From: Thermanaerosceptrum fracticalcis
GTDB taxonomy: Bacteria > Bacillota > Peptococcia > DRI-13
Length of the DNA stretch: 64,000 nt
Direction of reading: 5' to 3'
NCBI RefSeq assembly: GCF_000746025.2
Contig: NZ_CP045798.1
Coordinates: forward strand, 1,970,501 to 2,034,500
Positions 1 to 64,000 of the stretch are shown piece after piece (position 1 is the first letter of the stretch; each line of letters opens with the position of its first letter). The notes under the pieces were generated by a model, which did not search any database, was not told the origin of the DNA, and saw only the letters and a program-made list of their open reading frames with translations. Both the position numbers and the translations under genes were made by a program.

Positions 1-1
1 T

Positions 2-439
2 GATAAAACAGAGCAAAAAGAAAAACAAGAAACCATCACCGTAGAAGAATTCATATCACGGATAATAAGGCATATACCGGATGAGCAATTTAAAACAATC
101 CGGTATTATGGAATTTACTCCAGAAGGAGTAAAAGATTGGCTGACAAATTAATGGAAGCATACCTGGGAAGGCAGAAAAGAAGGAAAAACGGCCAAAGAG
201 GAAAGCAACGGATAGGCTGGAGAAATAAAATAGAAGAATTCACAGGAAAAGACCCGTTAGAATGTATGAGATGTAAAGAGATAATGGAATACAAGGGGAA
301 AGTGTGTCTAAAATCAGGGATATTGAAAGTTGTTGATGCCGTAGATGACTTTGCTAAAAAAAGACTAAAGGAGTTGGCAGGAATAGATGAGCCCAGTAAG
401 CAGAAAAAGAAAGAAACACGCAAAGAAAAAGCCGCCTAA
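2..439 (+). pseudogene. IS91-type transposase, C-terminal part, cut by window edge
   Basis: The frame is open from base 2 to the stop at 437-439, so the gene enters from outside the window and may be intact there. The visible end has the IS91 (Y2 HUH) transposase tail: an HIPDEQFKTIRYYGIYSRR stretch (codons about 24-42), a basic segment, then a CMRCKEIM Cys pair and a Lys-rich terminus. IS91 enzymes move by rolling-circle transposition. The HUH and Tyr motifs lie outside the window. An apparent TTG start at 137 is internal to this frame. Confidence 0.7.
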
Positions 440-641
440 AGTAGGCGGCAAGGCAACCATCAAATTTGTTTGTTTGCAGTGTAACATAGAAGAAGACATT
501 CCGAAGGAAGTGGTGGATTACTGCGATATGATGGATGACGGAGATATTTCAGTTCCACCAAGGTTTAGTTGTGAGGTTTGTGGCGGTGAGATGCGCCCAA
601 AAGAATACTTAGGTGTGCATGGTATTAAATATGAGTTATAG
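387..641 (+). CDS. Small Zn-ribbon-like protein overlapping the IS91-type transposase
   Basis: This 84-residue protein starts at an ATG inside the last 53 bases of the transposase, in another frame, which suggests translational coupling. After a Lys-rich N-terminus come two Cys pairs, CLQC (about residues 29-32) and CEVC (about 62-65), the spacing of a Zn ribbon. Asp/Glu-rich sequence lies between them. A GC-rich hairpin with a T run follows. I do not recognise a named family. The overlap suggests an accessory gene of the IS91-type element, but that is inference; it could also be a host gene the element landed beside. Confidence 0.6.
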   Translation: MSPVSRKRKKHAKKKPPKVGGKATIKFVCLQCNIEEDIPKEVVDYCDMMDDGDISVPPRFSCEVCGGEMRPKEYLGVHGIKYEL

Positions 642-653
642 GAACCAAAGAGC

Positions 654-678
654 GCGCGACCTTGGTCGCGCTTTTTTT
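654..678 (+). terminator. Rho-independent terminator
   Basis: GCGCGACC (654-661) pairs perfectly with GGTCGCGC (664-671), followed by seven T. It ends the plus-strand IS91-associated genes. It overlaps the stop codon of the convergent SDR gene and may also act weakly on the other strand. Confidence 0.85.
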
Positions 679-1441
679 ATTCTGCTGTCCAGCCGCCGTC
701 AATAACCAGCGTCTGCCCCGTCATATAATCAGAGGCCTCCGAGGCCAAAAAGACTGCTGCCCCCGTCATATCTCCCACTTCCCCGATTCGGCGCACGGGG
801 ATTTTACCGATAATATGGTTGTAAATCTTCTCTTGACTCAATTCCTTTTCATTCATGGAAGTTTTTACATAACCCGGACACAAAGCGTTGACCTGGATAT
901 TGTAACGGGCCCATTCTAAAGCCAGGGCTTTTGTTAACTGGATGACACTGCCCTTGGCTGCGCAGTAGGGAAGCACCTGCCGGTCTCCCACCAGACCTAG
1001 GATAGAGGCCACATTGATGATTTTCCCCCGCTTCTGTTTTATCATCTCTTTACCCACTGCCTGGGCACAAAAGAATACCCCTTTTAAATCAACATTAAGT
1101 ACCCTGTCCCAATCTTCCTCAGTTATATCCTCCGCCTTTTTGGTAAGGGCCGTACCGGCATTATTTACTAAGATATCAACACGACCAAAGTGATTAATTG
1201 TTTTCTCAACCATATTCTGTATCTGATCAAGGCTGGTCACATCAGTGGAAACAGGCAAGGCTTCCCTCCCCAATCCCTTGATCTCCGCCGCCGTTCCCTC
1301 ACAATCTGCCTGGTTCCGGCTCACCACTATAATATTGGCTCCGTATCTGGCCAAAGCCACGGCTAAGCCGTAGCCAATGCCTTTGGTGGCTCCTGTCACG
1401 ATAGCGACTTTGCCGGACAAATCAAAATGAGTACCGGCCAT
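677..1441 (-). CDS. SDR family NAD(P)-dependent oxidoreductase (FabG/glucose dehydrogenase-like)
   Basis: A classical short-chain dehydrogenase of 254 residues, the usual length. Visible motifs: the Rossmann TGATKGIG near residues 14-21, NNAG near 90-93, and the YCAAKG catalytic Tyr-x3-Lys. The end GQTLVIDGGW is typical of the family. The start at 1441 follows GGAGG six bases upstream; a longer frame to 1504 lacks such a site. The substrate cannot be told from sequence: candidates are 3-oxoacyl-ACP, gluconate or a sugar alcohol. It stands alone, and the region that should hold its promoter now adjoins an IS110 element, which may have altered its expression. Confidence 0.9.
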   Translation of the reverse strand: MAGTHFDLSGKVAIVTGATKGIGYGLAVALARYGANIIVVSRNQADCEGTAAEIKGLGREALPVSTDVTSLDQIQNMVEKTINHFGRVDILVNNAGTALTKKAEDITEEDWDRVLNVDLKGVFFCAQAVGKEMIKQKRGKIINVASILGLVGDRQVLPYCAAKGSVIQLTKALALEWARYNIQVNALCPGYVKTSMNEKELSQEKIYNHIIGKIPVRRIGEVGDMTGAAVFLASEASDYMTGQTLVIDGGWTAE

Positions 1442-1612
1442 AAAAACCTCCATCTCGCGCCGCCGGTGCGGGCGACACAAATAGTAATGAAAACAGGTGC
1501 ACACCCACCCTGATTACAGTACAATCTGTCTGAGGAGAAGGCACACTACAAAGCACGGTGAGGCGAGTTGCAGACTGCCTCTTGGCTTAAATCAGTATAA
1601 AAACCAGTGTAA

Positions 1613-1698
1613 GGATCGCCTTACAAGCACAAATAAGTGGTGCCATGAGGCCGCACGCTAATCATTGTTTTAACTCAGCGTTAAATGTGCGGCGATCC
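1613..1698 (+). ncRNA. Candidate IS110 bridge RNA region
   Basis: GGATCGCC (1613-1620) is the exact complement of GGCGATCC (1691-1698), closing an 86-nt domain. Nested inside, CCGCAC (1651-1656) can pair with GTGCGG (1687-1692); it shares two bases with the outer stem, so the helices compete or stack. The position, directly 5' of the transposase, is where IS621-type elements encode the bispecific bridge RNA. The target- and donor-binding loops could not be assigned because the element ends are unknown. Confidence 0.4.
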
Positions 1699-3004
1699 AG
1701 TCACTGTCTTCTCCCTCACAATTTCATTGCAAGGAGGGAGAATTCTGAGAATCGTTTATCCCATCTGTTGTGGCGTCGATGTACACAAGACATTTCTCGT
1801 CGCTACGCTCATCACAACGCAGGGTATCGTTCCGAGTTACAAAAAAAAGCGTTTTTCTACCTTTAACAAATCCATTCTGGCGTTTAAGCAGTGGCTGATT
1901 GACAACAACTGCTTTGACGTTTGCATGGAGAGCACCGGGAAGTATTATGTTCCCATATACAATTTGCTGGAGGACAGCATCCGGGTTACCGTCGCCAACC
2001 CCAAGTGGGTTGCTGCTGTTAAGGGCAACAAGGATGATGTCAAGGATTCCAAGTGGATCGGCGATCTTTTTCGCCTCGGTCTGGTTCCCGGTAGCTTTAT
2101 CCCGTCCAAGAACATCCGCATTTTGCGGGAGTATACGCGATACCGCTTCAAGCTCGTTTCCTGTAAATCCAGCGAAAAGAACCGCTTTCAGAACGCTTTC
2201 ACCGTTTGCAATGTCGCCCTTGATGCTGTCGTTTCCGACATGTTTGGCAAATCTGCCTCTTCCATCACGGACTACCTTGTAAACTCGGATTCTTTCGATC
2301 CAAAACATTGCGTTTCCTTGCTGCAACGCTCCTTGAAGAAGAAAGCCGACGAGGTCATCGAATCTATTGAGGGTTTTCAAATGTCTGCGGAACAGAAGAC
2401 ACGCATCCGTTTCGTCCGCAAACACTTGGATTTCGTGGAGCAGCTCATTGCCGACCTCGACCAAACCATCGCCCGGTTGGCTGCACCCTTGGAAAGCGCC
2501 ATTGCCCTACTGTGTACCATTCCCGGAGTTGACCGTAACATAGCCATTACGATCCTCTCCGAAATTGGTACGGATATGTCTCAGTTCTCATCCTCGAAAC
2601 GCTTATGCTGCTGGGGGGGACTAACGCCCGGCAACAATCAATCCGCAGGCAAAAAGAAGTCCGTTCGCATTACGAGGGCCGGGGTTTATCTCAAGCCCAC
2701 GCTCGTGCAAGCAGCCCATGCCGCTGTAAAATCGAATTCTTCCGCTTACTACCGTATCAAATATGAGCGGATATCCAAGCGCCGAGGGAAGAAACGAGCC
2801 ATAATCGCCATTGCCAGAATGATACTTACAGCCACTTATCATATGCTCCAATCAGGTGAAGTCTTCAATCCTTGTGACCTCTACCATGTTGATATGCCGG
2901 TGGAGCTTCGCAATAAGCAAAAGGAGAAAGCTTTGAGGCAAGCTGCTAAACTCTTGGTTGCCCATGGTATCGTAAACCCCGAACATATCACGCTGCCTGC
3001 TTAA
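1685..3004 (+). CDS. IS110-family transposase (DEDD recombinase)
   Basis: Up to 439 codons. The N-terminal RuvC-like DEDD domain shows CCGVDVHK, the MESTGKY acidic residue and DVKDSKWIGDL. The C-terminal Transposase_20 domain shows CTIPGVDRNIAITILSEIG and LCCWGGLTPGNNQSAGK, which carries the family's catalytic Ser region. The ATG at 1685 is the only standard start, but AAGGAGGG lies just before ATT (1742) and CTG (1745), and family members begin near the IVYPICCG segment. Translation therefore probably starts there, about 20 codons in, leaving 1685-1741 for the RNA region. The frame is intact, so the element may be active. Confidence 0.9.
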   Translation: MCGDPVTVFSLTISLQGGRILRIVYPICCGVDVHKTFLVATLITTQGIVPSYKKKRFSTFNKSILAFKQWLIDNNCFDVCMESTGKYYVPIYNLLEDSIRVTVANPKWVAAVKGNKDDVKDSKWIGDLFRLGLVPGSFIPSKNIRILREYTRYRFKLVSCKSSEKNRFQNAFTVCNVALDAVVSDMFGKSASSITDYLVNSDSFDPKHCVSLLQRSLKKKADEVIESIEGFQMSAEQKTRIRFVRKHLDFVEQLIADLDQTIARLAAPLESAIALLCTIPGVDRNIAITILSEIGTDMSQFSSSKRLCCWGGLTPGNNQSAGKKKSVRITRAGVYLKPTLVQAAHAAVKSNSSAYYRIKYERISKRRGKKRAIIAIARMILTATYHMLQSGEVFNPCDLYHVDMPVELRNKQKEKALRQAAKLLVAHGIVNPEHITLPA

Positions 3005-3221
3005 TCTTTCTGCGCTCTGCTTCCGTTAGGGCTTGTTTGCTATACCCTTTTTTAAGCTCAGGGGTCTTCGACGCTTGTCGAGAATGTTTTCACGCTACTC
3101 CCCCTCAATATATAGATATAAAACAAAAGCACAAAGTAAACGGTCCCCTAACATCCCTTATAGAAATTATATCTTTTCCTGGACATAAATAGGAGCAGGC
3201 GTTAAACCTGCCCCTTTTTTA
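3005..3221. other. Noncoding IS110 right flank and spacer
   Basis: No credible gene here. The first 100 bases probably include the right end of the IS110 element. The remainder is AT-rich spacer ending in the hairpin at 3195-3220. Confidence 0.5.
3195..3220. terminator. Hairpin terminator between convergent transcripts
   Basis: GCAGG (3195-3199) pairs with CCTGC (3207-3211), with a T run at 3215-3220 on the plus strand. It lies just beyond the stop codon of the minus-strand oxidoreductase gamma gene and probably serves plus-strand readthrough from the IS element; on the minus strand it is followed only by TATTTATG. Confidence 0.55.
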
Positions 3222-3794
3222 TTAACCTACTTTACAGGCTGTCTTTTTATTGCTTTTTTCCTTAACCACTTCTGCCCCCATGGCCAGGGCCTGAGCATTC
3301 AAGGGGAGTAAATGGTGCTTGTTCTCCGGCAGCACTTTCTTTAATGATTCCATGACGGAAAGGGGCTTGATGAGAGGCTCTGCCTGTAACAGGGCTCCCA
3401 GCATCACCATATTGGCTACACGGGATTCACCCAGGACACCTGCTTTTTCGTTGACGGGAACATAATAAACAGTAATGTCAGTGCGCTTGGCAGGCCGGTC
3501 AATCAATGATGAGTTGATGAATAATATCCCCCCGGGTTTGAGCAGGGGTTCAAACTTATCCAGGGATGGCCTGTTCATGGCTACCACTATATCAGGTTCT
3601 GTTACCAGAGGTGAGCTGATGGGGGAGCTGGAGATGGTTACGGAACAGTTGGCCGTTCCGCCTCTCATTTCCGGGCCATAGGAAGGTATCCAGGCTACTT
3701 CTTTTCCTTCCAGCATTCCTCCATAAACCAGGAGCTGACCCATGGACATAACACCCTGGCCGCCAAAACCGGCCAGTATCATTTGCTTCAACAT
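3222..3794 (-). CDS. korC: 2-oxoacid:ferredoxin oxidoreductase, gamma subunit
   Basis: This 190-residue subunit belongs to a CoA-dependent 2-oxoacid:ferredoxin oxidoreductase, which oxidises a 2-oxoacid to acyl-CoA and CO2 and reduces ferredoxin, or runs in reverse. The fold signature GFGGQGVMSMGQLL stands at the N-terminus, then SYGPEMRGGTANCSVTIS, both hallmarks of the gamma domain. The start at 3794 lies one base after the beta-subunit stop, with GGAGG inside the end of that gene, so the two are translationally coupled. It is the last gene of the four-gene operon. Confidence 0.92.
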   Translation of the reverse strand: MLKQMILAGFGGQGVMSMGQLLVYGGMLEGKEVAWIPSYGPEMRGGTANCSVTISSSPISSPLVTEPDIVVAMNRPSLDKFEPLLKPGGILFINSSLIDRPAKRTDITVYYVPVNEKAGVLGESRVANMVMLGALLQAEPLIKPLSVMESLKKVLPENKHHLLPLNAQALAMGAEVVKEKSNKKTACKVG

Positions 3795-3795
3795 C

Positions 3796-4542
3796 TTACT
3801 TCGCCTCCTCTGCAGATTTAAATTTTCCCAAGGGATAATAGGCAATCATCTCTTTTTTTATCCAGTCAAGAGCTTCCACAGGCGTCATATGCCAGTTGGT
3901 AGGACAGGCGGAAAGCACTTCTACCAGCGAGAAGCCTTTGCCTTCCACTTGCACCTGGAAGGCCTCTTTAATGGCTTTCTTGGTTTCCCGTACATGCTTG
4001 GGGTCATGAACAGATGTACGGGCAATATAGGTAACACCGGGGAGCGTGGCCAACATTTCACTCATCCGGATAGGATAACCTGCGCTCTTGGGGTTACGTC
4101 CCTGGGGTGACGTCGTGGTTTCCTGCCCGATGAGGGTAGTGGGCGCCATCTGTCCTCCCGTCATGCCATAAATAGCGTTATTCACAAAGATTACGGTGAT
4201 ATTTTCGCCCCGGGCGGCGGCGTGAATGATTTCCGCAGCTCCGATGGAAGCAAGGTCACCATCCCCCTGGTAGGTAAAAACAATACTTTCCGGGCGAGAC
4301 CGCTTGACACCGGTAGCCACCGCAGGAGCACGGCCGTGGGCCGCCTGGATAGCATCCACATCAAAATAGTCATAGGCGAACACTGAGCAGCCAACGGAAG
4401 CAATGGCAATGGTTTTCTCCTGTAATTCCAATTCATCCAGGACCTCGGCCACGAGACGGTGAATAATGCCGTGGTGACAGCCGGGGCAGTAATGGAATTT
4501 TTGCTGGATCAGGGATTTGGGACGTTCAAATACTACTGCCAT
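3796..4542 (-). CDS. korB: 2-oxoacid:ferredoxin oxidoreductase, beta subunit (TPP-binding)
   Basis: 248 residues, the usual size of the separate beta subunit that binds thiamine diphosphate and a proximal [4Fe-4S] cluster. It shows [14 protein letters not shown] near residues 16-29, GCSVF, and the TPP/Mg motif [24 protein letters not shown] followed by [17 protein letters not shown]. The start at 4542 follows GGGGAGGTG and sits one base after the alpha-subunit stop. Substrate preference is not readable; 2-oxoglutarate and branched-chain 2-oxoacids are the main candidates. Confidence 0.93.
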
Positions 4543-4543
4543 C

Positions 4544-5611
4544 TTACTTCACCTCCCCGTAAGTTTTGGCTAAACGTTTAATTTCTTCATATATGGCACG
4601 GGCCGTAGGTACCATGCCGCCCACCCGTCCGTAAAACTCCACCGGTAAACGTCCATTTAACGAAAGCCGAACATCTTCCACCATTTGGCCTAGGCTCATC
4701 TCTACCGTTAACACGGCCTTAGCCTGGACTGTCGCTTGGTTCAGCTCTTTTTCAGGATACGGCCAGAGGGTTATGGGCCGGAAAACCCCTGCTTTGATTC
4801 CTTCTTCCCGGGCCATATCCACAGCGGCTTTAGCCACTCTGGCGATCATGCCATAGGCTGCCACCACTATTTCCGCATCGTCGGTAAGGTACGATTCAGA
4901 CCTTGTTTCTTTAGCCTTAATCTCCTGGTACTTTCTCTCCAAATGGCGATTGTGTTTCTCCAGTTTTTCCGGGTCTAAATAAAGAGAGTTAATGATATTT
5001 TTGGTACGACCCATTTTCCCTGTTACTGCCCATGGTTTCTCCCCGGCTTCCAGGGTCCTTTCGCTACCTAAATCCACTGGTTCCATCATCTGGCCCAGGA
5101 TACCATCACCGAGAATCATTACCGGTATGCGATACTTTTCGGCCAGGTCAAAGCCTTCTTTTACCAGGTCCACAATTTCCTGTACGGAAGCCGGAGCCAG
5201 TACAAGGAGGCGATAATCGCCATGGCCCCCGCCTTTAGTGGCCTGAAAGTAATCGGACTGAGAAGGCTGAATGCCTCCTAAGCCGGGACCACCCCGCATG
5301 ATATTGACAATGACACAGGGGAGCTCAGAACCCGCCAGATAAGAGATACCTTCCTGTTTTAAGCTGATTCCCGGACTGGAAGACGAAGTCATCACCCTGG
5401 CTCCGGTACTGGCTGCACCATAAACCATATTGATGGCGGCTACTTCACTTTCCGCCTGGAGGTATACACCCCCTACCTGGGGTAAGCGGCGGGAAAGATA
5501 TTCCGGCAGCTCACTCTGGGGAGTAATAGGATAACCAAAGAAATAACGGCAGCCTGCCTTTATGGCCGCTTCACCTATGGCTTCATTCCCTTTCATTAAA
5601 ACCTTGCTCAT
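4544..5611 (-). CDS. korA: 2-oxoacid:ferredoxin oxidoreductase, alpha subunit (VorB/KorA type)
   Basis: The 355-residue catalytic alpha subunit contributes to the TPP site and recognises the oxoacid. Seen: [29 protein letters not shown] at the N-terminus, then [17 protein letters not shown] and [29 protein letters not shown], strongly conserved in proteins annotated as 3-methyl-2-oxobutanoate (VorB) or 2-oxoglutarate (KorA) oxidoreductase. The adjacent branched-chain amino-acid operon makes a branched-chain oxoacid plausible, but that is contextual inference. Its start overlaps the ferredoxin gene stop by four bases. Confidence 0.92.
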
Positions 5612-5823
5612 GCTTTCCCCTCCTTCTCCACAGTAATGACCACATCAGGGCACATCCAGGCACAGAAAGCACAGCCGATACATTTTGTCATATCGGTGAC
5701 CTGAGCAGGATGATACCCCATAGCATTAATGTGACTACCCATTTCGATAATCCCTTTGGGACATGCCTGCTTACATAATTCACAACCTTTGCACAATTCC
5801 TCCCGGAAACTAACTTTAGCCAT
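5608..5823 (-). CDS. korD: 2-oxoacid:ferredoxin oxidoreductase, ferredoxin-like delta subunit
   Basis: A 71-residue two-[4Fe-4S] ferredoxin with CKGCELCKQACP (about residues 10-21) and CIGCAFCAWMCP (about 49-60). It carries electrons from the alpha/beta catalytic centre to free ferredoxin. It is the first gene of the four-gene operon. The start at 5823 is chosen over a longer frame because GGAGG lies eight bases upstream. The operator-like palindromes at 5946-5983 are in its upstream region. Confidence 0.92.
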   Translation of the reverse strand: MAKVSFREELCKGCELCKQACPKGIIEMGSHINAMGYHPAQVTDMTKCIGCAFCAWMCPDVVITVEKEGKA

Positions 5824-5945
5824 CACAACACCTCCTAAACATTGAAAACTCACATCAGGCCGAAGATTCTGGAATTAGATTACCCTTTACTACATCACCA
5901 AACTGTTTTATAAACTGTACTAGTAAAGCACCACTTCCTCCCTTT

Positions 5946-5983
5946 AATATAACAGGTGTTATATTTTGAAAATATAATATAAC
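5946..5983. promoter_or_regulatory. Palindromic operator-like site upstream of the oxidoreductase operon
   Basis: AATATAACA (5946-5954) and TGTTATATT (5957-5965) form a perfect 9-bp inverted repeat around GG. A third copy of the half-site, AATATAAC, lies at 5976-5983 and pairs as an inverted repeat with 5958-5965. A possible minus-strand promoter (TTGTTA, 16 bp, TATAAC) overlaps both palindromes, so a dimeric repressor could act here. The regulator is not identifiable. Confidence 0.5.
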
Positions 5984-6190
5984 AAGCAAAAGTTTAGGGA
6001 CGACCCTTGGCGGATCGTCCCTTTTTTAAAAAAGTAATGGAGTTTTGCAAGCCCGTAATCCAAAGATTTGCGGATATACACAGGCAATACCCCCATTTAA
6101 CTATATAGCTTCACTATTAATATATCATAAAACACTCTGAAAAGTTCAAAATTATACAGAATACATTTCGACAGATTTAGTTGGTAGTTG
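5984..6190. other. Spacer between the leu operon and the oxidoreductase operon
   Basis: No gene. It contains the hairpin GGGACGA (5997-6003)/TCGTCCC (6015-6021) with T6 on the plus strand and A6 beyond, which may end the leu transcript weakly, and a short run of the TAGTTGG/TAGTTGT repeat at 6178-6203 touching the end of leuB. Confidence 0.5.
5997..6027. terminator. Hairpin with T run
   Basis: GGGACGA (5997-6003) pairs with TCGTCCC (6015-6021), and six T follow on the plus strand. No plus-strand gene is nearby. On the minus strand the hairpin is followed only by TAAACTTTT, so its use as the leu terminator is uncertain. Confidence 0.45.
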
Positions 6191-7270
6191 TTAGTTGTTA
6201 GTTATCTTCCTTAACTCCTTTCTCACGGCCTCGCCCATGGCCCGGGTCCCTACCAGTTGAGTGCCGGGAGACCAGATATCGCCCGTACGCAGGCCCTGAT
6301 CCAGGACGTTGCTGACGGCCTTTTCAATGGCCAGGGCAGCTTCTCCCCGGTTAAAGGAAATGCGCAGCATCATGGCCACAGAGAGTATGGTAGCCAGGGG
6401 GTTAGCCTTGTCCTGACCTGCTATGTCAGGAGCTGAACCGTGGGCCGGTTCATACAACGCGGGTCCTTCCCCAATACTGGCGGATGGCAGCATCCCCAGG
6501 GAACCCCCTAAGACAGAGGCTTGATCTGAAAGGATATCACCAAACATGTTTTCCGTCACAATAATATCAAACTGGGCGGGATTGAGGCATAGCTGCATAG
6601 CGCAGTTATCCACATATAAGTGATTAAGATTTATCTCCGGGTAATCCTTCGCTATTTCTTCCACAGTTTTGCGCCAGAGGCGGGAAGTATCCAAGACATT
6701 GGCTTTATCTACAGAAGTAACTATCTTTCTTCGTTTACCGGCTAAAGAAAAGGCGACCTTAGCTATCCGGGCAATTTCCGGAGTGGAGTACTCAATAGTA
6801 TCATAAGCTTTGATTCCGCCCAGGATAGCTTCCTGACCCCTTTTCCCAAAATAGGCGCCTCCGATCAATTCCCGAACGACGATTAAGTCTACCCCTGCAA
6901 GTTTTTCATTCTTCAAAGGTGATTGTTGAATGAGCTGAGGCCAGCATTTGACGGGGCGCAGGTTAGCATAGAGGTTCAGTGCCTTACGGATACCCAGGAG
7001 GCCTTTCTCCGGGCGCTTCTCCCCCGGCAGCTGGTCCCATTTGGGACCTCCCACTGCTCCTAAAAGCACAGCATCACTCTGCAGGACCAGTTCTTTGGTT
7101 TCCTCCGGGAAAGGCTCACCGGTGGCATCAATAGCCGCCCCGCCTAACAAACCCGTTTGCGTGGTGTAAGTAAAGTCATATTTATCCTTGATGACTTCCA
7201 GTACACAAAGAGCCTGTTCAATAATTTCCGGCCCAATACCGTCACCGGGAAGGACCGCCAGTTTAACCAC
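6191..7270 (-). CDS. leuB: 3-isopropylmalate dehydrogenase
   Basis: 359 residues, full length. It oxidises and decarboxylates 3-isopropylmalate with NAD to 4-methyl-2-oxopentanoate, the third step of leucine synthesis. Family marks: [13 protein letters not shown] at the N-terminus, [20 protein letters not shown], and the Mg/substrate segment [33 protein letters not shown], then [14 protein letters not shown]. The start is GTG at 7270, overlapping the end of leuD by eight bases. It is the last gene of the ilv-leu operon. Confidence 0.96.
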
Positions 7271-7772
7271 GGTTCTTCACCTTCTCTCTCACATAGGGAA
7301 TGAGCCCGCCTTTTCCCAGAATTTCTAACATAAAGGGCGGAAAAGGCTCTCCCCGGAAGACAGTACCTGTCGTAAGGTCTTTTATCTCACCGGAAACCGG
7401 GTCTACTCCAAGTTTACTCCCTTCTTGCACGGTCCTGGAAACTTCCGGAGCAACAATAATAGGCAGGCCGATATTAATGGCATTGCGGTAGAAGATACGG
7501 GCGAAGCTTTCGGCAATGACACAACTGAAACCGGCGGCCTTCAGGGCGATGGGTGCATGCTCCCGGGAACTGCCGCAGCCAAAGTTTTTACCTGCTACCA
7601 GAATATCTCCCGCTTTAACCCTTTCCAGCAGATTTGGTATTAAGTCTTCCAAACAGTGCTGGGCGAGAAACTCCGGCTCCGACCTGTTGAGGTAACGGGC
7701 AGCAATGATCAGGTCCGTATCCACATCATGGCCTACTTTCCAGACCTGCCCGCTGATTTTATTCCCTGCCAT
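7263..7772 (-). CDS. leuD: 3-isopropylmalate dehydratase, small subunit
   Basis: 169 residues, the short archaeal/clostridial LeuD type. With LeuC it isomerises 2-isopropylmalate to 3-isopropylmalate. The aconitase swivel-domain signature [17 protein letters not shown] is near residues 50-66. The ATG at 7772 overlaps the leuC stop by one base (TGATG), and the GGAGG site lies within leuC, implying coupled translation. Confidence 0.95.
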
Positions 7773-9037
7773 CACGCCACCTCCTCTGGAGAACCAATCC
7801 GGCCCAGTATGGCCGAGGCAGCGGCAATGGCCGGACTGGAGAGATACACTTCACTTTCCGGGTGACCCATCCTGCCCACAAAATTGCGGTTTGTGGTAGA
7901 GATGGCCTTTTCTCCTTTAGCCAAAATCCCCATATAGCCCCCCAGGCAGGGACCGCAGGTAGGTGTGCTCACCACTGCACCGGCATTGACGAATATCTCT
8001 ACCAATCCTTCCTTCACAGCCCGGAGATAGATTTCCTGGGTTCCGGGTATGACAATGGCCCGGACTTCCGGGTGAATCTTTTTACCTTTAATAATCTCCG
8101 CTGCCACCACCAGGTCTTCCCAGCGCCCGTTGGTACAGGAACCGATCACCGCCTGGTCAATCTTCACCTGTGTGGCCTGGGAGACAGGACGGGTGTTGGA
8201 AGGAAGGTGGGGAAAAGCTACCTGGGGTTCCAGGTTGGTAACATCGATTTCTATGACCTCACTGTAAGCAGCATCTGGGTCACTGGTATAAACCTTCCAG
8301 GGCTTTTGGGCCCGTTCTTTCACATAAGCTAAGGTTTTTTCGTCCGGTTCAATGATGCCATTTTTGGCCCCGGCTTCAATGGCCATATTGGCCATGGTCA
8401 GGCGGCCGTCCATGGATAAGTCCCTGATGGCTTCTCCCGTAAATTCCATGGCTTTATACTGCGCACCATCTACACCAATTTTTCCGATAATGGCTAAGAT
8501 ATAATCTTTCCCTGTCACCCATGGGTTCCTGGGTTTCCCTTTGAGAATAAACTTGATGCTCTCGGGTACGCGGAACCAGATTTCTCCTGTAGCCATACCT
8601 ACGGCCAGGTCTGTACTTCCCACCCCCGTGGCAAAGGCGCCCAGGCCCCCGTAAGTACAAGTATGGGAATCGGCGCCTATCACCACGTCCCCAGGAACGA
8701 CCAGGCCCTGTTCCGGTAAAAAGCAGTGTTCTATGCCGTTGCGCCCAACTTCATAATAATGGGTTAATCCCTGCTCCCGGGAAAACTCTTTAATTTCCAG
8801 GCACTGCTGGGCCGAGGGTATATCTTTGGCCGGGGCAAAATGGTCGGGAATCAAGACCACTTTGTCTTTGTCAAATACCCTGTCAACGCCGATTTTTCTA
8901 AATTCCTTGATGGCCAAGGGTCCTGTAATATCATTGGCCAATACCAGGTCCAGTTTTACGTTGATCAGTTCTCCCGGAGAAACTTCGGCTAAACCTGCAT
9001 GGTCCGCCAGGATTTTCTCCGTGATTGTCATCCCCAT
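7772..9037 (-). CDS. leuC: 3-isopropylmalate dehydratase, large subunit
   Basis: 421 residues, the short LeuC/HacA-like form that pairs with a separate LeuD. It holds the [4Fe-4S] cluster: [12 protein letters not shown] carries the first Cys and the [14 protein letters not shown] segment the other two. The start at 9037 follows GGGGGAG six bases upstream, giving [15 protein letters not shown]; a frame extension to 9055 has no better site. It lies between leuA and leuD. Confidence 0.95.
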
Positions 9038-9051
9038 TGTATTCTCCCCCT

Positions 9052-10605
9052 TCATTCGTTAACAGCAGGCAGGGCTACCATTTCTTTATAGGTCGCGGCA
9101 ATTTTGTTGAGGGCATTGATATAAGCCCGGGCGCTAGCTTCGATGATATCTACGCTTAATCCCCTGCCCATAAAGGTTCGGTCACCGATTTCCACCCGTA
9201 CTACCACTTCACCCTGGGCATCGGTTCCTCCCGTAACGGCGCTGATACTGTAGGAATCAAGCCTCACAGGCAGTTTGACAATTTTATCGATAGCCCGGTA
9301 GGTGGCTTCCACCGGTCCATCGGCACAGGCAGCCTCCTCTACCAGGCGGCCCTCAATCTCCAGCCCCACAGTAGCTGTGGGCGAGATATTGGTACCAATG
9401 GAAACCTGCAGGTTAGCAAGCTTATAAATCTCTTCACCGCTCCCGACAACCTGGCTATCCACCAAAGCAATTAAGTCTTCGTCCAGTATTTCTTTTTTGC
9501 GGTCAGCTAGCTGCTTAAATTCCCGGAAGGCTTTGTCCAGAGCTTCCCCTTCCAGGTCATAGCCCAGTTCCTGGAGCTGCAGCTTTAAGGCATGCCGCCC
9601 CGAATGTTTGCCTAAGACCAGTTTATTGCTGCTGATTCCCACCAGCTCGGGATTCATAATTTCGTAGGTTTCTCTTTCTTTAATCACGCCGTCCTGATGA
9701 ATACCTGATTCATGGGCAAAGGCATTTCTTCCCACAATGGCTTTATTGGGCTGGATCAACATACCCGTTAAAGTACTCACCATCCGGCTGGTACGGTAAA
9801 TCTCCCGGGTATTGATGCCGGTGGTAAACCCTAAATAATTTCTCCTGGTGTATAAGGCCATCACCACTTCTTCTAAAGAAGCGTTACCGGCCCTCTCACC
9901 GATACCGTTAACAGCAACTTCTACCTGCTGGGCGCCATTACGAATGGCGGCCAGGGAGTTAGCTACAGCCAAACCTAAATCATTATGACAGTGGACACTA
10001 ATAATGGCTTTTTCGATATTGGGAACACCCTGACGGATGGCTTTGACAAATTCTCCGAACTCCCAGGGAGTGGCATAACCAACGGTGTCCGGAATATTGA
10101 TGACATTCGCCCCCGCCTCTATCGCTGCGGTAAAGACCTCGCACAGAAAAGGTATGTCACTGCGGAAGGCGTCTTCCGCCGAAAATTCCACATCCTCCAC
10201 CAGGCTTTTGGCTAATTTCACACCGGCCACAGCCATTTCCTTCACTTCTGCCTTGGTTTTACGCAGTTTATGCTTCATGTGGATATCCGAGGTAGCCACA
10301 AAGGTGTGGATACGGGGACGTTCGGCGCCCTTTACGGCTTCAAAAGCCGCCATAATATCCTCCCTGTTGGTCCTGGCCAACCCGGCGATAATGGGTCCCC
10401 GTACCTCGTTGGCAATGCGCTTCACGGACTCAAAATCACCCGGTGAGGCAATGGGAAAACCAGCTTCAATAATGTCAACTCCCAAACGGGCTAACTGGTG
10501 GGCTATAGCCAATTTTTCTTCAAGATTAAGACTCACACCAGGGGACTGTTCCCCGTCTCGCAGGGTTGTGTCAAAAATATAGATGCGCTTTTCCGCTTCT
10601 CCCAT
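9052..10605 (-). CDS. leuA: 2-isopropylmalate synthase
   Basis: 517 residues. It condenses acetyl-CoA with 3-methyl-2-oxobutanoate, committing carbon to leucine. The HMGL-like TIM barrel begins [16 protein letters not shown] and includes the [17 protein letters not shown] metal ligands and [14 protein letters not shown]. Residues beyond about 385 form the LeuA dimerisation/regulatory domain ([37 protein letters not shown]), so feedback inhibition by leucine is expected. AAAGGAGG precedes the ATG at 10605. Confidence 0.96.
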
Positions 10606-10618
10606 CTCATACCCTCCT

Positions 10619-12286
10619 TTACTCCCTACCAATCATTTCTGCTAAACCGCAACCGGCCAGCACCATGGGATACACGTTATCTTTAGCCGTAACGATAACC
10701 TCCAGTACAGCCAGGCCGGGATGTTGGAGAAATTCACTTACTTTTCCCCTGATTTCTTCCCGCCGGGTGATCTTTAAGGCTAAAGCCCCATAAGCTTTGG
10801 CCAGATAATGAAAATCGGGATTCTTTTTAAAATGCACAGCCGCATACCTTCCACCACAGTAATGATCCTGGAGCTGTTTAACCATGCCCAGAGTCTGGTT
10901 ATTAATGATTAATACCTTAAGGGGTAAGTCCTGCTCCAGAGCGGTTCCCAGTTCAGGCATCCCCATCTGGAAACTCCCGTCTCCTGTGATAACCAGTACT
11001 GTATGTCCGGGGCAAGCCACCTGGGCCCCTACAGCGGCAGGAATGCCATAACCCATGGTTCCTAATCCCCCGGAGCTAATGAAGGTCCGGGGTTTTTTCA
11101 CTTTTAGGAGCTGGGCTGCCCATATCTGGTGCTGTCCCACATCGGTAGTAAAGATGATATTGTCTGGGGCCAGCTCATTGATGGATTTCATGATCTCTGG
11201 TACCGTGATTTCGGGATTTTCCCCCTGGTCTTCACCGAAGATAGGCGGAAAAGAAGCAATCTCTTCCCACCACGCTGCATTTTCCTTATTCACTAACCTG
11301 CCAACCAACTGATTTAACACGATTTTTAGGTCTCCTACCAAAGGTATATCCACCCGAACATTTTTACCTATTTCTGCCGGATCAATATCGATATGCACAA
11401 TTTTGGCCCCAGGAGCAAATTTGGCCGTATTTCCGGTAACCCGGTCATCAAAACGCATCCCCAAAGCGACGAACAAATCACAGCGGCTAACGGCCAGGTT
11501 TGCCCTGGCTACCCCATAAGTACCCAGCATCCCCAGGGCTAAGGGGTGATCACCGGGAATGGCGCCCAAGCCCATCATGGTACTTACCACGGGTACATTG
11601 AGGATTTCCGCTATTTTCGTTAGCTCCTGGCCTGCTCCGGCGCTGATGACCCCACCCCCTGCACAGATTAAGGGGCGTTTGGCATCCATCAAGAGCTGGA
11701 CTACCTGCTTGATCTGACCGGCATGCCCATTGACATTGGGTTTATAACCCCGCAATTCAATATGGTCACAGGCTTCATACTCCAGAAGACTGGCCGAGAC
11801 ATCTCTGGGAATATCGATGACAACAGGACCAGGGCGGCCGGATCTGGCAATATGAAAGGCCTCTTTCACAATGCGGGGTAACTGACGGGGGTCCTTGACC
11901 AGGTAATTATACTTGGTAATGGGATCGGTAATCCCCGTAATATCCACCTCTTGAAAAGCGTCAGTGCCCACCATACTGGTGGAAACCTGCCCTGTAATGA
12001 CTACCAGGGGAATAGAGTCCATGTAGGCGGTAGCAATACCCGTTACCAGATTAGTTGCCCCCGGCCCGGAAGTGGCCAGGCATACCCCTACCTTACCACT
12101 GGCCCTGGCATAACCGCTGGCCTCATGGGCTGCCCCCTGCTCGTGTCGTACAAGCACATGCCTGATCCCCTCTGACTTCATCAGGGCATCATATATCTCC
12201 AGGACTGCCCCTCCTGGGTATCCGAAGATAACTTCCACACCTTCCTTTTCCAGACATTTTACCAGTATCTCCGCACCCAGCAGCAT
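10619..12286 (-). CDS. ilvB: Acetolactate synthase large subunit (second paralogue)
   Basis: 555 residues, a TPP-dependent catalytic subunit of acetohydroxyacid synthase. It has the catalytic Glu in [19 protein letters not shown] near residue 48, [11 protein letters not shown], and the TPP site [15 protein letters not shown] with NNQTLGM. It is the second ilvB-like gene in this operon, placed after ilvC and before leuA. It differs throughout from the copy at 13800-15503, so it is an old paralogue. No second small subunit is present. Confidence 0.93.
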
Positions 12287-12305
12287 GGCATCACACCTCC
12301 GATTT

Positions 12306-13301
12306 CTATCTTCTCTTCAACCAGGGCATATAACTTCTTAGTTCTTTACCAACTGTTTCCACCAAATGTTGTTCATCCATACGTTTGATGGCATTATAAC
12401 GGGGCCGACCCGCCTGGTTCTCCAAGATCCATTCCTTGGCGAAAGATCCATCCTGAATTTCCCGTAATATCTTTTTCATTTCTTTTCTGGTCTCTTCGTT
12501 GATAATACGCCGTCCAATCACCATATCACCATATTCAGCCGTGTCGCTGATAGAGTATCTCATGCCGGCAATACCATCCTCATACATCAGGTCAACAATC
12601 AGCTTTAACTCATGGAGGCACTCGAAATAAGCGGATTCTGGCTGGTAACCGGCTTCTACCAGGGTATCAAAACCTGCTCTTACCAGTTCGGTGAGGCCAC
12701 CGCACAGGACACACTGCTCGCCGAAGAGGTCAGTCTCTGTTTCCTCTTTAAAGGTAGTTAAAAGGACTCCGGCTCTGGTGCAGCCAATGCCTTTGGCGTA
12801 AGCCAAACCCAGTTCCATGGCTTTACCGGTAGCGTTCTGGTGTACGGCAATTAAACCGGGGATCCCGATTCCTTCCTTGTATAACCTTCTTACCATATGA
12901 CCAGGACCCTTGGGGGCCACCATAAAGACATCCACATCAGCAGGAGGTTTAATTTGGCCAAAGTGAATGTTAAAACCATGGGAGAAAACTAAGGCTTTAC
13001 CGGGAGCCAAACCGGGAAGAATTTCTTTTTTATAGGTTTCCGCCTGTTTTTCATCAGGAATTAAGATCTGGATCACATCAGCCATTTGGGCCGCCTCAGG
13101 TACCGTATAAACTTTAAGGCCATCCTCTTCGGCCTTGGCCCAGGAAGCGCTATCCGCTCTTAAGCCAACAATAACGTCAACGCCGCTATCTTTAAGGTTC
13201 TGGGCCTGGGCATGACCCTGGCTGCCATAACCGATAACCGCCACTTTTTTCCCTTCCAGGTAACTTAAATTAGCATCGTCATCATAAAACATTTTTGCCA
13301 T
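12306..13301 (-). CDS. ilvC: Ketol-acid reductoisomerase
   Basis: 331 residues, class I. It converts acetolactate to 2,3-dihydroxyisovalerate with NAD(P)H. The Rossmann motif [21 protein letters not shown] starts near residue 18, and the C-terminal knotted domain carries [12 protein letters not shown] and Mg-binding Asp/Glu residues in [18 protein letters not shown]. Ser rather than Arg-Ser clusters follow the glycine loop, so cofactor preference is left open. The start at 13301 has GGAGGAG upstream; the frame runs on to 13319 without a better site. Confidence 0.96.
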
Positions 13302-13348
13302 GAGAATCTCCTCCTTCAATTTATCCTTTGTTTTTTTGTGTTTTTCTG

Positions 13349-13828
13349 TTATTTTTGTCCTCTTACCATAGCCACTTTGCCGGTTCTTACCAGTTCCTGG
13401 ATGCCAAAGGGCTGGAGAGATTTAATAATAGCCTGGATTTTTTCCTCGTCTCCGGTAGCTTCAATAATGAGAGAACGCCGTCCAATATCGACAATGCGGC
13501 AACGGAAAATCTCCACAATCTGCATAATCTCCTGGCGCACCGGGGGGTCAGCCGCCACCTTTAGGAGCAAAAGCTGTCTTTCCACCGTCTCCTCGTTGGT
13601 AATATCATTTACCTTGATAACATCTACCTGTTTATTCAGTTGTTTGCTCACCTGCTCGATGACCTTTTCATCACCTTCAACTACCAGGGTGATCCGTGAA
13701 ACCGTTTTATCTTCAGTTTCACCCACTACCAGGCTCTCAATATTATAGCCTCGGCGGGCAAAAAGTCCTGCAACCCTGGATAAGACACCGGGGTGGTTCT
13801 CAACTAATACGGCTAATGTGTGTCTCAT
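13349..13828 (-). CDS. ilvN: Acetolactate synthase small (regulatory) subunit
   Basis: 159 residues, an ACT-domain subunit that activates the large subunit and confers valine feedback. [31 protein letters not shown] is the ACT signature, followed by the C-terminal ALS_ss_C domain ([18 protein letters not shown]). Its start overlaps the preceding ilvB by 29 bases, with GGAGG inside that gene. It is the only small subunit in the operon and may serve both large subunits. Confidence 0.95.
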
Positions 13829-15503
13829 CCTGCCACCTCCCTAACATTTCATTGGGTTTTCCTCCAGGAGGCACCATGGGAAATACATTCTCACCGGTAT
13901 CAACCATACATTCCACAATCACAGGGCCTGGTGTACGCAGGGCCTGGGCTACTACACCTGTGACCTCTTTGGGTTCTGTAATTTTTAAGGCTTTAATGCC
14001 ATAAGCCTCCGCTAGGCGTACAAAATCCGGGTTGTAGTTAAAAATGGTATGCGCATAATGCCGGTTAAAGAACAACTCCTGCCACTGCCGTACCATACCC
14101 AGGCAGGCATTATTTAAGATAAAGATTTTTACAGGCAGCTGGTGTTGAGCCAGGGTCGCCAGTTCCTGGATATTCATCTGAATGCTGCCGTCACCGGTAA
14201 AGAGCACCACCATTTCTCCCGGCCGGCCCAGGCTGGCACCGATAGCAGCCGGTAAACCAAAACCCATGGTACCCAGGCCCCCGGAGCTTATAAAGCTGCG
14301 TTTCCCTCCCACCGGGTAATACTGGGCAGTAAACCACTGGTGCTGTCCCACATCCGTGACCACAATCACTTTATCCCCGGCATGGTTGGCCACTTCTTCT
14401 ACTATATGCTGTGGTTTCAGGTTAGGACATTTTTCATATTTCATGGGATATTTCTTTTGCCAATTCTTAATTTCATTCCACCAGTCTTCAGTCTGGAAAC
14501 GAATATTTCCTTCTTTAAGCACTTTAAGTAAATGGACTAAAAATTTCTGCGCATCACATACGACCGGTATATTGGTTCTTACATTTTTACAAAGTTCAGC
14601 GGGGTCTATGTCCACATGGATGATTTGGGCATGAGGTATAAAATTCTGGGGTTTGCCTGTGACCCTATCACTAAAACGGGTCCCGATAGCCAATAAAACA
14701 TCACATTCACTTAAGGCCAGGTTAGCAGCAGGTAAACCGTGCATTCCCACAATACCTAAACATGCAGGATGGTTCTCAGGCAATGCTCCCTTACCCATAA
14801 AGGTAGTTACTACTGGAAGATTGGTGTAGCGTACTAACTGCAGCAACTGCTCCCAGGCCTGGGAGGCTATAACCCCTCCTCCCGCCAGGATAAGGGGCTT
14901 TTTGGCTTCAGTTAAGCTTGCCATTATTTTAGGCAGTTGGTTCTCTAAGCCGTTTTTATGATTACCTTTACGGGTAGTAATCCCCGGATAGGCCTTGGTT
15001 AAATCCACAGAACCCGTAAAGATATCTTTAGGTATATCAATTAATACAGGCCCTTTCCTGCCTGTGGTGGCCACGTTCCAGGCCTCTTCCAGAACAGGGG
15101 GCAAATGTTTCATATCTTTTATCAAATAACTATGTTTGGTGATAGGCATGGTAATGCCCATAATATCAGCTTCCTGAAAAGCATCCCGGCCAATGCTGTC
15201 CAGTCCTACCTGTCCGGTGATAGCCAGCAAAGGAACTGAATCCAGATAAGCATTGGCAATCCCTGTGACCAAATTGGTAGCACCGGGACCGGAAGTAGCA
15301 ATACATACACCGGGTTTACCGGTGGCACGGGCATAGCCGTCTGCGGCATGAACCGCTCCCTGTTCGTGCCGGGTCAGGATATGACGGAGAGAAGAACGCC
15401 CCAGCACATCATAGAGGGGAATAACCACTCCCCCGGGATAACCAAAAACTACATCCACACCTTTATTTTCCAGAAACTTAACAACATACTGCGCTCCATT
15501 CAT
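13800..15503 (-). CDS. ilvB: Acetolactate synthase large subunit (first paralogue)
   Basis: 567 residues. The same catalytic set as the other copy: [58 protein letters not shown] and NNACLGMVRQWQELF. MVRQWQELF is the form typical of anabolic IlvB enzymes, in contrast with MVKQLQDHY in the second copy. It directly precedes and overlaps ilvN, so this is the likely main partner of the small subunit. Confidence 0.95.
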   Translation of the reverse strand: MNGAQYVVKFLENKGVDVVFGYPGGVVIPLYDVLGRSSLRHILTRHEQGAVHAADGYARATGKPGVCIATSGPGATNLVTGIANAYLDSVPLLAITGQVGLDSIGRDAFQEADIMGITMPITKHSYLIKDMKHLPPVLEEAWNVATTGRKGPVLIDIPKDIFTGSVDLTKAYPGITTRKGNHKNGLENQLPKIMASLTEAKKPLILAGGGVIASQAWEQLLQLVRYTNLPVVTTFMGKGALPENHPACLGIVGMHGLPAANLALSECDVLLAIGTRFSDRVTGKPQNFIPHAQIIHVDIDPAELCKNVRTNIPVVCDAQKFLVHLLKVLKEGNIRFQTEDWWNEIKNWQKKYPMKYEKCPNLKPQHIVEEVANHAGDKVIVVTDVGQHQWFTAQYYPVGGKRSFISSGGLGTMGFGLPAAIGASLGRPGEMVVLFTGDGSIQMNIQELATLAQHQLPVKIFILNNACLGMVRQWQELFFNRHYAHTIFNYNPDFVRLAEAYGIKALKITEPKEVTGVVAQALRTPGPVIVECMVDTGENVFPMVPPGGKPNEMLGRWQDETHISRIS

Positions 15504-15525
15504 ATTAATACACCTCCGGATATTT

Positions 15526-17190
15526 TCATGCCGGAGAGATTACAGCTCCTTTATCGGCTGAACTGACCATGCGGGCGTAACGGGCTAAATAACCCGTGAG
15601 GCCTTTTTGGGGAGGTCCAGCCCACTTCTCTTTACGCTGTAATAACTCTCCCTCATCAACTAATAATTCCAGGCTCCGTTCGGGAATATTAATACGAATC
15701 ATGTCGCCCTCTTCAACCAGGGCAATCACCCCCCCTGCTGCCGCCTCCGGTGAAACATGGCCTATGGAGGCCCCACGGGAGGCGCCGGAAAATCTACCAT
15801 CAGTAATTAGGGCCACGGAAGAATCCAAACCCATACCCGCCAGGGCAGACGTTGGAGTAAGCATTTCCCGCATGCCGGGGCCACCTTTGGGCCCTTCGTA
15901 ACGGATCACAATAACATCCCCAGATTTGATGCCTCCGTTTAAAATGGCTTCCGTCGCTTCTTCCTCACTGTTAAAAATGCGGGCAGGTCCCTGGTAGACC
16001 ATCATCTCTTCGATGACTGCCCCCTGTTTAACGACTGCACCGTCAGGGGCCAGGTTACCTTTCAAGATAGCAATCCCTCCCTCGGCACGATAGGGATTTT
16101 CTATGGTGCGAATAACTCCTCCTGTTTCGTTACGGGTTACCTTTAATACTTCTTCCAGGCTGACCCCGGACACAGTTTTCACCGTCCCGTCAATGAGCCC
16201 ACCCCTGGCCAATTCCTTCATCACTCCCATAATGCCGCCTGCTTCTGCCAGGTCCTCGATAAAACTGGGACCTGCAGGGCTAAGTTTACACAATTGTGGG
16301 GTGGTGCGACTGATTTGATCTATCTGTTCCAGGTCCAGCTTAATCCCTGCCTCATGGGCAATGGCCGTAAGGTGCAGGACGGTATTGGTGGAGCAGCCTA
16401 ATGCCATATCTGTACGCAGAGCATTAGTAAATGCCGCCTTGGTCAGGATGTCGCGCGGTCTTAAATCCTGTTCCAGGATGGCCATGATCTTTTCCCCCGC
16501 CTCCTTGGCTAAACGCCTGCGGGCCGCGGTAACGGCAAGAATAGTACCATTTCCCGGTAATCCCATACCCAAAGCCTCGGTTAAACAGTTCATGGAGTTG
16601 GCCGTATACATGCCGGCACAGGAGCCACAGCCGGGACATGTACAGTCTTCCATCTCTTTTAATTCACTTTCAGTCATGGTCCCTTTGCTATACTGTCCTA
16701 CCGCCTCGAAAATATCGCTGAGGGCAATGCGCTTGCCTTGAAATTTTCCCGATTGCATAGGCCCGCCACTTACAAAAATGCTGGGTAGATTCAATCTGGC
16801 TGCCGCCATCAGCATCCCTGGAACCACTTTGTCACAATTAGGTATGAAAACCAAGGCATCTACAGGATGGGCCATCACCATGGTTTCGATGGAATCGGCA
16901 ATAAGTTCCCGGCTGGCTAAAGAATATTTCATGCCGGGATGGTTCATGGCAATACCATCGCATACGGCAATAACGGAGAACTCAAAGGGAACTCCGCCCG
17001 CATTACGCACACCGGCTTTTACAGCCTCGCCAATCTCCCGCAAGTGCTGGTGTCCCGGTACAAAGTCATTTTGTGAATTGACGATGCCGATAAAAGGCCT
17101 CTTCATTTCCCCATCGGTAATGCCCAGGGCTTTTAGCAATGAACGGTGGGGCGCCTTGGTAGCCCCTTCCTTAATTAGACTGCTGCCCAC
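15526..17190 (-). CDS. ilvD: Dihydroxy-acid dehydratase
   Basis: 554 residues, first gene of the operon. It dehydrates 2,3-dihydroxy-isovalerate and -methylvalerate to the 2-oxoacids. Cluster ligands are visible in [12 protein letters not shown] and [26 protein letters not shown], and the C-terminal half has [22 protein letters not shown]. The start is GTG at 17190, with AAGGAGAG seven bases upstream. The long leader before it carries the riboswitch and an attenuator. Confidence 0.96.
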
Positions 17191-17229
17191 TTCTTTTCTC
17201 TCCTTCCACTGTGTAACCTATATATAAAA

Positions 17230-17275
17230 ACCCAAGCGCATAAGTTCTAAACGAGTAGAACCTATCCGCTCGGGT
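17230..17275 (-). terminator. Attenuator terminator of the ilv-leu leader
   Basis: On the minus strand ACCCGAGCG (17275-17267) pairs with CGCTTGGGT (17238-17230, one G-U pair), with an inner GTTCTA/TAGAAC stem and a following TTTTATATA. Its 5' arm is shared with the riboswitch core, the mutually exclusive arrangement expected of a riboswitch attenuator. Confidence 0.8.
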
Positions 17276-17332
17276 CTTTTATCCCCACGGTGTAGCAATT
17301 TCTGCCTGTACCGCTCGGTCGCGAACACCGCG

Positions 17333-17444
17333 TATTAGTTACTAGTTACTAGTTATTAGTTACTAGTTACTAGTTGGTGGTTGGTAGTTGTTGGTATATT
17401 CCACTAACAACTATCAACTAACAACTACCAACTACCAACTAAAT
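17333..17444. repeat. TAGTTGG/TAGTTAC repeat block inside the riboswitch hairpin
   Basis: 112 bp of degenerate 7-mers (plus strand TTAGTTAC, TAGTTGG, then CCAACTA, CAACTA in the opposite sense) lie between CCGCG (17328-17332) and CGCGG (17445-17449). The two halves are roughly self-complementary, so the block lengthens a variable stem of the aptamer without touching its core. Confidence 0.8.
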
Positions 17445-17560
17445 CGCGGCTGGAACCCTAGGTACACTTCTCTCGTATGGTTGAAGTACTGTTAAAGATT
17501 GTCGAATTTATTATAACAGACGCAACAGTTACCTCTTATTGTATAACAGCTTTGAGTATT

Positions 17561-17589
17561 ATGATATAAGGTAGAGCGTATGTTGTCAA
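17561..17589 (-). promoter_or_regulatory. Sigma-A promoter of the ilv-leu operon
   Basis: On the minus strand a TTGACA -35 (17589-17584) and TATCAT -10 (17566-17561) are spaced by 17 bp. Transcription would begin about 75 nt before the riboswitch. This gives the operon a promoter separate from the T-box transcript further upstream. Confidence 0.75.
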
Positions 17590-17632
17590 CAGTATTTTGC
17601 AATGTTGTATGCAGTATATTGTGTTTTTTCTC

Positions 17633-17932
17633 CTAAAAAACCCGGATAAAAATTTGCGTAATTAATACACGTACCAGAACGGCCAGGACCAGGATAGTAC
17701 ACGTCCCCAGAAATAGTTCAATGACAAAGGCCACAAAATATTCTGTCCGGTTTAATTCTTCCCTGCTGTAACGTTCTTTCTGGGTAAGATAAACCGGTAC
17801 AAAGGAGATACCTGCATAAACCATCAGTTTCCAGGGCCCGGCCGCCCAATACCATAAACCCAGGAAAAGATCACACAAGACCACCGTCATCACGGGCAAA
17901 ACTAGTTCCTTCAATACTCGTTCGTACTTCAT
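17633..17932 (-). CDS. Small hypothetical membrane protein
   Basis: 99 residues with three probable membrane spans: LVLPVMTVVLCDLFLGLWYW, WKLMVYAGISFVPVYL and FVAFVIELFLGTCTILVLAVLV. A charged loop rich in Lys, Arg and Glu lies between the last two. I do not recognise the family. The ATG at 17932 has GAGG six bases upstream; a TTG twelve bases earlier is the alternative. It lies on the minus strand between the T-box (18663-18945) and the ilv leader, so it is the first gene a T-box readthrough transcript would meet. Confidence 0.6.
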   Translation of the reverse strand: MKYERVLKELVLPVMTVVLCDLFLGLWYWAAGPWKLMVYAGISFVPVYLTQKERYSREELNRTEYFVAFVIELFLGTCTILVLAVLVRVLITQIFIRVF

Positions 17933-18105
17933 ACTAAACCTCAATGAATGTTACTCATGAATTAAGTTTTACCACATGACAAAGGAATTTCCTGCGGGTT
18001 TTTCATTAAAAATTAACTCATAATTTATTTTTTAAAAAATAAGCACTACATGGGACCCGATCGTAGGCATAAAAAATTTTTAAAATGGAATTTTAAGAAA
18101 AAGTA

Positions 18106-18149
18106 TTGCATGCGCAGGGGATAATTGTTATTATACCCCTAACGGGTAT
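18106..18149 (+). promoter_or_regulatory. Promoter of hesB-like gene with CsoR/CstR-like operator
   Basis: TTGCAT (18106-18111), a 17-bp spacer and TATTAT (18129-18134) form a sigma-A promoter. Overlapping the -10 and start site, ATACCC (18133-18138) and GGGTAT (18144-18149) flank CTAAC, giving ATACCCCTAACGGGTAT. This is close to operators bound by the copper sensor CsoR and persulfide sensor CstR. A repressor bound here would block initiation. No csoR-like gene is in the window. Confidence 0.6.
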
Positions 18150-18181
18150 TGCCAGTCTGTTCCCGAAAGGAGGATGTTACT

Positions 18182-18472
18182 ATGAAGTTGTCTGTTACAG
18201 AAGAGGCTAAAAAACAGTTGCAAGATCAGCTTAAAGAGAACGAGAATCCCTATATACGGGTGCTTGTTAAAGGTTATGGTTGAGGTGGCCCCCGTTTGGG
18301 ATTGGCTCTGGATGAGCCTAAAGAAGACGATGCCCACTTCCAGGTTGACAAGCTTAATTTTATTGTGGAGAAACACCTGGCTAAAAGCTGGCCGGAAGTA
18401 CGCATTGATTACCGCGATTCCTGGATGGGTAAGGGTTTTGTGGTTTATGCCGGTAGTGGTGCATGCTGCTAA
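18182..18472 (+). CDS. HesB-like selenoprotein (in-frame UGA = Sec34)
   Basis: 96 residues when the TGA at 18281-18283 is read as selenocysteine. The context is VLVKGYGUGGPRLGLALDEP. In HesB/IscA-type proteins the conserved Cys sits at this place, and the HesB-like selenoprotein family has Sec there. Sequence after the TGA stays coding to the stop (VDKLNFIVEKHL, IDYRDSWMGKGFVVYAGSGACC), so this is not decay. A bSECIS-like hairpin follows the UGA. The start has AAAGGAGG eight bases upstream. Its role is probably Fe-S or sulfur/selenium transfer. A conventional gene call would miss it. Confidence 0.9.
18287..18307 (+). promoter_or_regulatory. bSECIS-like hairpin for Sec34
   Basis: GGCC (18287-18290) pairs with GGCT (18304-18307), CCC (18291-18293) with GGG (18298-18300), the loop is GTTT, and ATT bulges on the 3' side. 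It starts three bases after the UGA, within the coding sequence, as bacterial SelB-binding hairpins do. Confidence 0.6.
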
Positions 18473-18488
18473 CCTAAGGTTTTATTTT

Positions 18489-18521
18489 AGAGACTTTCTA
18501 ATTATGGAAGTCTCTTTTTTT
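18489..18521 (+). terminator. Rho-independent terminator of the HesB-like gene
   Basis: AGAGACTT (18489-18496) pairs perfectly with AAGTCTCT (18508-18515), followed by a T run. It lies 16 bases after the stop codon. A second plus-strand hairpin, GCCCC/GGGGC with GCTTTTTT, lies near 18624-18648. Confidence 0.85.
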
Positions 18522-18662
18522 CATTAATAAGAGATTGGCTTCTTGGGAAAAACTAGCTCGTAACCAAAGCTAGGCCCATATTAATAAGAAAAGAGCAGAA
18601 ATGGGTATTTAGCTACTGGTCTGGCCCCCCCTGTGGGGCGCTTTTTTCTACTAAATAAAAAA

Positions 18663-18945
18663 CCTCTCGCCACTGACATTTATGTCAGGGACGAGAGGAT
18701 ATTCACGCGGTACCACCCTGTTTACCTATGGGCAAAGTGCCTCTGAGAAAACGCTCTGCAGGACACTCTTATAGGTCACTCCTTAGCATGTAACGGCTGC
18801 CACCGGTTTATCCTACTTGCTTTCAGATAAACAGCTCGGGGACGAGAAATTATATTTCTGTGTACCGGTTCCCAGCAAAACCCGGCTCTCTGCAACACAT
18901 CTTATATAACAGTTTCCCTTCACAGCTGATATTATATAATTAGGA
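18663..18945 (-). promoter_or_regulatory. T-box riboswitch leader (no adjacent target gene)
   Basis: On the minus strand the T-box AGGGTGGTACCGCG (18719-18706) is followed by a terminator with arms CCTCTCG/CGAGAGG and a T run ending near 18655. Upstream lies Stem I with AGAGAGCCGGG (AG bulge) and a GCTGGGAACCGG distal arm. By alignment to the usual ...NNN..CCGAG layout the specifier is probably CUC (Leu), but this is tentative. Beyond the terminator no minus-strand gene starts for about 720 bases; the region is antisense to the HesB-like gene. Confidence 0.88.
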
Positions 18946-18957
18946 TTAGTTATGTAT

Positions 18958-18986
18958 AGTATAATGGGGTGAGTTTTACTTGTCAA
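18958..18986 (-). promoter_or_regulatory. Sigma-A promoter of the T-box leader
   Basis: TTGACA (18986-18981), a 17-bp spacer and TATACT (18963-18958) on the minus strand: a near-consensus promoter placed just before Stem I. Its quality argues that the T-box is still transcribed. Confidence 0.85.
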
Positions 18987-19091
18987 TTATAAATTGGTAA
19001 AATTTATAATGAAATTAGTAATATAATAGACAATAAGATAATACTTAAACAGAAATACCCCTTATGGGGTATTTCTGTTAATTTATTATAA

Positions 19092-19859
19092 TTACCAGCG
19101 CCTGGAGCTGCCTCCTCCTCCGCCGGAACCTCCACCCCCGCCAAAGCCACCGCCTCCACCGCCTCTTCCTCCGCCGCGCATGAGCATGCTAAGGATTAGG
19201 CTGAGGAAGAAGCCGTTCATAAAACGGTAATCAAGCCACAAGAGGAGTAATAAGAAGATAATACCGGCGGTTTTAGCCCAGCCCGGCAGAGGCGCACTTT
19301 CCCGTTGGGTGCTGCGTACTTTCTGAGGATTTTTGATTTCAAGATTCACCTGGTATTCTTTGGCCGTTTCCTGAACCAGAGCCAAATACCCGTTTAAAAT
19401 ACCCGTATCAAATTCCCCTTTTTGAAAATAAGGGATCATATACTCGTCCTGAATACGACCGGTCTTACCGTCAGGCAGAGCGCCTTCCAGCCCATAGCCC
19501 ACTTCTATCCTGGATACTCGATCCTGGAGAGCCACCAGTAAAAGAACGCCGTTATTCAACTGCTTGTCCCCGATTCCCCACTGCCTGAGGATAGCCAGAG
19601 CATACTCCTCCGGAGAATAGCCCTCTAATGTGTTGACAGTAACAACAACGACCTGGGCCTTAGTCTTCCGCTCCAGCTCAGCAGAGGTTTGTATAATGGT
19701 TCGTTCCGTGCCCTCACTCAAGATGTTGGCTTTATCCAGTACATAGAAATTACTACCGGGACTGGGAATAGGCGGGTTAGCCGGCCAGGCGGGAAGAGAC
19801 CAGACTATAAGGCTGAGTAAAACCAAAACCAGAAGGGTTAATCTTTTCATCCGGTTCAT
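19092..19859 (-). CDS. TPM-domain membrane protein (YgcG/Psb32-like)
   Basis: 255 residues. A signal peptide (LTLLVLVLLSLIVWSLPAWP) precedes a TPM domain of about 130 residues: DKANILSEGTERTIIQTSAELERKTKAQVVVVTV, YALAILRQWGIGDKQLNNGVLLLVAL and RIEVGYGLEG. One membrane span follows near residue 200. The last 30 residues are almost all Gly with Arg and Ser, ending GGSSRRW. The TPM domain faces outward. Function is not settled; envelope stress or protein quality-control roles are proposed. It forms a pair with the LemA gene, 22 bases upstream. Confidence 0.88.
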   Translation of the reverse strand: MNRMKRLTLLVLVLLSLIVWSLPAWPANPPIPSPGSNFYVLDKANILSEGTERTIIQTSAELERKTKAQVVVVTVNTLEGYSPEEYALAILRQWGIGDKQLNNGVLLLVALQDRVSRIEVGYGLEGALPDGKTGRIQDEYMIPYFQKGEFDTGILNGYLALVQETAKEYQVNLEIKNPQKVRSTQRESAPLPGWAKTAGIIFLLLLLWLDYRFMNGFFLSLILSMLMRGGGRGGGGGGFGGGGGSGGGGGSSRRW

Positions 19860-19881
19860 TCCCTTCTTTCAAAAAAATTCT

Positions 19882-20439
19882 TTATTTGCCAAAGTTAACC
19901 TTGGGCACGGCTTTAGCGTCCTCGGCAGCTCTAAAGTATTCTTTGGCGTCAAAGCCGAAAATACCGGCATAGATATTGGTAGGAAAACGTTTAATCCTGG
20001 CATTATACACCTGTACTGCTTCGTTATAGTCTTTACGGGCTACGGCTATCCGGTTCTCCGTACCGGCCAGTTCATCCTGTAAAGCCCGGAAATTGGCATC
20101 AGATTTTAATTGGGGATAGTTTTCGGCAATGGCTAACAACCTTCCCAAAGCGCCTGTCAGCGCCTGATCGGCCTGGGCGGCCTGTCCAACAGTCTGGGCA
20201 CCGGCCAGTTTAGCCCTTGCTTCGGCTACCTGTGTAAAAATCTCCTTTTCCTGAGCGGCAAAGCCCTTCACCGTCTCTACCAGATTGGGAATCAAATCGG
20301 CACGGCGCTGAAGTTGGTTTTCCACCTGGCTCCATTTGCCGTTAACATTCTCCTCCAAGCTAACCAAACTATTATATCCGGAAATCATCATCATCCCTAA
20401 AACAACAATAATCGCTACGGGAATTAACCATTTCTTCAT
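19882..20439 (-). CDS. lemA: LemA family protein
   Basis: 185 residues. One N-terminal membrane anchor (WLIPVAIIVVLGMMMISGYNSLVSL) precedes a helical coiled-coil domain with the family's EENVNGKWSQVENQLQRRADLIPNLVETVKGFA and ENYPQLKSDANFRALQDELAGTENRIAVARKDYNEAVQVYN. LemA proteins are mostly exposed outside the membrane and often paired with TPM proteins, as here. The function is unknown. Length and start are normal, with AAGGAGG upstream. Confidence 0.92.
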   Translation of the reverse strand: MKKWLIPVAIIVVLGMMMISGYNSLVSLEENVNGKWSQVENQLQRRADLIPNLVETVKGFAAQEKEIFTQVAEARAKLAGAQTVGQAAQADQALTGALGRLLAIAENYPQLKSDANFRALQDELAGTENRIAVARKDYNEAVQVYNARIKRFPTNIYAGIFGFDAKEYFRAAEDAKAVPKVNFGK

Positions 20440-20617
20440 GGTTTTCAGCCTCCTTTAGTATAAACAACTTTTTTGTCCATCTTTGACCTTTCGGGCCTAA
20501 TTAAAGAGTACCATTACTTATTGTATTGTGCAAGGAAAACCTCCAGTCTCCGTACAGGTTTTTCAGGTAGATATATGGGCAGCGAAGCCATGAAACAAGA
20601 GGCTGGTTATGATTGGT

Positions 20618-20653
20618 AATAGAAAACTCCCTACAAGTAGGGAGTTTTCTATT
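20618..20653. terminator. Bidirectional hairpin terminator
   Basis: AATAGAAAACTCCCTAC (20618-20634) pairs perfectly with GTAGGGAGTTTTCTATT (20637-20653). The arm contains its own T run. It overlaps the stop of the LUD gene and serves as its terminator. Confidence 0.8.
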
Positions 20654-21296
20654 AGTATCCTAATTCCTCACCAACTACCAGAACTGTCATATCCGTTTGA
20701 CTGGGTTTTTTCCGAATAATAGTTGTTACATTACAAATCCTCGTAGCCCCCTGACAATCCATGCATACACCGGTTGTTGTACAGGGATTAGGCAAGCCAA
20801 TACGTTTATTATTCATAGGCGCCGCCCATAACTCGATTCTCTTCAGGGCGCTATCCACGTTTTCCACCACTTTGTTAATCCCTGCCACAACAATCACTTT
20901 TTGGGGACCATAAATCATGGCAGCCACCCGGTTCCCTACACCATCCACATTTACCAGCTCACCATCTAAGGTTAAAGCATTGGTGCTCGCTAGAAAGCAA
21001 TCAGCTGTCAACTGCTGTCGGCGAAGGGCTGCATTCTCCTCCGGACTTAAGTGCGGTAAATTGTGAATAAAAAGCTTATGACCCCTTTTTTTCAGGTCAT
21101 CCGTGATATTGAGCTCATCTCGTATAGTGACCGTGCCACCGATACCTACGCTTGCTCCCGTAGGAATCAACTCCAGAATTCTTTGACGGACTGCTTCTTT
21201 GTCAGGTAGATATTCCGCAGCAAAATGATTCTTTTTCAATGCCTCTACAACCTTTTTCCCCAGCGTCTCCCGGTGCCACTCCTTAGGTGTTGTCAT
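20652..21296 (-). CDS. LUD-domain protein (LutC-like)
   Basis: 214 residues. LUD-domain proteins belong with lactate-utilisation enzymes (LutB/LutC) but stand-alone members have no proven reaction. Visible: VGIGGTVTIRDELNI, the DCFLASTNALTLDGELVNVDGVGNRVAAMIYGP core, and a C-terminal Cys cluster CTTTGVCMDCQGATRICN (about residues 172-190) that could hold a metal or cluster. The start at 21296 has AAGGAG nine bases upstream; an apparent extension to 21356 lacks one. It is monocistronic. Confidence 0.88.
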   Translation of the reverse strand: MTTPKEWHRETLGKKVVEALKKNHFAAEYLPDKEAVRQRILELIPTGASVGIGGTVTIRDELNITDDLKKRGHKLFIHNLPHLSPEENAALRRQQLTADCFLASTNALTLDGELVNVDGVGNRVAAMIYGPQKVIVVAGINKVVENVDSALKRIELWAAPMNNKRIGLPNPCTTTGVCMDCQGATRICNVTTIIRKKPSQTDMTVLVVGEELGY

Positions 21297-21516
21297 AATC
21301 TTCACTCCTTCGTCCATCGTTAGTTGTTCAAAGAAATTATAAGCAAAGCAACTCAATTATTTGTTTATTTTCTTTCTACACTTTTTGCCCTACTCCTCTA
21401 GGTTGGAAATATTTTAAAGATTTTTTGTCATATTTTCCCGGGAAATATCTAAGTTTAAATAATACCATTCTTGGCGTATAATCATAAGTGAAAATTAGCA
21501 ACAAGAGGTGTTTGTA

Positions 21517-22182
21517 TTGCTAAAGTCACTCCTCTACTTTCTGGGAATTTTGCCTTACCGCATACGAGTAAAAATCGTGCGCTTTCTAACTAAAAAATTA
21601 ATAGACTATTATGCCGACCTCAAGATAACGGGTCTGGAAAATATACCGGAAGAAACTGTCATTTTTGTCTGTAACCATCTCTCTAATGCCGATGGTATTA
21701 TTTTTCGCGATATCCTGGCTCACCGGCATGTGGTTTTTATGGCAGGAGTCAAACTGCAGGGCGAATACCTGACTAACCTGGTTTTAGAGACGATAGACCA
21801 TATTTCCATTCACCCTAATCAACCGGACCGCAAGGCCTTAAAAGAAGCTATTGAGGCTTCCCGGGGAGGTAAGGACATCTTTATCTTCCCTGAAGGTACA
21901 CGAAGCCGAACCGGAAAGATGATTGAAGGACGTTCAGGGGTTTTGTTGATTGCTAAGCAGGCGGGAGTACCCCTGGTTCCCGTTGGTATCTGGGGGTCAG
22001 AAAAACTTCTCCCTATCCAAAGCGGCAAAATGGACCAGGAATGGTTCCAAAAAGCTCAAGTGAACGTTGTCTTTGGCCAGCCCTTTACCTTAACAGAACT
22101 GGATGAGGAAAAAGCGATTGAAAGTCTCATGAAAAGAATTGCCCGGCTGCTGCCGGAAGACTACCGGGGGATATACTTATAG
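21517..22182 (+). CDS. plsC: 1-acyl-sn-glycerol-3-phosphate acyltransferase
   Basis: 221 residues. It transfers an acyl chain to lysophosphatidate at the membrane. Motif I is atypical: the usual His-x4-Asp appears as NHLSNADG near residues 50-57. Motif III is FPEGTRSRTGKM and motif IV VPLVPVGIWGSEKL. A hydrophobic N-terminus fits membrane association. A TTG at 21517 is taken as start, eight bases after AAGAGG; GTG at 21508 is the alternative. It is a single gene, followed by a TAGTTGG repeat tract. Confidence 0.88.
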   Translation: MLKSLLYFLGILPYRIRVKIVRFLTKKLIDYYADLKITGLENIPEETVIFVCNHLSNADGIIFRDILAHRHVVFMAGVKLQGEYLTNLVLETIDHISIHPNQPDRKALKEAIEASRGGKDIFIFPEGTRSRTGKMIEGRSGVLLIAKQAGVPLVPVGIWGSEKLLPIQSGKMDQEWFQKAQVNVVFGQPFTLTELDEEKAIESLMKRIARLLPEDYRGIYL

Positions 22183-22205
22183 TTGGTAGTTGATAGTTGG
22201 TAGTA
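22182..22205. repeat. TAGTTGG-type repeat tract
   Basis: TAGTTGGTAGTTGATAGTTGGTAG lies directly after the plsC stop. It is one of five tracts of the same 7-mer family in this window (also near 6178, 17333, 26206 and 47995). Confidence 0.75.
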
Positions 22206-22233
22206 TGTTTAGCAAAATATCGGAGAAATACAC

Positions 22234-22261
22234 AAAAAAAGGCGCTCCCGAAGAAGCACCT
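22234..22261 (-). terminator. Terminator of the DUF378 gene
   Basis: On the minus strand AGGTGCT (22261-22255) pairs with AGCGCCT (22246-22240, one G-U pair), followed by seven T. Confidence 0.75.
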
Positions 22262-22278
22262 CTTTTTTATTCCCTGGT

Positions 22279-22497
22279 TTATCTGCGGTCACGATTGCCA
22301 ATACGGTTACCCACACGGTTGCCCAGGAGGAAAGTAATAGAATAAAGTCCTGCTAAGCCCACCAGGGAGTAAACAATCCTGCTGAGCAAAGAAGTCTGAC
22401 CTCCAAACAGGGCTGCCACCAGGTCAAAATTAAATAGACCAATGAGTCCCCAGTTTAAAGCGCCGATGATTACCAACAATAAAGCTATGGTATCCAT
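22279..22497 (-). CDS. DUF378 family membrane protein (YuzA-like)
   Basis: 72 residues with two membrane spans: IALLLVIIGALNWGLIGLFNF and IVYSLVGLAGLYSITFLLG. The motif GALNWGLIGLFNFDLVAALFGG defines DUF378. The C-terminus is an Arg/Asn/Gly repeat, RVGNRIGNRDRR. Function unknown. It is monocistronic with its own terminator. Confidence 0.9.
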   Translation of the reverse strand: MDTIALLLVIIGALNWGLIGLFNFDLVAALFGGQTSLLSRIVYSLVGLAGLYSITFLLGNRVGNRIGNRDRR

Positions 22498-22565
22498 CTA
22501 ATTCACTCCTCAAAATTAAAATGATGTTCTAACCATAGCTTGCTTAATTTTTTTGCTTTTTATAC

Positions 22566-23435
22566 CTATTTTTTCCTCAATATAAAGACACTGCCCATGA
22601 TTAAACTGCTTCCCAGCCACTGAGCCCCGGTAAGCTGTTCTTGAAGAAATATAAAAACCAGGAACAAAGTGATGGGAATCTCTGCAACTGCTACGATAGA
22701 TGCTTTAGTGGCCCCCAGATAAGCTATCCCCTTTAAAGCAAAAAAAGTTGGCAGTAATGATGTTATGATGGTTAATAAAAGACCCAGCAGCCATACAGTA
22801 GAAGTAATATCCCTCCACTCCGCTAACCTACCAAAGACGATAAACAAGGTTAAAGCCAGTGCAGCTGCAAAATGCTCTGCTAAAGCAAGATCTAAAGGGT
22901 CATTGTTCCGGACAAGCCTTTCGCTTAAAAGTGTTAAAACAGTAGCACCTGCCGCAGCAGCCAAACAAAGAATCACCCCTGCTCCCCGGAATAAGCCGAA
23001 GCCTGTTTCAAATACCTGGCAGGTAAGGACTACCCCCGCTATGGCTAGATATAAGGCTATGGTTTTAGACCTGGTAAATTTCTCCCCATAAAACCACCTG
23101 GCGCCCAGAGCCACAAAAATGGGATAAGTAAAAAAGATTAAAGTAGCAAGACTGCCTGGTAAGTATTGTAAAGCCAGGGTATAACAAATAGCCATGGAGG
23201 TGTAGCCGAAGATACCGATGGAACATAACAACGGCAAATTCTCTTTTAATTCTAATACCCTTTTCCAGCGCAAGAAAAGAAGAAGGAGGATAAAACCCAA
23301 ACTGGTAGTACTCTGGGCTAAGAGTACTTGCCACGGTGTAGCTCCTGCTTTATAGGCATTGATGACAATTACGGCCGTAGAACCGTATCCCAAGGCAGAA
23401 AGAAGTGTAAACACAATACCCAATTTGCTTTGCAT
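22566..23435 (-). CDS. EamA/DMT-superfamily permease
   Basis: 289 residues with about ten membrane spans arranged as two EamA repeats of five, the standard drug/metabolite transporter layout. The second repeat ends with GATKASIVAVAEIPITLFLVFIFLQEQLTGAQWLGSSLIMGSVF, typical of the family. The substrate is not readable; metabolite export is common. The ATG at 23435 follows GGGGGA; the frame continues to 23486 into the end of mobA without a better site. It probably shares a transcript with mobA and fdhD. Confidence 0.88.
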   Translation of the reverse strand: MQSKLGIVFTLLSALGYGSTAVIVINAYKAGATPWQVLLAQSTTSLGFILLLLFLRWKRVLELKENLPLLCSIGIFGYTSMAICYTLALQYLPGSLATLIFFTYPIFVALGARWFYGEKFTRSKTIALYLAIAGVVLTCQVFETGFGLFRGAGVILCLAAAAGATVLTLLSERLVRNNDPLDLALAEHFAAALALTLFIVFGRLAEWRDITSTVWLLGLLLTIITSLLPTFFALKGIAYLGATKASIVAVAEIPITLFLVFIFLQEQLTGAQWLGSSLIMGSVFILRKK

Positions 23436-23455
23436 ATTTCCCCCAGCCTTATGTC

Positions 23456-24043
23456 TTAAAAGGATGAACCTCGATAGGACTCCCAATCTTCAGGTGTATT
23501 AATATTTAAAAAATATTCACTTTCCCCCAGTTTTTCCGCTATCTCTTCATGGGTGACGGCGTTAACTTTCAAATAAGGATAAATGGCCGTAATCTTGCGC
23601 TGGCCTGCTTTGAGGACCTCTTCAATTACACTGAGGCAACTCTGATGATAGAGGGCCAGCAGCGGTTCATAACAACCTCTCACCTGAGGTACCACCACCT
23701 GATACCCCGGTGCCCTCAGGGCCAGAATCTTGACCAGTTCCCCTTTAAAGCGGGGCATATCACAGGCCATACAAAAATTGTATTCAGTCCTGGAGGCCCG
23801 TAAACCGGCATATATTCCCCCCAAAGGCCCTCCATCCGGGTAGATGTCCGGAATTACCAGGCAGTCCCTGAAGTCATATTCATTCTTCCCGGCAACAATA
23901 ATTACCTGGGTGCATGATTTACGCAGTTCATCCACTATCTTTTCCAGCATTGTCACCGGGCCACAGGGAAGCAAAGCTTTGTTAAAGTTCATACGTGTAC
24001 TTTTGCCCCCTGCCAGGACAATTCCCGTTACCTGCACAGTCAT
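23456..24043 (-). CDS. mobA: Molybdenum cofactor guanylyltransferase
   Basis: 195 residues. It attaches GMP to Mo/W-molybdopterin to make the bis-MGD cofactor that formate dehydrogenase needs. The nucleotide-binding GIVLAGGKSTRMNFNKALLPC is at the N-terminus, then PDGGPLGGIYAGL and CDMPRF. The start overlaps the fdhD stop by one base (TGATG), so the two are coupled. The pairing with fdhD fits the Sec formate dehydrogenase at 36035. Confidence 0.93.
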   Translation of the reverse strand: MTVQVTGIVLAGGKSTRMNFNKALLPCGPVTMLEKIVDELRKSCTQVIIVAGKNEYDFRDCLVIPDIYPDGGPLGGIYAGLRASRTEYNFCMACDMPRFKGELVKILALRAPGYQVVVPQVRGCYEPLLALYHQSCLSVIEEVLKAGQRKITAIYPYLKVNAVTHEEIAEKLGESEYFLNINTPEDWESYRGSSF

Positions 24044-24810
24044 CACTCAATTCTTGTATAATGCGTATACACATTGGCCTTATTGCCCCGGGTAAACCCC
24101 ACCAGGGTTATGCCTACCTCTTCCGCCAGTTGTATGGCTAAAGAAGTGGGCGCTGAACGGGAAACGATAACCGGCACCCCCATCCTCCTTGCTTTGCCGA
24201 TGATTTCCGAGGAGATACGCCCGCTCAGATAAAGAATTTTTTCCCTTGAATCGAGTTTATTAAGTACATAGTAACCGAATAGTTTGTCTACGGCATTATG
24301 CCTGCCCACATCTTCTCTGAATATGAAAGAACCCGGTATTTGCAGGGCTGCACTGTGCACACCGCCCGTTTTTAAGAAAACCTGAGACTTTCTTTGCAGT
24401 ATATTCATGGCAGAAAATATTTCTTCCACTTTGACCTTCATTAAAATAGAGACAGAGTCGTGTTGTCTAACATCATTAAGCTGAAAAAAGCTGGTTCCTT
24501 TACCACACCCAGAAGTGACATAACGCTTTCCCCAGGCCTGCAGGTTTACCAGATTGGCGGCAGCAGTGCTTATGCTGGCAATCCCTCTCTTTTCATCCAA
24601 ATTAACCTCAAGTTCTTCCCCCTTGTGCATCAGTCCCTCTCCCAGCACATAACCAACAGCCAGTTCGTCAAGATGAGAGGGAGAACATAATAAAGTGACT
24701 ATCTCCACGTCATTGAGGACAATCGTGAGAGGTCTTTCTTCCGCCACCCAGTCCACTGTTTCACTCTTTTTTTGAGAAATATACTTTCTGATACCAACTT
24801 CTTTAATCAT
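24043..24810 (-). CDS. fdhD: Formate dehydrogenase sulfur carrier protein
   Basis: 255 residues. FdhD takes sulfur from a cysteine desulfurase and sulfurates the Mo-bis-MGD of formate dehydrogenase. Seen: ERPLTIVLNDVEIVTLLCSP near residue 24, YVTSGCGKGTSF near 97 with the active-site Cys (the second Cys of the E. coli CxxC is absent), GGVHSAALQ, FREDVGRHNAVDKLFGY and LSGRISSEIIGKARRMGVPVIVSRSAPTSLA. A 45-bp tandem duplication covers its start and ribosome binding site. Confidence 0.95.
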   Translation of the reverse strand: MIKEVGIRKYISQKKSETVDWVAEERPLTIVLNDVEIVTLLCSPSHLDELAVGYVLGEGLMHKGEELEVNLDEKRGIASISTAAANLVNLQAWGKRYVTSGCGKGTSFFQLNDVRQHDSVSILMKVKVEEIFSAMNILQRKSQVFLKTGGVHSAALQIPGSFIFREDVGRHNAVDKLFGYYVLNKLDSREKILYLSGRISSEIIGKARRMGVPVIVSRSAPTSLAIQLAEEVGITLVGFTRGNKANVYTHYTRIE

Positions 24811-24873
24811 TTACTCTCACCCAAAAACCTTTCTGATACCAACTTCTTTAATCATTTACTCTCACCCAAAAAC
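24784..24873. repeat. 45-bp tandem duplication over the fdhD start
   Basis: Bases 24784-24828 and 24829-24873 are identical 45-mers. Each carries the fdhD ribosome binding site, ATG and first nine codons. The upstream copy therefore encodes a 12-codon minigene, MIKEVGIRKVFG then TGA, ending shortly before the true start. The unit is a multiple of three but the stop prevents fusion. Confidence 0.95.
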
Positions 24874-24878
24874 CCGCC

Positions 24879-25469
24879 TTATCCTTTGTGCACATCAGCA
24901 AACCACTTATCTTCCCGCGTAAACCCTTGATAATTTTCGATATAGTTAAGGGTATCATTCACATCCCCTGTGACATAGTACAGGTTACGGCTTTGAGGTT
25001 TGGCAAACTTCTCATGAATGATCTTTTCAAATAACTCTACCAGGTCATCGTAGAAGCCGCTAACATTAAGTATCACAATGGGTTTGTCATGATAACCCAG
25101 CTGTTTCAAGGTAATGATTTCCAATAACTCCTCTAAAGTGCCGAATCCGCCGGGCAAAGCAATAAAAGCATCCGCACGCTCATCCATGATGGCTTTTCTT
25201 TCACGTAAGCCTTTAGTGATAAAGATTTCATCACAGGTATCGTAAACGATTCCCCTAATATTAAGGGCTTCAGGAATTACTCCTATTACCTTCCCCCCTG
25301 CTTCATGCAGGGCTTTGGCCGTAGCGCCCATCAGGCCCACAGTACCTGCACCAAAAATCAGGTCATACTTCCTCTTCCCCATTTCCCTTCCCAACTCAGC
25401 TGCTGCGCGAAAATACTTTTCGTCAATGGCACAACTGGATGAACTATAGACACAAATTGCTTTGGCCAT
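24879..25469 (-). CDS. LOG family protein (cytokinin riboside 5'-monophosphate phosphoribohydrolase-like)
   Basis: 196 residues. LOG enzymes cleave the N-glycosidic bond of nucleoside 5'-monophosphates. The signature PGGFGTLEELLEIITLKQLGYHDKPI is near residues 96-121, after IFGAGTVGLMGATAKALHEAGGKVIGVIP. The start at 25469 gives MAKAICVYSSSSCAIDE with a weak GGCGGAAA site; a longer frame to 25505 is less likely. Physiological substrate is unknown in bacteria of this type. Confidence 0.9.
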   Translation of the reverse strand: MAKAICVYSSSSCAIDEKYFRAAAELGREMGKRKYDLIFGAGTVGLMGATAKALHEAGGKVIGVIPEALNIRGIVYDTCDEIFITKGLRERKAIMDERADAFIALPGGFGTLEELLEIITLKQLGYHDKPIVILNVSGFYDDLVELFEKIIHEKFAKPQSRNLYYVTGDVNDTLNYIENYQGFTREDKWFADVHKG

Positions 25470-25590
25470 AATTTTTCCGCCTTTCTTTGAAAACCTAAGC
25501 AACATCCTGAATCATTAATACTTTTTAATTCTACCACATACTGCATCATTTTCTTTTTGATATAATGTTTAATAAATCATCTTCAAGGAT

Positions 25591-26211
25591 GTGTTGTTCT
25601 TGCAGCACTTTAGAATTAAGCTGGAGCATCGACAAGCAAATATCCTGGACCACCAGACTGCCATAAAATCAGCAGTCATTCTGCCCCTGGTCATTCATGA
25701 AGGCCAACCTTCCCTTTTGTTTGAAGTGCGCTCACAAGATTTAAAAGGACAGCCGGGTGAAATTTGCTTTCCCGGCGGCCATATTGAAGAAAATGATGCT
25801 TCGCCCCAGGAGGCCGCCCTGCGGGAAACCTGCGAGGAACTGGGGATCAAGAAAGAGCATTTGGCAGTATGGGGACCTCTTGATGTGCTCGTTACCCCTT
25901 TTCAGTTGATACTGTATCCTTTTGTCTGCGAAATTAAAGAGGGTACCAGGATAATTCCTAACAGTGAAGTAGACCATGTATTCTACGTTCCCTTAAGTTT
26001 CCTCCTTAACACCCAACCTTTAATCTATCAAATGGGGGTTAAAATCATCCCCGCTGAAAACTTCCCTTTCCAACTCATCCAAAATGGCAAAGCTTATAAC
26101 TGGCGTACGGGAAACTACCCAGTCTACTTTTACCTCTATGAAAACTATATCATTTGGGGCCTTACAGCTCGCATCGTGGCCCACTTCCTTGAGGTCATAA
26201 AGAGTTCGTAG
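25591..26211 (+). CDS. NUDIX hydrolase (CoA pyrophosphatase-like)
   Basis: About 206 residues. The Nudix box is present: GGHIEENDASPQEAALRETCEELGI near residues 61-85, preceded by LKGQPGEICFPGG, the UPF0035 segment typical of NudL/YeaB CoA pyrophosphatases. CoA or acyl-CoA cleavage to phosphopantetheine is the likely reaction. The start is uncertain: GTG 25591, TTG 25594 and TTG 25600 are all near AAGGA. It is followed by a degenerate TAGTTGG tract. Confidence 0.85.
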   Translation: MLFLQHFRIKLEHRQANILDHQTAIKSAVILPLVIHEGQPSLLFEVRSQDLKGQPGEICFPGGHIEENDASPQEAALRETCEELGIKKEHLAVWGPLDVLVTPFQLILYPFVCEIKEGTRIIPNSEVDHVFYVPLSFLLNTQPLIYQMGVKIIPAENFPFQLIQNGKAYNWRTGNYPVYFYLYENYIIWGLTARIVAHFLEVIKSS

Positions 26212-26298
26212 TTGGCAGTTGATAGTGGTAGTAGCGAGTGACGAGTATTGAGTAAAAAAATGGACTTTTTTCTTGCAACCGGTTAGATGATACCGGTC

Positions 26299-26372
26299 GA
26301 CCTTTATGGTTTTTACAACGGTCGGGCCAATATCGAAAACCGAATTGATGAACTCAAAGAAGGTTATTTAGG
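26299..26372 (+). pseudogene. IS1380-like transposase remnant
   Basis: About 24 codons read DLYGFYNGRANIENRIDELKEG, the conserved Y-x2-R-x2-I-E-x2-I-x-E-L-K end motif of IS1380-type DDE transposases. There is no start and the frame degrades on both sides. A TAGTTGG-type tract lies just upstream. Confidence 0.65.
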
Positions 26373-26385
26373 GTCAGCATGTGTA

Positions 26386-26856
26386 TTATCTCATCTCCTG
26401 GTTGTTTTCAAGAGCCGGAAAGTCTAAACTTCCGGCTTGTAATTTTTGATAGATAATTTCAACTGCCCGCTTAATTTCAGTTGATAAAGGAAAACCAAAT
26501 GCAACCACCCGGGGCTGAATGCCGATAAAGTAAACTGCCGGAACTATTTCCTTGAGAGCACCGATAAAAAACGAGAGAGGCAGGTTATGCGTAGTCATAA
26601 TAAATTGCCCGGCAATATCTTTTTCAGAAAGAAGCCGAATGCTCCCCGGTTCAAGCCCCATTTCAGCGGCATCCACAACCACCACCACATCCGGCCTAAG
26701 TTCATTGACCACGTACAGGTAATTCTCAGGCGCCGGCCCGCCATTGATAACCTGCCAGCCCTGAAGCGGCGATTGCTCCAGGGTCCGGGCCAGTAGTGGC
26801 CCGGCCCCATCATCCCCCATCATGTCGTTGCCCACCGTGATAACAAGTCTCTTCAT
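26386..26856 (-). CDS. hycI: Hydrogenase maturation endopeptidase (HycI type)
   Basis: 156 residues. The protease removes the C-terminal tail of the hydrogenase large subunit after Ni insertion. VGNDMMGDDGAGPLLART at the N-terminus carries the Asp that binds Ni; VVVDAAEMGLEPGSIR and TTHNLPLSFFIGALKEIVP are the other family motifs. The start at 26856 overlaps the hycH stop by four bases. It is the last gene of the locus. The large subunit here ends at ...ERKYSPLKL, beyond DPCYSC. Confidence 0.92.
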   Translation of the reverse strand: MKRLVITVGNDMMGDDGAGPLLARTLEQSPLQGWQVINGGPAPENYLYVVNELRPDVVVVVDAAEMGLEPGSIRLLSEKDIAGQFIMTTHNLPLSFFIGALKEIVPAVYFIGIQPRVVAFGFPLSTEIKRAVEIIYQKLQAGSLDFPALENNQEMR

Positions 26857-27251
26857 AAAGACCGCACCACCAGATAGATTGCCGGTTCCCTTTCCATGGA
26901 CCACAGGAGCTGCAGCAGGCAGTCGACCCATTTTTTCTCTTCCGGTAGAAATACGGGAGCAGCGCTGGTCAAGGCTTTAATTAACGGCCGCACATGCTCT
27001 CTAGTTATTTCTACTTCTCCCCACTTGACTACACCTTCCATCTTACGCCTGGCCTCTGTTTGAGGAAGCTTCGCTATCCATTTTAAATACTCCTCCCGCG
27101 CCATATTCATAACGGGAGAAAAGCAGTCTACCACTCCCACATGATGACCGATGGCCAAGGCATAATATTCTAACTGCTTAACTTGGGGAGGGGCTTCCTT
27201 TTCGTCAACAAACTTTTTACTCAGCCGGTAAAATTCAACTTTACCCGACAT
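26853..27251 (-). CDS. hycH: Formate hydrogenlyase maturation protein (HycH type)
   Basis: 132 residues, matching HycH in length. The stretch VEFYRLSKKFVDE, then YYALAIGHHVGVVDCF, ARRKMEGVVKWGEVEI and the end EPAIYLVVRSL are readily aligned to E. coli HycH from memory. HycH is needed for assembly of the hydrogenase-3 large subunit. It overlaps hyfI by 11 bases and hycI by four. Its presence ties this cluster to the formate-hydrogenlyase branch of group 4 hydrogenases. Confidence 0.9.
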   Translation of the reverse strand: MSGKVEFYRLSKKFVDEKEAPPQVKQLEYYALAIGHHVGVVDCFSPVMNMAREEYLKWIAKLPQTEARRKMEGVVKWGEVEITREHVRPLIKALTSAAPVFLPEEKKWVDCLLQLLWSMEREPAIYLVVRSL

Positions 27252-28020
27252 TACCAGTCACCCTCTCCATTCTAGCCGTAAAAATCTGGTGTAACTTCAA
27301 ATAAACCTCTACCAGTCGCGGATCTTTTTCTTTCTTTAAAAAACCCTTAACCTTCCCGTCAACCGCCTGTAGATCACCTTCTTCAAGGAACTGCAGGTAC
27401 TTATCCGCTATCTGCTTGCCGTGCAAGTACCCACTTAAACGGCGAGCTTCCCGCTCAATGTCTTTACGCAAGTCAGGATGGATATTCGGGTGCCTGGGTT
27501 GAACCCGGCTAACCTCGTCTTCCACATGGTGCTCACCTTTAATCTTTTGCTGGAGAAGGTCAAGGGCAACTCCTATCCCGTAGAGCGTCGCACCGGGTGT
27601 TGGGGGGCAGCCGGGAATATAAACATCAACCGGAAAAATACTGTCAGTTCCACCCCAGACGGAGTAAGCATCGTGAAAAATACCACCACTACAACCACAG
27701 GTTCCATAAGCGATTACAATTTTGGGATCGGGAGTCGCTTGGTAAGCCCGCAACGCCGGCAGGCGCATAGGCCTGGTCATAGGTCCGGTAAAAAGTAGCA
27801 CGTCGGCATGCCGCGGTGAAGCAACCACTTTAATACCCAACCTTTCCGGGTCATAGACCGGCGAGATAGAAGCAAAGATCTCGATTTCGCAACCGTTACA
27901 TCCTCCACAATCGACCCGGTATACATTCACCGACCGCTTGATAACCTTCTTAAGCTTTTCCTTAAGTTCTACCAGCTTTGTATCCCGATTGTCGTTAAAA
28001 TCTCCTTTAACGGTTATCAT
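27241..28020 (-). CDS. hyfI: [NiFe] hydrogenase small subunit (HyfI/HycG, NuoB-like)
   Basis: 259 residues, near E. coli HycG. It holds the proximal [4Fe-4S] cluster next to the Ni-Fe site: CGGCNGCEIEI near residue 32, IAYGTCGCSGGIFHDAYS, and PGCPPTPGATLYGIG. A C-terminal extension of about 100 residues (HPDLRKDIEREARRLSGYLHG...) is longer than in NuoB. The start at 28020 has GGAGGGGA upstream; the frame extends into hyfH to 28215 but without a site. Confidence 0.94.
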   Translation of the reverse strand: MITVKGDFNDNRDTKLVELKEKLKKVIKRSVNVYRVDCGGCNGCEIEIFASISPVYDPERLGIKVVASPRHADVLLFTGPMTRPMRLPALRAYQATPDPKIVIAYGTCGCSGGIFHDAYSVWGGTDSIFPVDVYIPGCPPTPGATLYGIGVALDLLQQKIKGEHHVEDEVSRVQPRHPNIHPDLRKDIEREARRLSGYLHGKQIADKYLQFLEEGDLQAVDGKVKGFLKKEKDPRLVEVYLKLHQIFTARMERVTGNVG

Positions 28021-28021
28021 T

Positions 28022-28576
28022 TTATCCCCTCCCCTGCTGTTGGCCAACTGCCCTGGGCAGGGATTTAACAGCTGTCTTAATTCCCTGCCGACGCTTGCAC
28101 TGAGGGCATACTTCCATAACCTGCCTGGTGATATGGGAAGCTGAACCCGGTTGCCCGGCCTGTTCCAAAGCTGCCAGTATATATTCCAGTTCTTTGGCCG
28201 GGACAAAATATTCACCGCACAAATGGCATCTGGTCAAACGGAAGTCCGCCTTACAATAGAGATCTTCCTTTGCTGTAGCCGCCAGCTCAAAATCCGGTGA
28301 CAGTGTGATAGCCCCGGTCGGGCAAACTTCCTCACAACGGCCGCAGAAAATACAACGACCGTAAAAAACCTTCCAGGATTTAATTCCTTTTTCTAAATTA
28401 TAATCCATAGTAATAGCGTTGGCGGGACAGGCAATCGCACACGCACCGCAGGCTATACATTGCTGAAAATTGTAAATAGGTTTCCCGCGAAAGCCAGGAG
28501 CAACTTCCAGCGGCTTGAAAGGGTATTCAACAGTAGCCTCCCCCACCTGCAGCGCTTTCTTAAGCAGTTTAAACAT
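28022..28576 (-). CDS. hyfH: Hydrogenase Fe-S subunit (HyfH/HycF, NuoI-like)
   Basis: 184 residues. Two [4Fe-4S] motifs: CIACGACAIACPANAI near residue 39 and CIFCGRCEEVCPTGAI near 76. A C-terminal CHLCGEYF...CPQCKRRQG four-Cys site recalls the extra metal site of HycF. It passes electrons from the formate dehydrogenase side to the small subunit. The stop lies one base before hyfI. Confidence 0.93.
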   Translation of the reverse strand: MFKLLKKALQVGEATVEYPFKPLEVAPGFRGKPIYNFQQCIACGACAIACPANAITMDYNLEKGIKSWKVFYGRCIFCGRCEEVCPTGAITLSPDFELAATAKEDLYCKADFRLTRCHLCGEYFVPAKELEYILAALEQAGQPGSASHITRQVMEVCPQCKRRQGIKTAVKSLPRAVGQQQGRG

Positions 28577-28602
28577 CCTCTGACCCCCTTTCAGTAATTA
28601 AA

Positions 28603-30339
28603 CTAAAGTTTAAGCGGCGAATACTTCCGCTCCCGGCAGTAGTTTTCCAGTTCATTATAAGAAACGGTTTTTACATTCTTTTTCCGCACATCTACCACGG
28701 TAACCCGTTCGGTACAGGAATAGCACGGGTCAAGACTGGCCACAATGAGTGGTGCGTCAGAGATGGCATTGCCTCTAAACATATACCTGAGGGACGGCCA
28801 GTTGTTATAAGTAGCAGCCCTAGCTCTCCAGCGATACAGTTTCTGGTTATCCCCGGTCATCACCCAGTGAACATTTTCACCCCGGGGAGCTTCGGTAGCG
28901 CCGAGGGCATAAGTGTAGGGCTTATAGGAGAACCCTTCAACCAGGATAGGCCCGGGAGGCATTTCCTGGAGACACCTCTCGATGATATTGAAAGCTTGAT
29001 AGAGTTCCCCTGCCCGAACCAATTCCCGAGAAAGTACATCACAGCCGTCTTTACTAACTACCTCCCAGGGTACCCGGTCATAGGCAGCAAAAGGATGATC
29101 CGCCCGGTTATCCCTGGCATATCCGGAACCCCGCATGTTGGGACCCACCGGACTGAAGTCACGGGCTACGTCCCGTTCCAGCTTGCCCACACCACGGGTC
29201 CGCATTAAAAAGTTAGGAGTATTTATCAGGATATCCAACAGTTCATCCAACTCTTTACGCAGTTCTGTAATCAATCGTAGAATTTGATCTCTCTCTTCTT
29301 TTAAAATATCCCTGCGTACCCCGCCGACCAAGTTCATACCATAGGTTTTCCGGCCGCCTGTAAGGATCTCGGCCATCTTCATTGCTTTTTCCCTCACGCG
29401 GAAGAAGTGCATAAAACCGGAATCAAAGCCCACCAGGTGAGCAGCCAACCCGAGATTTAAAAAGTGGCTGTGCAACCTCTCTACTTCCAGTAGAATGGTT
29501 CGGATATACTGGGCTCGCAGAGGTACTTCAATCCCGTTGGCGCTTTCCACCGCAGCGGAATAAGCCACACTGTGGGTATAGCCGCAGATACCGCAAACCC
29601 GCTCGGCCAAAAAGTTAACCTGATCGTAATCCATACGGTTCTCCGCCGTCTTTTCCATACCACGGTGAATGTAGAAAAGGCGGTAATCAGCGTCAACGAT
29701 ATACTCCCCGTCTACAAACAGGCGGAAATGCCCGGGCTCATCAGAGGTAATATGAAGTGGCCCCAGGGGAACCTCCACAATTCCCTCCCCTTCTACCTCG
29801 ATGAAATCGTACTTTTCTTCCACAGACTCAGGACGGTAGCGATAATCCATGGCGTCCTTACGCAAAGGATACAGGTTATCCGGCCAATCATCGGGCAGTA
29901 CCAACCTCCGGGCATCAGGGATTCCCTCTGGCTCCAGGCCGAACATATCACGAACTTCCCGTTCGTACCATACGGCAGCCGGAACCCGTGGGGTGACCGA
30001 TGGGAACTGGGGATCGTTTTCAGGAATCAAGGTCTTTACCGTTACCCACATGTTATCTTGAGGGTTTTGATTGCCCTCCATGGAGAGAATGTAATACAAA
30101 GCATAACACCCGTTAATACTGCGCTCGTCATTGCCAATCATGTTGGAAAGCCAGCCGTTATGACCGTAATAAAGCTCGGTTACCACATCCGGAAGATTGT
30201 TGCGGTCTACCGTAATGGTTAGCTGCTCGGGTGTTTGATAGGTCTCTTCCAAAATAACAGCAGTGCCAAATTTATCCTTCAAGGCGTCCGGATATTTCTT
30301 CCCCCGCTTCATCTGGCTGCTAAACGACATATTCATCAA
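28603..30339 (-). CDS. hyfG: [NiFe] hydrogenase large subunit (HyfG/HycE, NuoCD fusion)
   Basis: 578 residues. The N-terminal 170 are NuoC-like (WYEREVRDMFGLEPEGIPDARRLVLPDDWPDNLYPLRKD). The rest is the NuoD-like Ni-binding domain. Both Cys pairs of the Ni-Fe site are intact: CGICGYTHS near residue 248 and DPCYSCTERV near 547. The residues after the last pair (VTVVDVRKKN...SPLKL) may include the tail removed by HycI. It makes or consumes H2 with formate-derived electrons. It overlaps hyfF by four bases. Confidence 0.95.
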   Translation of the reverse strand: MMNMSFSSQMKRGKKYPDALKDKFGTAVILEETYQTPEQLTITVDRNNLPDVVTELYYGHNGWLSNMIGNDERSINGCYALYYILSMEGNQNPQDNMWVTVKTLIPENDPQFPSVTPRVPAAVWYEREVRDMFGLEPEGIPDARRLVLPDDWPDNLYPLRKDAMDYRYRPESVEEKYDFIEVEGEGIVEVPLGPLHITSDEPGHFRLFVDGEYIVDADYRLFYIHRGMEKTAENRMDYDQVNFLAERVCGICGYTHSVAYSAAVESANGIEVPLRAQYIRTILLEVERLHSHFLNLGLAAHLVGFDSGFMHFFRVREKAMKMAEILTGGRKTYGMNLVGGVRRDILKEERDQILRLITELRKELDELLDILINTPNFLMRTRGVGKLERDVARDFSPVGPNMRGSGYARDNRADHPFAAYDRVPWEVVSKDGCDVLSRELVRAGELYQAFNIIERCLQEMPPGPILVEGFSYKPYTYALGATEAPRGENVHWVMTGDNQKLYRWRARAATYNNWPSLRYMFRGNAISDAPLIVASLDPCYSCTERVTVVDVRKKNVKTVSYNELENYCRERKYSPLKL

Positions 30340-31814
30340 CCTCCCAAGATAATTTCAACAGATCGCTCCAGTAGCTGGTTTAGAAATTCAGGAATACCGA
30401 TACCCAAGGTTAATACAATTATCAATAGTGCTACCAGAGGAGCCAACATCAGTAAATTAAGGTCCCCTTTTTCTTTTCCTTCCAAAGGAGCCCCAAAAAC
30501 TGACTTAACAATGAAGTTTAGCATAGCACCAAAAACAACAGCCAGTGCAGCCAGAAAGATGATGGTCACTACCAAATATCCTTCCTTGAGAGCCGCCGCC
30601 ACTGTCAGGAATTCACTAACGAAAATAGCAAAGGGTGGAGAACCTCCCAGCGATAGTGCACCGGCAATTAGGAGGACACCAGTAACCGGGGCAATCTTCA
30701 GCACACCTTTAATCTTATCCGTATTCCGGGTACCGAACTTATGGACTATGTTTCCTGCCGCACCAAACATAAGAGCCTTGGTAGCGCTGTGATTGACCGT
30801 ATGGATGAGGGCAGCCATTATGCCCGCCGGGCCGCCAATACCCAGACCAAATGCGATAATACCCATATTTTCAATACTACTGTAGGCCAGCATCCGCTTG
30901 AGGTCCTTCTGCACCAGGATAAAGAAGGCCGCAATCACAACAGAAGCCAGACCCAGGAACAGCAATAAAGTACGCGGGAAATCAAATCCAATGGCCTGCC
31001 CGGTCAGAGCATAATACCGGATCACCAGCAAGAGACCGCAATTGAGCAGAACTCCTGAAAGGAGTGCGCTGGCAGGGCTCGGCGCTTCGCTGTGCGCATC
31101 GGGAAGCCAGGTATGCATGGGCATCAGGCCAGTCTTAGTACCAAATCCAATCAAAATAAATACAAAGGCTATTTTAAGAGCGACAGGGTCCAATTCCCCG
31201 GCAACCTTGAGCACTTCGGTCCATAAGACGGCTTCGTGCACCTGTCCAATCAGCTGATACGCATTGGCAAAGATGAGTACCGTACCGAACAGCGCAAAAG
31301 CAATTCCGGCACTGCAGATCAGAACGTACTTCCAGGCGCCTTCGGCAGACGAACGATGCCGGTAGAAGCCTACCAAAAAAGCAGAAGCAAGGGTAGTAGC
31401 TTCTACTGCCGCCCACATTATAAAGACGTTATTGGATAGCACGGTAAGCAACATAGTAAACAGGAACAAATGGTATAGGCCATAGTAAAGACCCAGGTCG
31501 CTGGGTTTGATCTCGCCCTTATTAATATCATAACCCAGATAGCCAATTGAGTATACGCCTAGTATAAAGCCGAGACCGCCGATAATCATAAGCACGATGA
31601 ACGAAAGTTCATCCAGGTAAAGGTTTCCTCCCAGGGCGCTAACCGGCCCTGCCACAAGTACCTCTTTGATCAAAAGAGAAGCAACAAGCAGAATCCCGGC
31701 AGTAGCGGCAACTTGAATAAACTCCAGGGGACGTCGTAACCGAAAGGTAAAAGAAGCCAACGCCGCCACCAGGGGAATAGTCAGTATAACCAGGAGCAAT
31801 AATTCCTGGGACAT
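30336..31814 (-). CDS. hyfF: Hydrogenase-4 antiporter-like membrane subunit (HyfF)
   Basis: 492 residues with about 14 membrane spans. It is a member of the Mrp/NuoL-M-N ion-pumping family. WAAVEATTLASAFLVGFY has the key Glu, KTGLMPMHTWLPDAHSEAPSPASALLSGVLLNCG is the channel signature, and KRMLAYSSIENMGIIAFGLGIGG follows. It probably couples electron flow to H+ or Na+ movement. It is one of two such subunits here (with HyfB). Confidence 0.93.
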   Translation of the reverse strand: MSQELLLLVILTIPLVAALASFTFRLRRPLEFIQVAATAGILLVASLLIKEVLVAGPVSALGGNLYLDELSFIVLMIIGGLGFILGVYSIGYLGYDINKGEIKPSDLGLYYGLYHLFLFTMLLTVLSNNVFIMWAAVEATTLASAFLVGFYRHRSSAEGAWKYVLICSAGIAFALFGTVLIFANAYQLIGQVHEAVLWTEVLKVAGELDPVALKIAFVFILIGFGTKTGLMPMHTWLPDAHSEAPSPASALLSGVLLNCGLLLVIRYYALTGQAIGFDFPRTLLLFLGLASVVIAAFFILVQKDLKRMLAYSSIENMGIIAFGLGIGGPAGIMAALIHTVNHSATKALMFGAAGNIVHKFGTRNTDKIKGVLKIAPVTGVLLIAGALSLGGSPPFAIFVSEFLTVAAALKEGYLVVTIIFLAALAVVFGAMLNFIVKSVFGAPLEGKEKGDLNLLMLAPLVALLIIVLTLGIGIPEFLNQLLERSVEIILGG

Positions 31815-31822
31815 GAAATCAC

Positions 31823-32473
31823 CTACCCTTTCAGCATTTTTAGCTGACTAGCATCCATAGTGCCGAAAGCTTTATAAAGTTTTACGGCTATCAGGGACAT
31901 AATCAGCACAGCAAATACGGCATCGGTAAGAATACCTATTTCCGCAAGTTCGGGCACATTATAGGCCATAATGGCAAGCGTCAGGTGTGAACCGTTCTCC
32001 ATTAAACAAAATCCCAGCAGTTGTTTCAAGGCATTTATTCTCGTAATCATGCAGTGAAGTCCCAGTAGGAAATGGGCCAGAGAAACCGCCAGCGCCGTTT
32101 TATAATCAAGCACCGCCAGCATGTGAAACGGCTGTACCAAAATAAAGGCAAGTCCGACCATTAATGCTGCCAAAATCACCGACCAGGTGGTTCCAACAAG
32201 CGGAGGCTCTTCTTCAACTATACCAGTAGCCTTAACTGCCCGGAGCAAGATAAACGGCACCAGAAAGACCTTGGTTATTAGTGAAGTAATAGACCAGAGG
32301 TAAAGTTGTTCGGCCTCGTTTATTACTGCAAGCGACAGGAAGATGCTAATTAACACCAGTGATTGTAGACTGTAAAAATAAGCCGAAACCTTCAGCCGGC
32401 GGCTTTCTACCACCAAAAGGGAGGTCAGGATAAGCAACACCGCCAGGCTGTTTACAATTGCTGTAGCAGTCAT
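31823..32473 (-). CDS. hyfE: Hydrogenase-4 membrane subunit (HyfE, NuoK-like)
   Basis: 216 residues with six or seven spans, matching HyfE. The C-terminal half, ALAVSLAHFLLGLHCMITRINALKQLLGFCLMENGSHLTLAIMAY, holds the NuoK-like segment with the conserved Glu in LMENG. It sits between the antiporter-like subunits in the membrane arm. Nine bases separate it from hyfF. Confidence 0.92.
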   Translation of the reverse strand: MTATAIVNSLAVLLILTSLLVVESRRLKVSAYFYSLQSLVLISIFLSLAVINEAEQLYLWSITSLITKVFLVPFILLRAVKATGIVEEEPPLVGTTWSVILAALMVGLAFILVQPFHMLAVLDYKTALAVSLAHFLLGLHCMITRINALKQLLGFCLMENGSHLTLAIMAYNVPELAEIGILTDAVFAVLIMSLIAVKLYKAFGTMDASQLKMLKG

Positions 32474-32495
32474 CTTAAAACCCCTCCATCTTTAC

Positions 32496-33437
32496 TTAAC
32501 TTAACGCCAGATAAAACACAAAGGAAATCAGGGCGATGCCAAATGATAACGATGTAATAACCGTCACATCAGTAATTCGGTACCTAGCTACAGCATTTTC
32601 TATCAGCGCAACCAAAGTATAAAAAACCAGCAGCTTACCCAGGAAGATGATGCTCCCCAGTATCAATGAGCCTGAGGTAATATCAACCGCACCGCCAAAC
32701 GGCAGGAAAAGGGCTAAAAACAGTGCAACCACAATCACTTGTTTCATTAACAGGGCAAGTTTCATGAGAGCCATGCCGCGCCCTGAATACTCAGTCAGAG
32801 GCCCTTCCTGCAGTTCCTGTTCTGCTTCGGCCAAGTCGAAGGGAAGTTTTCCCGTCTCGACAGCAGTAGCAATAAGAAACGCGAGTAAGCCGATGATAAA
32901 TGCGGGATGCAAAAAAGATATTTGTCCGGAGGCCACCTGAACACTAATTGACCCCAGATTAGTTGACCCGGCTAACAAAGCCAGTGTAAGCAAAACCACT
33001 ACCATGGCAGGCTCAATAAGCACAGCCAGCATCATTTCCCGGCTGCTTCCTGCTGCAGCAAAGGTACTTCCGGAATCCAGCCCCGATAGCGAGAAGAAAA
33101 ATCGCACTAAAGCCATCAGATATATTACCGCAAATAAGTCGCCAACTAATCCCAGCGGCGACATTAGCGTAATGGATGGAATTATCATGGCCAGCAGCAG
33201 AAGAGTTGCCACCAGGATATACGGAGTAGCAGCAAACACCCAACTGGCTTGGGGCGGAACGGTTTCCTCCCGTTTCAACAATTTAAAAAGGTCGTAATAA
33301 GTTTGGAAAATACTGCCCCCTCGACGGCTGTGAATTCTAGCCCGGAGCCGTCGGGATATGCCGTCCAACAGCGGGGCGGCCAGCATAATCAAGGCTGCCT
33401 GCAGCAGTCCTACAAGGATTAATTTGCCGTAATCCAT
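32496..33437 (-). CDS. hyfC: Hydrogenase-4 membrane subunit (HyfC, NuoH-like)
   Basis: 313 residues with eight spans. NuoH features: GISRRLRARIHSRRGGSIFQTYYDLFKLLKRE near residue 25 and the quinone-cavity-derived loop LPFDLAEAEQELQEGPLTEYSGRGMALMKLA near 200. It anchors the peripheral Ni-Fe arm to the ion-pumping subunits. The start at 33437 follows GGGGGGTGT; the frame continues to 33599 inside hyfB. Confidence 0.94.
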   Translation of the reverse strand: MDYGKLILVGLLQAALIMLAAPLLDGISRRLRARIHSRRGGSIFQTYYDLFKLLKREETVPPQASWVFAATPYILVATLLLLAMIIPSITLMSPLGLVGDLFAVIYLMALVRFFFSLSGLDSGSTFAAAGSSREMMLAVLIEPAMVVVLLTLALLAGSTNLGSISVQVASGQISFLHPAFIIGLLAFLIATAVETGKLPFDLAEAEQELQEGPLTEYSGRGMALMKLALLMKQVIVVALFLALFLPFGGAVDITSGSLILGSIIFLGKLLVFYTLVALIENAVARYRITDVTVITSLSFGIALISFVFYLALS

Positions 33438-33451
33438 ATCTGACACCCCCC

Positions 33452-35473
33452 TTATCTCGTGGCAATAAGCAAGAAGCTCACCAGAATAATGATGATGTAG
33501 AGCAAATACAGGTGAATACTGCCAGCCTGAAGCTTCTGGATATAAGTTCCCGTTCTCATGACGGCAGCCACCAGTGGCTTGTAAAGGTAGTCCTCCCATA
33601 GCGATGAGGCATGAGACTCGTAATGTACAGGCCCTTCAAAGTAAGACTTAGAAGTATAACGCGGCCCCTTAACATGAGTTTGAGGCCGGTAAATAGCCCG
33701 GAAAATTACTCTAAGGGGTTGGGCAAAAGATGAAGCGGTATAACCCATACGGGGGTTGTAGGCATAACCGCACGCCCACGGCGCTTCATCCACCCGCCTA
33801 CCTGTGCCAAACCCGCCTCCGAGGGCCACCAGCAGCAAAGGTAAAGTAACTAGACCTACCAGCAGGATGGCCATCAGCGGAGTAGAGAGGGTACCTTGAA
33901 TTAAAAAGCCAGGATACATAATCATCCCTGCAGCGGCCGGTACCGCCGGTTGGTTCAGCAAAGACGCTGCCACGGAAGTAAAAGCAGGAACCAGCCAGGG
34001 TGCGCCCACCCCTAAAATAACGATGGCGACCACCAGAACAAACATGCCTGCCACCATGGTTGGCGGAACCTCTCTGGCAGTCTCAGCGTGGTGACTGCGG
34101 GCGGCACCGGCGAAGGTGACGCCATAAGCCTTAACAAAGCACATGGCAGCCAACGCACCTGTAATGGCCAGCATTACGATAACAACAGAAGCAACCAGGG
34201 TCACCCACCAGCTGCCTGACTTAGCAGCCAGGAACAGTGAATGATAGGTATACCATTCACTGACAAAGCCGTTCAGCGGAGGCAAAGCTGAAATAGCTGC
34301 CGCGCCAATAAGAAAAGCAAATGCTGTAAAGGGCATCCTTTTTACCAACCCGCCCAGTTTCTCCATATTTTTGCTATGCGTACGGTAGAGGACCGAACCT
34401 GCCCCTAGGAAGAGCAGCCCTTTAAAAGTAGCGTGATTAATCAGGTGGTAAAGACCTGCCATTAATCCGAGCACGGCCAGCATCGGTTGCTCTAAAGCCG
34501 CGCCCAACATGCCAACCCCTACCCCCATTAAAATGATGCCGATGTTTTCCACGCTGTGAAAAGCCAGCAACCGTTTTAAGTCATGCTGTGCCAGCGCGTA
34601 CATTACACCCAAAACAGCCGAGACGGCGCCAGCAAGAAGAACTATCACACCCCACCAGTAGTTGGTAGCGCCCAAAAAGTCCACTCCTACACGGATAATG
34701 CCGTAAATTGCCGTTTTGATCATGACACCGGACATCAAAGCGGAAATGTTTGAGGGAGCAGCCGGGTGAGCCTGGGGTAACCAGATATGCAAAGGAATAA
34801 TACCTGCTTTAGCCCCGAAACCTAAAAATGCCAGAATGAAGGCCGTCGTTTTTAAACCCTCAGAAAGAGGCGCCTCACTGAAGGTTGCAAAGTCAAAACT
34901 ACCGGTCTTGCTGACGAAAAGGAGAAATGATAGCATAATCAAAGCCGTACCTACGTGGGCCATGATCAGGTAAACCAAACCGGCACCGGTAGATTCCTTT
35001 TTCTCCTGCTCAAAACTTACCAGGAAAAACGAAGCAAGAGTCATGAGCTCCCAGAAGATCAGAAAATAAAAGGCATCTCCTACAGTAACCACCAGGATCA
35101 TAGAACCGATAAAAATATTCATAAAAAATCCCAGCAGGCCCTTACCCTTCCCGCTGTACTCCTCCAGGTAAGACAACGAATAAAGGGCTGTAGCAGCAGT
35201 CAGCAGTGAAATGACCAGTGCCATAAAGGCAGACAGCTGATCTACTCGGATAACAAATTGTGTAAAGGGAATAAATCCGGTGAAATTCAGCGTAAAGCCC
35301 GCCCCGCCGGCCAATACCGGGATGGCCCACGCCATCCCGGTAACAGCCGCAAGGAAAGCAGTTATAGCAGCAACGTAGTTGGCATGCCTGTCCATTTTAC
35401 CTAATAGCAGCGAGGCACCGGCTCCAGCCGCATAAAGGAGTATGGACATTATAAAAAGCTGTTCAGCAACCAT
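33452..35473 (-). CDS. hyfB: Hydrogenase-4 antiporter-like membrane subunit (HyfB/HycC)
   Basis: 673 residues, matching HyfB/HycC. About 16 spans. FLIFWELMTLASFFLVSFEQEKK and AKAGIIPLHIWLPQAHPAAPSNISALMSGVMIKTAIYGIIR are the core motifs, and a C-terminal extension (RRVDEAPWACGYAYNPRMGYTASSFAQPLR) continues to a last span. E. coli Hyf has a third antiporter-like subunit, HyfD, which is absent here. Five bases separate it from the ferredoxin gene. Confidence 0.94.
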   Translation of the reverse strand: MVAEQLFIMSILLYAAGAGASLLLGKMDRHANYVAAITAFLAAVTGMAWAIPVLAGGAGFTLNFTGFIPFTQFVIRVDQLSAFMALVISLLTAATALYSLSYLEEYSGKGKGLLGFFMNIFIGSMILVVTVGDAFYFLIFWELMTLASFFLVSFEQEKKESTGAGLVYLIMAHVGTALIMLSFLLFVSKTGSFDFATFSEAPLSEGLKTTAFILAFLGFGAKAGIIPLHIWLPQAHPAAPSNISALMSGVMIKTAIYGIIRVGVDFLGATNYWWGVIVLLAGAVSAVLGVMYALAQHDLKRLLAFHSVENIGIILMGVGVGMLGAALEQPMLAVLGLMAGLYHLINHATFKGLLFLGAGSVLYRTHSKNMEKLGGLVKRMPFTAFAFLIGAAAISALPPLNGFVSEWYTYHSLFLAAKSGSWWVTLVASVVIVMLAITGALAAMCFVKAYGVTFAGAARSHHAETAREVPPTMVAGMFVLVVAIVILGVGAPWLVPAFTSVAASLLNQPAVPAAAGMIMYPGFLIQGTLSTPLMAILLVGLVTLPLLLVALGGGFGTGRRVDEAPWACGYAYNPRMGYTASSFAQPLRVIFRAIYRPQTHVKGPRYTSKSYFEGPVHYESHASSLWEDYLYKPLVAAVMRTGTYIQKLQAGSIHLYLLYIIIILVSFLLIATR

Positions 35474-35478
35474 AGGAT

Positions 35479-36042
35479 TTACCTCCCACTTCTAAGGATG
35501 GAAACCGCACTTTTGGTGTTAGCGCCCCTCTTAAGCTTACTGAGCCGCTCTATCTCCTCACCTTTAACCTCTTTCAGCGCTTTGGTCGGGCAGACTTGTA
35601 CACAAGTGGGGCCACCCTCTGTGAAAGAACAAAGATCGCATTTTGCAGCAATGGTTTTCTGTCCGATATCCCCGGCTAGCAGAGGAATTAGGTGAAAGTT
35701 AACCAGACCGACTTCTTCAACCGAGGGAGCTCGGGTGCCCTGAATCTCAATACAACCAAAGGGGCAGGCCAGAGCACACATCTTACAGCCAATACAGAGA
35801 CCTTCGTTTAATTGGACCATCTGGTCCTTAATCTCGATGGCTTTAACGGGACAAACTTTTGCACAAGGAGCATCCTCGCAGTGCCGGCACTGAATGGGCA
35901 TCGTTCCTTCAGAAGTATGGGTAACAAAAAGCCGGGGGAAAGGCTGCAGCCCGTAATTTTTATGGATAAGGGCACAGCCGGCCATACAAGTATAGCAGCC
36001 CAGGCAGCGGTCAGGATCAGCAATTATAAAACGATTAGGCAT
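35479..36042 (-). CDS. hyfA: Four-cluster ferredoxin subunit (HycB/HyfA-like)
   Basis: 187 residues with four [4Fe-4S] motifs: CLGCYTCMAGCA, CRHCEDAPCAKVCP, CIGCKMCALACPFGC and CDLCSFTEGGPTCVQVCP. It links formate dehydrogenase to the hydrogenase arm. The start at 36042 overlaps the fdhF stop region by eight bases, with AAGGAGG upstream. A longer in-frame reading to 36174 falls inside fdhF and is not used. Confidence 0.93.
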   Translation of the reverse strand: MPNRFIIADPDRCLGCYTCMAGCALIHKNYGLQPFPRLFVTHTSEGTMPIQCRHCEDAPCAKVCPVKAIEIKDQMVQLNEGLCIGCKMCALACPFGCIEIQGTRAPSVEEVGLVNFHLIPLLAGDIGQKTIAAKCDLCSFTEGGPTCVQVCPTKALKEVKGEEIERLSKLKRGANTKSAVSILRSGR

Positions 36043-38272
36043 CTGCTTTTCCTCCCTTCCCCATCGCCGGTCCGGTAATCTCCTTTTCCAAGCCGACCAG
36101 GTACTTTTCTTTTTTCTCCTGGCGGATGGCCCGGGCTTCTGTTGGTGATATTTTTTCCACTTTGGCAGCCGCAACTTTTAATTCGGGCGTACCGGTAATA
36201 TTATCGGCGGCTGTATTGGTCAGCTCATTACTGCAAGCCTCCCAGTAGTGGAATGTCATAAAGACGGTGTTTTCCGGAACCCGCTCGGTTACCCAGGCCC
36301 GGGCCACCACCGAACCCCGTCGGGTGGATACTTTAATATACTCACCGTCATTTATGCCCAGCTTCTTGGCATCGCAGGGATTTATCTCTATCATTTCCCC
36401 TGGCGCAACCTGGGTAATAGCCCATGATTTACCGGTCATAGTACTGGTATGGTAATGATATACCCGCCTGCCGGTGGTAAGGGTGAAGGGATATTCTTGG
36501 TCGGGTAGTTCGGCAATACTACCCACAATTACCTTTGCCGCGCCTTTCACATTATTGGGCTGTTTGGAATCATGCTTACCGGGATCAAACAGCACCGGAT
36601 AAAGGTTAGCCTTACCGGACGATGTCAGGAACTTACCTCCCCGGTACAGGATTGGCGTCCCTGGGTGGTCCTCAGACGGACATGGCCACACAATCCCCCG
36701 TTCCTTTTCCAGGCGTGCGTAACTGATACCGCCAAATTTTTCCGGAACCAGCTTCCGCAATTCATCCCAGATTTCCTGGGGATGGCGGTAATTCATCCCG
36801 GGATAACCCATTTTTTGGGCCAGCATCCCGAAAATCTGCCAGTCGGGACGTGCCTCACCCGGCGGGTCAACAGCCTTGCGCACCCGCTGTACCCGGCGTT
36901 CGGTGTTGTGAAAAGTACCATCTTTTTCTCCCCAGCAAGCGGCAGGCAATACCACATCAGCCAAGCGTGCAGTCTCAGTAAGGAAGATATCCTGGACCAC
37001 CAGCAGATCTAAGTGCTCCAGAGCGTGGCGCAGGTGCTCCGAATCCGGATCACTCATAACAGGGTTTTCTCCGAAGACATACAGGGCACGAACACGATGC
37101 TGCAGAATAGCGTCGGGAACCTCTGTCAGCTTAAGTCCGGGGGTTGACGGCAACTTGACCCCCCATACTTTTTCAAACCGAGCACGGTTATCTTCTTTTG
37201 TTACATCCAGGTAACCAGGCAGGACATTAGGCAGGCCACCCATGTCACAAGCCCCTTGAACGTTGTTCTGACCTCTCAGCGGATATAACCCGGCCCCGGA
37301 GCGGCCCAGGTTACCTGTAATCACAGCCAGGTTGGACAGGCTTACCACATTGCCTGTACCGTGGCTGAACTGGGTAATTCCCATGCAGTACAAAATAGCC
37401 GCTGCCTGCGCCCGGCCGTAAATGCGGGCCGCCTCGACCAAATCTTTTTGGGGAATCCCCGTTAGCTCCTCAACATAGTCCGGAGTATACTCCTCCACCG
37501 CTTTAGCCAGTTCATCAAAGCCCACAGCATGCTCCCGGATAAAGTCGGTCTTAGCAAGTCCTTCCTTGATGATTACGTTAATCAGCCCGTTAATGAGCGG
37601 AATGTTATATCCGGCAGGTACCCTCAGCCAGATATCTGCTTTGTTGGCCATTTCCGTCATCCGCGGATCCGCCACAATCAGCCTGGCGCCGCGTTCCTTG
37701 GCCTTCAAAACATGCCGGGCTATCAAAGGATGGCACTCGGCAGTATTAGAACCAATTATAAAGATAACGTCTGAATGGGCACTAAGTTCAGGAATTGAAT
37801 TCGTCATTGCCCCGCTGCCCAAGGTCATCGCCAGACCGGCGACGGTAGGGGCGTGTCAGAGACGGGCGCAGTGGTCCACATTATTGGTCCCCATTACCGC
37901 TCTGGCAAACTTCTGAGCCATATAGTTGTCTTCACTAATAGACCTGGCTGAAGTAAACAAAGCAAAGGCATCAGGCCCGGACTCCTGCTTGATCGTCTTT
38001 AACCGCTCGGCAACGTAGTCCAGCGCCTCATCCCAGGAAACGGAAACAAAACTTCCGTTCTTCTTAATTAACGGTGAAGTCAAACGGCGGGAATCCTGAA
38101 CATATTCATATCCGTAGTAGCCCTTGACACACAATTCCCCTTCATTGACAGGGTGAAGCTTGTCAGGCTCGGTACCGGTAATTTTTCCATCCTCGATATT
38201 CAGGTAGATGCCGCAACCACCACCGCAGAAAGGACATATTGTCAAAACCCGTTCTTGCTCTTTCTTTACCAT
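36035..38272 (-). CDS. fdhF: Formate dehydrogenase H-type catalytic subunit, selenoprotein (Sec139)
   Basis: 745 residues when TGA at 37858-37856 is read as Sec: VDHCARLUHAPTVAG, the FDH-H active-site motif (Sec140 in E. coli). It oxidises formate to CO2 at a Mo/W-bis-MGD centre. The N-terminal cluster is CPFCGGGCG...CVKG. MGD motifs include GQNNVQGACDMGGLPN and the C-terminal molydopterin-binding domain (LTTGRRVYHYHTSTMTGKS). The RBS-supported start is 38272. The same frame stays open about 50 codons further upstream with coding-like sequence but no site. Confidence 0.96.
37826..37844 (-). promoter_or_regulatory. SECIS hairpin for Sec139 of FdhF
   Basis: On the minus strand CGTCGCC (37844-37838) pairs with GGCGATG (37832-37826), with loop GGTCT. 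The stem starts 11 nt after the UGA. The apical GGTCT loop matches that of the E. coli fdhF SelB-binding hairpin. Confidence 0.8.
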
Positions 38273-38424
38273 GGACAACTCCCTCCTTAACTTTTGGCGC
38301 TCCGAAACTTCTATCATGGCGGCACGCTGGCTACTGGTGAGTTCGCTGTCTCGCACCAGCATCACCGTCATTTTAACAATTTCTTTAGGAAGAACTAACT
38401 TTTGCTCTATCCCAACGCAGTTCT

Positions 38425-39330
38425 TCAGGCACCTTTGGAGACCCTTGCAACCTCTCCCTTTTCGGCCTTCAGATATACATACCAGTAAACCATTGCAACA
38501 AATAACCCGGCACCGACGATATTACCCAGGGTTACCGGGATGAGGTTGTTCAAAAAGAATGTTTCCCACGTAGCCTTTAGGACAGGAGCCTGGGCAGCAA
38601 TCCCTTGCGCAGTCTGGGTAAAAGCGACATAGGTTGGATCGCTTCCGGCAAAGATACCTAGGGGAATGAAAAACATGTTGGCCACCGAGTGCTCAAAGCC
38701 AATAGCTACGAAGGCCATGATCGGCCACCAGATGGCAAAGATCTTTCCGACAATGTCTTCTGCGCTGAAAGCCATCCAAACTGCCAGGACAACCATCCAG
38801 TTACATCCAACTGCCCGCCAGAAAGCCTCCCACCATGTCAGTGCCGTTTTGGCATTAGCAACCTTAACGATATATGCCGCCCAGGGCATTTTCGTTACTA
38901 CATCGCCAGCCTTTACAGGTTCCATAATTAACCCTGTCAAGTAAGAAAGTACAAAGGCCACAAAAATGGAACCGATAAAATTTCCCAAGTAAACAAAAGT
39001 CCAGCTTTTGATAACCCCACTAATTCCAATTTTTCTGTCCAGAAAGGCTATAGGCTGAGTCATAAAGTTGCCGGTAACAAGTTCAGCCCCGGCGATAATA
39101 ACCATCATCAGGCCAACCGGGAATACGCCGGCAAAAATAAATTTTTGCAGGCTGCCCCACACATCATTAGGTACTGCACCACCCACTCGAACAGCAAGGA
39201 ATCCTCCTAAGGCAATGTAGGCTCCAGCCAGGAAACCGAGGATAAGCATTTTTTTGACAGACAGGGCAGCTTTTTTAACCCCTACTTGTACCATGCCCAT
39301 AGCTATATCATTTGGTGATTTGAAAGCCAT
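38425..39330 (-). CDS. focA: Formate/nitrite transporter family channel (FocA-like)
   Basis: 301 residues with six spans. FNT signatures: FLAGAYIALGGFLAV near residue 33, GAELVTGNFMTQP near 105, VYLGNFIGSIFVAFVLSY near 134, AFVAIGFEHSVANMFFIPLGIF near 216, and NLIPVTLGNIVGAGLFVAMVYW near the end. The position upstream of fdhF in a sigma-54-controlled operon supports formate as substrate. It probably feeds formate to, or exports it from, the formate-hydrogenlyase complex. Confidence 0.94.
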   Translation of the reverse strand: MAFKSPNDIAMGMVQVGVKKAALSVKKMLILGFLAGAYIALGGFLAVRVGGAVPNDVWGSLQKFIFAGVFPVGLMMVIIAGAELVTGNFMTQPIAFLDRKIGISGVIKSWTFVYLGNFIGSIFVAFVLSYLTGLIMEPVKAGDVVTKMPWAAYIVKVANAKTALTWWEAFWRAVGCNWMVVLAVWMAFSAEDIVGKIFAIWWPIMAFVAIGFEHSVANMFFIPLGIFAGSDPTYVAFTQTAQGIAAQAPVLKATWETFFLNNLIPVTLGNIVGAGLFVAMVYWYVYLKAEKGEVARVSKGA

Positions 39331-39386
39331 AAAACTTTATTTCCCTCCCCGTGAATTTTGTTGAAACCTGCAGATTATGCTCGCAT

Positions 39387-39962
39387 TCAAGCCACAACCC
39401 TAAGCATACCGGTTTCAATATCAATGATCAGACCATGAACGGGAACCTGAGATGGAATAACAGGAGACGCCTTGATTTCTTTAACCATTTCTTTAACATT
39501 GCTCTCCTCATCAGAAATTGCCCCGATCCACTCCTTTAAGTTGAGCCCCGCGATCACCTCCTCTGATATCCCATTTTCCCGCATGCTATTGGCCAGTTTC
39601 TGTTCATCCACATGAGCCATTCCGCAGTGGGTGTGACCCACAACCAGAACTTCTTTTACGCCCAGCGAATAAATGGCAGCAGCCAAGCTGCGAATAACTT
39701 CTGCCGGGACGGTATTGCCTGCGTTTTTTATAATTTTCGCATCCCCACGTTTTAAGCCCATGGCAGGTTCCAAGAAATCAACCAATCTTGTATCCATACA
39801 GGTAACCACAGCTATCTTTTTACGGGGATGGTGACTTAATTTGACAGGCTGGAACTGTTGAATAAATTTTTGATTAGCTTCAAGAATTTCTTTTAAAACA
39901 GACCCCTTTTCGAGGCTTTCAGTTTGCCCAACTTCAGCTTTTGCGTCGGATTTCACGTTCAC
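39387..39962 (-). CDS. can: Beta-carbonic anhydrase
   Basis: 191 residues. It interconverts CO2 and bicarbonate. Zn ligands are visible: CMDTR near residue 55 (Cys, Asp-Arg dyad) and HTHCGM near 111 (His, Cys). NAGNTVPAEVIRSLAAAIYSLGVKEVLVVGHTHCG is typical. It is the first gene behind the sigma-54 promoter, so CO2 made or used by formate dehydrogenase is probably its purpose. Whether it pulls the reaction toward H2 or supplies CO2 for formate synthesis is open. Confidence 0.93.
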   Translation of the reverse strand: MNVKSDAKAEVGQTESLEKGSVLKEILEANQKFIQQFQPVKLSHHPRKKIAVVTCMDTRLVDFLEPAMGLKRGDAKIIKNAGNTVPAEVIRSLAAAIYSLGVKEVLVVGHTHCGMAHVDEQKLANSMRENGISEEVIAGLNLKEWIGAISDEESNVKEMVKEIKASPVIPSQVPVHGLIIDIETGMLRVVA

Positions 39963-40135
39963 TTATAATCCCCTCCTCGCCGCAAATTTGTAAATACCAA
40001 ACTAAAGAACCTCTGAAACCACTCGGCTTGCTCAACCGGACTAACAAAGAATACCCACGGTCCCTATAGATTTCACCTCCTTTTTTCGATGATATTCGAC
40101 ATTTATCGACACATAGCTAACACAGCCAGTATAAC

Positions 40136-40153
40136 ATGCAAATCTCATGCCAA
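40136..40153 (-). promoter_or_regulatory. Sigma-54 (-24/-12) promoter of the formate-hydrogenlyase operon
   Basis: TGGCATGAGATTTGCA on the minus strand: TGGCA at 40152-40148, TTGCA at 40141-40137, with GG and GC ten bases apart, matching the -24/-12 consensus. It lies 175 bases before the carbonic anhydrase start. Confidence 0.88.
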
Positions 40154-40224
40154 ATTTCATAGCAATAACTGTGCTCCTGAATATACAATGGTTTTCACAT
40201 TTACTTTAGCACCGAACTTCAGTT

Positions 40225-40252
40225 TATGTGTTCGTATTTTTGAACACATAAC
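40225..40252. promoter_or_regulatory. Activator site: 10-bp perfect inverted repeat, copy 1
   Basis: TTATGTGTTC (40225-40234) and GAACACATAA (40243-40252) with an 8-bp AT-rich spacer, about 70-100 bp upstream of the -24 element. It fits an enhancer site for a dimeric Fis-type HTH activator. Confidence 0.7.
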
Positions 40253-40261
40253 AACAAAAAA

Positions 40262-40284
40262 GCTACGGCAACCTTATCCGTAGC
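40262..40284 (-). terminator. Copy of the regulator terminator
   Basis: GCTACGG (40262-40268) pairs with CCGTAGC (40278-40284); on the minus strand TTTTTT follows. In copy 1 it has no gene to end, except readthrough from the IS or the 73-codon gene. Confidence 0.75.
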
Positions 40285-40296
40285 AGAAATTTTCGG

Positions 40297-40350
40297 TGTT
40301 CGTTTTTTTGTACATGTTCGTTTTTTTGTACATGTTCGTATTTTTGTACT
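40297..40350. repeat. Three 18-bp TGTTCG...GTACA repeats (upstream activator sites)
   Basis: TGTTCGTTTTTTTGTACA begins at 40297 and 40315, with a variant at 40333 (TGTTCGTATTTTTGTACT). Each unit is an imperfect inverted repeat sharing the TGTTC half-site of the 40225 palindrome. The 18-bp phasing suggests cooperative binding. Copy 2 has only two units. Confidence 0.75.
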
Positions 40351-40416
40351 TCTAGCATTATACATCTATATTAAGCTTTGTTTACCAACCAGATGCTCAT
40401 GACTATAGAAGTATAT

Positions 40417-42044
40417 CAGGAGTTATGCAGTTGGTGGAAATAAATAGAAAATGATAACTCAAAAAATATTTTAAAAAAGATCCTAATTTTCGACAAAAAA
40501 GGCTTGACTTTTTCGGAAAGCCCCCATAATCGCTTTGGATGGTATTTTCTACCATCACTCTAGCGATATGGGTGATGCTGATGAAGAAACTGTGTAAACC
40601 AACTTTCGAAAAAAAGGATCACGGTCAAGGTGCCGGAATCCCGGTACTCAAGACAATTTGGGATTTATTTGACCTGTCTCTGCTGTTTTCCCAGTCCGGA
40701 ATACGCAAACACTCCGGAATTCCAGCGTGGCTCCTGGCTTTTGCCTACATCTGCGGCCTTGTTAATCATTCAAGTTCTGCAAATCAAAATGCTAAGTTTT
40801 CAACGGAAGCTCCATTTTTACAACAACTGCTTTCCGGGCAAATCATCTCTCAAAGTGCCTTCAGCCGGTTTCTCTCCAAGCCCTTTCAGTGGCTCCGGTT
40901 CTCTTTGGGCAGATTTGCCAGGTTACAAGAAAATACGGATAGCAGGCTGACCGACGGCGATATCATTGCCTTAGACGATACCAAAATTGAGCATCCTCAC
41001 GGTAAAAAAATCCCCTTTCTCTGTTGGCTCTTTGACAGTTCGGATAAGCGCCATGTATGGTGTATTAATCTTGTGTCGACCCTGGCTATCTTAAAGAATG
41101 GTCTTGAATATCCCATGTTATGGCGCTTTTGGGTTAAAACCGGTCAGGAGAATGAAAAACAAAGCAAGCTTGATCTTGCTAAACAGATGCTCGCAGAGGC
41201 TCGTCAGCTGAACAAGGCCAGACTATGGGTAGCCATGGATCGCTGGTTTTTGTGTAAAAAGTTCCTGAACTGGCTGATGGGTCAAAATTTTGACTGGGTT
41301 ACCAAAGCCAAACGTAACACAGCGCTATTCAGGAAAATCTACGACCCGGTACTAGGAAAGGAACGCTACATTAAACTTAATCCGAAGCAACTGCTGCGAG
41401 AAGTTTATTCCCAGCTTCGGGTCCTTGGCAAAGAATCGGTTCTCAGTATTCCGGACATTTACATCAAAATGCCCTATGAGACCTTAACACGCAAGGGAAA
41501 ACCCATTACTAGACAACGTTTTTTACCCATAGCTGCCATTGCAGCCACTTATGAGAAGCAGGCTGTCGAGGGCAGCATAGTTCTTCCGGAGGAAGAATGC
41601 CCAGCAACCTTCAAGGATGCGTATCTCCTGATAAGCAATCGCGTAGATACGCCGGAAGAAGCTGCAACTGCCTATGTTAAACGATGGAGAATAGAAGTTT
41701 TTTACCGCACCGCTAAACAGAATCTTGGTTTAACATCTTGCTATGCTCAGTCTGAAACAGCTCATTTCGCACATGTGGAGCTCTTGTTTACAGCGAAGAC
41801 CCTTCTTTGTTATGCCTCTTGGGAGTGCAATAAAGAAGGCGCCGAACAAGCCCCCTCCCTCTGCGAAGTGATAAGGTACTTCTTCAACGCCGGTTGTCGG
41901 ATCCGCTGTTGCGAGCAGTTGATCCAAGTCTATTTTGACACGGCAACCCAGCGTTTTTCAAGGCTTATTGATAAATTCTGGCCACATTCTTTGGAACTTA
42001 GGTTATGGGATTGGGAAAATTATCCTGAAACTGCATAACTACTG
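40417..42044 (+). mobile_element. IS4-type insertion sequence, complete
   Basis: 1628 bp. Left end CAGGAGTTATGCAGTT (40417-40432) matches the inverted right end AACTGCATAACTACTG (42029-42044) at 15 of 16 positions. A 6-bp direct repeat GTATAT lies on both sides (40411-40416 and 42045-42050). It carries one transposase gene. Insertion placed it between promoter copy 1 and the 73-codon gene. Confidence 0.9.
40575..42038 (+). CDS. IS4-type DDE transposase
   Basis: 487 codons from ATG 40575 (the frame opens at 40539). The DDE residues are visible: TDGDIIALDDTKIEH near residue 133, WVAMDRWFLCKKFLNWL near 220, and the Y-x2-R-x3-E-x6-K-like RWRIEVFYRTAKQNLG near 380. The frame is intact and both ends of the element are present, so recent movement is possible. 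Confidence 0.88.
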   Translation: MLMKKLCKPTFEKKDHGQGAGIPVLKTIWDLFDLSLLFSQSGIRKHSGIPAWLLAFAYICGLVNHSSSANQNAKFSTEAPFLQQLLSGQIISQSAFSRFLSKPFQWLRFSLGRFARLQENTDSRLTDGDIIALDDTKIEHPHGKKIPFLCWLFDSSDKRHVWCINLVSTLAILKNGLEYPMLWRFWVKTGQENEKQSKLDLAKQMLAEARQLNKARLWVAMDRWFLCKKFLNWLMGQNFDWVTKAKRNTALFRKIYDPVLGKERYIKLNPKQLLREVYSQLRVLGKESVLSIPDIYIKMPYETLTRKGKPITRQRFLPIAAIAATYEKQAVEGSIVLPEEECPATFKDAYLLISNRVDTPEEAATAYVKRWRIEVFYRTAKQNLGLTSCYAQSETAHFAHVELLFTAKTLLCYASWECNKEGAEQAPSLCEVIRYFFNAGCRIRCCEQLIQVYFDTATQRFSRLIDKFWPHSLELRLWDWENYPETA

Positions 42045-42049
42045 GTATA

Positions 42050-42271
42050 TTATAACAATTTAGTTTCATCAATAAACGGCCTCACAACAGCCGATAATCC
42101 CGAGTGTCCTAGAATATGGCAGATTTCATGTGCCGTTATTGCCGGATTTTCTTTTTTCTTGCGTGTCCACACTTCCTTAAAGCAGTCATATGTGGCATCA
42201 GTGATAATTATCTCCGTATCACTTATTTTTATGGCGATGACATGATCTAAAGATGAGGTTCCAGTACACAT
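42050..42271 (-). CDS. 73-aa protein of unknown function behind promoter copy 2
   Basis: 73 residues, ATG with AGGAGGAA nine bases upstream. I do not recognise the family. Seen: VIAIKISDTEIIITDATYDCFKEVW and ITAHEICHILGHSGLSAVV; HEICH fits the HExxH zinc pattern, but no signal peptide is present and the length is too short for a known protease. Its stop lies directly beyond the IS4 target duplication, so the gene is intact. The second sigma-54 promoter is 90 bases upstream on the same strand, so it may be co-regulated with the formate-hydrogenlyase operon. Confidence 0.6.
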   Translation of the reverse strand: MCTGTSSLDHVIAIKISDTEIIITDATYDCFKEVWTRKKKENPAITAHEICHILGHSGLSAVVRPFIDETKLL

Positions 42272-42360
42272 TTGCGAAATTCCTCCTTAAATTATATAAA
42301 TAGAATTCCAAAAAGTAATTTACTAACCCCTGATGTTGTTAACATCTTGCTATTTCTAAC

Positions 42361-42378
42361 ATGCAAATCTCATGCCAA
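42361..42378 (-). promoter_or_regulatory. Sigma-54 (-24/-12) promoter, copy 2
   Basis: The same TGGCATGAGATTTGCA as copy 1 on the minus strand. It reads toward the 73-codon gene at 42271. Confidence 0.85.
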
Positions 42379-42448
42379 ATTTCATAGCAATAACTGTGCT
42401 CCTGAATAAACAATGGTTTTCGCATTTACTTTAGCACCTAACTTCAGT

Positions 42449-42476
42449 TTATGTGTTCGCATTTTTGAACACATAA
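42449..42476. promoter_or_regulatory. Activator site inverted repeat, copy 2
   Basis: TTATGTGTTC (42449-42458) and GAACACATAA (42467-42476) with spacer GCATTTTT. A further TGTTC...GAACA site lies near 42520-42538. Confidence 0.68.
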
Positions 42477-42485
42477 AAACAAAAA

Positions 42486-42508
42486 GCTACGGCAATCTTA
42501 TCCGTAGC
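42486..42508 (-). terminator. Terminator of the sigma-54 regulator gene
   Basis: On the minus strand GCTACGG, an 9-nt loop, CCGTAGC and TTTTTGT, about 55 bases after the regulator stop codon. Confidence 0.8.
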
Positions 42509-42562
42509 AGCAATCTTCGATGTTCGTTTTTTTGAACACATTCGTTTTTTGTACTTAAAGCT

Positions 42563-44805
42563 TTATACATCTATATTAAGCTTTTTAATTATTTCATTTA
42601 ACGTGCTTCGCCCTATTCCCAACATCTCGGCAGCCCTCGCCTGTACTCCACCCGCCTGCTTTATAGCGTTTCTTACTAATTTTTTCTTATATTCTTCCAC
42701 TGCCTGCTTGTAATTTAAATTGTTTAAATTGGTTTCATCTTCAATACTTTCCCCATTACGGTACTCTTTACTTATAGAAGGAGGCAGGTCTTCATTTTTA
42801 ATCTCTGTCCCTTCACAAAGGATTACAGCTCTCTCAATGGCATTTTCAAGTTCTCGCACATTCCCGGGCCAGTCAGCTGCAGTCAGGCTCGTCATTGCCT
42901 CCTTAGCAATTGAAATTATTTTTTTAGCATGTTTCTTGCAAAACTTATCCAGAAAATATTTAGTAAGGACAGGTATGTCCTCTTTTCTATCCCTCAAAGT
43001 AGGCAAGTTGATGGTCACTACATTTAATCTATAATACAAGTCTTCCCTGAATTTCTTCTTTTCAATAAGTTCCTCAAGGTTCTGGTTAGTTGCAGCAATT
43101 ATCCTGACATCGCACTTACGGGGTACAGTTTCCCCTATTCTTATAAATTCGCCCTGTTGGAGTACGCGCAGTAATTTTGCCTGCAAATTCGGATTAAGGT
43201 CCCCTATTTCATCCAAAAAAAGGTGCCTCCGTTTGCTTCTTCAAATAGTCCTTTTTTATCGCTCACCGCTCCTGTAAAGGCTCCCCTTGCATGTCCAAAG
43301 AGTTCACTTTCCAAAAGATTTTCGGGTAGCGCTGCACAATTTATGCTTACAAAAGTTTTTTCATTGCGAAGGCTTTTGTGGTGTAAAGCCTGTGCAACCA
43401 AATCCTTTCCGGTTCCACTCTCACCCCTTATCAATACAGTACTGTCTGTAGGTGCCACTTTGTCTATTATTTGATAGACCTGCTGCATGGCAGAAGAATT
43501 TCCTATCATATTTTCCATTCCAAGGTAATTTTTTAATTGTTTTTTGAGATGTATATTACTGAATTCCAGGCTTGATACCAAAAATGGCAGGCACATTTTG
43601 CTCTCTGCCAAACCCTGAAAGATGGCTATTGCTTTTTTACGGCAGCTGGCATACCCGCAAGCGCCGCAATTTAATTCATCTTCAGGGGTAAATTTGCCCA
43701 GTTCTGCAAGAACAGCCCTGATTTGTGCTTCAGTTGGTTCAGGTAATCTTTTGCTGCGATTTATGAATCCCCGGGTAAGATCAAGTTCGGCAGGAATTTC
43801 AACCGGATATTCCTCCGCAGCTTGTAAATTTTCCCTGGTATATTTAGTTACCAATTGCTGCCTTTCAAACCTGTTTTCTTCAGAATTTAACATGGGACCG
43901 TTGATACAGCCTTCGCAAAACAAAATATCAACAAACTTAGCTTGAATTTTACCGCTGGCAAGGCCCTCCAAAACATCAATACAATTCTCCCTTCCCTCAA
44001 CGGTCATTACCTCACAATTTAGAGGGTCAATTTTAAAACCGGCAGTCCTCAGAACCCCTCCTGTCACCGGGAATAATCTTCCCAAACGGGAAGGAGGACT
44101 GTCCCAACCTTCAGGAGCCAACTTACCGGGTTCGATATTTGCCTCCTGTAACATCATGTCCAACTCCGGAAATGTTAACACCCCATCTATAGCTCCCTGT
44201 ACCATGGGATCCTGTGCTTCTGCTTTCTTGGCGACACAGGGGCCGATAAATACAACCCTGCATTCTTTGCCGTAACGCAATTTAAGATATCGTCCGAGGG
44301 CAATCATAGGAGAAATTATGGGAACCAGAAACTGAATTAATTCCGGATAGTATTTTTCCACCATGTTTACTACAGCCGGACAAGGAGTAGCAATATAATG
44401 TTTTTTCTCTTTGGTAGTCAAAACATTTTTCTCATACTCCCTGGCAACTAAGAGGGCTCCATATGCTACCTCCCAAACTTCGTCAAAACCCAGCTTTTTT
44501 ATGGCGCTCACAACCTGGCCCGGGGCAAACCTGTTATACTGAGCTATAAAAGATGGCGCCAGGCACGCAATTGCTTTATCTGATTTTAGCGCATCAATAG
44601 CGCTTTCCCTTCCACTTGCAATCTTTTTGGCGTTTTGCGAACAGACTACCACACAGTGCCCGCAACTGATACACAGTTCGGGCACCACCATGGCCTGTTC
44701 GTTCTCAACCTTTATTGCCTTTGCAGGACAATTTCTAATACATGAATAACATCTTTTGCATAGGCCGTTAATGGTGGTTACTATATTCATGGTCACTTTA
44801 CTCAC
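42563..44805 (-). CDS. Sigma-54 activator with ferredoxin and [FeFe]-hydrogenase-like sensor, frameshifted
   Basis: The two frames (44805-43204, then to 42563) make one 747-residue protein if one T is added to a T7 run near 43215-43221. Order: two [4Fe-4S] motifs ([23 protein letters not shown], residues 16-55). Then an H-cluster-like domain with [17 protein letters not shown] and FCEGCINGP (about 60-320). Then CGACGYASC. Then the AAA+ domain with Walker A GESGTGKD and GAFTGA. Then a Fis-type HTH ([18 protein letters not shown]). The break falls in GGTFFLDEIG (Walker B). It probably activates the adjacent operon in response to redox state or H2. Confidence 0.88.
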
Positions 44806-44892
44806 CTCTGTTTTGAATAGGCTCTTTTTACAAATATTGTAGTTTTAAGAAGCCATTTTGAAAGAGGTAACCGCTTGTTTTTTTTTTACCTT

Positions 44893-45024
44893 CTACATGA
44901 TTATAGCCTCTCGGGGCATCCGGTATTCCCTGTAATAGATTTTCTCCCACTTGAGATTCCTGAAAAACCGTTCGGTAATTGCATTATCGGTTACCCGGCC
45001 TTTGCCATCCATGCTGATTTGGAT
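44893..45024 (-). pseudogene. IS3-family transposase (OrfB) C-terminal fragment
   Basis: About 43 codons read SMDGKGRVTDNAITERFFRN and LKWEKIYYREYRMPREAII before a stop. This is the rve integrase-core end of IS3-type OrfB proteins. The upstream part of the gene is missing. Confidence 0.75.
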
Positions 45025-45065
45025 CTTATTTTCCTCTCAATTTTAACATAGTTGATAATTTATCA

Positions 45066-45273
45066 AAAGCATTGTTCTTAGTGAGCTTTTTGCGATGTGC
45101 TATTTTTTCGTTTTTCTGCCCGGATGATGGTTTTCACTGGAGCTGTTTTAGTCCCAAGGTGATTGGATTCTTGTCGACTTCTTACTGTTTTGCCGTAAAA
45201 AGGATCACTCCAAGTCTCCCAGTTATTCGATTTCATTACATTTAAACAAACAAAGTTGTGGTATAATAGCCAT
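45066..45273 (-). pseudogene. IS1182-like transposase N-terminal fragment, frameshifted
   Basis: From an ATG at 45273 with GGAGG upstream the frame reads MAIIPQLCLFKCNEIE then stops; the next frame shows a GDLE-like continuation. This resembles the start of IS1182/IS5-like transposases (MAIIPQxxLFxWxEIE). The gene is truncated after about 200 bases. Confidence 0.5.
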
Positions 45274-45604
45274 ACAGGTGAACCTCCTTTATTGGTTTAG
45301 ATAGTCGTTTGACCACTACTATTTTGCCATGAGGATGCTCACCTGTTTCCCTTTTTTTACTTGAGGTGAATTCTTTGCTTGACCTTCAATTAGGGGGCTG
45401 AAACGACCATTTTTTCGCTATTATTCGGGGTAAATTCTTTTTTCTATGGTTTTTCAACCCTGATCACGTTTGGCTTCTGAGACATCGCAAATAGCTCGCC
45501 AGCTAGGAACTGGTAACTATTACTCTAATAAGCTCTGCATTTTTAAAGGAATGGGGAATAATCTAAAATTGATATTAAGTATGTAATATGAGAGGTGATG
45601 GTCC

Positions 45605-46168
45605 ATGATCCGTAAAGCCAGCGTTCATGACCTGGACAGTATTATGGCAATCTTAAAAGCCCTAGGCACAAATGATAAAAACCCTACTCAGGGTTTTCTC
45701 ATGAGTGACTATACAGTAAATGAAGATTTACACCGTAAAAAATATGAAGGGGACTTAAAGACCCTTACCTACACCTATGTTTATGAAGAAGAGACAAAAG
45801 TGAAAGGCTTTCTTATTGCTTACCGTAAGGATGAATGGTTGAAAGAAGTACCATCCTGGGAAGAAGATATTTTCTGGCATCCTCAATTTAACCGGCACGC
45901 CTTAGAAGATTTCGTCTTAATCAACCAGACGGGGATGTTTCCCGGTTTAACGGGAAAAGGTATTGGCAGCTCCCTTTACCAGGCCCTTTTTGCTGACTTG
46001 GCCCAAGCCGGAATCACCAACATTTTTGCAGAAACCATCATCGCACCCACGCCTAATTTTGCTTCACTCCATTTTCGCATTAAACAGAAATATTCCCTGG
46101 CCGGTGTGCGCTACGAAAAATATAACGATACTATTTTTACAACACTTGTTTACCATAAAAGGATTTAA
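45605..46168 (+). CDS. GNAT family N-acetyltransferase
   Basis: 187 residues. The Gcn5-type fold is suggested by MIRKASVHDLDSIMAILKAL at the start and the acetyl-CoA loop segment GMFPGLTGKGIGSSLYQALFADLAQAG near residues 110-136. The region between (EDIFWHPQFNRHALEDFVLINQ) is not familiar. The substrate is unknown. AGAGGTG precedes the ATG. Confidence 0.8.
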   Translation: MIRKASVHDLDSIMAILKALGTNDKNPTQGFLMSDYTVNEDLHRKKYEGDLKTLTYTYVYEEETKVKGFLIAYRKDEWLKEVPSWEEDIFWHPQFNRHALEDFVLINQTGMFPGLTGKGIGSSLYQALFADLAQAGITNIFAETIIAPTPNFASLHFRIKQKYSLAGVRYEKYNDTIFTTLVYHKRI

Positions 46169-46201
46169 AAGATGGCGATTAAGCCATCTTTTAAATCCTT
46201 T
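46158..46201. terminator. Bidirectional terminator between convergent genes
   Basis: AAAGGATTTAAAAGATGGC (46158-46176) pairs perfectly with GCCATCTTTTAAATCCTTT (46183-46201). It ends both the GNAT gene and the flavoprotein gene. Confidence 0.88.
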
Positions 46202-46205
46202 GTTT

Positions 46206-47804
46206 TTATATTCTTAAAGGCCGATACCGGTGAATAATAGCTTCCGCCACCCGCAGCCCATCCACCGCCGCCGAGACAATCCCTCCGGCATATCCGGCTC
46301 CTTCTCCTGCCGGGTAGATTCCTGTCACATTGGCTTGAAATGTGTCATTTCTCACAATCCGTACGGGGGAGGAACTACGTGTTTCCACTCCCGTTAAAAT
46401 AGCCTCCTCCCAGGCAAAACCAGGCATTTTTTGATTAAAACTATCCAGGGCTTCTTTTAAGGTAGCAGTAACATAAGCCGGCAAACATTGGCGAAGGTCC
46501 GTAAGAAAGACTCCCTTTCTATAGGTAGGAACCACTGCTCCCCAGCAAACCGAGGGCTTCTGCTGGAGAAAATCGCCTACCAGTTGAGCAGGAGCATTAT
46601 AATTGCTTCCTCCCAATTGATAAGCCTGGCTCTCCCAGCGGCGCTGAAAAGCAATACCGGATAAAGGATGGTGATCACCAAAGTCTTGGGGTGTCACGCC
46701 TACCAATAATGCACTGTTGGCATTCTTACCATCCCGTGCATGTTCACTCATCCCATTGGTCACCACATGACCCGGTTCAGAGGCAGCAGCAACAACCATC
46801 CCACCGGGACACATACAAAAAGTATAGGCTGACCGCCCGTTTTTCCCATGATATACAAGCTTGTAATCAGCCGGTCCCAAACGGGGGTGCCCAGCAAAGT
46901 GTTTATACTGGATTTTATCAATCATGGCCTGGGGGTGTTCAATTCTCACACCAATGGAGAAAGGTTTGGGCACCATCTGCACCTTCCTCTTAAACAACAT
47001 AAGAAAAGTATCCCGTGCACTGTGACCAACAGCCAGAATCGCCGCCTGGCAGGGAAGTTTTTCTCTGTCATTAATGACCAAACCCCGCAGTTCCTGGTTC
47101 TCAAGGACCAGATCGGTAACCTTGGACCGGAAAAAGACCTGGCCTCCCAGTTCCTGAATGCGCCGGCGCAAACTTTTGACCACCTGCCGTAAAATATCTG
47201 TGCCAATATGAGGCTTAAAGGAATAGAGGATATCAGGCGGCGCTCCGGCCTGGACCAGTTCCTCCAGTACTTTGCGGCAGCGCTTGTCTTTGATGAGGGT
47301 AGTCAGTTTACCATCGGAAAAAGTACCGGCTCCTCCCTCCCCAAACTGCACATTGGATTCAGGATCCAGTTCCCCTGTGTTCCAGAAATGCCGGACCTTA
47401 TCGGAACGTTTGTCTACTTCATCACCTCTTTCCAGGAGGAGCGGTTGATACCCTCTCTGGGCCAAAAGCAAACCGGCAAATAAACCTGCCGGCCCCGTCC
47501 CGATAATAACAGGAGGATGTTTTAAAACTTCCGCCCCCGCTTCCACCTCCTCATAAGCCAGGTCTGGAGTAAGGGAGATATCCGGATCATTCAGTTTGCT
47601 AAGAAGAAATTTTTCATCTTTAACCACCACATCAACGGTATAAATAAAATAAATCATCTTGCTTTTTCTGGCATCGACAGACTGTTTATAAATATGCCAT
47701 TCCTTGATCTCATGAGTCTTCACATGCAGTTTTTTCGCAATTAACTGCAGAAGGCGTTCTTCCCCTTCCTCCAGCGATAGTTTGAGACCTGCCACTCTTA
47801 TCAT
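46206..47804 (-). CDS. FAD-dependent oxidoreductase of unknown function (COG2509)
   Basis: 532 residues. The N-terminal 90 form a small domain (LSLEEGEERLLQLIAKKLHV...). The Rossmann PVIIGTGPAGLFAGLLLAQRGYQPLLLERG follows near residue 97. The family-specific NVQFGEGGAGTFSDGKLTT is near 150, and the C-terminal GIYPAGEGAGYAGGIVSAAVDGLRVAEAI closes the FAD site. No reaction is known for this common bacterial family. Confidence 0.9.
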   Translation of the reverse strand: MIRVAGLKLSLEEGEERLLQLIAKKLHVKTHEIKEWHIYKQSVDARKSKMIYFIYTVDVVVKDEKFLLSKLNDPDISLTPDLAYEEVEAGAEVLKHPPVIIGTGPAGLFAGLLLAQRGYQPLLLERGDEVDKRSDKVRHFWNTGELDPESNVQFGEGGAGTFSDGKLTTLIKDKRCRKVLEELVQAGAPPDILYSFKPHIGTDILRQVVKSLRRRIQELGGQVFFRSKVTDLVLENQELRGLVINDREKLPCQAAILAVGHSARDTFLMLFKRKVQMVPKPFSIGVRIEHPQAMIDKIQYKHFAGHPRLGPADYKLVYHGKNGRSAYTFCMCPGGMVVAAASEPGHVVTNGMSEHARDGKNANSALLVGVTPQDFGDHHPLSGIAFQRRWESQAYQLGGSNYNAPAQLVGDFLQQKPSVCWGAVVPTYRKGVFLTDLRQCLPAYVTATLKEALDSFNQKMPGFAWEEAILTGVETRSSSPVRIVRNDTFQANVTGIYPAGEGAGYAGGIVSAAVDGLRVAEAIIHRYRPLRI

Positions 47805-47826
47805 GTCAATGAAATCCCCTTATCAT

Positions 47827-47970
47827 TTAATCCAATTTGTACTGCTTGTATTTGGGTTTGCGGAACTTTTTCCTGGCTTTGGCCCTGCCGTCAAGATAGC
47901 GAAAAGCAAGGACTATCCCTAAAAGGGAAAAAGCAATGACTATTTTATTAATTAATTCGTTTATTTCCAC
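47827..47970 (-). CDS. 47-aa single-span membrane protein
   Basis: Starts with GTG at 47970, seven bases after GGAGG. The protein has one span, INKIVIAFSLLGIVLAFRYL, then a strongly basic tail (AKARKKFRKPKYKQYKLD). It is too short for most gene finders. It lies directly upstream of the flavoprotein gene on the same strand (about 20 bases) and may share its transcript. Family unknown. Confidence 0.65.
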   Translation of the reverse strand: MEINELINKIVIAFSLLGIVLAFRYLDGRAKARKKFRKPKYKQYKLD

Positions 47971-47989
47971 GGAAATACCTCCTGTCAGT

Positions 47990-48017
47990 TACTAGTTACT
48001 AGTTCTTAGTTACTAGT
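47990..48017. repeat. TAGTTAC repeat tract
   Basis: GTTACTAGTTACTAGTTCTTAG and TTACTAG: four or so copies of the 7-mer seen also in the ilv leader. Confidence 0.75.
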
Positions 48018-48096
48018 GGGATGGTTCCCAGTTGGCAGAATCTTTTAGTCACCGGTGACCAGACAATTACTCCACTGGTGACTTATTGACCAAATA

Positions 48097-50163
48097 CTAT
48101 ACAGTAACAAGCTCTTTTAGACCTAAAGCCTCTTTTAAGGAAGCTGTATCAGAAACGGGGGCACGGCAGGCAAAGTGCTCACATACATAGGCCAGGGTTT
48201 TCCTTTCTTCCGGTTGATATTCCTGCAGGAAGGGGATGATATCAATAAGCTCCTCCCGGTTTTTGGGGATTAACAGATGGCTGGTAGTGTGGGGTAAAAA
48301 GCCGTGCTGGAGAATTTCCACCATCTCCCTGGCTTCTTTTGTTTCTTCTCCGGCAACAATAATGACTTCCTGGGTTCTCTCTGCAGCGAAAAGATAGGCC
48401 TGGAGCAAAAAGGTATAACCTGCAGGATTTTCTTTAACATTACCGCCAAAGGCCTGGAAAAGCTCCTGGGCTTTTTCTTCCAGGGTATAGTCAGCCGTCA
48501 GGCTGGCCAAGCGCAGGAAATTCCAGGCGGCCACGGAATTCCCGGAAGGCATGGCCCCGTCATATATTTCCTTCGGGCGAGCCAGGAGTTGTTCGCCGTC
48601 TTTGCCGTACATATACAAGCCCCCTGCTTCTCCATCCCAAAAGAGCTCCAGCATTTGCTTGTTCAAATCCACAGCTTTGGCCAGGTAAGAGGGTTGATAG
48701 GTAGTCTCGTACAATTCCAGCAAAGCCCAGATCAAAAAGGCATAGTCATCGACATAAGCGGGGTAGAGAGCCTCTCCGTCCCGGTAGCGGGCTAAGAGCC
48801 GTCCATCAGCACGCTGCAGTTTCTCAAAAATAAAGGATATAGCTTTCTCAGCGGCAACAAGGTACGTTTTATTATCGAGAGCCCGGGCACCTATAGCTAA
48901 GGCTGCAATCATCAAGGCATTCCAGGCCGTAAGTATTTTGTCATCCTTATGGGGATGGACCCGCTTTTCTCTGGCCTCAAACAGCTTAATACGGCAATCC
49001 GCTAAAAACTTCCTAGCCTGTTCATCAAGCCCGGCCAGGTTGTGTTGAATTAAGTTGGGAATGCTTTTGCCTTCGAAATTACCCTGGGGAGTTATGTCCA
49101 TCAGGATAGCATACCGTTTACCCTTTTCCTCGCCCAATACCTCATTAATTTCCTCCGGCGACCAGACATAAAACTTTCCTTCCACTCCTTCCGAATCCGC
49201 ATCCTCCGCCGAATAGAAGGCTCCCTCAGGGGAAGTCATATCCCTAAGGATATAGATAAATATCTTTTCCGCCACTTCCTGGTAGAGGGGCTTACCCGTG
49301 ACCTGGTAGGTTTCCAGATAAGCAATGGCCAGCAGGGCATTATCGTAAAGCATCTTCTCAAAATGAGGGACCAGCCACTTTCTATCCGTGGAATAGCGGG
49401 AAAAACCAAAACCGATGTGGTCAAAAATCCCCCCTTTATACATTTGTTCCAGTGTCTTTTCCACCATCTCCAGGGCCGTCTCTTCCTTTTTAATTCTGGC
49501 ATAACGCAGGAGAAAAGTAAGGTTATGAGGCGTAGGAAACTTAGGTGCCGAGCCAAAGCCGCCGTACACATGGTCAAAATAGCGCCCTAGCCCGTGATAA
49601 GCTCTATCAATAACCTGAGGTGAAAGCTCACCGGAGGCGGGTACCAGGTAATTTTGCACCAGAGACCGGGTAATCTCCTCTCCGGACTCTATTAAAGTGT
49701 TCCGCTCCTTTATCCACATTTGCTTAACCCTTGTAAGAATCTCCATGATTCCCGGCATGCCCCGGCGGCTGTGTTTGGGGAAGTAGGTCCCTGCAAAAAA
49801 GGGCTTCTTCTCAGGCGTCATAATGATGGTTAAAGGCCAGCCTCCATGGCCTGTCAAAGCCTGGCAAACAGTCATATAAAGATGGTCCACATCGGGGCGC
49901 TCTTCCCGGTCCACCTTAACGGAAACAAATCCCTCATTCAAGACTTCTGCCACTTCAGGGTCTTCAAATGACTCCCGCTCCATAACATGACACCAGTGGC
50001 AGGTACTATAGCCAATGCTTAAGAAGATGGGCTTATCTTCCGCCTTGGCCTTGGCAAAGGCCTCGTCACCCCAGGGATACCATTCTACGGGGTTGTGGGC
50101 ATGCTGCAGCAGGTAGGGGGATTTTTCGTTAATTAATCTATTCGCTTTTTGTTCTGTTTTCAT
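48097..50163 (-). CDS. Thioredoxin-domain protein of YyaL/SPATA20 family
   Basis: 688 residues, the family's normal length. An N-terminal thioredoxin-like domain ([41 protein letters not shown], residues about 52-95) has the CHWC active site. The rest is a six-hairpin/glycosidase-like toroid ([34 protein letters not shown]). The function in bacteria is unknown. Single gene with AGGTGAT upstream. Confidence 0.9.
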
Positions 50164-50335
50164 AAGATCACCTCATTTTAGTTATTCCCAAATAGAGGTG
50201 GAAATCAGCTTTTATCATCTCCACACAGCTATAAACAATTCTAATGAAATTTGTAATCTTATACTGAGATTATCTCTGAAAACATGAATCCTGGTTAAAC
50301 TATTTGGAGAGCATATTTTTTGGGAGGTGGCTTTT

Positions 50336-51550
50336 TTGAGTGAACTTATAAATAATCGTGAATACCGCAAAGAGAAAATTAAAGAAATCATCCTTGAACT
50401 GCATCAGGGAAAAACAGTAGAAGAAGTGAAAAGTAAATTTAATGCGCTTGTCAAAGATATCGCCCCGGTTGAGCTTGCGGCCATTGAACAGGAACTGATA
50501 AATGAAGGTCTGCCCATGGAAGAAGTGCGCAGGCTGTGTGATGTACACCTGGCAGTTTTTAAGAAAGCATTGGATAAAACACCCGAAACTCAACTATCGC
50601 CGGGTCATCCGATCCATACTTTTAAGCTAGAAAACCGGGCAATTGAAAAACTCGTCCAGGAAACAAAAGACATCCTTTCGCAATTGAGGAATGATTCAAG
50701 CCAGGCTGTTATTTTGCAACTTCGCGAAAAACTTAATCTGCTTTGGGATGTGGAAAAGCATTACAGCAAAAAAGAGAATCTTTTATTCCCCTTCCTGGAG
50801 AAATATCAAGTAACGGGGCCTTCTAAAATCATGTGGTCCCATGATGACGAGATAAGGGATCTACTTAAAGAAACTAAGCGCATGGCGACAAATTATACTC
50901 CCGATTTAAGAAATGAGCTTGAGAATAAGCTGGAGCTGGTACTGCAGAAAATACAGGACATGATCGCAAAAGAAGAAAAAGTACTCTTTGAAACAGCCTT
51001 AACTGTTTTATCGGAAGATGAGTGGTACCATATCATGCAAGACAGTGATGAGATTGGCTACTGTCTGATTGAACCACAAAATGAGTGGAGACCGGTTAAT
51101 CTCAATGTCAGCGACAGCGTACATGGTTCTGAAGCGGATAAATTCAAAGGATACATCAAATTTGAAACCGGGGTTCTTAAGCCGAAGGAAATTGAGCTCA
51201 TCTTTAACAGCCTGCCTGTTGACATTACCTTCGTAGATAAAGAGGGTATAGTTAAGTATTTCTCCGCAAGTAAAGATCGTATCTTTGTAAGAGCTAGATC
51301 AATAATCGGTCGTAAGGTAGAAAACTGTCACCCTCCTGCCAGCGTAGAAATTGTTGAAAAACTAGTAGCTGACTTCGCAAGCGGTAAAAAGGAGCACGAA
51401 GATTTTTGGCTGCACCTGGGAGACAAGTATGTATTTATAAGGTATATTGCTGTTCGTGACGAGAAGGGAGAATTTATTGGTGTTGTTGAATTCACCCAGG
51501 ATATTAAACCTCTTCAATCAATTACCGGAGAAAAAAGAATCGCAGATTAA
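50336..51550 (+). CDS. DUF438-hemerythrin-PAS protein
   Basis: 404 residues from TTG 50336, eight bases after GGGAGG; GTG 50327 would overlap the site. An N-terminal DUF438 domain (REYRKEKIKEIILELHQGKTVEEVKSKF) is followed by a hemerythrin-like HHE domain with PGHPIHTFKLENRAIEKL, EKHYSKKENLLFPFLEKY and SHDDEIRDLL, which could bind a di-iron centre. A PAS domain follows (about 285-400: SLPVDITFVDKEGIVKYFSASKDRIFVRARSIIGRKVENCHPP). It is likely an O2, NO or redox sensor. No output domain is present. Confidence 0.88.
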   Translation: MSELINNREYRKEKIKEIILELHQGKTVEEVKSKFNALVKDIAPVELAAIEQELINEGLPMEEVRRLCDVHLAVFKKALDKTPETQLSPGHPIHTFKLENRAIEKLVQETKDILSQLRNDSSQAVILQLREKLNLLWDVEKHYSKKENLLFPFLEKYQVTGPSKIMWSHDDEIRDLLKETKRMATNYTPDLRNELENKLELVLQKIQDMIAKEEKVLFETALTVLSEDEWYHIMQDSDEIGYCLIEPQNEWRPVNLNVSDSVHGSEADKFKGYIKFETGVLKPKEIELIFNSLPVDITFVDKEGIVKYFSASKDRIFVRARSIIGRKVENCHPPASVEIVEKLVADFASGKKEHEDFWLHLGDKYVFIRYIAVRDEKGEFIGVVEFTQDIKPLQSITGEKRIAD

Positions 51551-51581
51551 CCGTTATTAAGACAATGTTGATAAAAATAAG

Positions 51582-51613
51582 TGCGACAGCGGGGACGGTT
51601 CTCGGCTGTCGCA
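51582..51613. repeat. Inverted repeat after the DUF438 gene
   Basis: TGCGACAGC (51582-51590) pairs perfectly with GCTGTCGCA (51605-51613). No T run follows, so termination is possible but weak. Confidence 0.5.
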
Positions 51614-51635
51614 TTAACTTCTGATACTAACAGTC

Positions 51636-52652
51636 CTAGTCTAACTTTTTGTAATCCTTAACCGGGGAAACTCTGGCGATATATACCTGATTTATCATCA
51701 CGTTACCATACTTTTGCCCATTGGCGTCAGAAACATTGAAATACTCTTCTTTGTAATTGATACCATTAGTTGATTCCTGACTTGACCAGTATTTTAAACC
51801 GATAATCCTACCCTTCTCATCCTTAAGCCAGTTTAAAAAAACCACCGTATGGCCTGTGTTATTTTCCCGGCTAATATCCATAAAATCCCCGGCTCTTGCA
51901 TTTTCCAGACTGGTGATTCTTCTGCCAATACCGTATTTCTCTACGGCGGTGCCTACATTATTCACACTTTTGTTGCCATTGGCTACATACCAGGTGAGGA
52001 CGAAATCGTGGAGCTGGTCATAGGACATTCCATTAAAGTCATCAGGATCGAGCCCCAGCTTTTTATTGCGGTTCTGCATGGCCTTAAAGAATACTTCAAA
52101 GGTTATGCCCGAACAATGTGAGGCACGATTTCCACTAGGATGAGCTTTCAGGAGAAGTCTATCTTTATAATAAAGGTTTACAGTTACACCGTTATAATTG
52201 GCATAATCCTTATTTAGCAAATATGGATAACGTCCTATAGGATAACTCTTAATCACATCTAGAACATAGCTGTTCAACGTAGTATCGTAGCTGGAATCTG
52301 GCTTTTCCTCTTTCTGCTCTTGACTAGCAGTAGATTCCCCTGTTGCCGGGACAGGAATTGCAGACTTACTCCTTGCGACCGTTTCTGCGGATGCCAACAT
52401 CGTCTTCCTGTTTACAATCGCTTCTTGTTTTAGCCGACCAATTGTATCCTCTTTGTTAACGATATTTTCCGTGGGAGCTTCAGGCAAAGGGGAATCTTCA
52501 ACCACAGGCTCCTCAATCTGCGGGGGCTTGTCCACCAGTTTTAAGGTTGAGTACCTTTGATATGTAAGGTTTATACCGAATACTGAGGCAATAATAATAA
52601 GACTAAATATGGACAACTGCAACCTCTTGAAATGCTTCATTATCTTATCCAC
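51636..52652 (-). CDS. Secreted or anchored protein with Cys-peptidase-like C-terminal domain
   Basis: 338 residues. One N-terminal span (LQLSIFSLIIIASVFGINLTY), then a Pro/Glu/Ser-rich linker to about residue 125. The C-terminal domain has NRASHCSGITFEVFFKAM (possible nucleophile Cys), NNTGHTVVFLNWLKDEKGR (possible His) and YWSSQES. The order Cys then His resembles NlpC/P60 or CHAP amidases, but I cannot place it in a named family. It may act on the cell wall. Single gene. Confidence 0.55.
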   Translation of the reverse strand: MDKIMKHFKRLQLSIFSLIIIASVFGINLTYQRYSTLKLVDKPPQIEEPVVEDSPLPEAPTENIVNKEDTIGRLKQEAIVNRKTMLASAETVARSKSAIPVPATGESTASQEQKEEKPDSSYDTTLNSYVLDVIKSYPIGRYPYLLNKDYANYNGVTVNLYYKDRLLLKAHPSGNRASHCSGITFEVFFKAMQNRNKKLGLDPDDFNGMSYDQLHDFVLTWYVANGNKSVNNVGTAVEKYGIGRRITSLENARAGDFMDISRENNTGHTVVFLNWLKDEKGRIIGLKYWSSQESTNGINYKEEYFNVSDANGQKYGNVMINQVYIARVSPVKDYKKLD

Positions 52653-52796
52653 TATCTCTTATCTCTCCATGTGCTATGTATTTTCTATTTCTCTAAAGTT
52701 CCAACTTCTATGGCACTATTATAGTGTAAATCCAACAACTTTTTCAAAGTTAAATTTTGTTAACCAAAAGCGTTTGGCATTGTTTAAAAATAGATA

Positions 52797-52823
52797 AAGG
52801 CCGCTGCTGCTTGCTGCGACCTT
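52797..52823. terminator. Hairpin downstream of the binding-protein gene
   Basis: AAGGCCGC (52797-52804) can pair with GCGACCTT (52816-52823) with one mismatch; a T run follows on the plus strand. It may end the minus-strand transporter operon, where CTATTTTT follows. Confidence 0.4.
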
Positions 52824-52898
52824 CGTTTTTTATCTGTTCCAATAAAAGTAAAAAAACTAATCTTTTTCCGGCCGTAAAACCGCTATAGACTACAGGAT

Positions 52899-54005
52899 TT
52901 ACGGCAATGTCAACTTCTTAAATCCGCCGAAATCTTTAGCCATCTGGGCATAAAGGGGTTTCCCCAGAAGATGCTGATAAATTTCATCGGCTTTTTTCTC
53001 CGGATCCACATCCTCAAACTGCCGGGGATAGATCACTTTACCCAGGTAATAGGCATCAGCGAGGGCCGTATCAATATTGGTGGTGTAAAAATTATAGGGC
53101 AGCTGGGAATAAAGCTCTCCTTTCCTGACGGCAGACAAAGCTTTGTAAAATGCAGGATTTTTTTGATAGTCATCCTGTACAATTGAATAACCGGCTAAAT
53201 CAATAAAAATAATATCAGGATTCCACTGGATGAGTTTTTCTTTATCGATCATGATAGACCCGGTTTTGCCCGTTTCATCCACTACATTCTTTGCGTGGAT
53301 GGCTTCCAGCAAAGAATATTTACCCTGTGTGCTTTCTATGCCATGGGCTCCTCTGGCTCCTAAGGCTCCCACATACACAGTGGGTTTCTTGTTGTCGGGA
53401 ATATCCTTGGTGCGATTATTCAAGTCTTCCTTACATTTCTCCATGTAACCAATCAATTCCTGAGCCTTTTTCTCCTGACCCATAATTTCGCCGATCAGTT
53501 TTAATGAGCTGTAAACGGCCGGATCAAAGGCGGATACTTTGCCATAGCTCAAGGCCACTACGGGAATACCCGTTTTTCCTTGCAGAGCATCGACAGAAGC
53601 CTTGTCTGCATTATAAGTAGTGAATATTACGTCAGGTTTGACTGCCACAATCTTTTCCGGATCAGGAGCATTGTTGGGCCCGCCGGGACCGATGACGGGA
53701 AGACTGGTCAGGGAAGGATAAGCCAACAGGTAAGGCCTGCCGGTGGGATTGTTCTTTTCTAACTGCTCCACTCCCACCACCTTGTCTATACCATTGATGT
53801 AGCAATAAAGCCGCAGGGCCCCCGGGCCAATAGCCACCACCCTTTCGACCGGTTTTTTCAGGGTAACCTGCCTGCCCAGCATATCTGTCACCATAAAAGA
53901 ATTGGCAGCCTTATCCTGTTCACCCTTGGGTACACAGCCCCCCAAAACTAGAACGGCGGCTAAAAGCAGGGTAATAAATAATGGGGATAATTTAATTTTT
54001 CTCAT
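52899..54005 (-). CDS. ABC transporter substrate-binding lipoprotein (FecB/BtuF-like)
   Basis: 368 residues. The signal peptide ends at the lipobox VLGGC. The type III binding fold shows DMLGRQVTLKKPVERVVAIGPGALRLYCYINGIDKVVGVE and the DIIFIDLAGYS segment. Such proteins bind siderophores, haem, cobalamin or metal complexes. It is the last gene of a run with permease and ATPase genes. Ligand not readable; the CobN-like and FmdE neighbours suggest a corrinoid, tetrapyrrole or metal. Confidence 0.88.
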   Translation of the reverse strand: MRKIKLSPLFITLLLAAVLVLGGCVPKGEQDKAANSFMVTDMLGRQVTLKKPVERVVAIGPGALRLYCYINGIDKVVGVEQLEKNNPTGRPYLLAYPSLTSLPVIGPGGPNNAPDPEKIVAVKPDVIFTTYNADKASVDALQGKTGIPVVALSYGKVSAFDPAVYSSLKLIGEIMGQEKKAQELIGYMEKCKEDLNNRTKDIPDNKKPTVYVGALGARGAHGIESTQGKYSLLEAIHAKNVVDETGKTGSIMIDKEKLIQWNPDIIFIDLAGYSIVQDDYQKNPAFYKALSAVRKGELYSQLPYNFYTTNIDTALADAYYLGKVIYPRQFEDVDPEKKADEIYQHLLGKPLYAQMAKDFGGFKKLTLP

Positions 54006-54034
54006 ATCATTGACTGCCTCCTTTTAAATAAAAA

Positions 54035-54787
54035 TTACAGAGGGATAACCACAGGAATCTCCTGGTATTTATTAATGACAACGGGAACAGCATAGACACT
54101 CTCCACATTTTCCGGGGTGATCACTTCAACCCCGCCGGCAGCAAAGACAGCGCCTTTTTTTAGCAACAAATACTTGTCGGCGAAACGAAGGGCCAGATTA
54201 AGGTCATGCATGGTCACAACGGCAGCAAGCCCCCGCTCTTTCACTACCTTCTTAATAAGTCTTGTCACTTCCACCTGGTTTCTCAGGTCCAGGTTGCTGG
54301 TAGGTTCATCGAAAAGGAGCAGGTCCGGCTCCTGGGCCAAGGCCCGTGCAATGACCACTTTCTGTAATTCCCCCCCGCTGAGTTCATCCAAATATCTCAG
54401 GGCCAAATCCTCCAATTCCAAGAGCTGCAGGACCTGGACTGTAATTTCCAGGTCTTTTTTGGTCACATCCCATTGGATATAGGGCTTGCGTCCCAAGAGC
54501 ACGGCATCAAAGACAGTGTTCCTGGGATTTTCCTGTTTTTGGGCCACATAGCCTACTCTCCGGGCCAGGGCATTGAGATTCAATTGTAATAAAGCCTCTT
54601 CCCCCAGGCAAATTATACCTCCCTGGGGCTTAAGGATCCTGTTCAGGCATTTAAGCAGGGTAGACTTCCCGGCCCCGTTAGTACCCAACACAGCTAAACA
54701 TTCCCCTTTTTCCAGAGCAAAGTTAACATTCTCCAGCACAGGACGGCTGGGATAAGAAAATTTTAATCCCTGCACAGACAAAATCAT
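54035..54787 (-). CDS. ABC transporter ATP-binding protein (FecE/BtuD-like)
   Basis: 250 residues. Walker A GTNGAGKST, Q-loop VAQKQ, signature LSGGELQKV and Walker B LLLFDEPTSNLD are complete, as is the switch HDLNLAL. The YVAQKQENPRNTVFDAVLLGRKPYIQW stretch is typical of the Fec/Btu branch. It overlaps the permease gene by four bases. Confidence 0.92.
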   Translation of the reverse strand: MILSVQGLKFSYPSRPVLENVNFALEKGECLAVLGTNGAGKSTLLKCLNRILKPQGGIICLGEEALLQLNLNALARRVGYVAQKQENPRNTVFDAVLLGRKPYIQWDVTKKDLEITVQVLQLLELEDLALRYLDELSGGELQKVVIARALAQEPDLLLFDEPTSNLDLRNQVEVTRLIKKVVKERGLAAVVTMHDLNLALRFADKYLLLKKGAVFAAGGVEVITPENVESVYAVPVVINKYQEIPVVIPL

Positions 54788-55887
54788 TTTCTCTGCGGCC
54801 CCCTTATCAGTAAGTAGAGGAAGAGAGGTGCCCCTAAAAAAGAGGTAACAGCCCCCACGGGCAGTACTACAGGATTAATTATGGTCCTGGCGGCGGTATC
54901 GGCAGCCAGGAGCAAGAGGGCCCCCAGTAAAGCGGAAGCCGGAACCAGGAAACGGTGATCGCCGCCAATAATGCGCCGCGCCATTTGCGGCCCCACTAAC
55001 CCGATAAAGCCAATAACCCCCAAGAAAGAAACAACAACAGCAGTAATCAGGGAAGAAACAAACATACCGCCCAGGCGCACTTTTTCCACATTAACACCTA
55101 AACCCTTAGCCCCTTCTTCTCCGCTGTCCAGGGCATTATAATCCCATGTCCGGGTCATGAAGTAAACCAGGGAAAAGAAAACAAGTAAGGCCATCAGGCC
55201 CACTTCCCGCCAGGAAGCTCTGCCTAAATCCCCAAAAGTCCAGAAAACAACGGCGGCCACTTTTACATCTTGGGCAAAATATTGGATAACGATGGTACCG
55301 GCGGAAAAAAGGGAACTTATGGCCACACCTGCCAGGACCATAGCTTCCGGAGAAAAAGACCTCAACTTGGCCAGGGTCAGGATGGCCAGGGTTGCCGCCA
55401 TGGCAGAAATAAAGGCTGAGAAGGTCACCAGATAGGGATTATTAATAATTACTGCATCAGTGCTGGTGCTCTGGAAGCTGCCGGCACCCAGGACAATAAT
55501 AGCAATATTGGCCCCAAAGGCTGCAGCACTGGCAATACCCAGGGTTGAAGGGGAAGCCAGGGGGTTTTTCAGGTTGTTCTGCATTACACAGCCTGCCACA
55601 GCCAAACCGGCACCGGCTATCACACCTGCCAGAACCCGGGGCAGGCGGATATTCCAGATTACCACATGGGAAACACTGCTTCCCTGTCCCAGCATAGCCA
55701 GGAAGATCTGATAAGGATTAAAAGCAATGGCCCCGGCATTGATAGCAGCTAGGGACAGCAGCACAATCAGAAATAACAATAACAACAGCACAATTTTTTT
55801 CCTGCCCGTATACCGGATGTAGCCCCGGGTAATGTAGGAAGTTTCTGCACTATTTGTCATGTCCTTCAGTCCTTTAATCTTCGTCAT
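54784..55887 (-). CDS. ABC transporter permease (FecCD/BtuC-like)
   Basis: 367 residues with about nine or ten spans. FecCD motifs: IRLPRVLAGVIAGAGLAVAGCVMQNNLKNPLASPSTLGIASAAAFGANI and GFIGLVGPQMARRIIGGDHRFLVPASALLGALLLLAADTAAR. A start at 55887 (ATGA overlap with the methyltransferase stop) is preferred over a longer frame that runs into that gene. It works as a homodimer with the ATPase. Confidence 0.92.
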   Translation of the reverse strand: MTKIKGLKDMTNSAETSYITRGYIRYTGRKKIVLLLLLFLIVLLSLAAINAGAIAFNPYQIFLAMLGQGSSVSHVVIWNIRLPRVLAGVIAGAGLAVAGCVMQNNLKNPLASPSTLGIASAAAFGANIAIIVLGAGSFQSTSTDAVIINNPYLVTFSAFISAMAATLAILTLAKLRSFSPEAMVLAGVAISSLFSAGTIVIQYFAQDVKVAAVVFWTFGDLGRASWREVGLMALLVFFSLVYFMTRTWDYNALDSGEEGAKGLGVNVEKVRLGGMFVSSLITAVVVSFLGVIGFIGLVGPQMARRIIGGDHRFLVPASALLGALLLLAADTAARTIINPVVLPVGAVTSFLGAPLFLYLLIRGPQRK

Positions 55888-56705
55888 ACTTTCCACCAGA
55901 CATAGGCAAATTTGGCCCTCACCTGTTCTGTCACCAGACCAGCTTTTTCCCGCTTTTGCAAAAAACTTTTGATATACTTGCTTTGTCTCTCTGAGGGGCC
56001 GCCCGGCAAAGGCAAAGCAGAAACGTAGTAAGTATAGGCCTCCTCCAAAGTAAACCTGTTTTCCCACTGGCTGTCCCAGTAAGTTATTTCAGGATAGTAA
56101 CCCATCAGCCAGAGGATGTTGCAGCAGCAAGAGAGCCCTTTCCCCTGTTTATGCTGATCCCAGCCAGGCAGCAGTTCCTTCGCCAAAACATCGCGGATGC
56201 TTTCCTCCCTTTTGGCGAAAGTGCTCATAAAACAATAGCCTCTGCTGGCCCTAATCATTTTCTCCAGGGCTTTTTTACTGTTCACGGCAGGGCACATGGA
56301 GGCAAAGACTAAATCAAAACCTTTCTCCCAGTTCAGTTCTTCCAGGGAGACCTGGCCCCAATCCAGTTTGAAAAAGAAGAGATTCTCCACTTTTTCCTTT
56401 TTTTTATTCTCTTCAGCAAAGGCCAGCATTTTGGCAGAAATGTCAAGAGCGGTAACTTCCTTGCTCCGTCTGGCCATTTCCACGGCATATTTGCCGGGTC
56501 CACAGCCTATATCCAGGACAGAGCTTTCCGGGGTCAGCAACCCTTTTTCTGTTAACAGGGAAAGGAGCTTCAACAGGCGTTCCTTTCCCTCCGTTCCCTT
56601 ATAAACATGGGTGCCGAAATGATCAGCCCTGCCGTCCCAGAAGGATTCACTCTCCTGCCCTCCCGGCCCTGACCTCCATAAGCTGTCATAATAGGCTATA
56701 TCCAT
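55884..56705 (-). CDS. SAM-dependent methyltransferase, class I
   Basis: 273 residues. Motif I VLDIGCGPGKYAVEMARRSKEVTALDIS is near residues 83-110, then FDLVFASMCPAVNSK. The substrate is unknown. It starts two bases after the FmdE stop, ahead of the transporter genes, so all five genes probably form one operon. Methyltransferases in such metal-transport operons are often poorly understood; a role in modifying a metallophore is one guess. Confidence 0.85.
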   Translation of the reverse strand: MDIAYYDSLWRSGPGGQESESFWDGRADHFGTHVYKGTEGKERLLKLLSLLTEKGLLTPESSVLDIGCGPGKYAVEMARRSKEVTALDISAKMLAFAEENKKKEKVENLFFFKLDWGQVSLEELNWEKGFDLVFASMCPAVNSKKALEKMIRASRGYCFMSTFAKREESIRDVLAKELLPGWDQHKQGKGLSCCCNILWLMGYYPEITYWDSQWENRFTLEEAYTYYVSALPLPGGPSERQSKYIKSFLQKREKAGLVTEQVRAKFAYVWWKV

Positions 56706-56707
56706 CT

Positions 56708-57235
56708 TTAAAAACCCCGGCTGTAGTCTTGAAAACAATCAAGACACACCTTTTTCCCATCCTGGATCCTTGCTTTCCCTTCATGGACACCCTCACCACA
56801 GCTTTCGCAGACTAATGTAGCAAACAGCCGGGCTTTCTCCGGCAGGGGAAAGTGGGGTTTTTTGAAGTCAAAGAGCTCTTCCAGTTCTGCCTGGAGGATA
56901 TATTCCTGGCGTTTATCCCTCTCTATTTCCTCTCGGAAAGGTTTTAAGACTATGCGCAACCCCTGGCCAGTTTTCCGGCTGAAAAAGGTAAAGGCCTGTT
57001 TGCCCGTACCCCTGTAGATAAGGTTCCCCTTACCCAGGCTGCATCCTGTAAGGACCTGGATGGCATCGACGCCGCAGGCATCATTTTCCGTAACACAAAC
57101 GATTTCTTCATCCCGGGAAAAAGTAATCCCCATCTTGGCCATGGCCCCTTCTACAGCCCTGACCCCAATGGCCAGGCCGGGGCACTCATGCCCGTGGAAA
57201 CTTACTGCTTTTTCCCATAACTTTAGATCCGTCAT
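56708..57235 (-). CDS. FmdE family protein with C-terminal Zn ribbon
   Basis: 175 residues. The FmdE domain has SFHGHECPGLAIGVRAVEGAM at the start and VTENDACGVDAIQVLTGCSLGKGNLIYR, which hold the metal-binding His and Cys residues. A C-terminal Zn ribbon follows, CESCGEGVHEG...KVCLDCF. The family is named for a subunit-like protein of formylmethanofuran dehydrogenase, but in bacteria it goes with metal transport and Mo/W enzymes. It is the first gene of the transporter operon. Confidence 0.9.
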   Translation of the reverse strand: MTDLKLWEKAVSFHGHECPGLAIGVRAVEGAMAKMGITFSRDEEIVCVTENDACGVDAIQVLTGCSLGKGNLIYRGTGKQAFTFFSRKTGQGLRIVLKPFREEIERDKRQEYILQAELEELFDFKKPHFPLPEKARLFATLVCESCGEGVHEGKARIQDGKKVCLDCFQDYSRGF

Positions 57236-57263
57236 AAACTTCTTCCAACCCCTTTCATATTCT

Positions 57264-57330
57264 TAAAAAAAAAATAAAGCCATAAAAAGTCGACCTGACG
57301 CTTCCTGCGCCATTCCAACCTTCATGGCTT
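57264..57330 (-). promoter_or_regulatory. Structured leader and terminator before fmdE
   Basis: On the minus strand AAGCCAT (57330-57324) pairs with ATGGCTT (57283-57277), enclosing a second stem TGGCGC/GCGTCA with loop AGGAA. A run of ten T follows, 29 bases before the fmdE start. Further upstream GTCTG and CAGAC can form another hairpin. The multi-stem layout suggests a regulated attenuator; I cannot match it to a known riboswitch class. Confidence 0.5.
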
Positions 57331-57446
57331 ACTTTTTTTGTATTGCAAAAGTCATAAGTTTTGTTGCGGAACCTTCTTGGCCCCTGTCTGTTTTTCATTG
57401 TAAATCAGACGCCAAATTTTGTCTAGTTTTTAATCAATGACATAAT

Positions 57447-58046
57447 CTATAAAATCTTCCCAGCATACCCTTCATAAATCAGTCTGACCCCGGCCAGCAG
57501 GCCTTCCTCGTTTTCAAGGGCCTCCAGGTTATAAAGAAAAGCTTGGGCCATACTGCGCAAAGGCAGATACAGCACATCCCCCTCCCGGAAGGGCAGCCCT
57601 CCCATTTCCCCTGTTACATCTTCAGAAGATGCTGAATCCTTAAGAACACGGAAGGTTTTCTCCCCTTCTTTCACTAAAACCTTTTTTTCAAAACGTTCCA
57701 AGATAAAGCCCCCATCTTCTGTGGACTTTCTAATTTTTAAATCCAGGAGCCCTTCCAGAGCATCAAGGGGTACATAAGTAACGCCTTCTACCAAACGGGG
57801 AGGGCTTGCGGCAGAAAAAATCTTGCCTTCCGCCATATAGGCTGACGCACCGAAAAAGAGGGCGCTTTCCCTTTTCTGGAGGGCTTCTGCTGCCGCAAAA
57901 GTCACAGGGAAAGAGGCCAGATAAGTCTGGGTGGTGGAACTGCTGCCCACAGTTTTGGTTATATCAAGTAAAACAATGAATTCATAGGTCCCAGGTGTAT
58001 CGCAAAAAACGTTGATGCTGCTCTGCCCTTTATTGACCATATCCAC
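57447..58046 (-). CDS. Stalk (copper amine oxidase N-like) domain part of a frameshifted binding protein
   Basis: This frame starts inside the end of the binding-protein frame. Coding-like sequence begins about ten codons before the ATG (EGSRFRVD), so it is more likely the C-terminal continuation of that protein after a one- or two-base shift in a GAGAGGG stretch near 58060. It shows an Ig-like start (SSINVFCDTPGTYEFIVLLDI) and two stalk-type segments (VEGVTYVPLDALEGLLDLKI, REGDVLYLPLRSMAQAFLYN). Alone, it would lack a signal peptide and a good ribosome binding site. Confidence 0.55.
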   Translation of the reverse strand: MDMVNKGQSSINVFCDTPGTYEFIVLLDITKTVGSSSTTQTYLASFPVTFAAAEALQKRESALFFGASAYMAEGKIFSAASPPRLVEGVTYVPLDALEGLLDLKIRKSTEDGGFILERFEKKVLVKEGEKTFRVLKDSASSEDVTGEMGGLPFREGDVLYLPLRSMAQAFLYNLEALENEEGLLAGVRLIYEGYAGKIL

Positions 58047-59164
58047 GCGGAAGCGGCTGCCCTCTCAGTTACAGGAGCTCCTTCTTTTTTGCTTTCTGAT
58101 GATCCCGACAAGGAAGACGCCTGTCCTGTCGGCGCAGGGACATTTGCCCCGGCCGCCGGGGCTGTTTCTTTGACTTCTCCCGGTTTCTCCGCCTTTTCTT
58201 CCAAGGAACCATAAACTTCAGGATAAATTATCTGGGCCAGGTAAGCCAGGGCCTGGGGATATTCCAGAGCAGGGTTGTATAAAAACCACCTGGGCGGCAG
58301 GTAATGGACTCTGCCCTCCTTAACAGCTTTCAGCTTCTGGAAGGAAGGATTGCTGCCCAAGTCAGCCTGGATTCTTTCTTTGATTTCCGGCAGACTCCCC
58401 ATGACCGTAACCACAATGACATCGGGGTTTTCTTCCACCACTTTCTCCAAACTGAAGGGACTGCGGGTATGATAAGTTTTTAGGGGTATGCTACCCGCCG
58501 CAATATTTTCCGCACCCAGGAGCTTCAGCATACCTCCGGTAACGCTGGTTTCATTTTCTACGGTTATTTCCCGGGCTGAAGCATAAATAATCAAGGCTTT
58601 TTTCTTTTTCTCCGGTTTCTTTTCCACAATTTCCCCGATTTTTTGCTCCAACCCTTTATTAATTTCTTCGGCTTTCTGGGGATTGCCCAGGATTTTTCCC
58701 ATTAGTTTCACTTTTTCCATAGTATCTTGATGAGTCCGCATATTTAAAAGCAATAAAGGTATCCCGCTGGCTTCCAGAGCCGGCCCCAGATTTTCGTGCA
58801 TGGCCGTCCGCCCGATGACCAAATCAGGTTTAAGGGCTGTCAGTTCCTCCAGGTTAAGATTGGCAATATGGCCCAGAGGCTTGGCAGCGAAGGCTTCCTG
58901 GGGAATGTACTGGGCCGTGGAAGGACGACCGATGATTTTGCCCCCTAAAGCATAATAGATGCTGATATAGTCATCGGATAAGATTACCACCCGCTCGGGT
59001 TTTTCTTTGATTTTCACTTTTTTACCGGTATCATCGGTGATTTCCAGAAAAGCAGCTGAAGAAGCCGTTTCCTGCTTTTTGCCGCAACCGGCCAGGGCGG
59101 AAACCAAAAAGGCAATCAATAGAATAAGAGCTATGGTTTTCTTTTTATTCATGTTTATAGCCAT
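57959..59164 (-). CDS. ABC transporter substrate-binding lipoprotein (BtuF/FecB-like), probably frameshifted at C-terminus
   Basis: 401 codons as read. Lipobox VSALAGC. The binding fold shows ITDDTGKKVKIKEKPERVVILSDDYISIYYALGG and LNLEELTALKPDLVIGRT to about residue 305. A Pro/Ala/Ser/Gly linker follows (EKPGEVKETAPAAGANVPAP). The last 40 residues look like out-of-frame sequence, and the stalk-like domain lies in the next frame. GGAGG lies eight bases before the ATG at 59164. It follows the CobN-like gene, and its cognate permease may be the one at 54784. Confidence 0.82.
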   Translation of the reverse strand: MAINMNKKKTIALILLIAFLVSALAGCGKKQETASSAAFLEITDDTGKKVKIKEKPERVVILSDDYISIYYALGGKIIGRPSTAQYIPQEAFAAKPLGHIANLNLEELTALKPDLVIGRTAMHENLGPALEASGIPLLLLNMRTHQDTMEKVKLMGKILGNPQKAEEINKGLEQKIGEIVEKKPEKKKKALIIYASAREITVENETSVTGGMLKLLGAENIAAGSIPLKTYHTRSPFSLEKVVEENPDVIVVTVMGSLPEIKERIQADLGSNPSFQKLKAVKEGRVHYLPPRWFLYNPALEYPQALAYLAQIIYPEVYGSLEEKAEKPGEVKETAPAAGANVPAPTGQASSLSGSSESKKEGAPVTERAAASAWIWSIKGRAASTFFAIHLGPMNSLFYLI

Positions 59165-59197
59165 TCCTTTCGCCTCCTAATTCATGAAGGGTCTTTT

Positions 59198-62100
59198 TTA
59201 TAACCCGTCTTCGATATCCCCTTCTCCTTCCAGATATACCTGATAAAGGAGAGATCTTTCTTCCTCACTGGCTTGCCAGTAACCCCTCTTATCGTATTCC
59301 AGCATAGTTTCCAAAAGGTCTTGATAGGCAAAGGCATTGTTTTCTTTCATCCTTTGCCTCATTCTTTCGTCAGCCACGTAAGTCTTGTGGAGCTCCCGGA
59401 ACACCCACTGCCTCACTTGACCGGTAGTGGCCGCCAGCCCCAGGATATTTAAAAAGCGCTTGGCAATTTCTTGGCCTCCCCGGGAGGGATGCTTAAGCAT
59501 AGCTTCGATCCAGCGGGGATTTAAGAAACGGGTGCGCACCCCCCTGTCGATGGCCTGGTCTGCCTTTTCCGTTTCCACCGTCTCCCCTGTGGTATCGGTG
59601 ATGAAAATTTCCGGTGGCCGGCCCTTTACGCTTTTTACGGCCTGGGCCAAACCCCCCAAAAATTCATAATAATGGTCCAGATCCGTAACTTCATACTCAT
59701 GGCTGGACCTAATTTGCCCCACCACATCCACCGCTTCCAGCTGCCGGGCATAAAGATCGGGCATAGGGGTACCCCGGAAATTTTCACTGTATACATTCCG
59801 TAAGCTGGCAAAAAAGGTCTCCCCTAACTGCTCTTCTCTCTGCCAGTTTTTGGTTTCCAGGAGTTTGGTTACTCTGGTGCCGTATTCACCCTCCTGGGGC
59901 CCGAAAATCCTGGCCCTGGCCAACTCCCGGGCTTTTTCTTCGCTGAAGCCCTTTTCTAAGAGCAAAGCCTGGAGCCTGCGGGTATGGGCTAAAAAATAAT
60001 TCATTTCCTCGGGTTCATCCCGCAAGGACAGTTCATATAAAAGATTGTTCAAATCATGGATCAGCTGGGGAAACATGTCCCGGAAAAACCCACAAATATT
60101 GATCACCACATCAATGCGGGGACGCCCCAGTTCTTCCAGGGGAATTATTTCATAAAGGGTCTGGTACAGACTTTTCCTTCCCCGGAAGCGAATTCCCAGA
60201 TAGTGAAGGATTTGCCCGATAGTTTCCCCTTGGGTTCGGGAAGTTTCCAGTCCCCAAAGCACCACCGCCGTACTCTGGGGAAAGACCCCGTGGCGGCGCC
60301 GGTATTCCTCCCATGTTTTGCGGGCCAGGGCCCCCCGGCGGCAAGCTATTTCCCCGGGAATTAAGCGGGGATCAAACTGATACAGGTTGTAGCCTGTGGG
60401 GAAAATTTCCGGATTCTTAAAGCAGTCCCCCGCCAGTTTAGCCGAGAGGTAGCAGCCGGCCAAGGCTTTTAACAAGCCTTGCCCTTCATGATTTTTGCAG
60501 GCCTCCTCTTTGGCCTTGAAACCTGTCTGTAAAGCTTGTACTATTTCTTTTTTGTGTTCCTCCGGATAACCAAAATCTTTTGGCAGTTTACCTTCCCGGC
60601 AGAAAACTTGCACCAATCTCTGGGCTTCTCCCGCCAGTGAAGCCAGTTGTGCAGTTGCCCCAGACTCCATGAGCCCCTCGTAATCCAACCCTTGGGCTTC
60701 AGCCAAAAGGCGGGAAAGGGATTTTTGCCCCTCCCTGTCATAACGCAGGACGTATTCCATATAATGTCTGCCTTCTTCTTCCCCGTAACCCTGGCCGAAA
60801 ATATGGAGACCTAAAGGGATGAGGGCCCTTTTCATACGGTAAAGTGCCTTTTCCAGTTGAGGCAAATCCTCGGCCATGATTCCTACCTGACGGGCCCTTT
60901 CTAAAAGAAGTTCCTTGATTTCCTCACACTTGCCTGGACTCAAAGAGCGGGCTTCCCAGTATTCGTGAAGCAAAGCCTCCAGTTGGCTGTACTCCCCGTA
61001 AAGTTGGCTTTCCCCGAAGGGCGGAGGTTGATAACCCACCAATAGGGCATGGGAACGCCTTTTGGCCGCCATGGCTTCAGCCGGGTTTCCCGCATAATAC
61101 AGGTAGATATGGGGGATCTCCCCCAGACACAGATCGGGGAAACAGGAACCGGACATGCCGCACTCCTTGCCCGGCAAGAATTCCAAAGTACCGTGGGTCC
61201 CCACGTGGATAATGACATGGGCCCCGAATTCTTCCCTCAGCCACTGGTAAAAGGCCAGATACTGGTAAGGAGGGGGTAGGTTTTCATCATGGTAGACTTT
61301 TTCCGGGTTTTCATGGACCCCACGGGTAGGCTGAAGGCCGATAAAAACATTCTCCAGCACCACGCCGGGCAGTAAAAAGTTCCCGTCCGCCGTCATAACC
61401 TCCCCGGGGGCTTTTCCCCATTCTTTTTCCAACCGAGAAAGAGGCACAGGACCCTGATATTTTTCCAGAAAAGACTGCACCGGATAGAGGATATAACCCC
61501 TTTCCCGGTAATCCCTGTTCCAGCGGGGTGAGTTTACCAGCCTGTCCGGAGCAAATATTTCCCTCAATTCTTGGGCCGTCAGTACCTTGGTACGATAGCC
61601 CCCTTCCTGGAGATACTGAAGGAGGTTGGCCACCGAGGCGAAAGTATCCAGAAAAGCACCGCCGAAAATACTGCCTTCTCCCGGCGGGTAGTTATAACAA
61701 ACAATGGCCGCCTTTTTCTCCCCGCGCGGGAGGCTCTGTAGCTTAAGCCAGCTCTGGACATGTTTTTTTAATCTTTCTACCCTTTCGGCAATTATGTCAA
61801 TTTCTTTTAAATCAACATCGTCCTTCTCCTGATGGGTAAGGCGCCCGATCCCGCCCACAGGATAAGTGAGAATGCTGCCGTCCAGTTCGGGAAGCATGAC
61901 AGAAATGAGGAATTCACTGCTGTTAATCCCCTGTTTTGCCTCCTCCCATTCTTTAATCTCCCGCCTGTTCATAAAAAAGGGATGCAAAACAGGTACATCA
62001 AGTCTTTGCAAAAACTCTACCCCGGCCTGGGCATCTCCTCCCATGGGTCCTGCCCCCAAACGGAAAGACAAAAGATTGAGGAGGAGCCGGGGCTTTCTTT

Positions 62101-62929
62101 CTCCCCCCTCCTGCAGGATCTTTTCCAGACCCCTGATTTCCCTGCCGGTAAAGGAGGTCAGGGCCACCGGCAGCACATTGGCTATCTGGCTTAGTTCCGT
62201 CCTGATTTTATGTACTGCAGGTCCTGTCCGGGCCGGATAATTATGGCCGTAATAGAGGAGGGCAATGACAGGTTTCCCCTGTTCATAGCCCCAACGGGCA
62301 AAATAAGCACGGGCATCAGGGAAAGTCTCCCTTGTCAAGGGATCCATAATACTTACAGGATCCGCTGTCTGAGGATTACCGGGCCGAGGCAGGTAAGTCA
62401 GGGAGCCGTACTCCCGCAACAGCAGCAAAAGAAAGTTTCTAATATTTTCTTCGCCGGCAAAACGCCAGTATTCCAGAAGACGCAAATAATTGCGCAAATC
62501 CCTCAAAATACCTATCGGCATCAGGGAGGCGGCCTTTTCCCCTATTTCCATCATTTTTTTCATCTTGGCCAACGAGGCCTCTCCCCCCTCACCGGACATC
62601 CTGGACCCATCCAAACGCCCCAGCCGGAGGAGACTGCGGATCCCCGAATTTTCCCCGCCAAAAGGTACGATAAACCCCCGGAAAGCTTGAGCCCGGTTTA
62701 AAAGATAAGCCTGGAGTTCACCGGGTGCCCCCATCAGGTCCAAGATCAAAAACCGGGAGGCATCCAGGGCCTGGTTTAACTTCTCCTTCTTGGCGGGCGG
62801 AAGTTTCTTCTCACCGTTAAATAGGTGAAGTCGGAAGGCCCCGGGATATTGACTAAGGAGCTTATCCCTGACGATGACCAGGTCCTCCAGGGCTGCATAA
62901 GAAACAGTAACAACCGTTATCTCTACCAA
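59198..62929 (-). CDS. cobN: CobN/ChlH-like metal chelatase large subunit
   Basis: 1243 residues. The CobN/Mg-chelatase H family inserts Co or Mg into a tetrapyrrole ring with an AAA+ motor partner. Seen: HPFFMNRREIKEWEEAKQG, NYPPGEGSIFGGAFLDTFAS, REEFGAHVIIHVGTHGTLEFLPGKECGMSGSCFPD (metal-site His/Glu), PAEAMAAKRRSHALLVGYQPPP and ETSRTQGETIGQILHYLGI. The start is TTG 62929 after GGGGGGTG. No CobST is nearby; the ChlD-type gene upstream is the probable motor. The real metal (Co, Ni, Mg) is not determined. Confidence 0.9.
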   Translation of the reverse strand: MVEITVVTVSYAALEDLVIVRDKLLSQYPGAFRLHLFNGEKKLPPAKKEKLNQALDASRFLILDLMGAPGELQAYLLNRAQAFRGFIVPFGGENSGIRSLLRLGRLDGSRMSGEGGEASLAKMKKMMEIGEKAASLMPIGILRDLRNYLRLLEYWRFAGEENIRNFLLLLLREYGSLTYLPRPGNPQTADPVSIMDPLTRETFPDARAYFARWGYEQGKPVIALLYYGHNYPARTGPAVHKIRTELSQIANVLPVALTSFTGREIRGLEKILQEGGERKPRLLLNLLSFRLGAGPMGGDAQAGVEFLQRLDVPVLHPFFMNRREIKEWEEAKQGINSSEFLISVMLPELDGSILTYPVGGIGRLTHQEKDDVDLKEIDIIAERVERLKKHVQSWLKLQSLPRGEKKAAIVCYNYPPGEGSIFGGAFLDTFASVANLLQYLQEGGYRTKVLTAQELREIFAPDRLVNSPRWNRDYRERGYILYPVQSFLEKYQGPVPLSRLEKEWGKAPGEVMTADGNFLLPGVVLENVFIGLQPTRGVHENPEKVYHDENLPPPYQYLAFYQWLREEFGAHVIIHVGTHGTLEFLPGKECGMSGSCFPDLCLGEIPHIYLYYAGNPAEAMAAKRRSHALLVGYQPPPFGESQLYGEYSQLEALLHEYWEARSLSPGKCEEIKELLLERARQVGIMAEDLPQLEKALYRMKRALIPLGLHIFGQGYGEEEGRHYMEYVLRYDREGQKSLSRLLAEAQGLDYEGLMESGATAQLASLAGEAQRLVQVFCREGKLPKDFGYPEEHKKEIVQALQTGFKAKEEACKNHEGQGLLKALAGCYLSAKLAGDCFKNPEIFPTGYNLYQFDPRLIPGEIACRRGALARKTWEEYRRRHGVFPQSTAVVLWGLETSRTQGETIGQILHYLGIRFRGRKSLYQTLYEIIPLEELGRPRIDVVINICGFFRDMFPQLIHDLNNLLYELSLRDEPEEMNYFLAHTRRLQALLLEKGFSEEKARELARARIFGPQEGEYGTRVTKLLETKNWQREEQLGETFFASLRNVYSENFRGTPMPDLYARQLEAVDVVGQIRSSHEYEVTDLDHYYEFLGGLAQAVKSVKGRPPEIFITDTTGETVETEKADQAIDRGVRTRFLNPRWIEAMLKHPSRGGQEIAKRFLNILGLAATTGQVRQWVFRELHKTYVADERMRQRMKENNAFAYQDLLETMLEYDKRGYWQASEEERSLLYQVYLEGEGDIEDGL

Positions 62930-62957
62930 AATTTACACCCCCCTGATAATGCTGTAT

Positions 62958-64000
62958 CTATCTTTCCCGTTCAAATTCGTGTAAAAAACAGGTCACACAA
63001 TGCTTAACAGTCCGGTGACTTACTTCTTCCAACCTTACATAGCGACCGCCCATGACTTCTGCCAACCGGCGGGCTAAACCCAGAGAAAAAGCCCCTTCTT
63101 CCGTGTCCAGGACCAAAGAGATAATTCCTTTTTGTCTATAGATTCCAGCAGCATTTAAGGCTGCTTCCAGGGGGTTTTGCCCTTCTCGGGCCCAGTTGCA
63201 CCGTCCGTCGCTGACTAGGATCAGGATAGGGGTCAGGGCTTTGTTTTTGCGCCGGGCCTGGGTGATAACCTCTAAGCCCTGGAGCAGCCCTTCGGCCAAA
63301 GGAGTTTTCCCTCCTGTAGCCAATTCTGCCAGATATTTTTGGGCCCTTTCCGGACTTGGAGTCGGAGGCAGCAAAACCCGGGAACGATCCTGGCGAAAAG
63401 CCACAAGGGCTACCTGCTGCCTTTTGCGGTAAGCCTCCTTAAGGAGGGAGAGGAGGGCTCCCTTTACTGCCCCCATCCTGGCCCTGGCCCCCATGGACCC
63501 GCTGGCATCAACCACAAAAACCAGCAAATGCTGGGGAGGATTTTCTCTGATTTTTTCCCGAAAGTCCCGGGGCTCTATCTTTAAGAACCCCCCTTCCTTT
63601 TTGCGCCAAGGCTGACACAAGGCCGCCGCCCTTAAGGTGGCATCAAGGGCCACATCCCCTGCGTTTAATTCCTTTCCCCGGGGATAAGTCCAGCCGGCGT
63701 ACCGTCCTCTCTTCTTTCTGCACTCCCTGGTTCCTCGCCAGTCTCCTCTCCCCTTTCCTCCTGCCCCTGCCAGGCCGGGGGGAAGAATACCGTCTGAAAG
63801 AACTATTTCTTCAGGGTTATCTTTTCGCTCTTCAGCCTGACCCATGCCCTTACGCCAGTGGTTACCAGGGGGTAACCCCTTTTTTTCTTCCCTTCTATCT
63901 TCCTTTTCCGGAGGTGCTCCCGCCCCAGGCGGAAGAGGTTTCCCCTGAGCCTCCCCGGGCTGCCGGCTTTGACGGTGGGGCAGAGCATAGGCGGCGGCTT
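62958..64000 (-). CDS. ChlD-like AAA/VWA chelatase subunit, 5' end outside window
   Basis: The frame is open from the right edge to the stop at 62958, so the N-terminus is missing. Upstream of the ATG at 63845 it reads AAYALPHRQSRQPGEAQGK, the AAA+ lid end typical of ChlI/ChlD, then a Pro/Glu/Lys-rich linker. The VWA domain has the MIDAS DASGSMGARARMGAVKGA, ATGGKTPLAEG and VSDGRCNW. It forms the motor for the CobN-like subunit 28 bases downstream. Confidence 0.88.
   Translation of the reverse strand, partial: AAAYALPHRQSRQPGEAQGKPLPPGAGAPPEKEDRREEKKGLPPGNHWRKGMGQAEERKDNPEEIVLSDGILPPGLAGAGGKGRGDWRGTRECRKKRGRYAGWTYPRGKELNAGDVALDATLRAAALCQPWRKKEGGFLKIEPRDFREKIRENPPQHLLVFVVDASGSMGARARMGAVKGALLSLLKEAYRKRQQVALVAFRQDRSRVLLPPTPSPERAQKYLAELATGGKTPLAEGLLQGLEVITQARRKNKALTPILILVSDGRCNWAREGQNPLEAALNAAGIYRQKGIISLVLDTEEGAFSLGLARRLAEVMGGRYVRLEEVSHRTVKHCVTCFLHEFERER

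Follow-up and report, generated by a model that had tools for sequence, protein, structure and literature searches.

The window analyzed here, a 64,000-nt stretch of the Thermanaerosceptrum fracticalcis genome, carries nine branched-chain amino acid (BCAA) genes in the order ilvD-ilvB-ilvN-ilvC-ilvB-leuA-leuC-leuD-leuB, all on the minus strand. The first of these, ilvD (15526 to 17190; NCBIfam ilvD, 806 bits), is followed collinearly by ilvB, ilvN, ilvC, a second ilvB, leuA, leuC, leuD and leuB (6191 to 15503; NCBIfam matches and ORFs), which bears out the ilv-leu context named in a first-pass annotation made from the letters alone. Given their collinearity, the nine genes probably constitute one transcript. 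The ilvD start codon is GTG (ATG in the sister species), preceded by a Shine-Dalgarno motif, AAGGAG, at 17205 to 17200. Just past the operon end lies an ORF (1685 to 3004, plus strand) that by its appearance encodes an IS110-type transposase. Upstream of ilvD, a sigma-70-type promoter, TTGACA-17-TATCAT (17561 to 17589, minus strand; 11 of 12 matches in a consensus scan), whose site and hexamers are identical in the sister species (100% identity), precedes a leader in which a riboswitch aptamer runs into an intrinsic terminator.

The aptamer is of ykkC subtype 2, with every core segment present between 17470 and 17258 on the minus strand. The three segments quoted in the first-pass annotation were recovered on this strand as CCTAGGGTTCC (17462 to 17452), GACCGAGCGGTACAGG (17320 to 17305) and CACCGTGGGGATAAAAG (17292 to 17276). 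In the full anatomy, the 5′ core GAAGTGTACCTAGGGTTCC (17452 to 17470), delineated by alignment with 15 ppGpp-type aptamers, contains the binding-pocket nucleotides A5/G6 and the 5′ strand of the outer stem P1. It is followed by the P2 stem, the strands of which, CCGCG (17445 to 17449) and CGCGG (17328 to 17332), pair in the unconstrained minimum-energy fold and flank a 112-nt insert at the P2 apex (17333 to 17444). Next come a segment, GACCGAGCGGTACA (17307 to 17320), with the specificity-class pyrimidine C49 and the 3′ strand of P1; a short variable hairpin, GGCA...TGCT, in the predicted fold (17293 to 17306); and the 3′ core CACCGTGGGGATAAAAGACCCGAGCGGATAGGTTC (17258 to 17292), which includes position 96, an A at 17270. 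As had been pointed out earlier, this 3′ segment is shared with a strong terminator, of which it forms the 5′ arm: a hairpin of at least 22 pairs with a U run (17226 to 17280; −33.8 kcal/mol). The GTACC/GGTAC pairing noted earlier likewise stands, but not its designation as P2, since the literature calls this outer stem P1 (papers differ in their naming).

Several lines of evidence indicate that this core is genuine. The outer stem TGTACC/GGTACA has six of six standard pairs in all 114 public aptamers that were parsed, with two-sided changes at several positions. A 20-base core pattern found matches in 131 of 398 genomes of the phylum, as against a handful for the reversed control, and a covariance model built without the window located the aptamer at E = 2e-12; together these place the core motif above chance. 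Alignment, model, P1 pairs and the minimum-energy core agree on the core segments and the four-way junction. Further, when the whole leader is folded without constraints, the core stem, the terminator and a long P2 hairpin all appear, and the energy is no worse if the aptamer pairs are imposed.

The gap of about 110 nt between the first and second core segments, overlooked in the first-pass annotation, is a tandem repeat of period seven arranged as two complementary arms, i.e., both tandem and inverted. Its units are TAGTTNN in the 5′ arm and AACTANN in the 3′ arm, and these are predicted to form a single long hairpin extending the CCGCG/CGCGG stem. Identity at lag 7 within the insert is 0.66, compared with 0.26 in shuffles (z = 10). 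Across the aptamers, P2 segments are mostly short loops with a median length of 26.5 nt. The same type of repeat is dispersed through the genome, combining the seven-base period with many copies: the TAGTTNNTAGTTNNTAGTT pattern has 308 matches versus 2 for its reverse, and BLAST returns at least 60 matches of the TAGTTNN/AACTANN heptad. The sister species (G001) has 212 pattern matches, a relative from the same order (G004) has 0, and most of the other 44 genomes of the class have 0 (maximum, 12). The arrays inspected in the genome are nearly all intergenic, at unrelated sites, and include the types TAGTTAC, TAGTTGG, TCGGAAG and GTGACCG. By-eye inspection of the copies shows common heptads with no obvious shared termini of the kind that would mark a MITE. 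Such arrays presumably arise through repeat insertion and/or slippage.

Comparison with relatives places the origin of the insert. In the sister species, an array is present at the same place with one heptad fewer, which is the only indel between the promoter and the start codon. In the same-order relative, ilvD is likewise preceded by the switch; the P2 segment there measures 32 nt and has no insert, and the genome contains no such heptads. The array is therefore an addition in the genus of the window. Within the window itself, TAGTT arrays are also seen at 6178 to 6203, 22180 to 22198 and 47993 to 48011 (plus strand), the first of which overlaps the 3′ end of leuB. Two other loci of the genome (L084 and L104) display TAGTTAC, TCGGATG, GTGACCG and CGGATAG in long mosaic intergenic arrays, which give the impression that heptads of one type seed those of another. 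A scan of 29 loci for heptads inside other known RNAs uncovered a lysine riboswitch, an FMN riboswitch and a T-box near arrays, with the arrays outside the aptamers. The second-best heptad copy (L082), which has a few flanking bases in common, was considered as a second riboswitch and rejected for want of a model match.

Long arrays of this kind are not confined to the window. Among the 114 aptamers, 8 of the 31 P2 or P3 segments of at least 45 nt have period 7 at z > 4; the other period exceeding this threshold is 14, and any further ones occur only in the heptad type of the window, through its internal similarity. The period-7 arrays are distributed over seven genomes and four families (f1, f11, f44 and f45) and belong to both ppGpp-type (L111, L112, L158, L205 and L206) and purine-type (L116 and L117) switches. 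Each of the seven genomes has one in P2, and a single genome has one in P3 as well. In the case with both (L205 of G153), the P3 hairpin carries a second heptad array of a type unlike that in its P2. The heptad sequences differ between the families, with no array sequence conserved across them. Dispersal of the heptads through the respective genome was found in G000 (the genome of the window), G001 and G154, and weakly in G153, where matches were counted without the first 18 bases of the query; BLAST found none in the genome of G033. Extending the search around G153 and G154 to more of their relatives yielded no additional switch-bearing genomes.

Taking these findings together, we propose, with a probability of roughly 0.87, that the ilv-leu leader is a ppGpp (ykkC subtype 2a) transcription-terminating ON switch, the P2 of which has been lengthened by the dispersed heptad array of its genome. 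We read this as the colonization of a tolerant P2 apex by genome-resident heptad repeats, with the insert itself likely to be near-neutral. The arrays in P2 have fold z scores of −2.3 to −6.4 (−6.3 in the window), whereas for heptad arrays elsewhere in the genome of the window the median is −1.6 and the strongest value −4.8. This suggests that complementary arms are a precondition for an array to be tolerated, or to form, in P2. The arms of the insert pair even better on the opposite strand (z of −8.5 versus −5.0), and 11% of shuffles of the heptad order match the observed fold energy; hence, we regard the evidence for selection on the fold of the RNA as moderate, short of proof.

An active role for the array is the foremost alternative: its copy number, or a heptad-binding protein, might tune cotranscriptional folding and thereby the response to ppGpp. 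The recurrence of different arrays at one site, the apex of P2, in ppGpp as well as PRPP switches from four families points in this direction, as do the strong self-complementarity of the insert relative to the genomic median, the difference in copy number between the sister species, and the proposal of protein binding to the heptad repeats of Beggiatoaceae (PMC4679880). Against it are the lack of sequence conservation of the arrays between families, the short P2 loops of most aptamers, the distance of the P2 apex from the ligand pocket, and the presence of the other arrays at unrelated intergenic sites. On balance, we consider such tuning unlikely. A more general version, in which heptads of the genome repeatedly colonize or grow from the tips of RNA hairpins as slip-tolerant helices extendable by whole units and serve in P2 as length modules altering the folding kinetics of ppGpp and PRPP switches, is somewhat speculative and in our view rather improbable.

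Alternatively, the insert could have inactivated the switch, leaving a decaying riboswitch and an operon under the control of the T-box or of constitutive promoters. A foreign array of 112 nt within an aptamer and a T-box lying upstream speak for this reading; the preservation of the sequence speaks against it. Between the window and the sister species, identity is 100% in the 5′ core, the promoter and the terminator and 97% in the 3′ core, against 96% for ilvD, a comparison of low power given two such close species; the two differences in the 3′ core fall outside the invariant sites. Moreover, all nucleotides invariant in the ppGpp set are intact in the window, the predicted fold retains the core, and other intact switches carry long P2 arrays. 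Inactivation thus seems quite unlikely to us.

The assignment to the ppGpp rather than the PRPP class, which the first-pass annotation had favored, draws on a comparison of both types. To the initial set, 80 additional loci were retrieved after the search with the core pattern, resulting in the 114 complete aptamers, which were grouped by the N-terminal motif of the downstream gene, without a family search, into an amino acid group (ilvD, ilvE, ilvB and an apparent BCAA transport gene) and a purine group (purE, purD, purB, purK and a permease). A score over three fixed blocks, excluding the insert and position 96, separates the classes without overlap in leave-one-out scoring (16.0 to 32.4 bits for amino acid aptamers; −40.9 to +0.8 bits for purine aptamers), and the window receives +17.7 bits toward the ppGpp type. 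A covariance comparison, with a ppGpp-type model from 15 amino acid-type aptamers and a PRPP-type model from 16 purine-type ones in place of the Rfam models proposed earlier, gave 51.7 and 33.3 bits, respectively, for the window, in alignments that both span only the 3′ two-thirds of the aptamer because the insert breaks the model. At the sister-species locus, the PRPP model, aligned over the full length, scores slightly higher (55.6 bits) than the ppGpp model (51.8 bits). In light of these two observations, we base the class assignment on the block score together with the key positions.

Among the latter is position 96 (Thermoanaerobacter mathranii numbering), which is A in the window and G in the aligned purine-gene aptamers. 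PRPP aptamers have G96, and the change G96A alone converts them to ppGpp binding, a specificity switch of about 40,000-fold (PMC6031431). A PRPP riboswitch of subtype 2b would be in keeping with the close resemblance of the ppGpp and PRPP consensus sequences (PMC6031431) and with the matches of the PRPP model to the window and the sister locus. Yet, in addition to the block score, the window has neither the G at 96 nor downstream purine genes, with the ilv-leu genes in their place, making this reading very improbable. The reading as a guanidine-I riboswitch or as some unrelated attenuator can be set aside almost entirely, since, despite the shared ykkC fold, position 49 is C in the window (and C or T in 114 of 114 relatives), as opposed to the A of guanidine-I riboswitches (PMC6031431), the gene context is that of BCAA synthesis, and RF00442 at E ≤ 0.001, while positive in a Bacillus subtilis control, matches neither the window nor the genome.

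A cmscan of the window against Rfam, at gathering and permissive thresholds, returned only the T-box at the gathering level and no ppGpp or PRPP family; an insert-free copy of a relative was likewise missed. This is attributable to the Rfam release, which does not separate the ppGpp and PRPP classes. The permissive matches on the insert are to miRNA hairpins of animals and plants, which we dismiss as chance matches to a long hairpin. A strict full-aptamer pattern found no matches in 60 relatives, as it disallowed the insert and overspecified the 3′ end, and an ilvD scan of genome contigs retrieved distant relatives only, which were left out of the comparison. Judged by its sequence features, the switch is an expected, additional member of the known subtype 2a class, and its aptamer is predicted to bind ppGpp.

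Turning back to the ppGpp ON switch with a heptad-lengthened P2, we suggest the following mode of action, with the direction of switching taken by analogy from characterized members. In the absence of ppGpp, the aptamer's 3′ part would pair into the terminator (17280 to 17226), and transcription would halt before ilvD. Upon amino acid starvation, ppGpp would rise and, as in the characterized members (PMC6031431, PMC10687018), might stabilize the closing helix of the aptamer, which would then keep its 3′ part, block the terminator and allow the operon to be read. The P2 helix is expected to be directed away from the binding pocket; as the arms of the array are complementary, it could fold back on itself and leave the core pairing undisturbed. 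Since the P2 apex would be transcribed before the binding site, the aptamer with its long hairpin might be finished later, by as long as the polymerase takes to traverse about 110 nt; the interval in which the choice between aptamer and terminator is made is not expected to shrink.

Parallels are offered by several known systems. The studied ppGpp riboswitches (ykkC 2a) include that of Clostridiales bacterium oral taxon 876 (PMC10687018). The window has in common with this class the core segments, the C that pairs with the guanine of ppGpp (C75), a base other than G at 96, the overlapping terminator and the BCAA genes; it departs from the usual form in its P2 apex, a 112-nt dispersed heptad array as opposed to a segment of median length. 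With the PRPP riboswitch 2b (PMC6031431, PMC5912903), it shares the fold and most core bases, but that class has G96 and purine genes in place of A96 and ilv-leu genes. The repeats themselves recall the TAACTGA heptamers of Beggiatoaceae, Cyanobacteria and Bacteroidetes (PMC4679880), which are also intergenic, dispersed seven-base tandem repeats with an AACTR-like core. However, those consist for the most part of short direct repeats ahead of start codons, with none reported within a riboswitch (PMC4679880), whereas the array of the window has inverted arms forming a predicted helix within an aptamer and belongs to a genome with several heptad types.

A precedent for short tandem repeats of genome-wide distribution within a structured RNA is the STRR heptamers that Vioque reportedly described in 1997 inside cyanobacterial RNase P RNA (cited in PMC2858038), although this concerns another RNA in another phylum, whereas the present case is an ON/OFF switch. 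We found no report in the open-access literature of a heptad-extended P2 recurring with unrelated heptads. Of more consequence than the riboswitch itself, the insert shows that a complex riboswitch aptamer can hold more than 100 nt of a dispersed repeat in its P2 with the core intact, and that this has happened with unrelated heptads in at least four lineages. As covariance searches lose or shorten such switches, the number of riboswitches in Firmicutes genomes rich in repeats may be underestimated. Should the arrays influence folding kinetics, they would provide a natural copy number dial on a starvation switch.

Further upstream lies a T-box leader (18684 to 18932, minus strand; Rfam RF00230, 111 bits) with an apparent Leu specifier, CUC, as judged by eye. 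Three species have such a T-box ahead of their ppGpp switch and on its strand, at a distance of about 1.2 kb in the window, about 0.5 kb in the same-order relative and a similar one in the sister species. It faces a convergent gene, and candidate roles for it are as an ilv-leu leader or as an antisense element to that HesB-like gene. Tandem T-box/ppGpp riboswitch AND gates are known (PMC5912903). In contrast to their tandem layout, the two elements here are separated by 0.5 to 1.2 kb with the convergent HesB-like gene between them, and the riboswitch is preceded by a promoter of its own, which makes a joint AND gate doubtful.

The convergent HesB/IscA-like gene (Pfam Fe-S_biosyn; 18182 to 18469, plus strand) has an in-frame TGA at 18281 to 18283 in the context VKGYG-U-GGPRLGLALDE, and the same stop lies in frame in its counterpart in the same-order relative (L236). 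From this sequence context, its product is a probable selenoprotein. The interval between the T-box and the riboswitch also contains an ORF of 103 aa (17633 to 17944, minus strand) with a membrane-like sequence, which has no Pfam or NCBIfam match and is 95% identical in the sister species. Elsewhere in the window, a perfect 45-bp tandem duplication (24784 to 24874) extends across the start region of the ORF at 24043 to 24810 on the minus strand.
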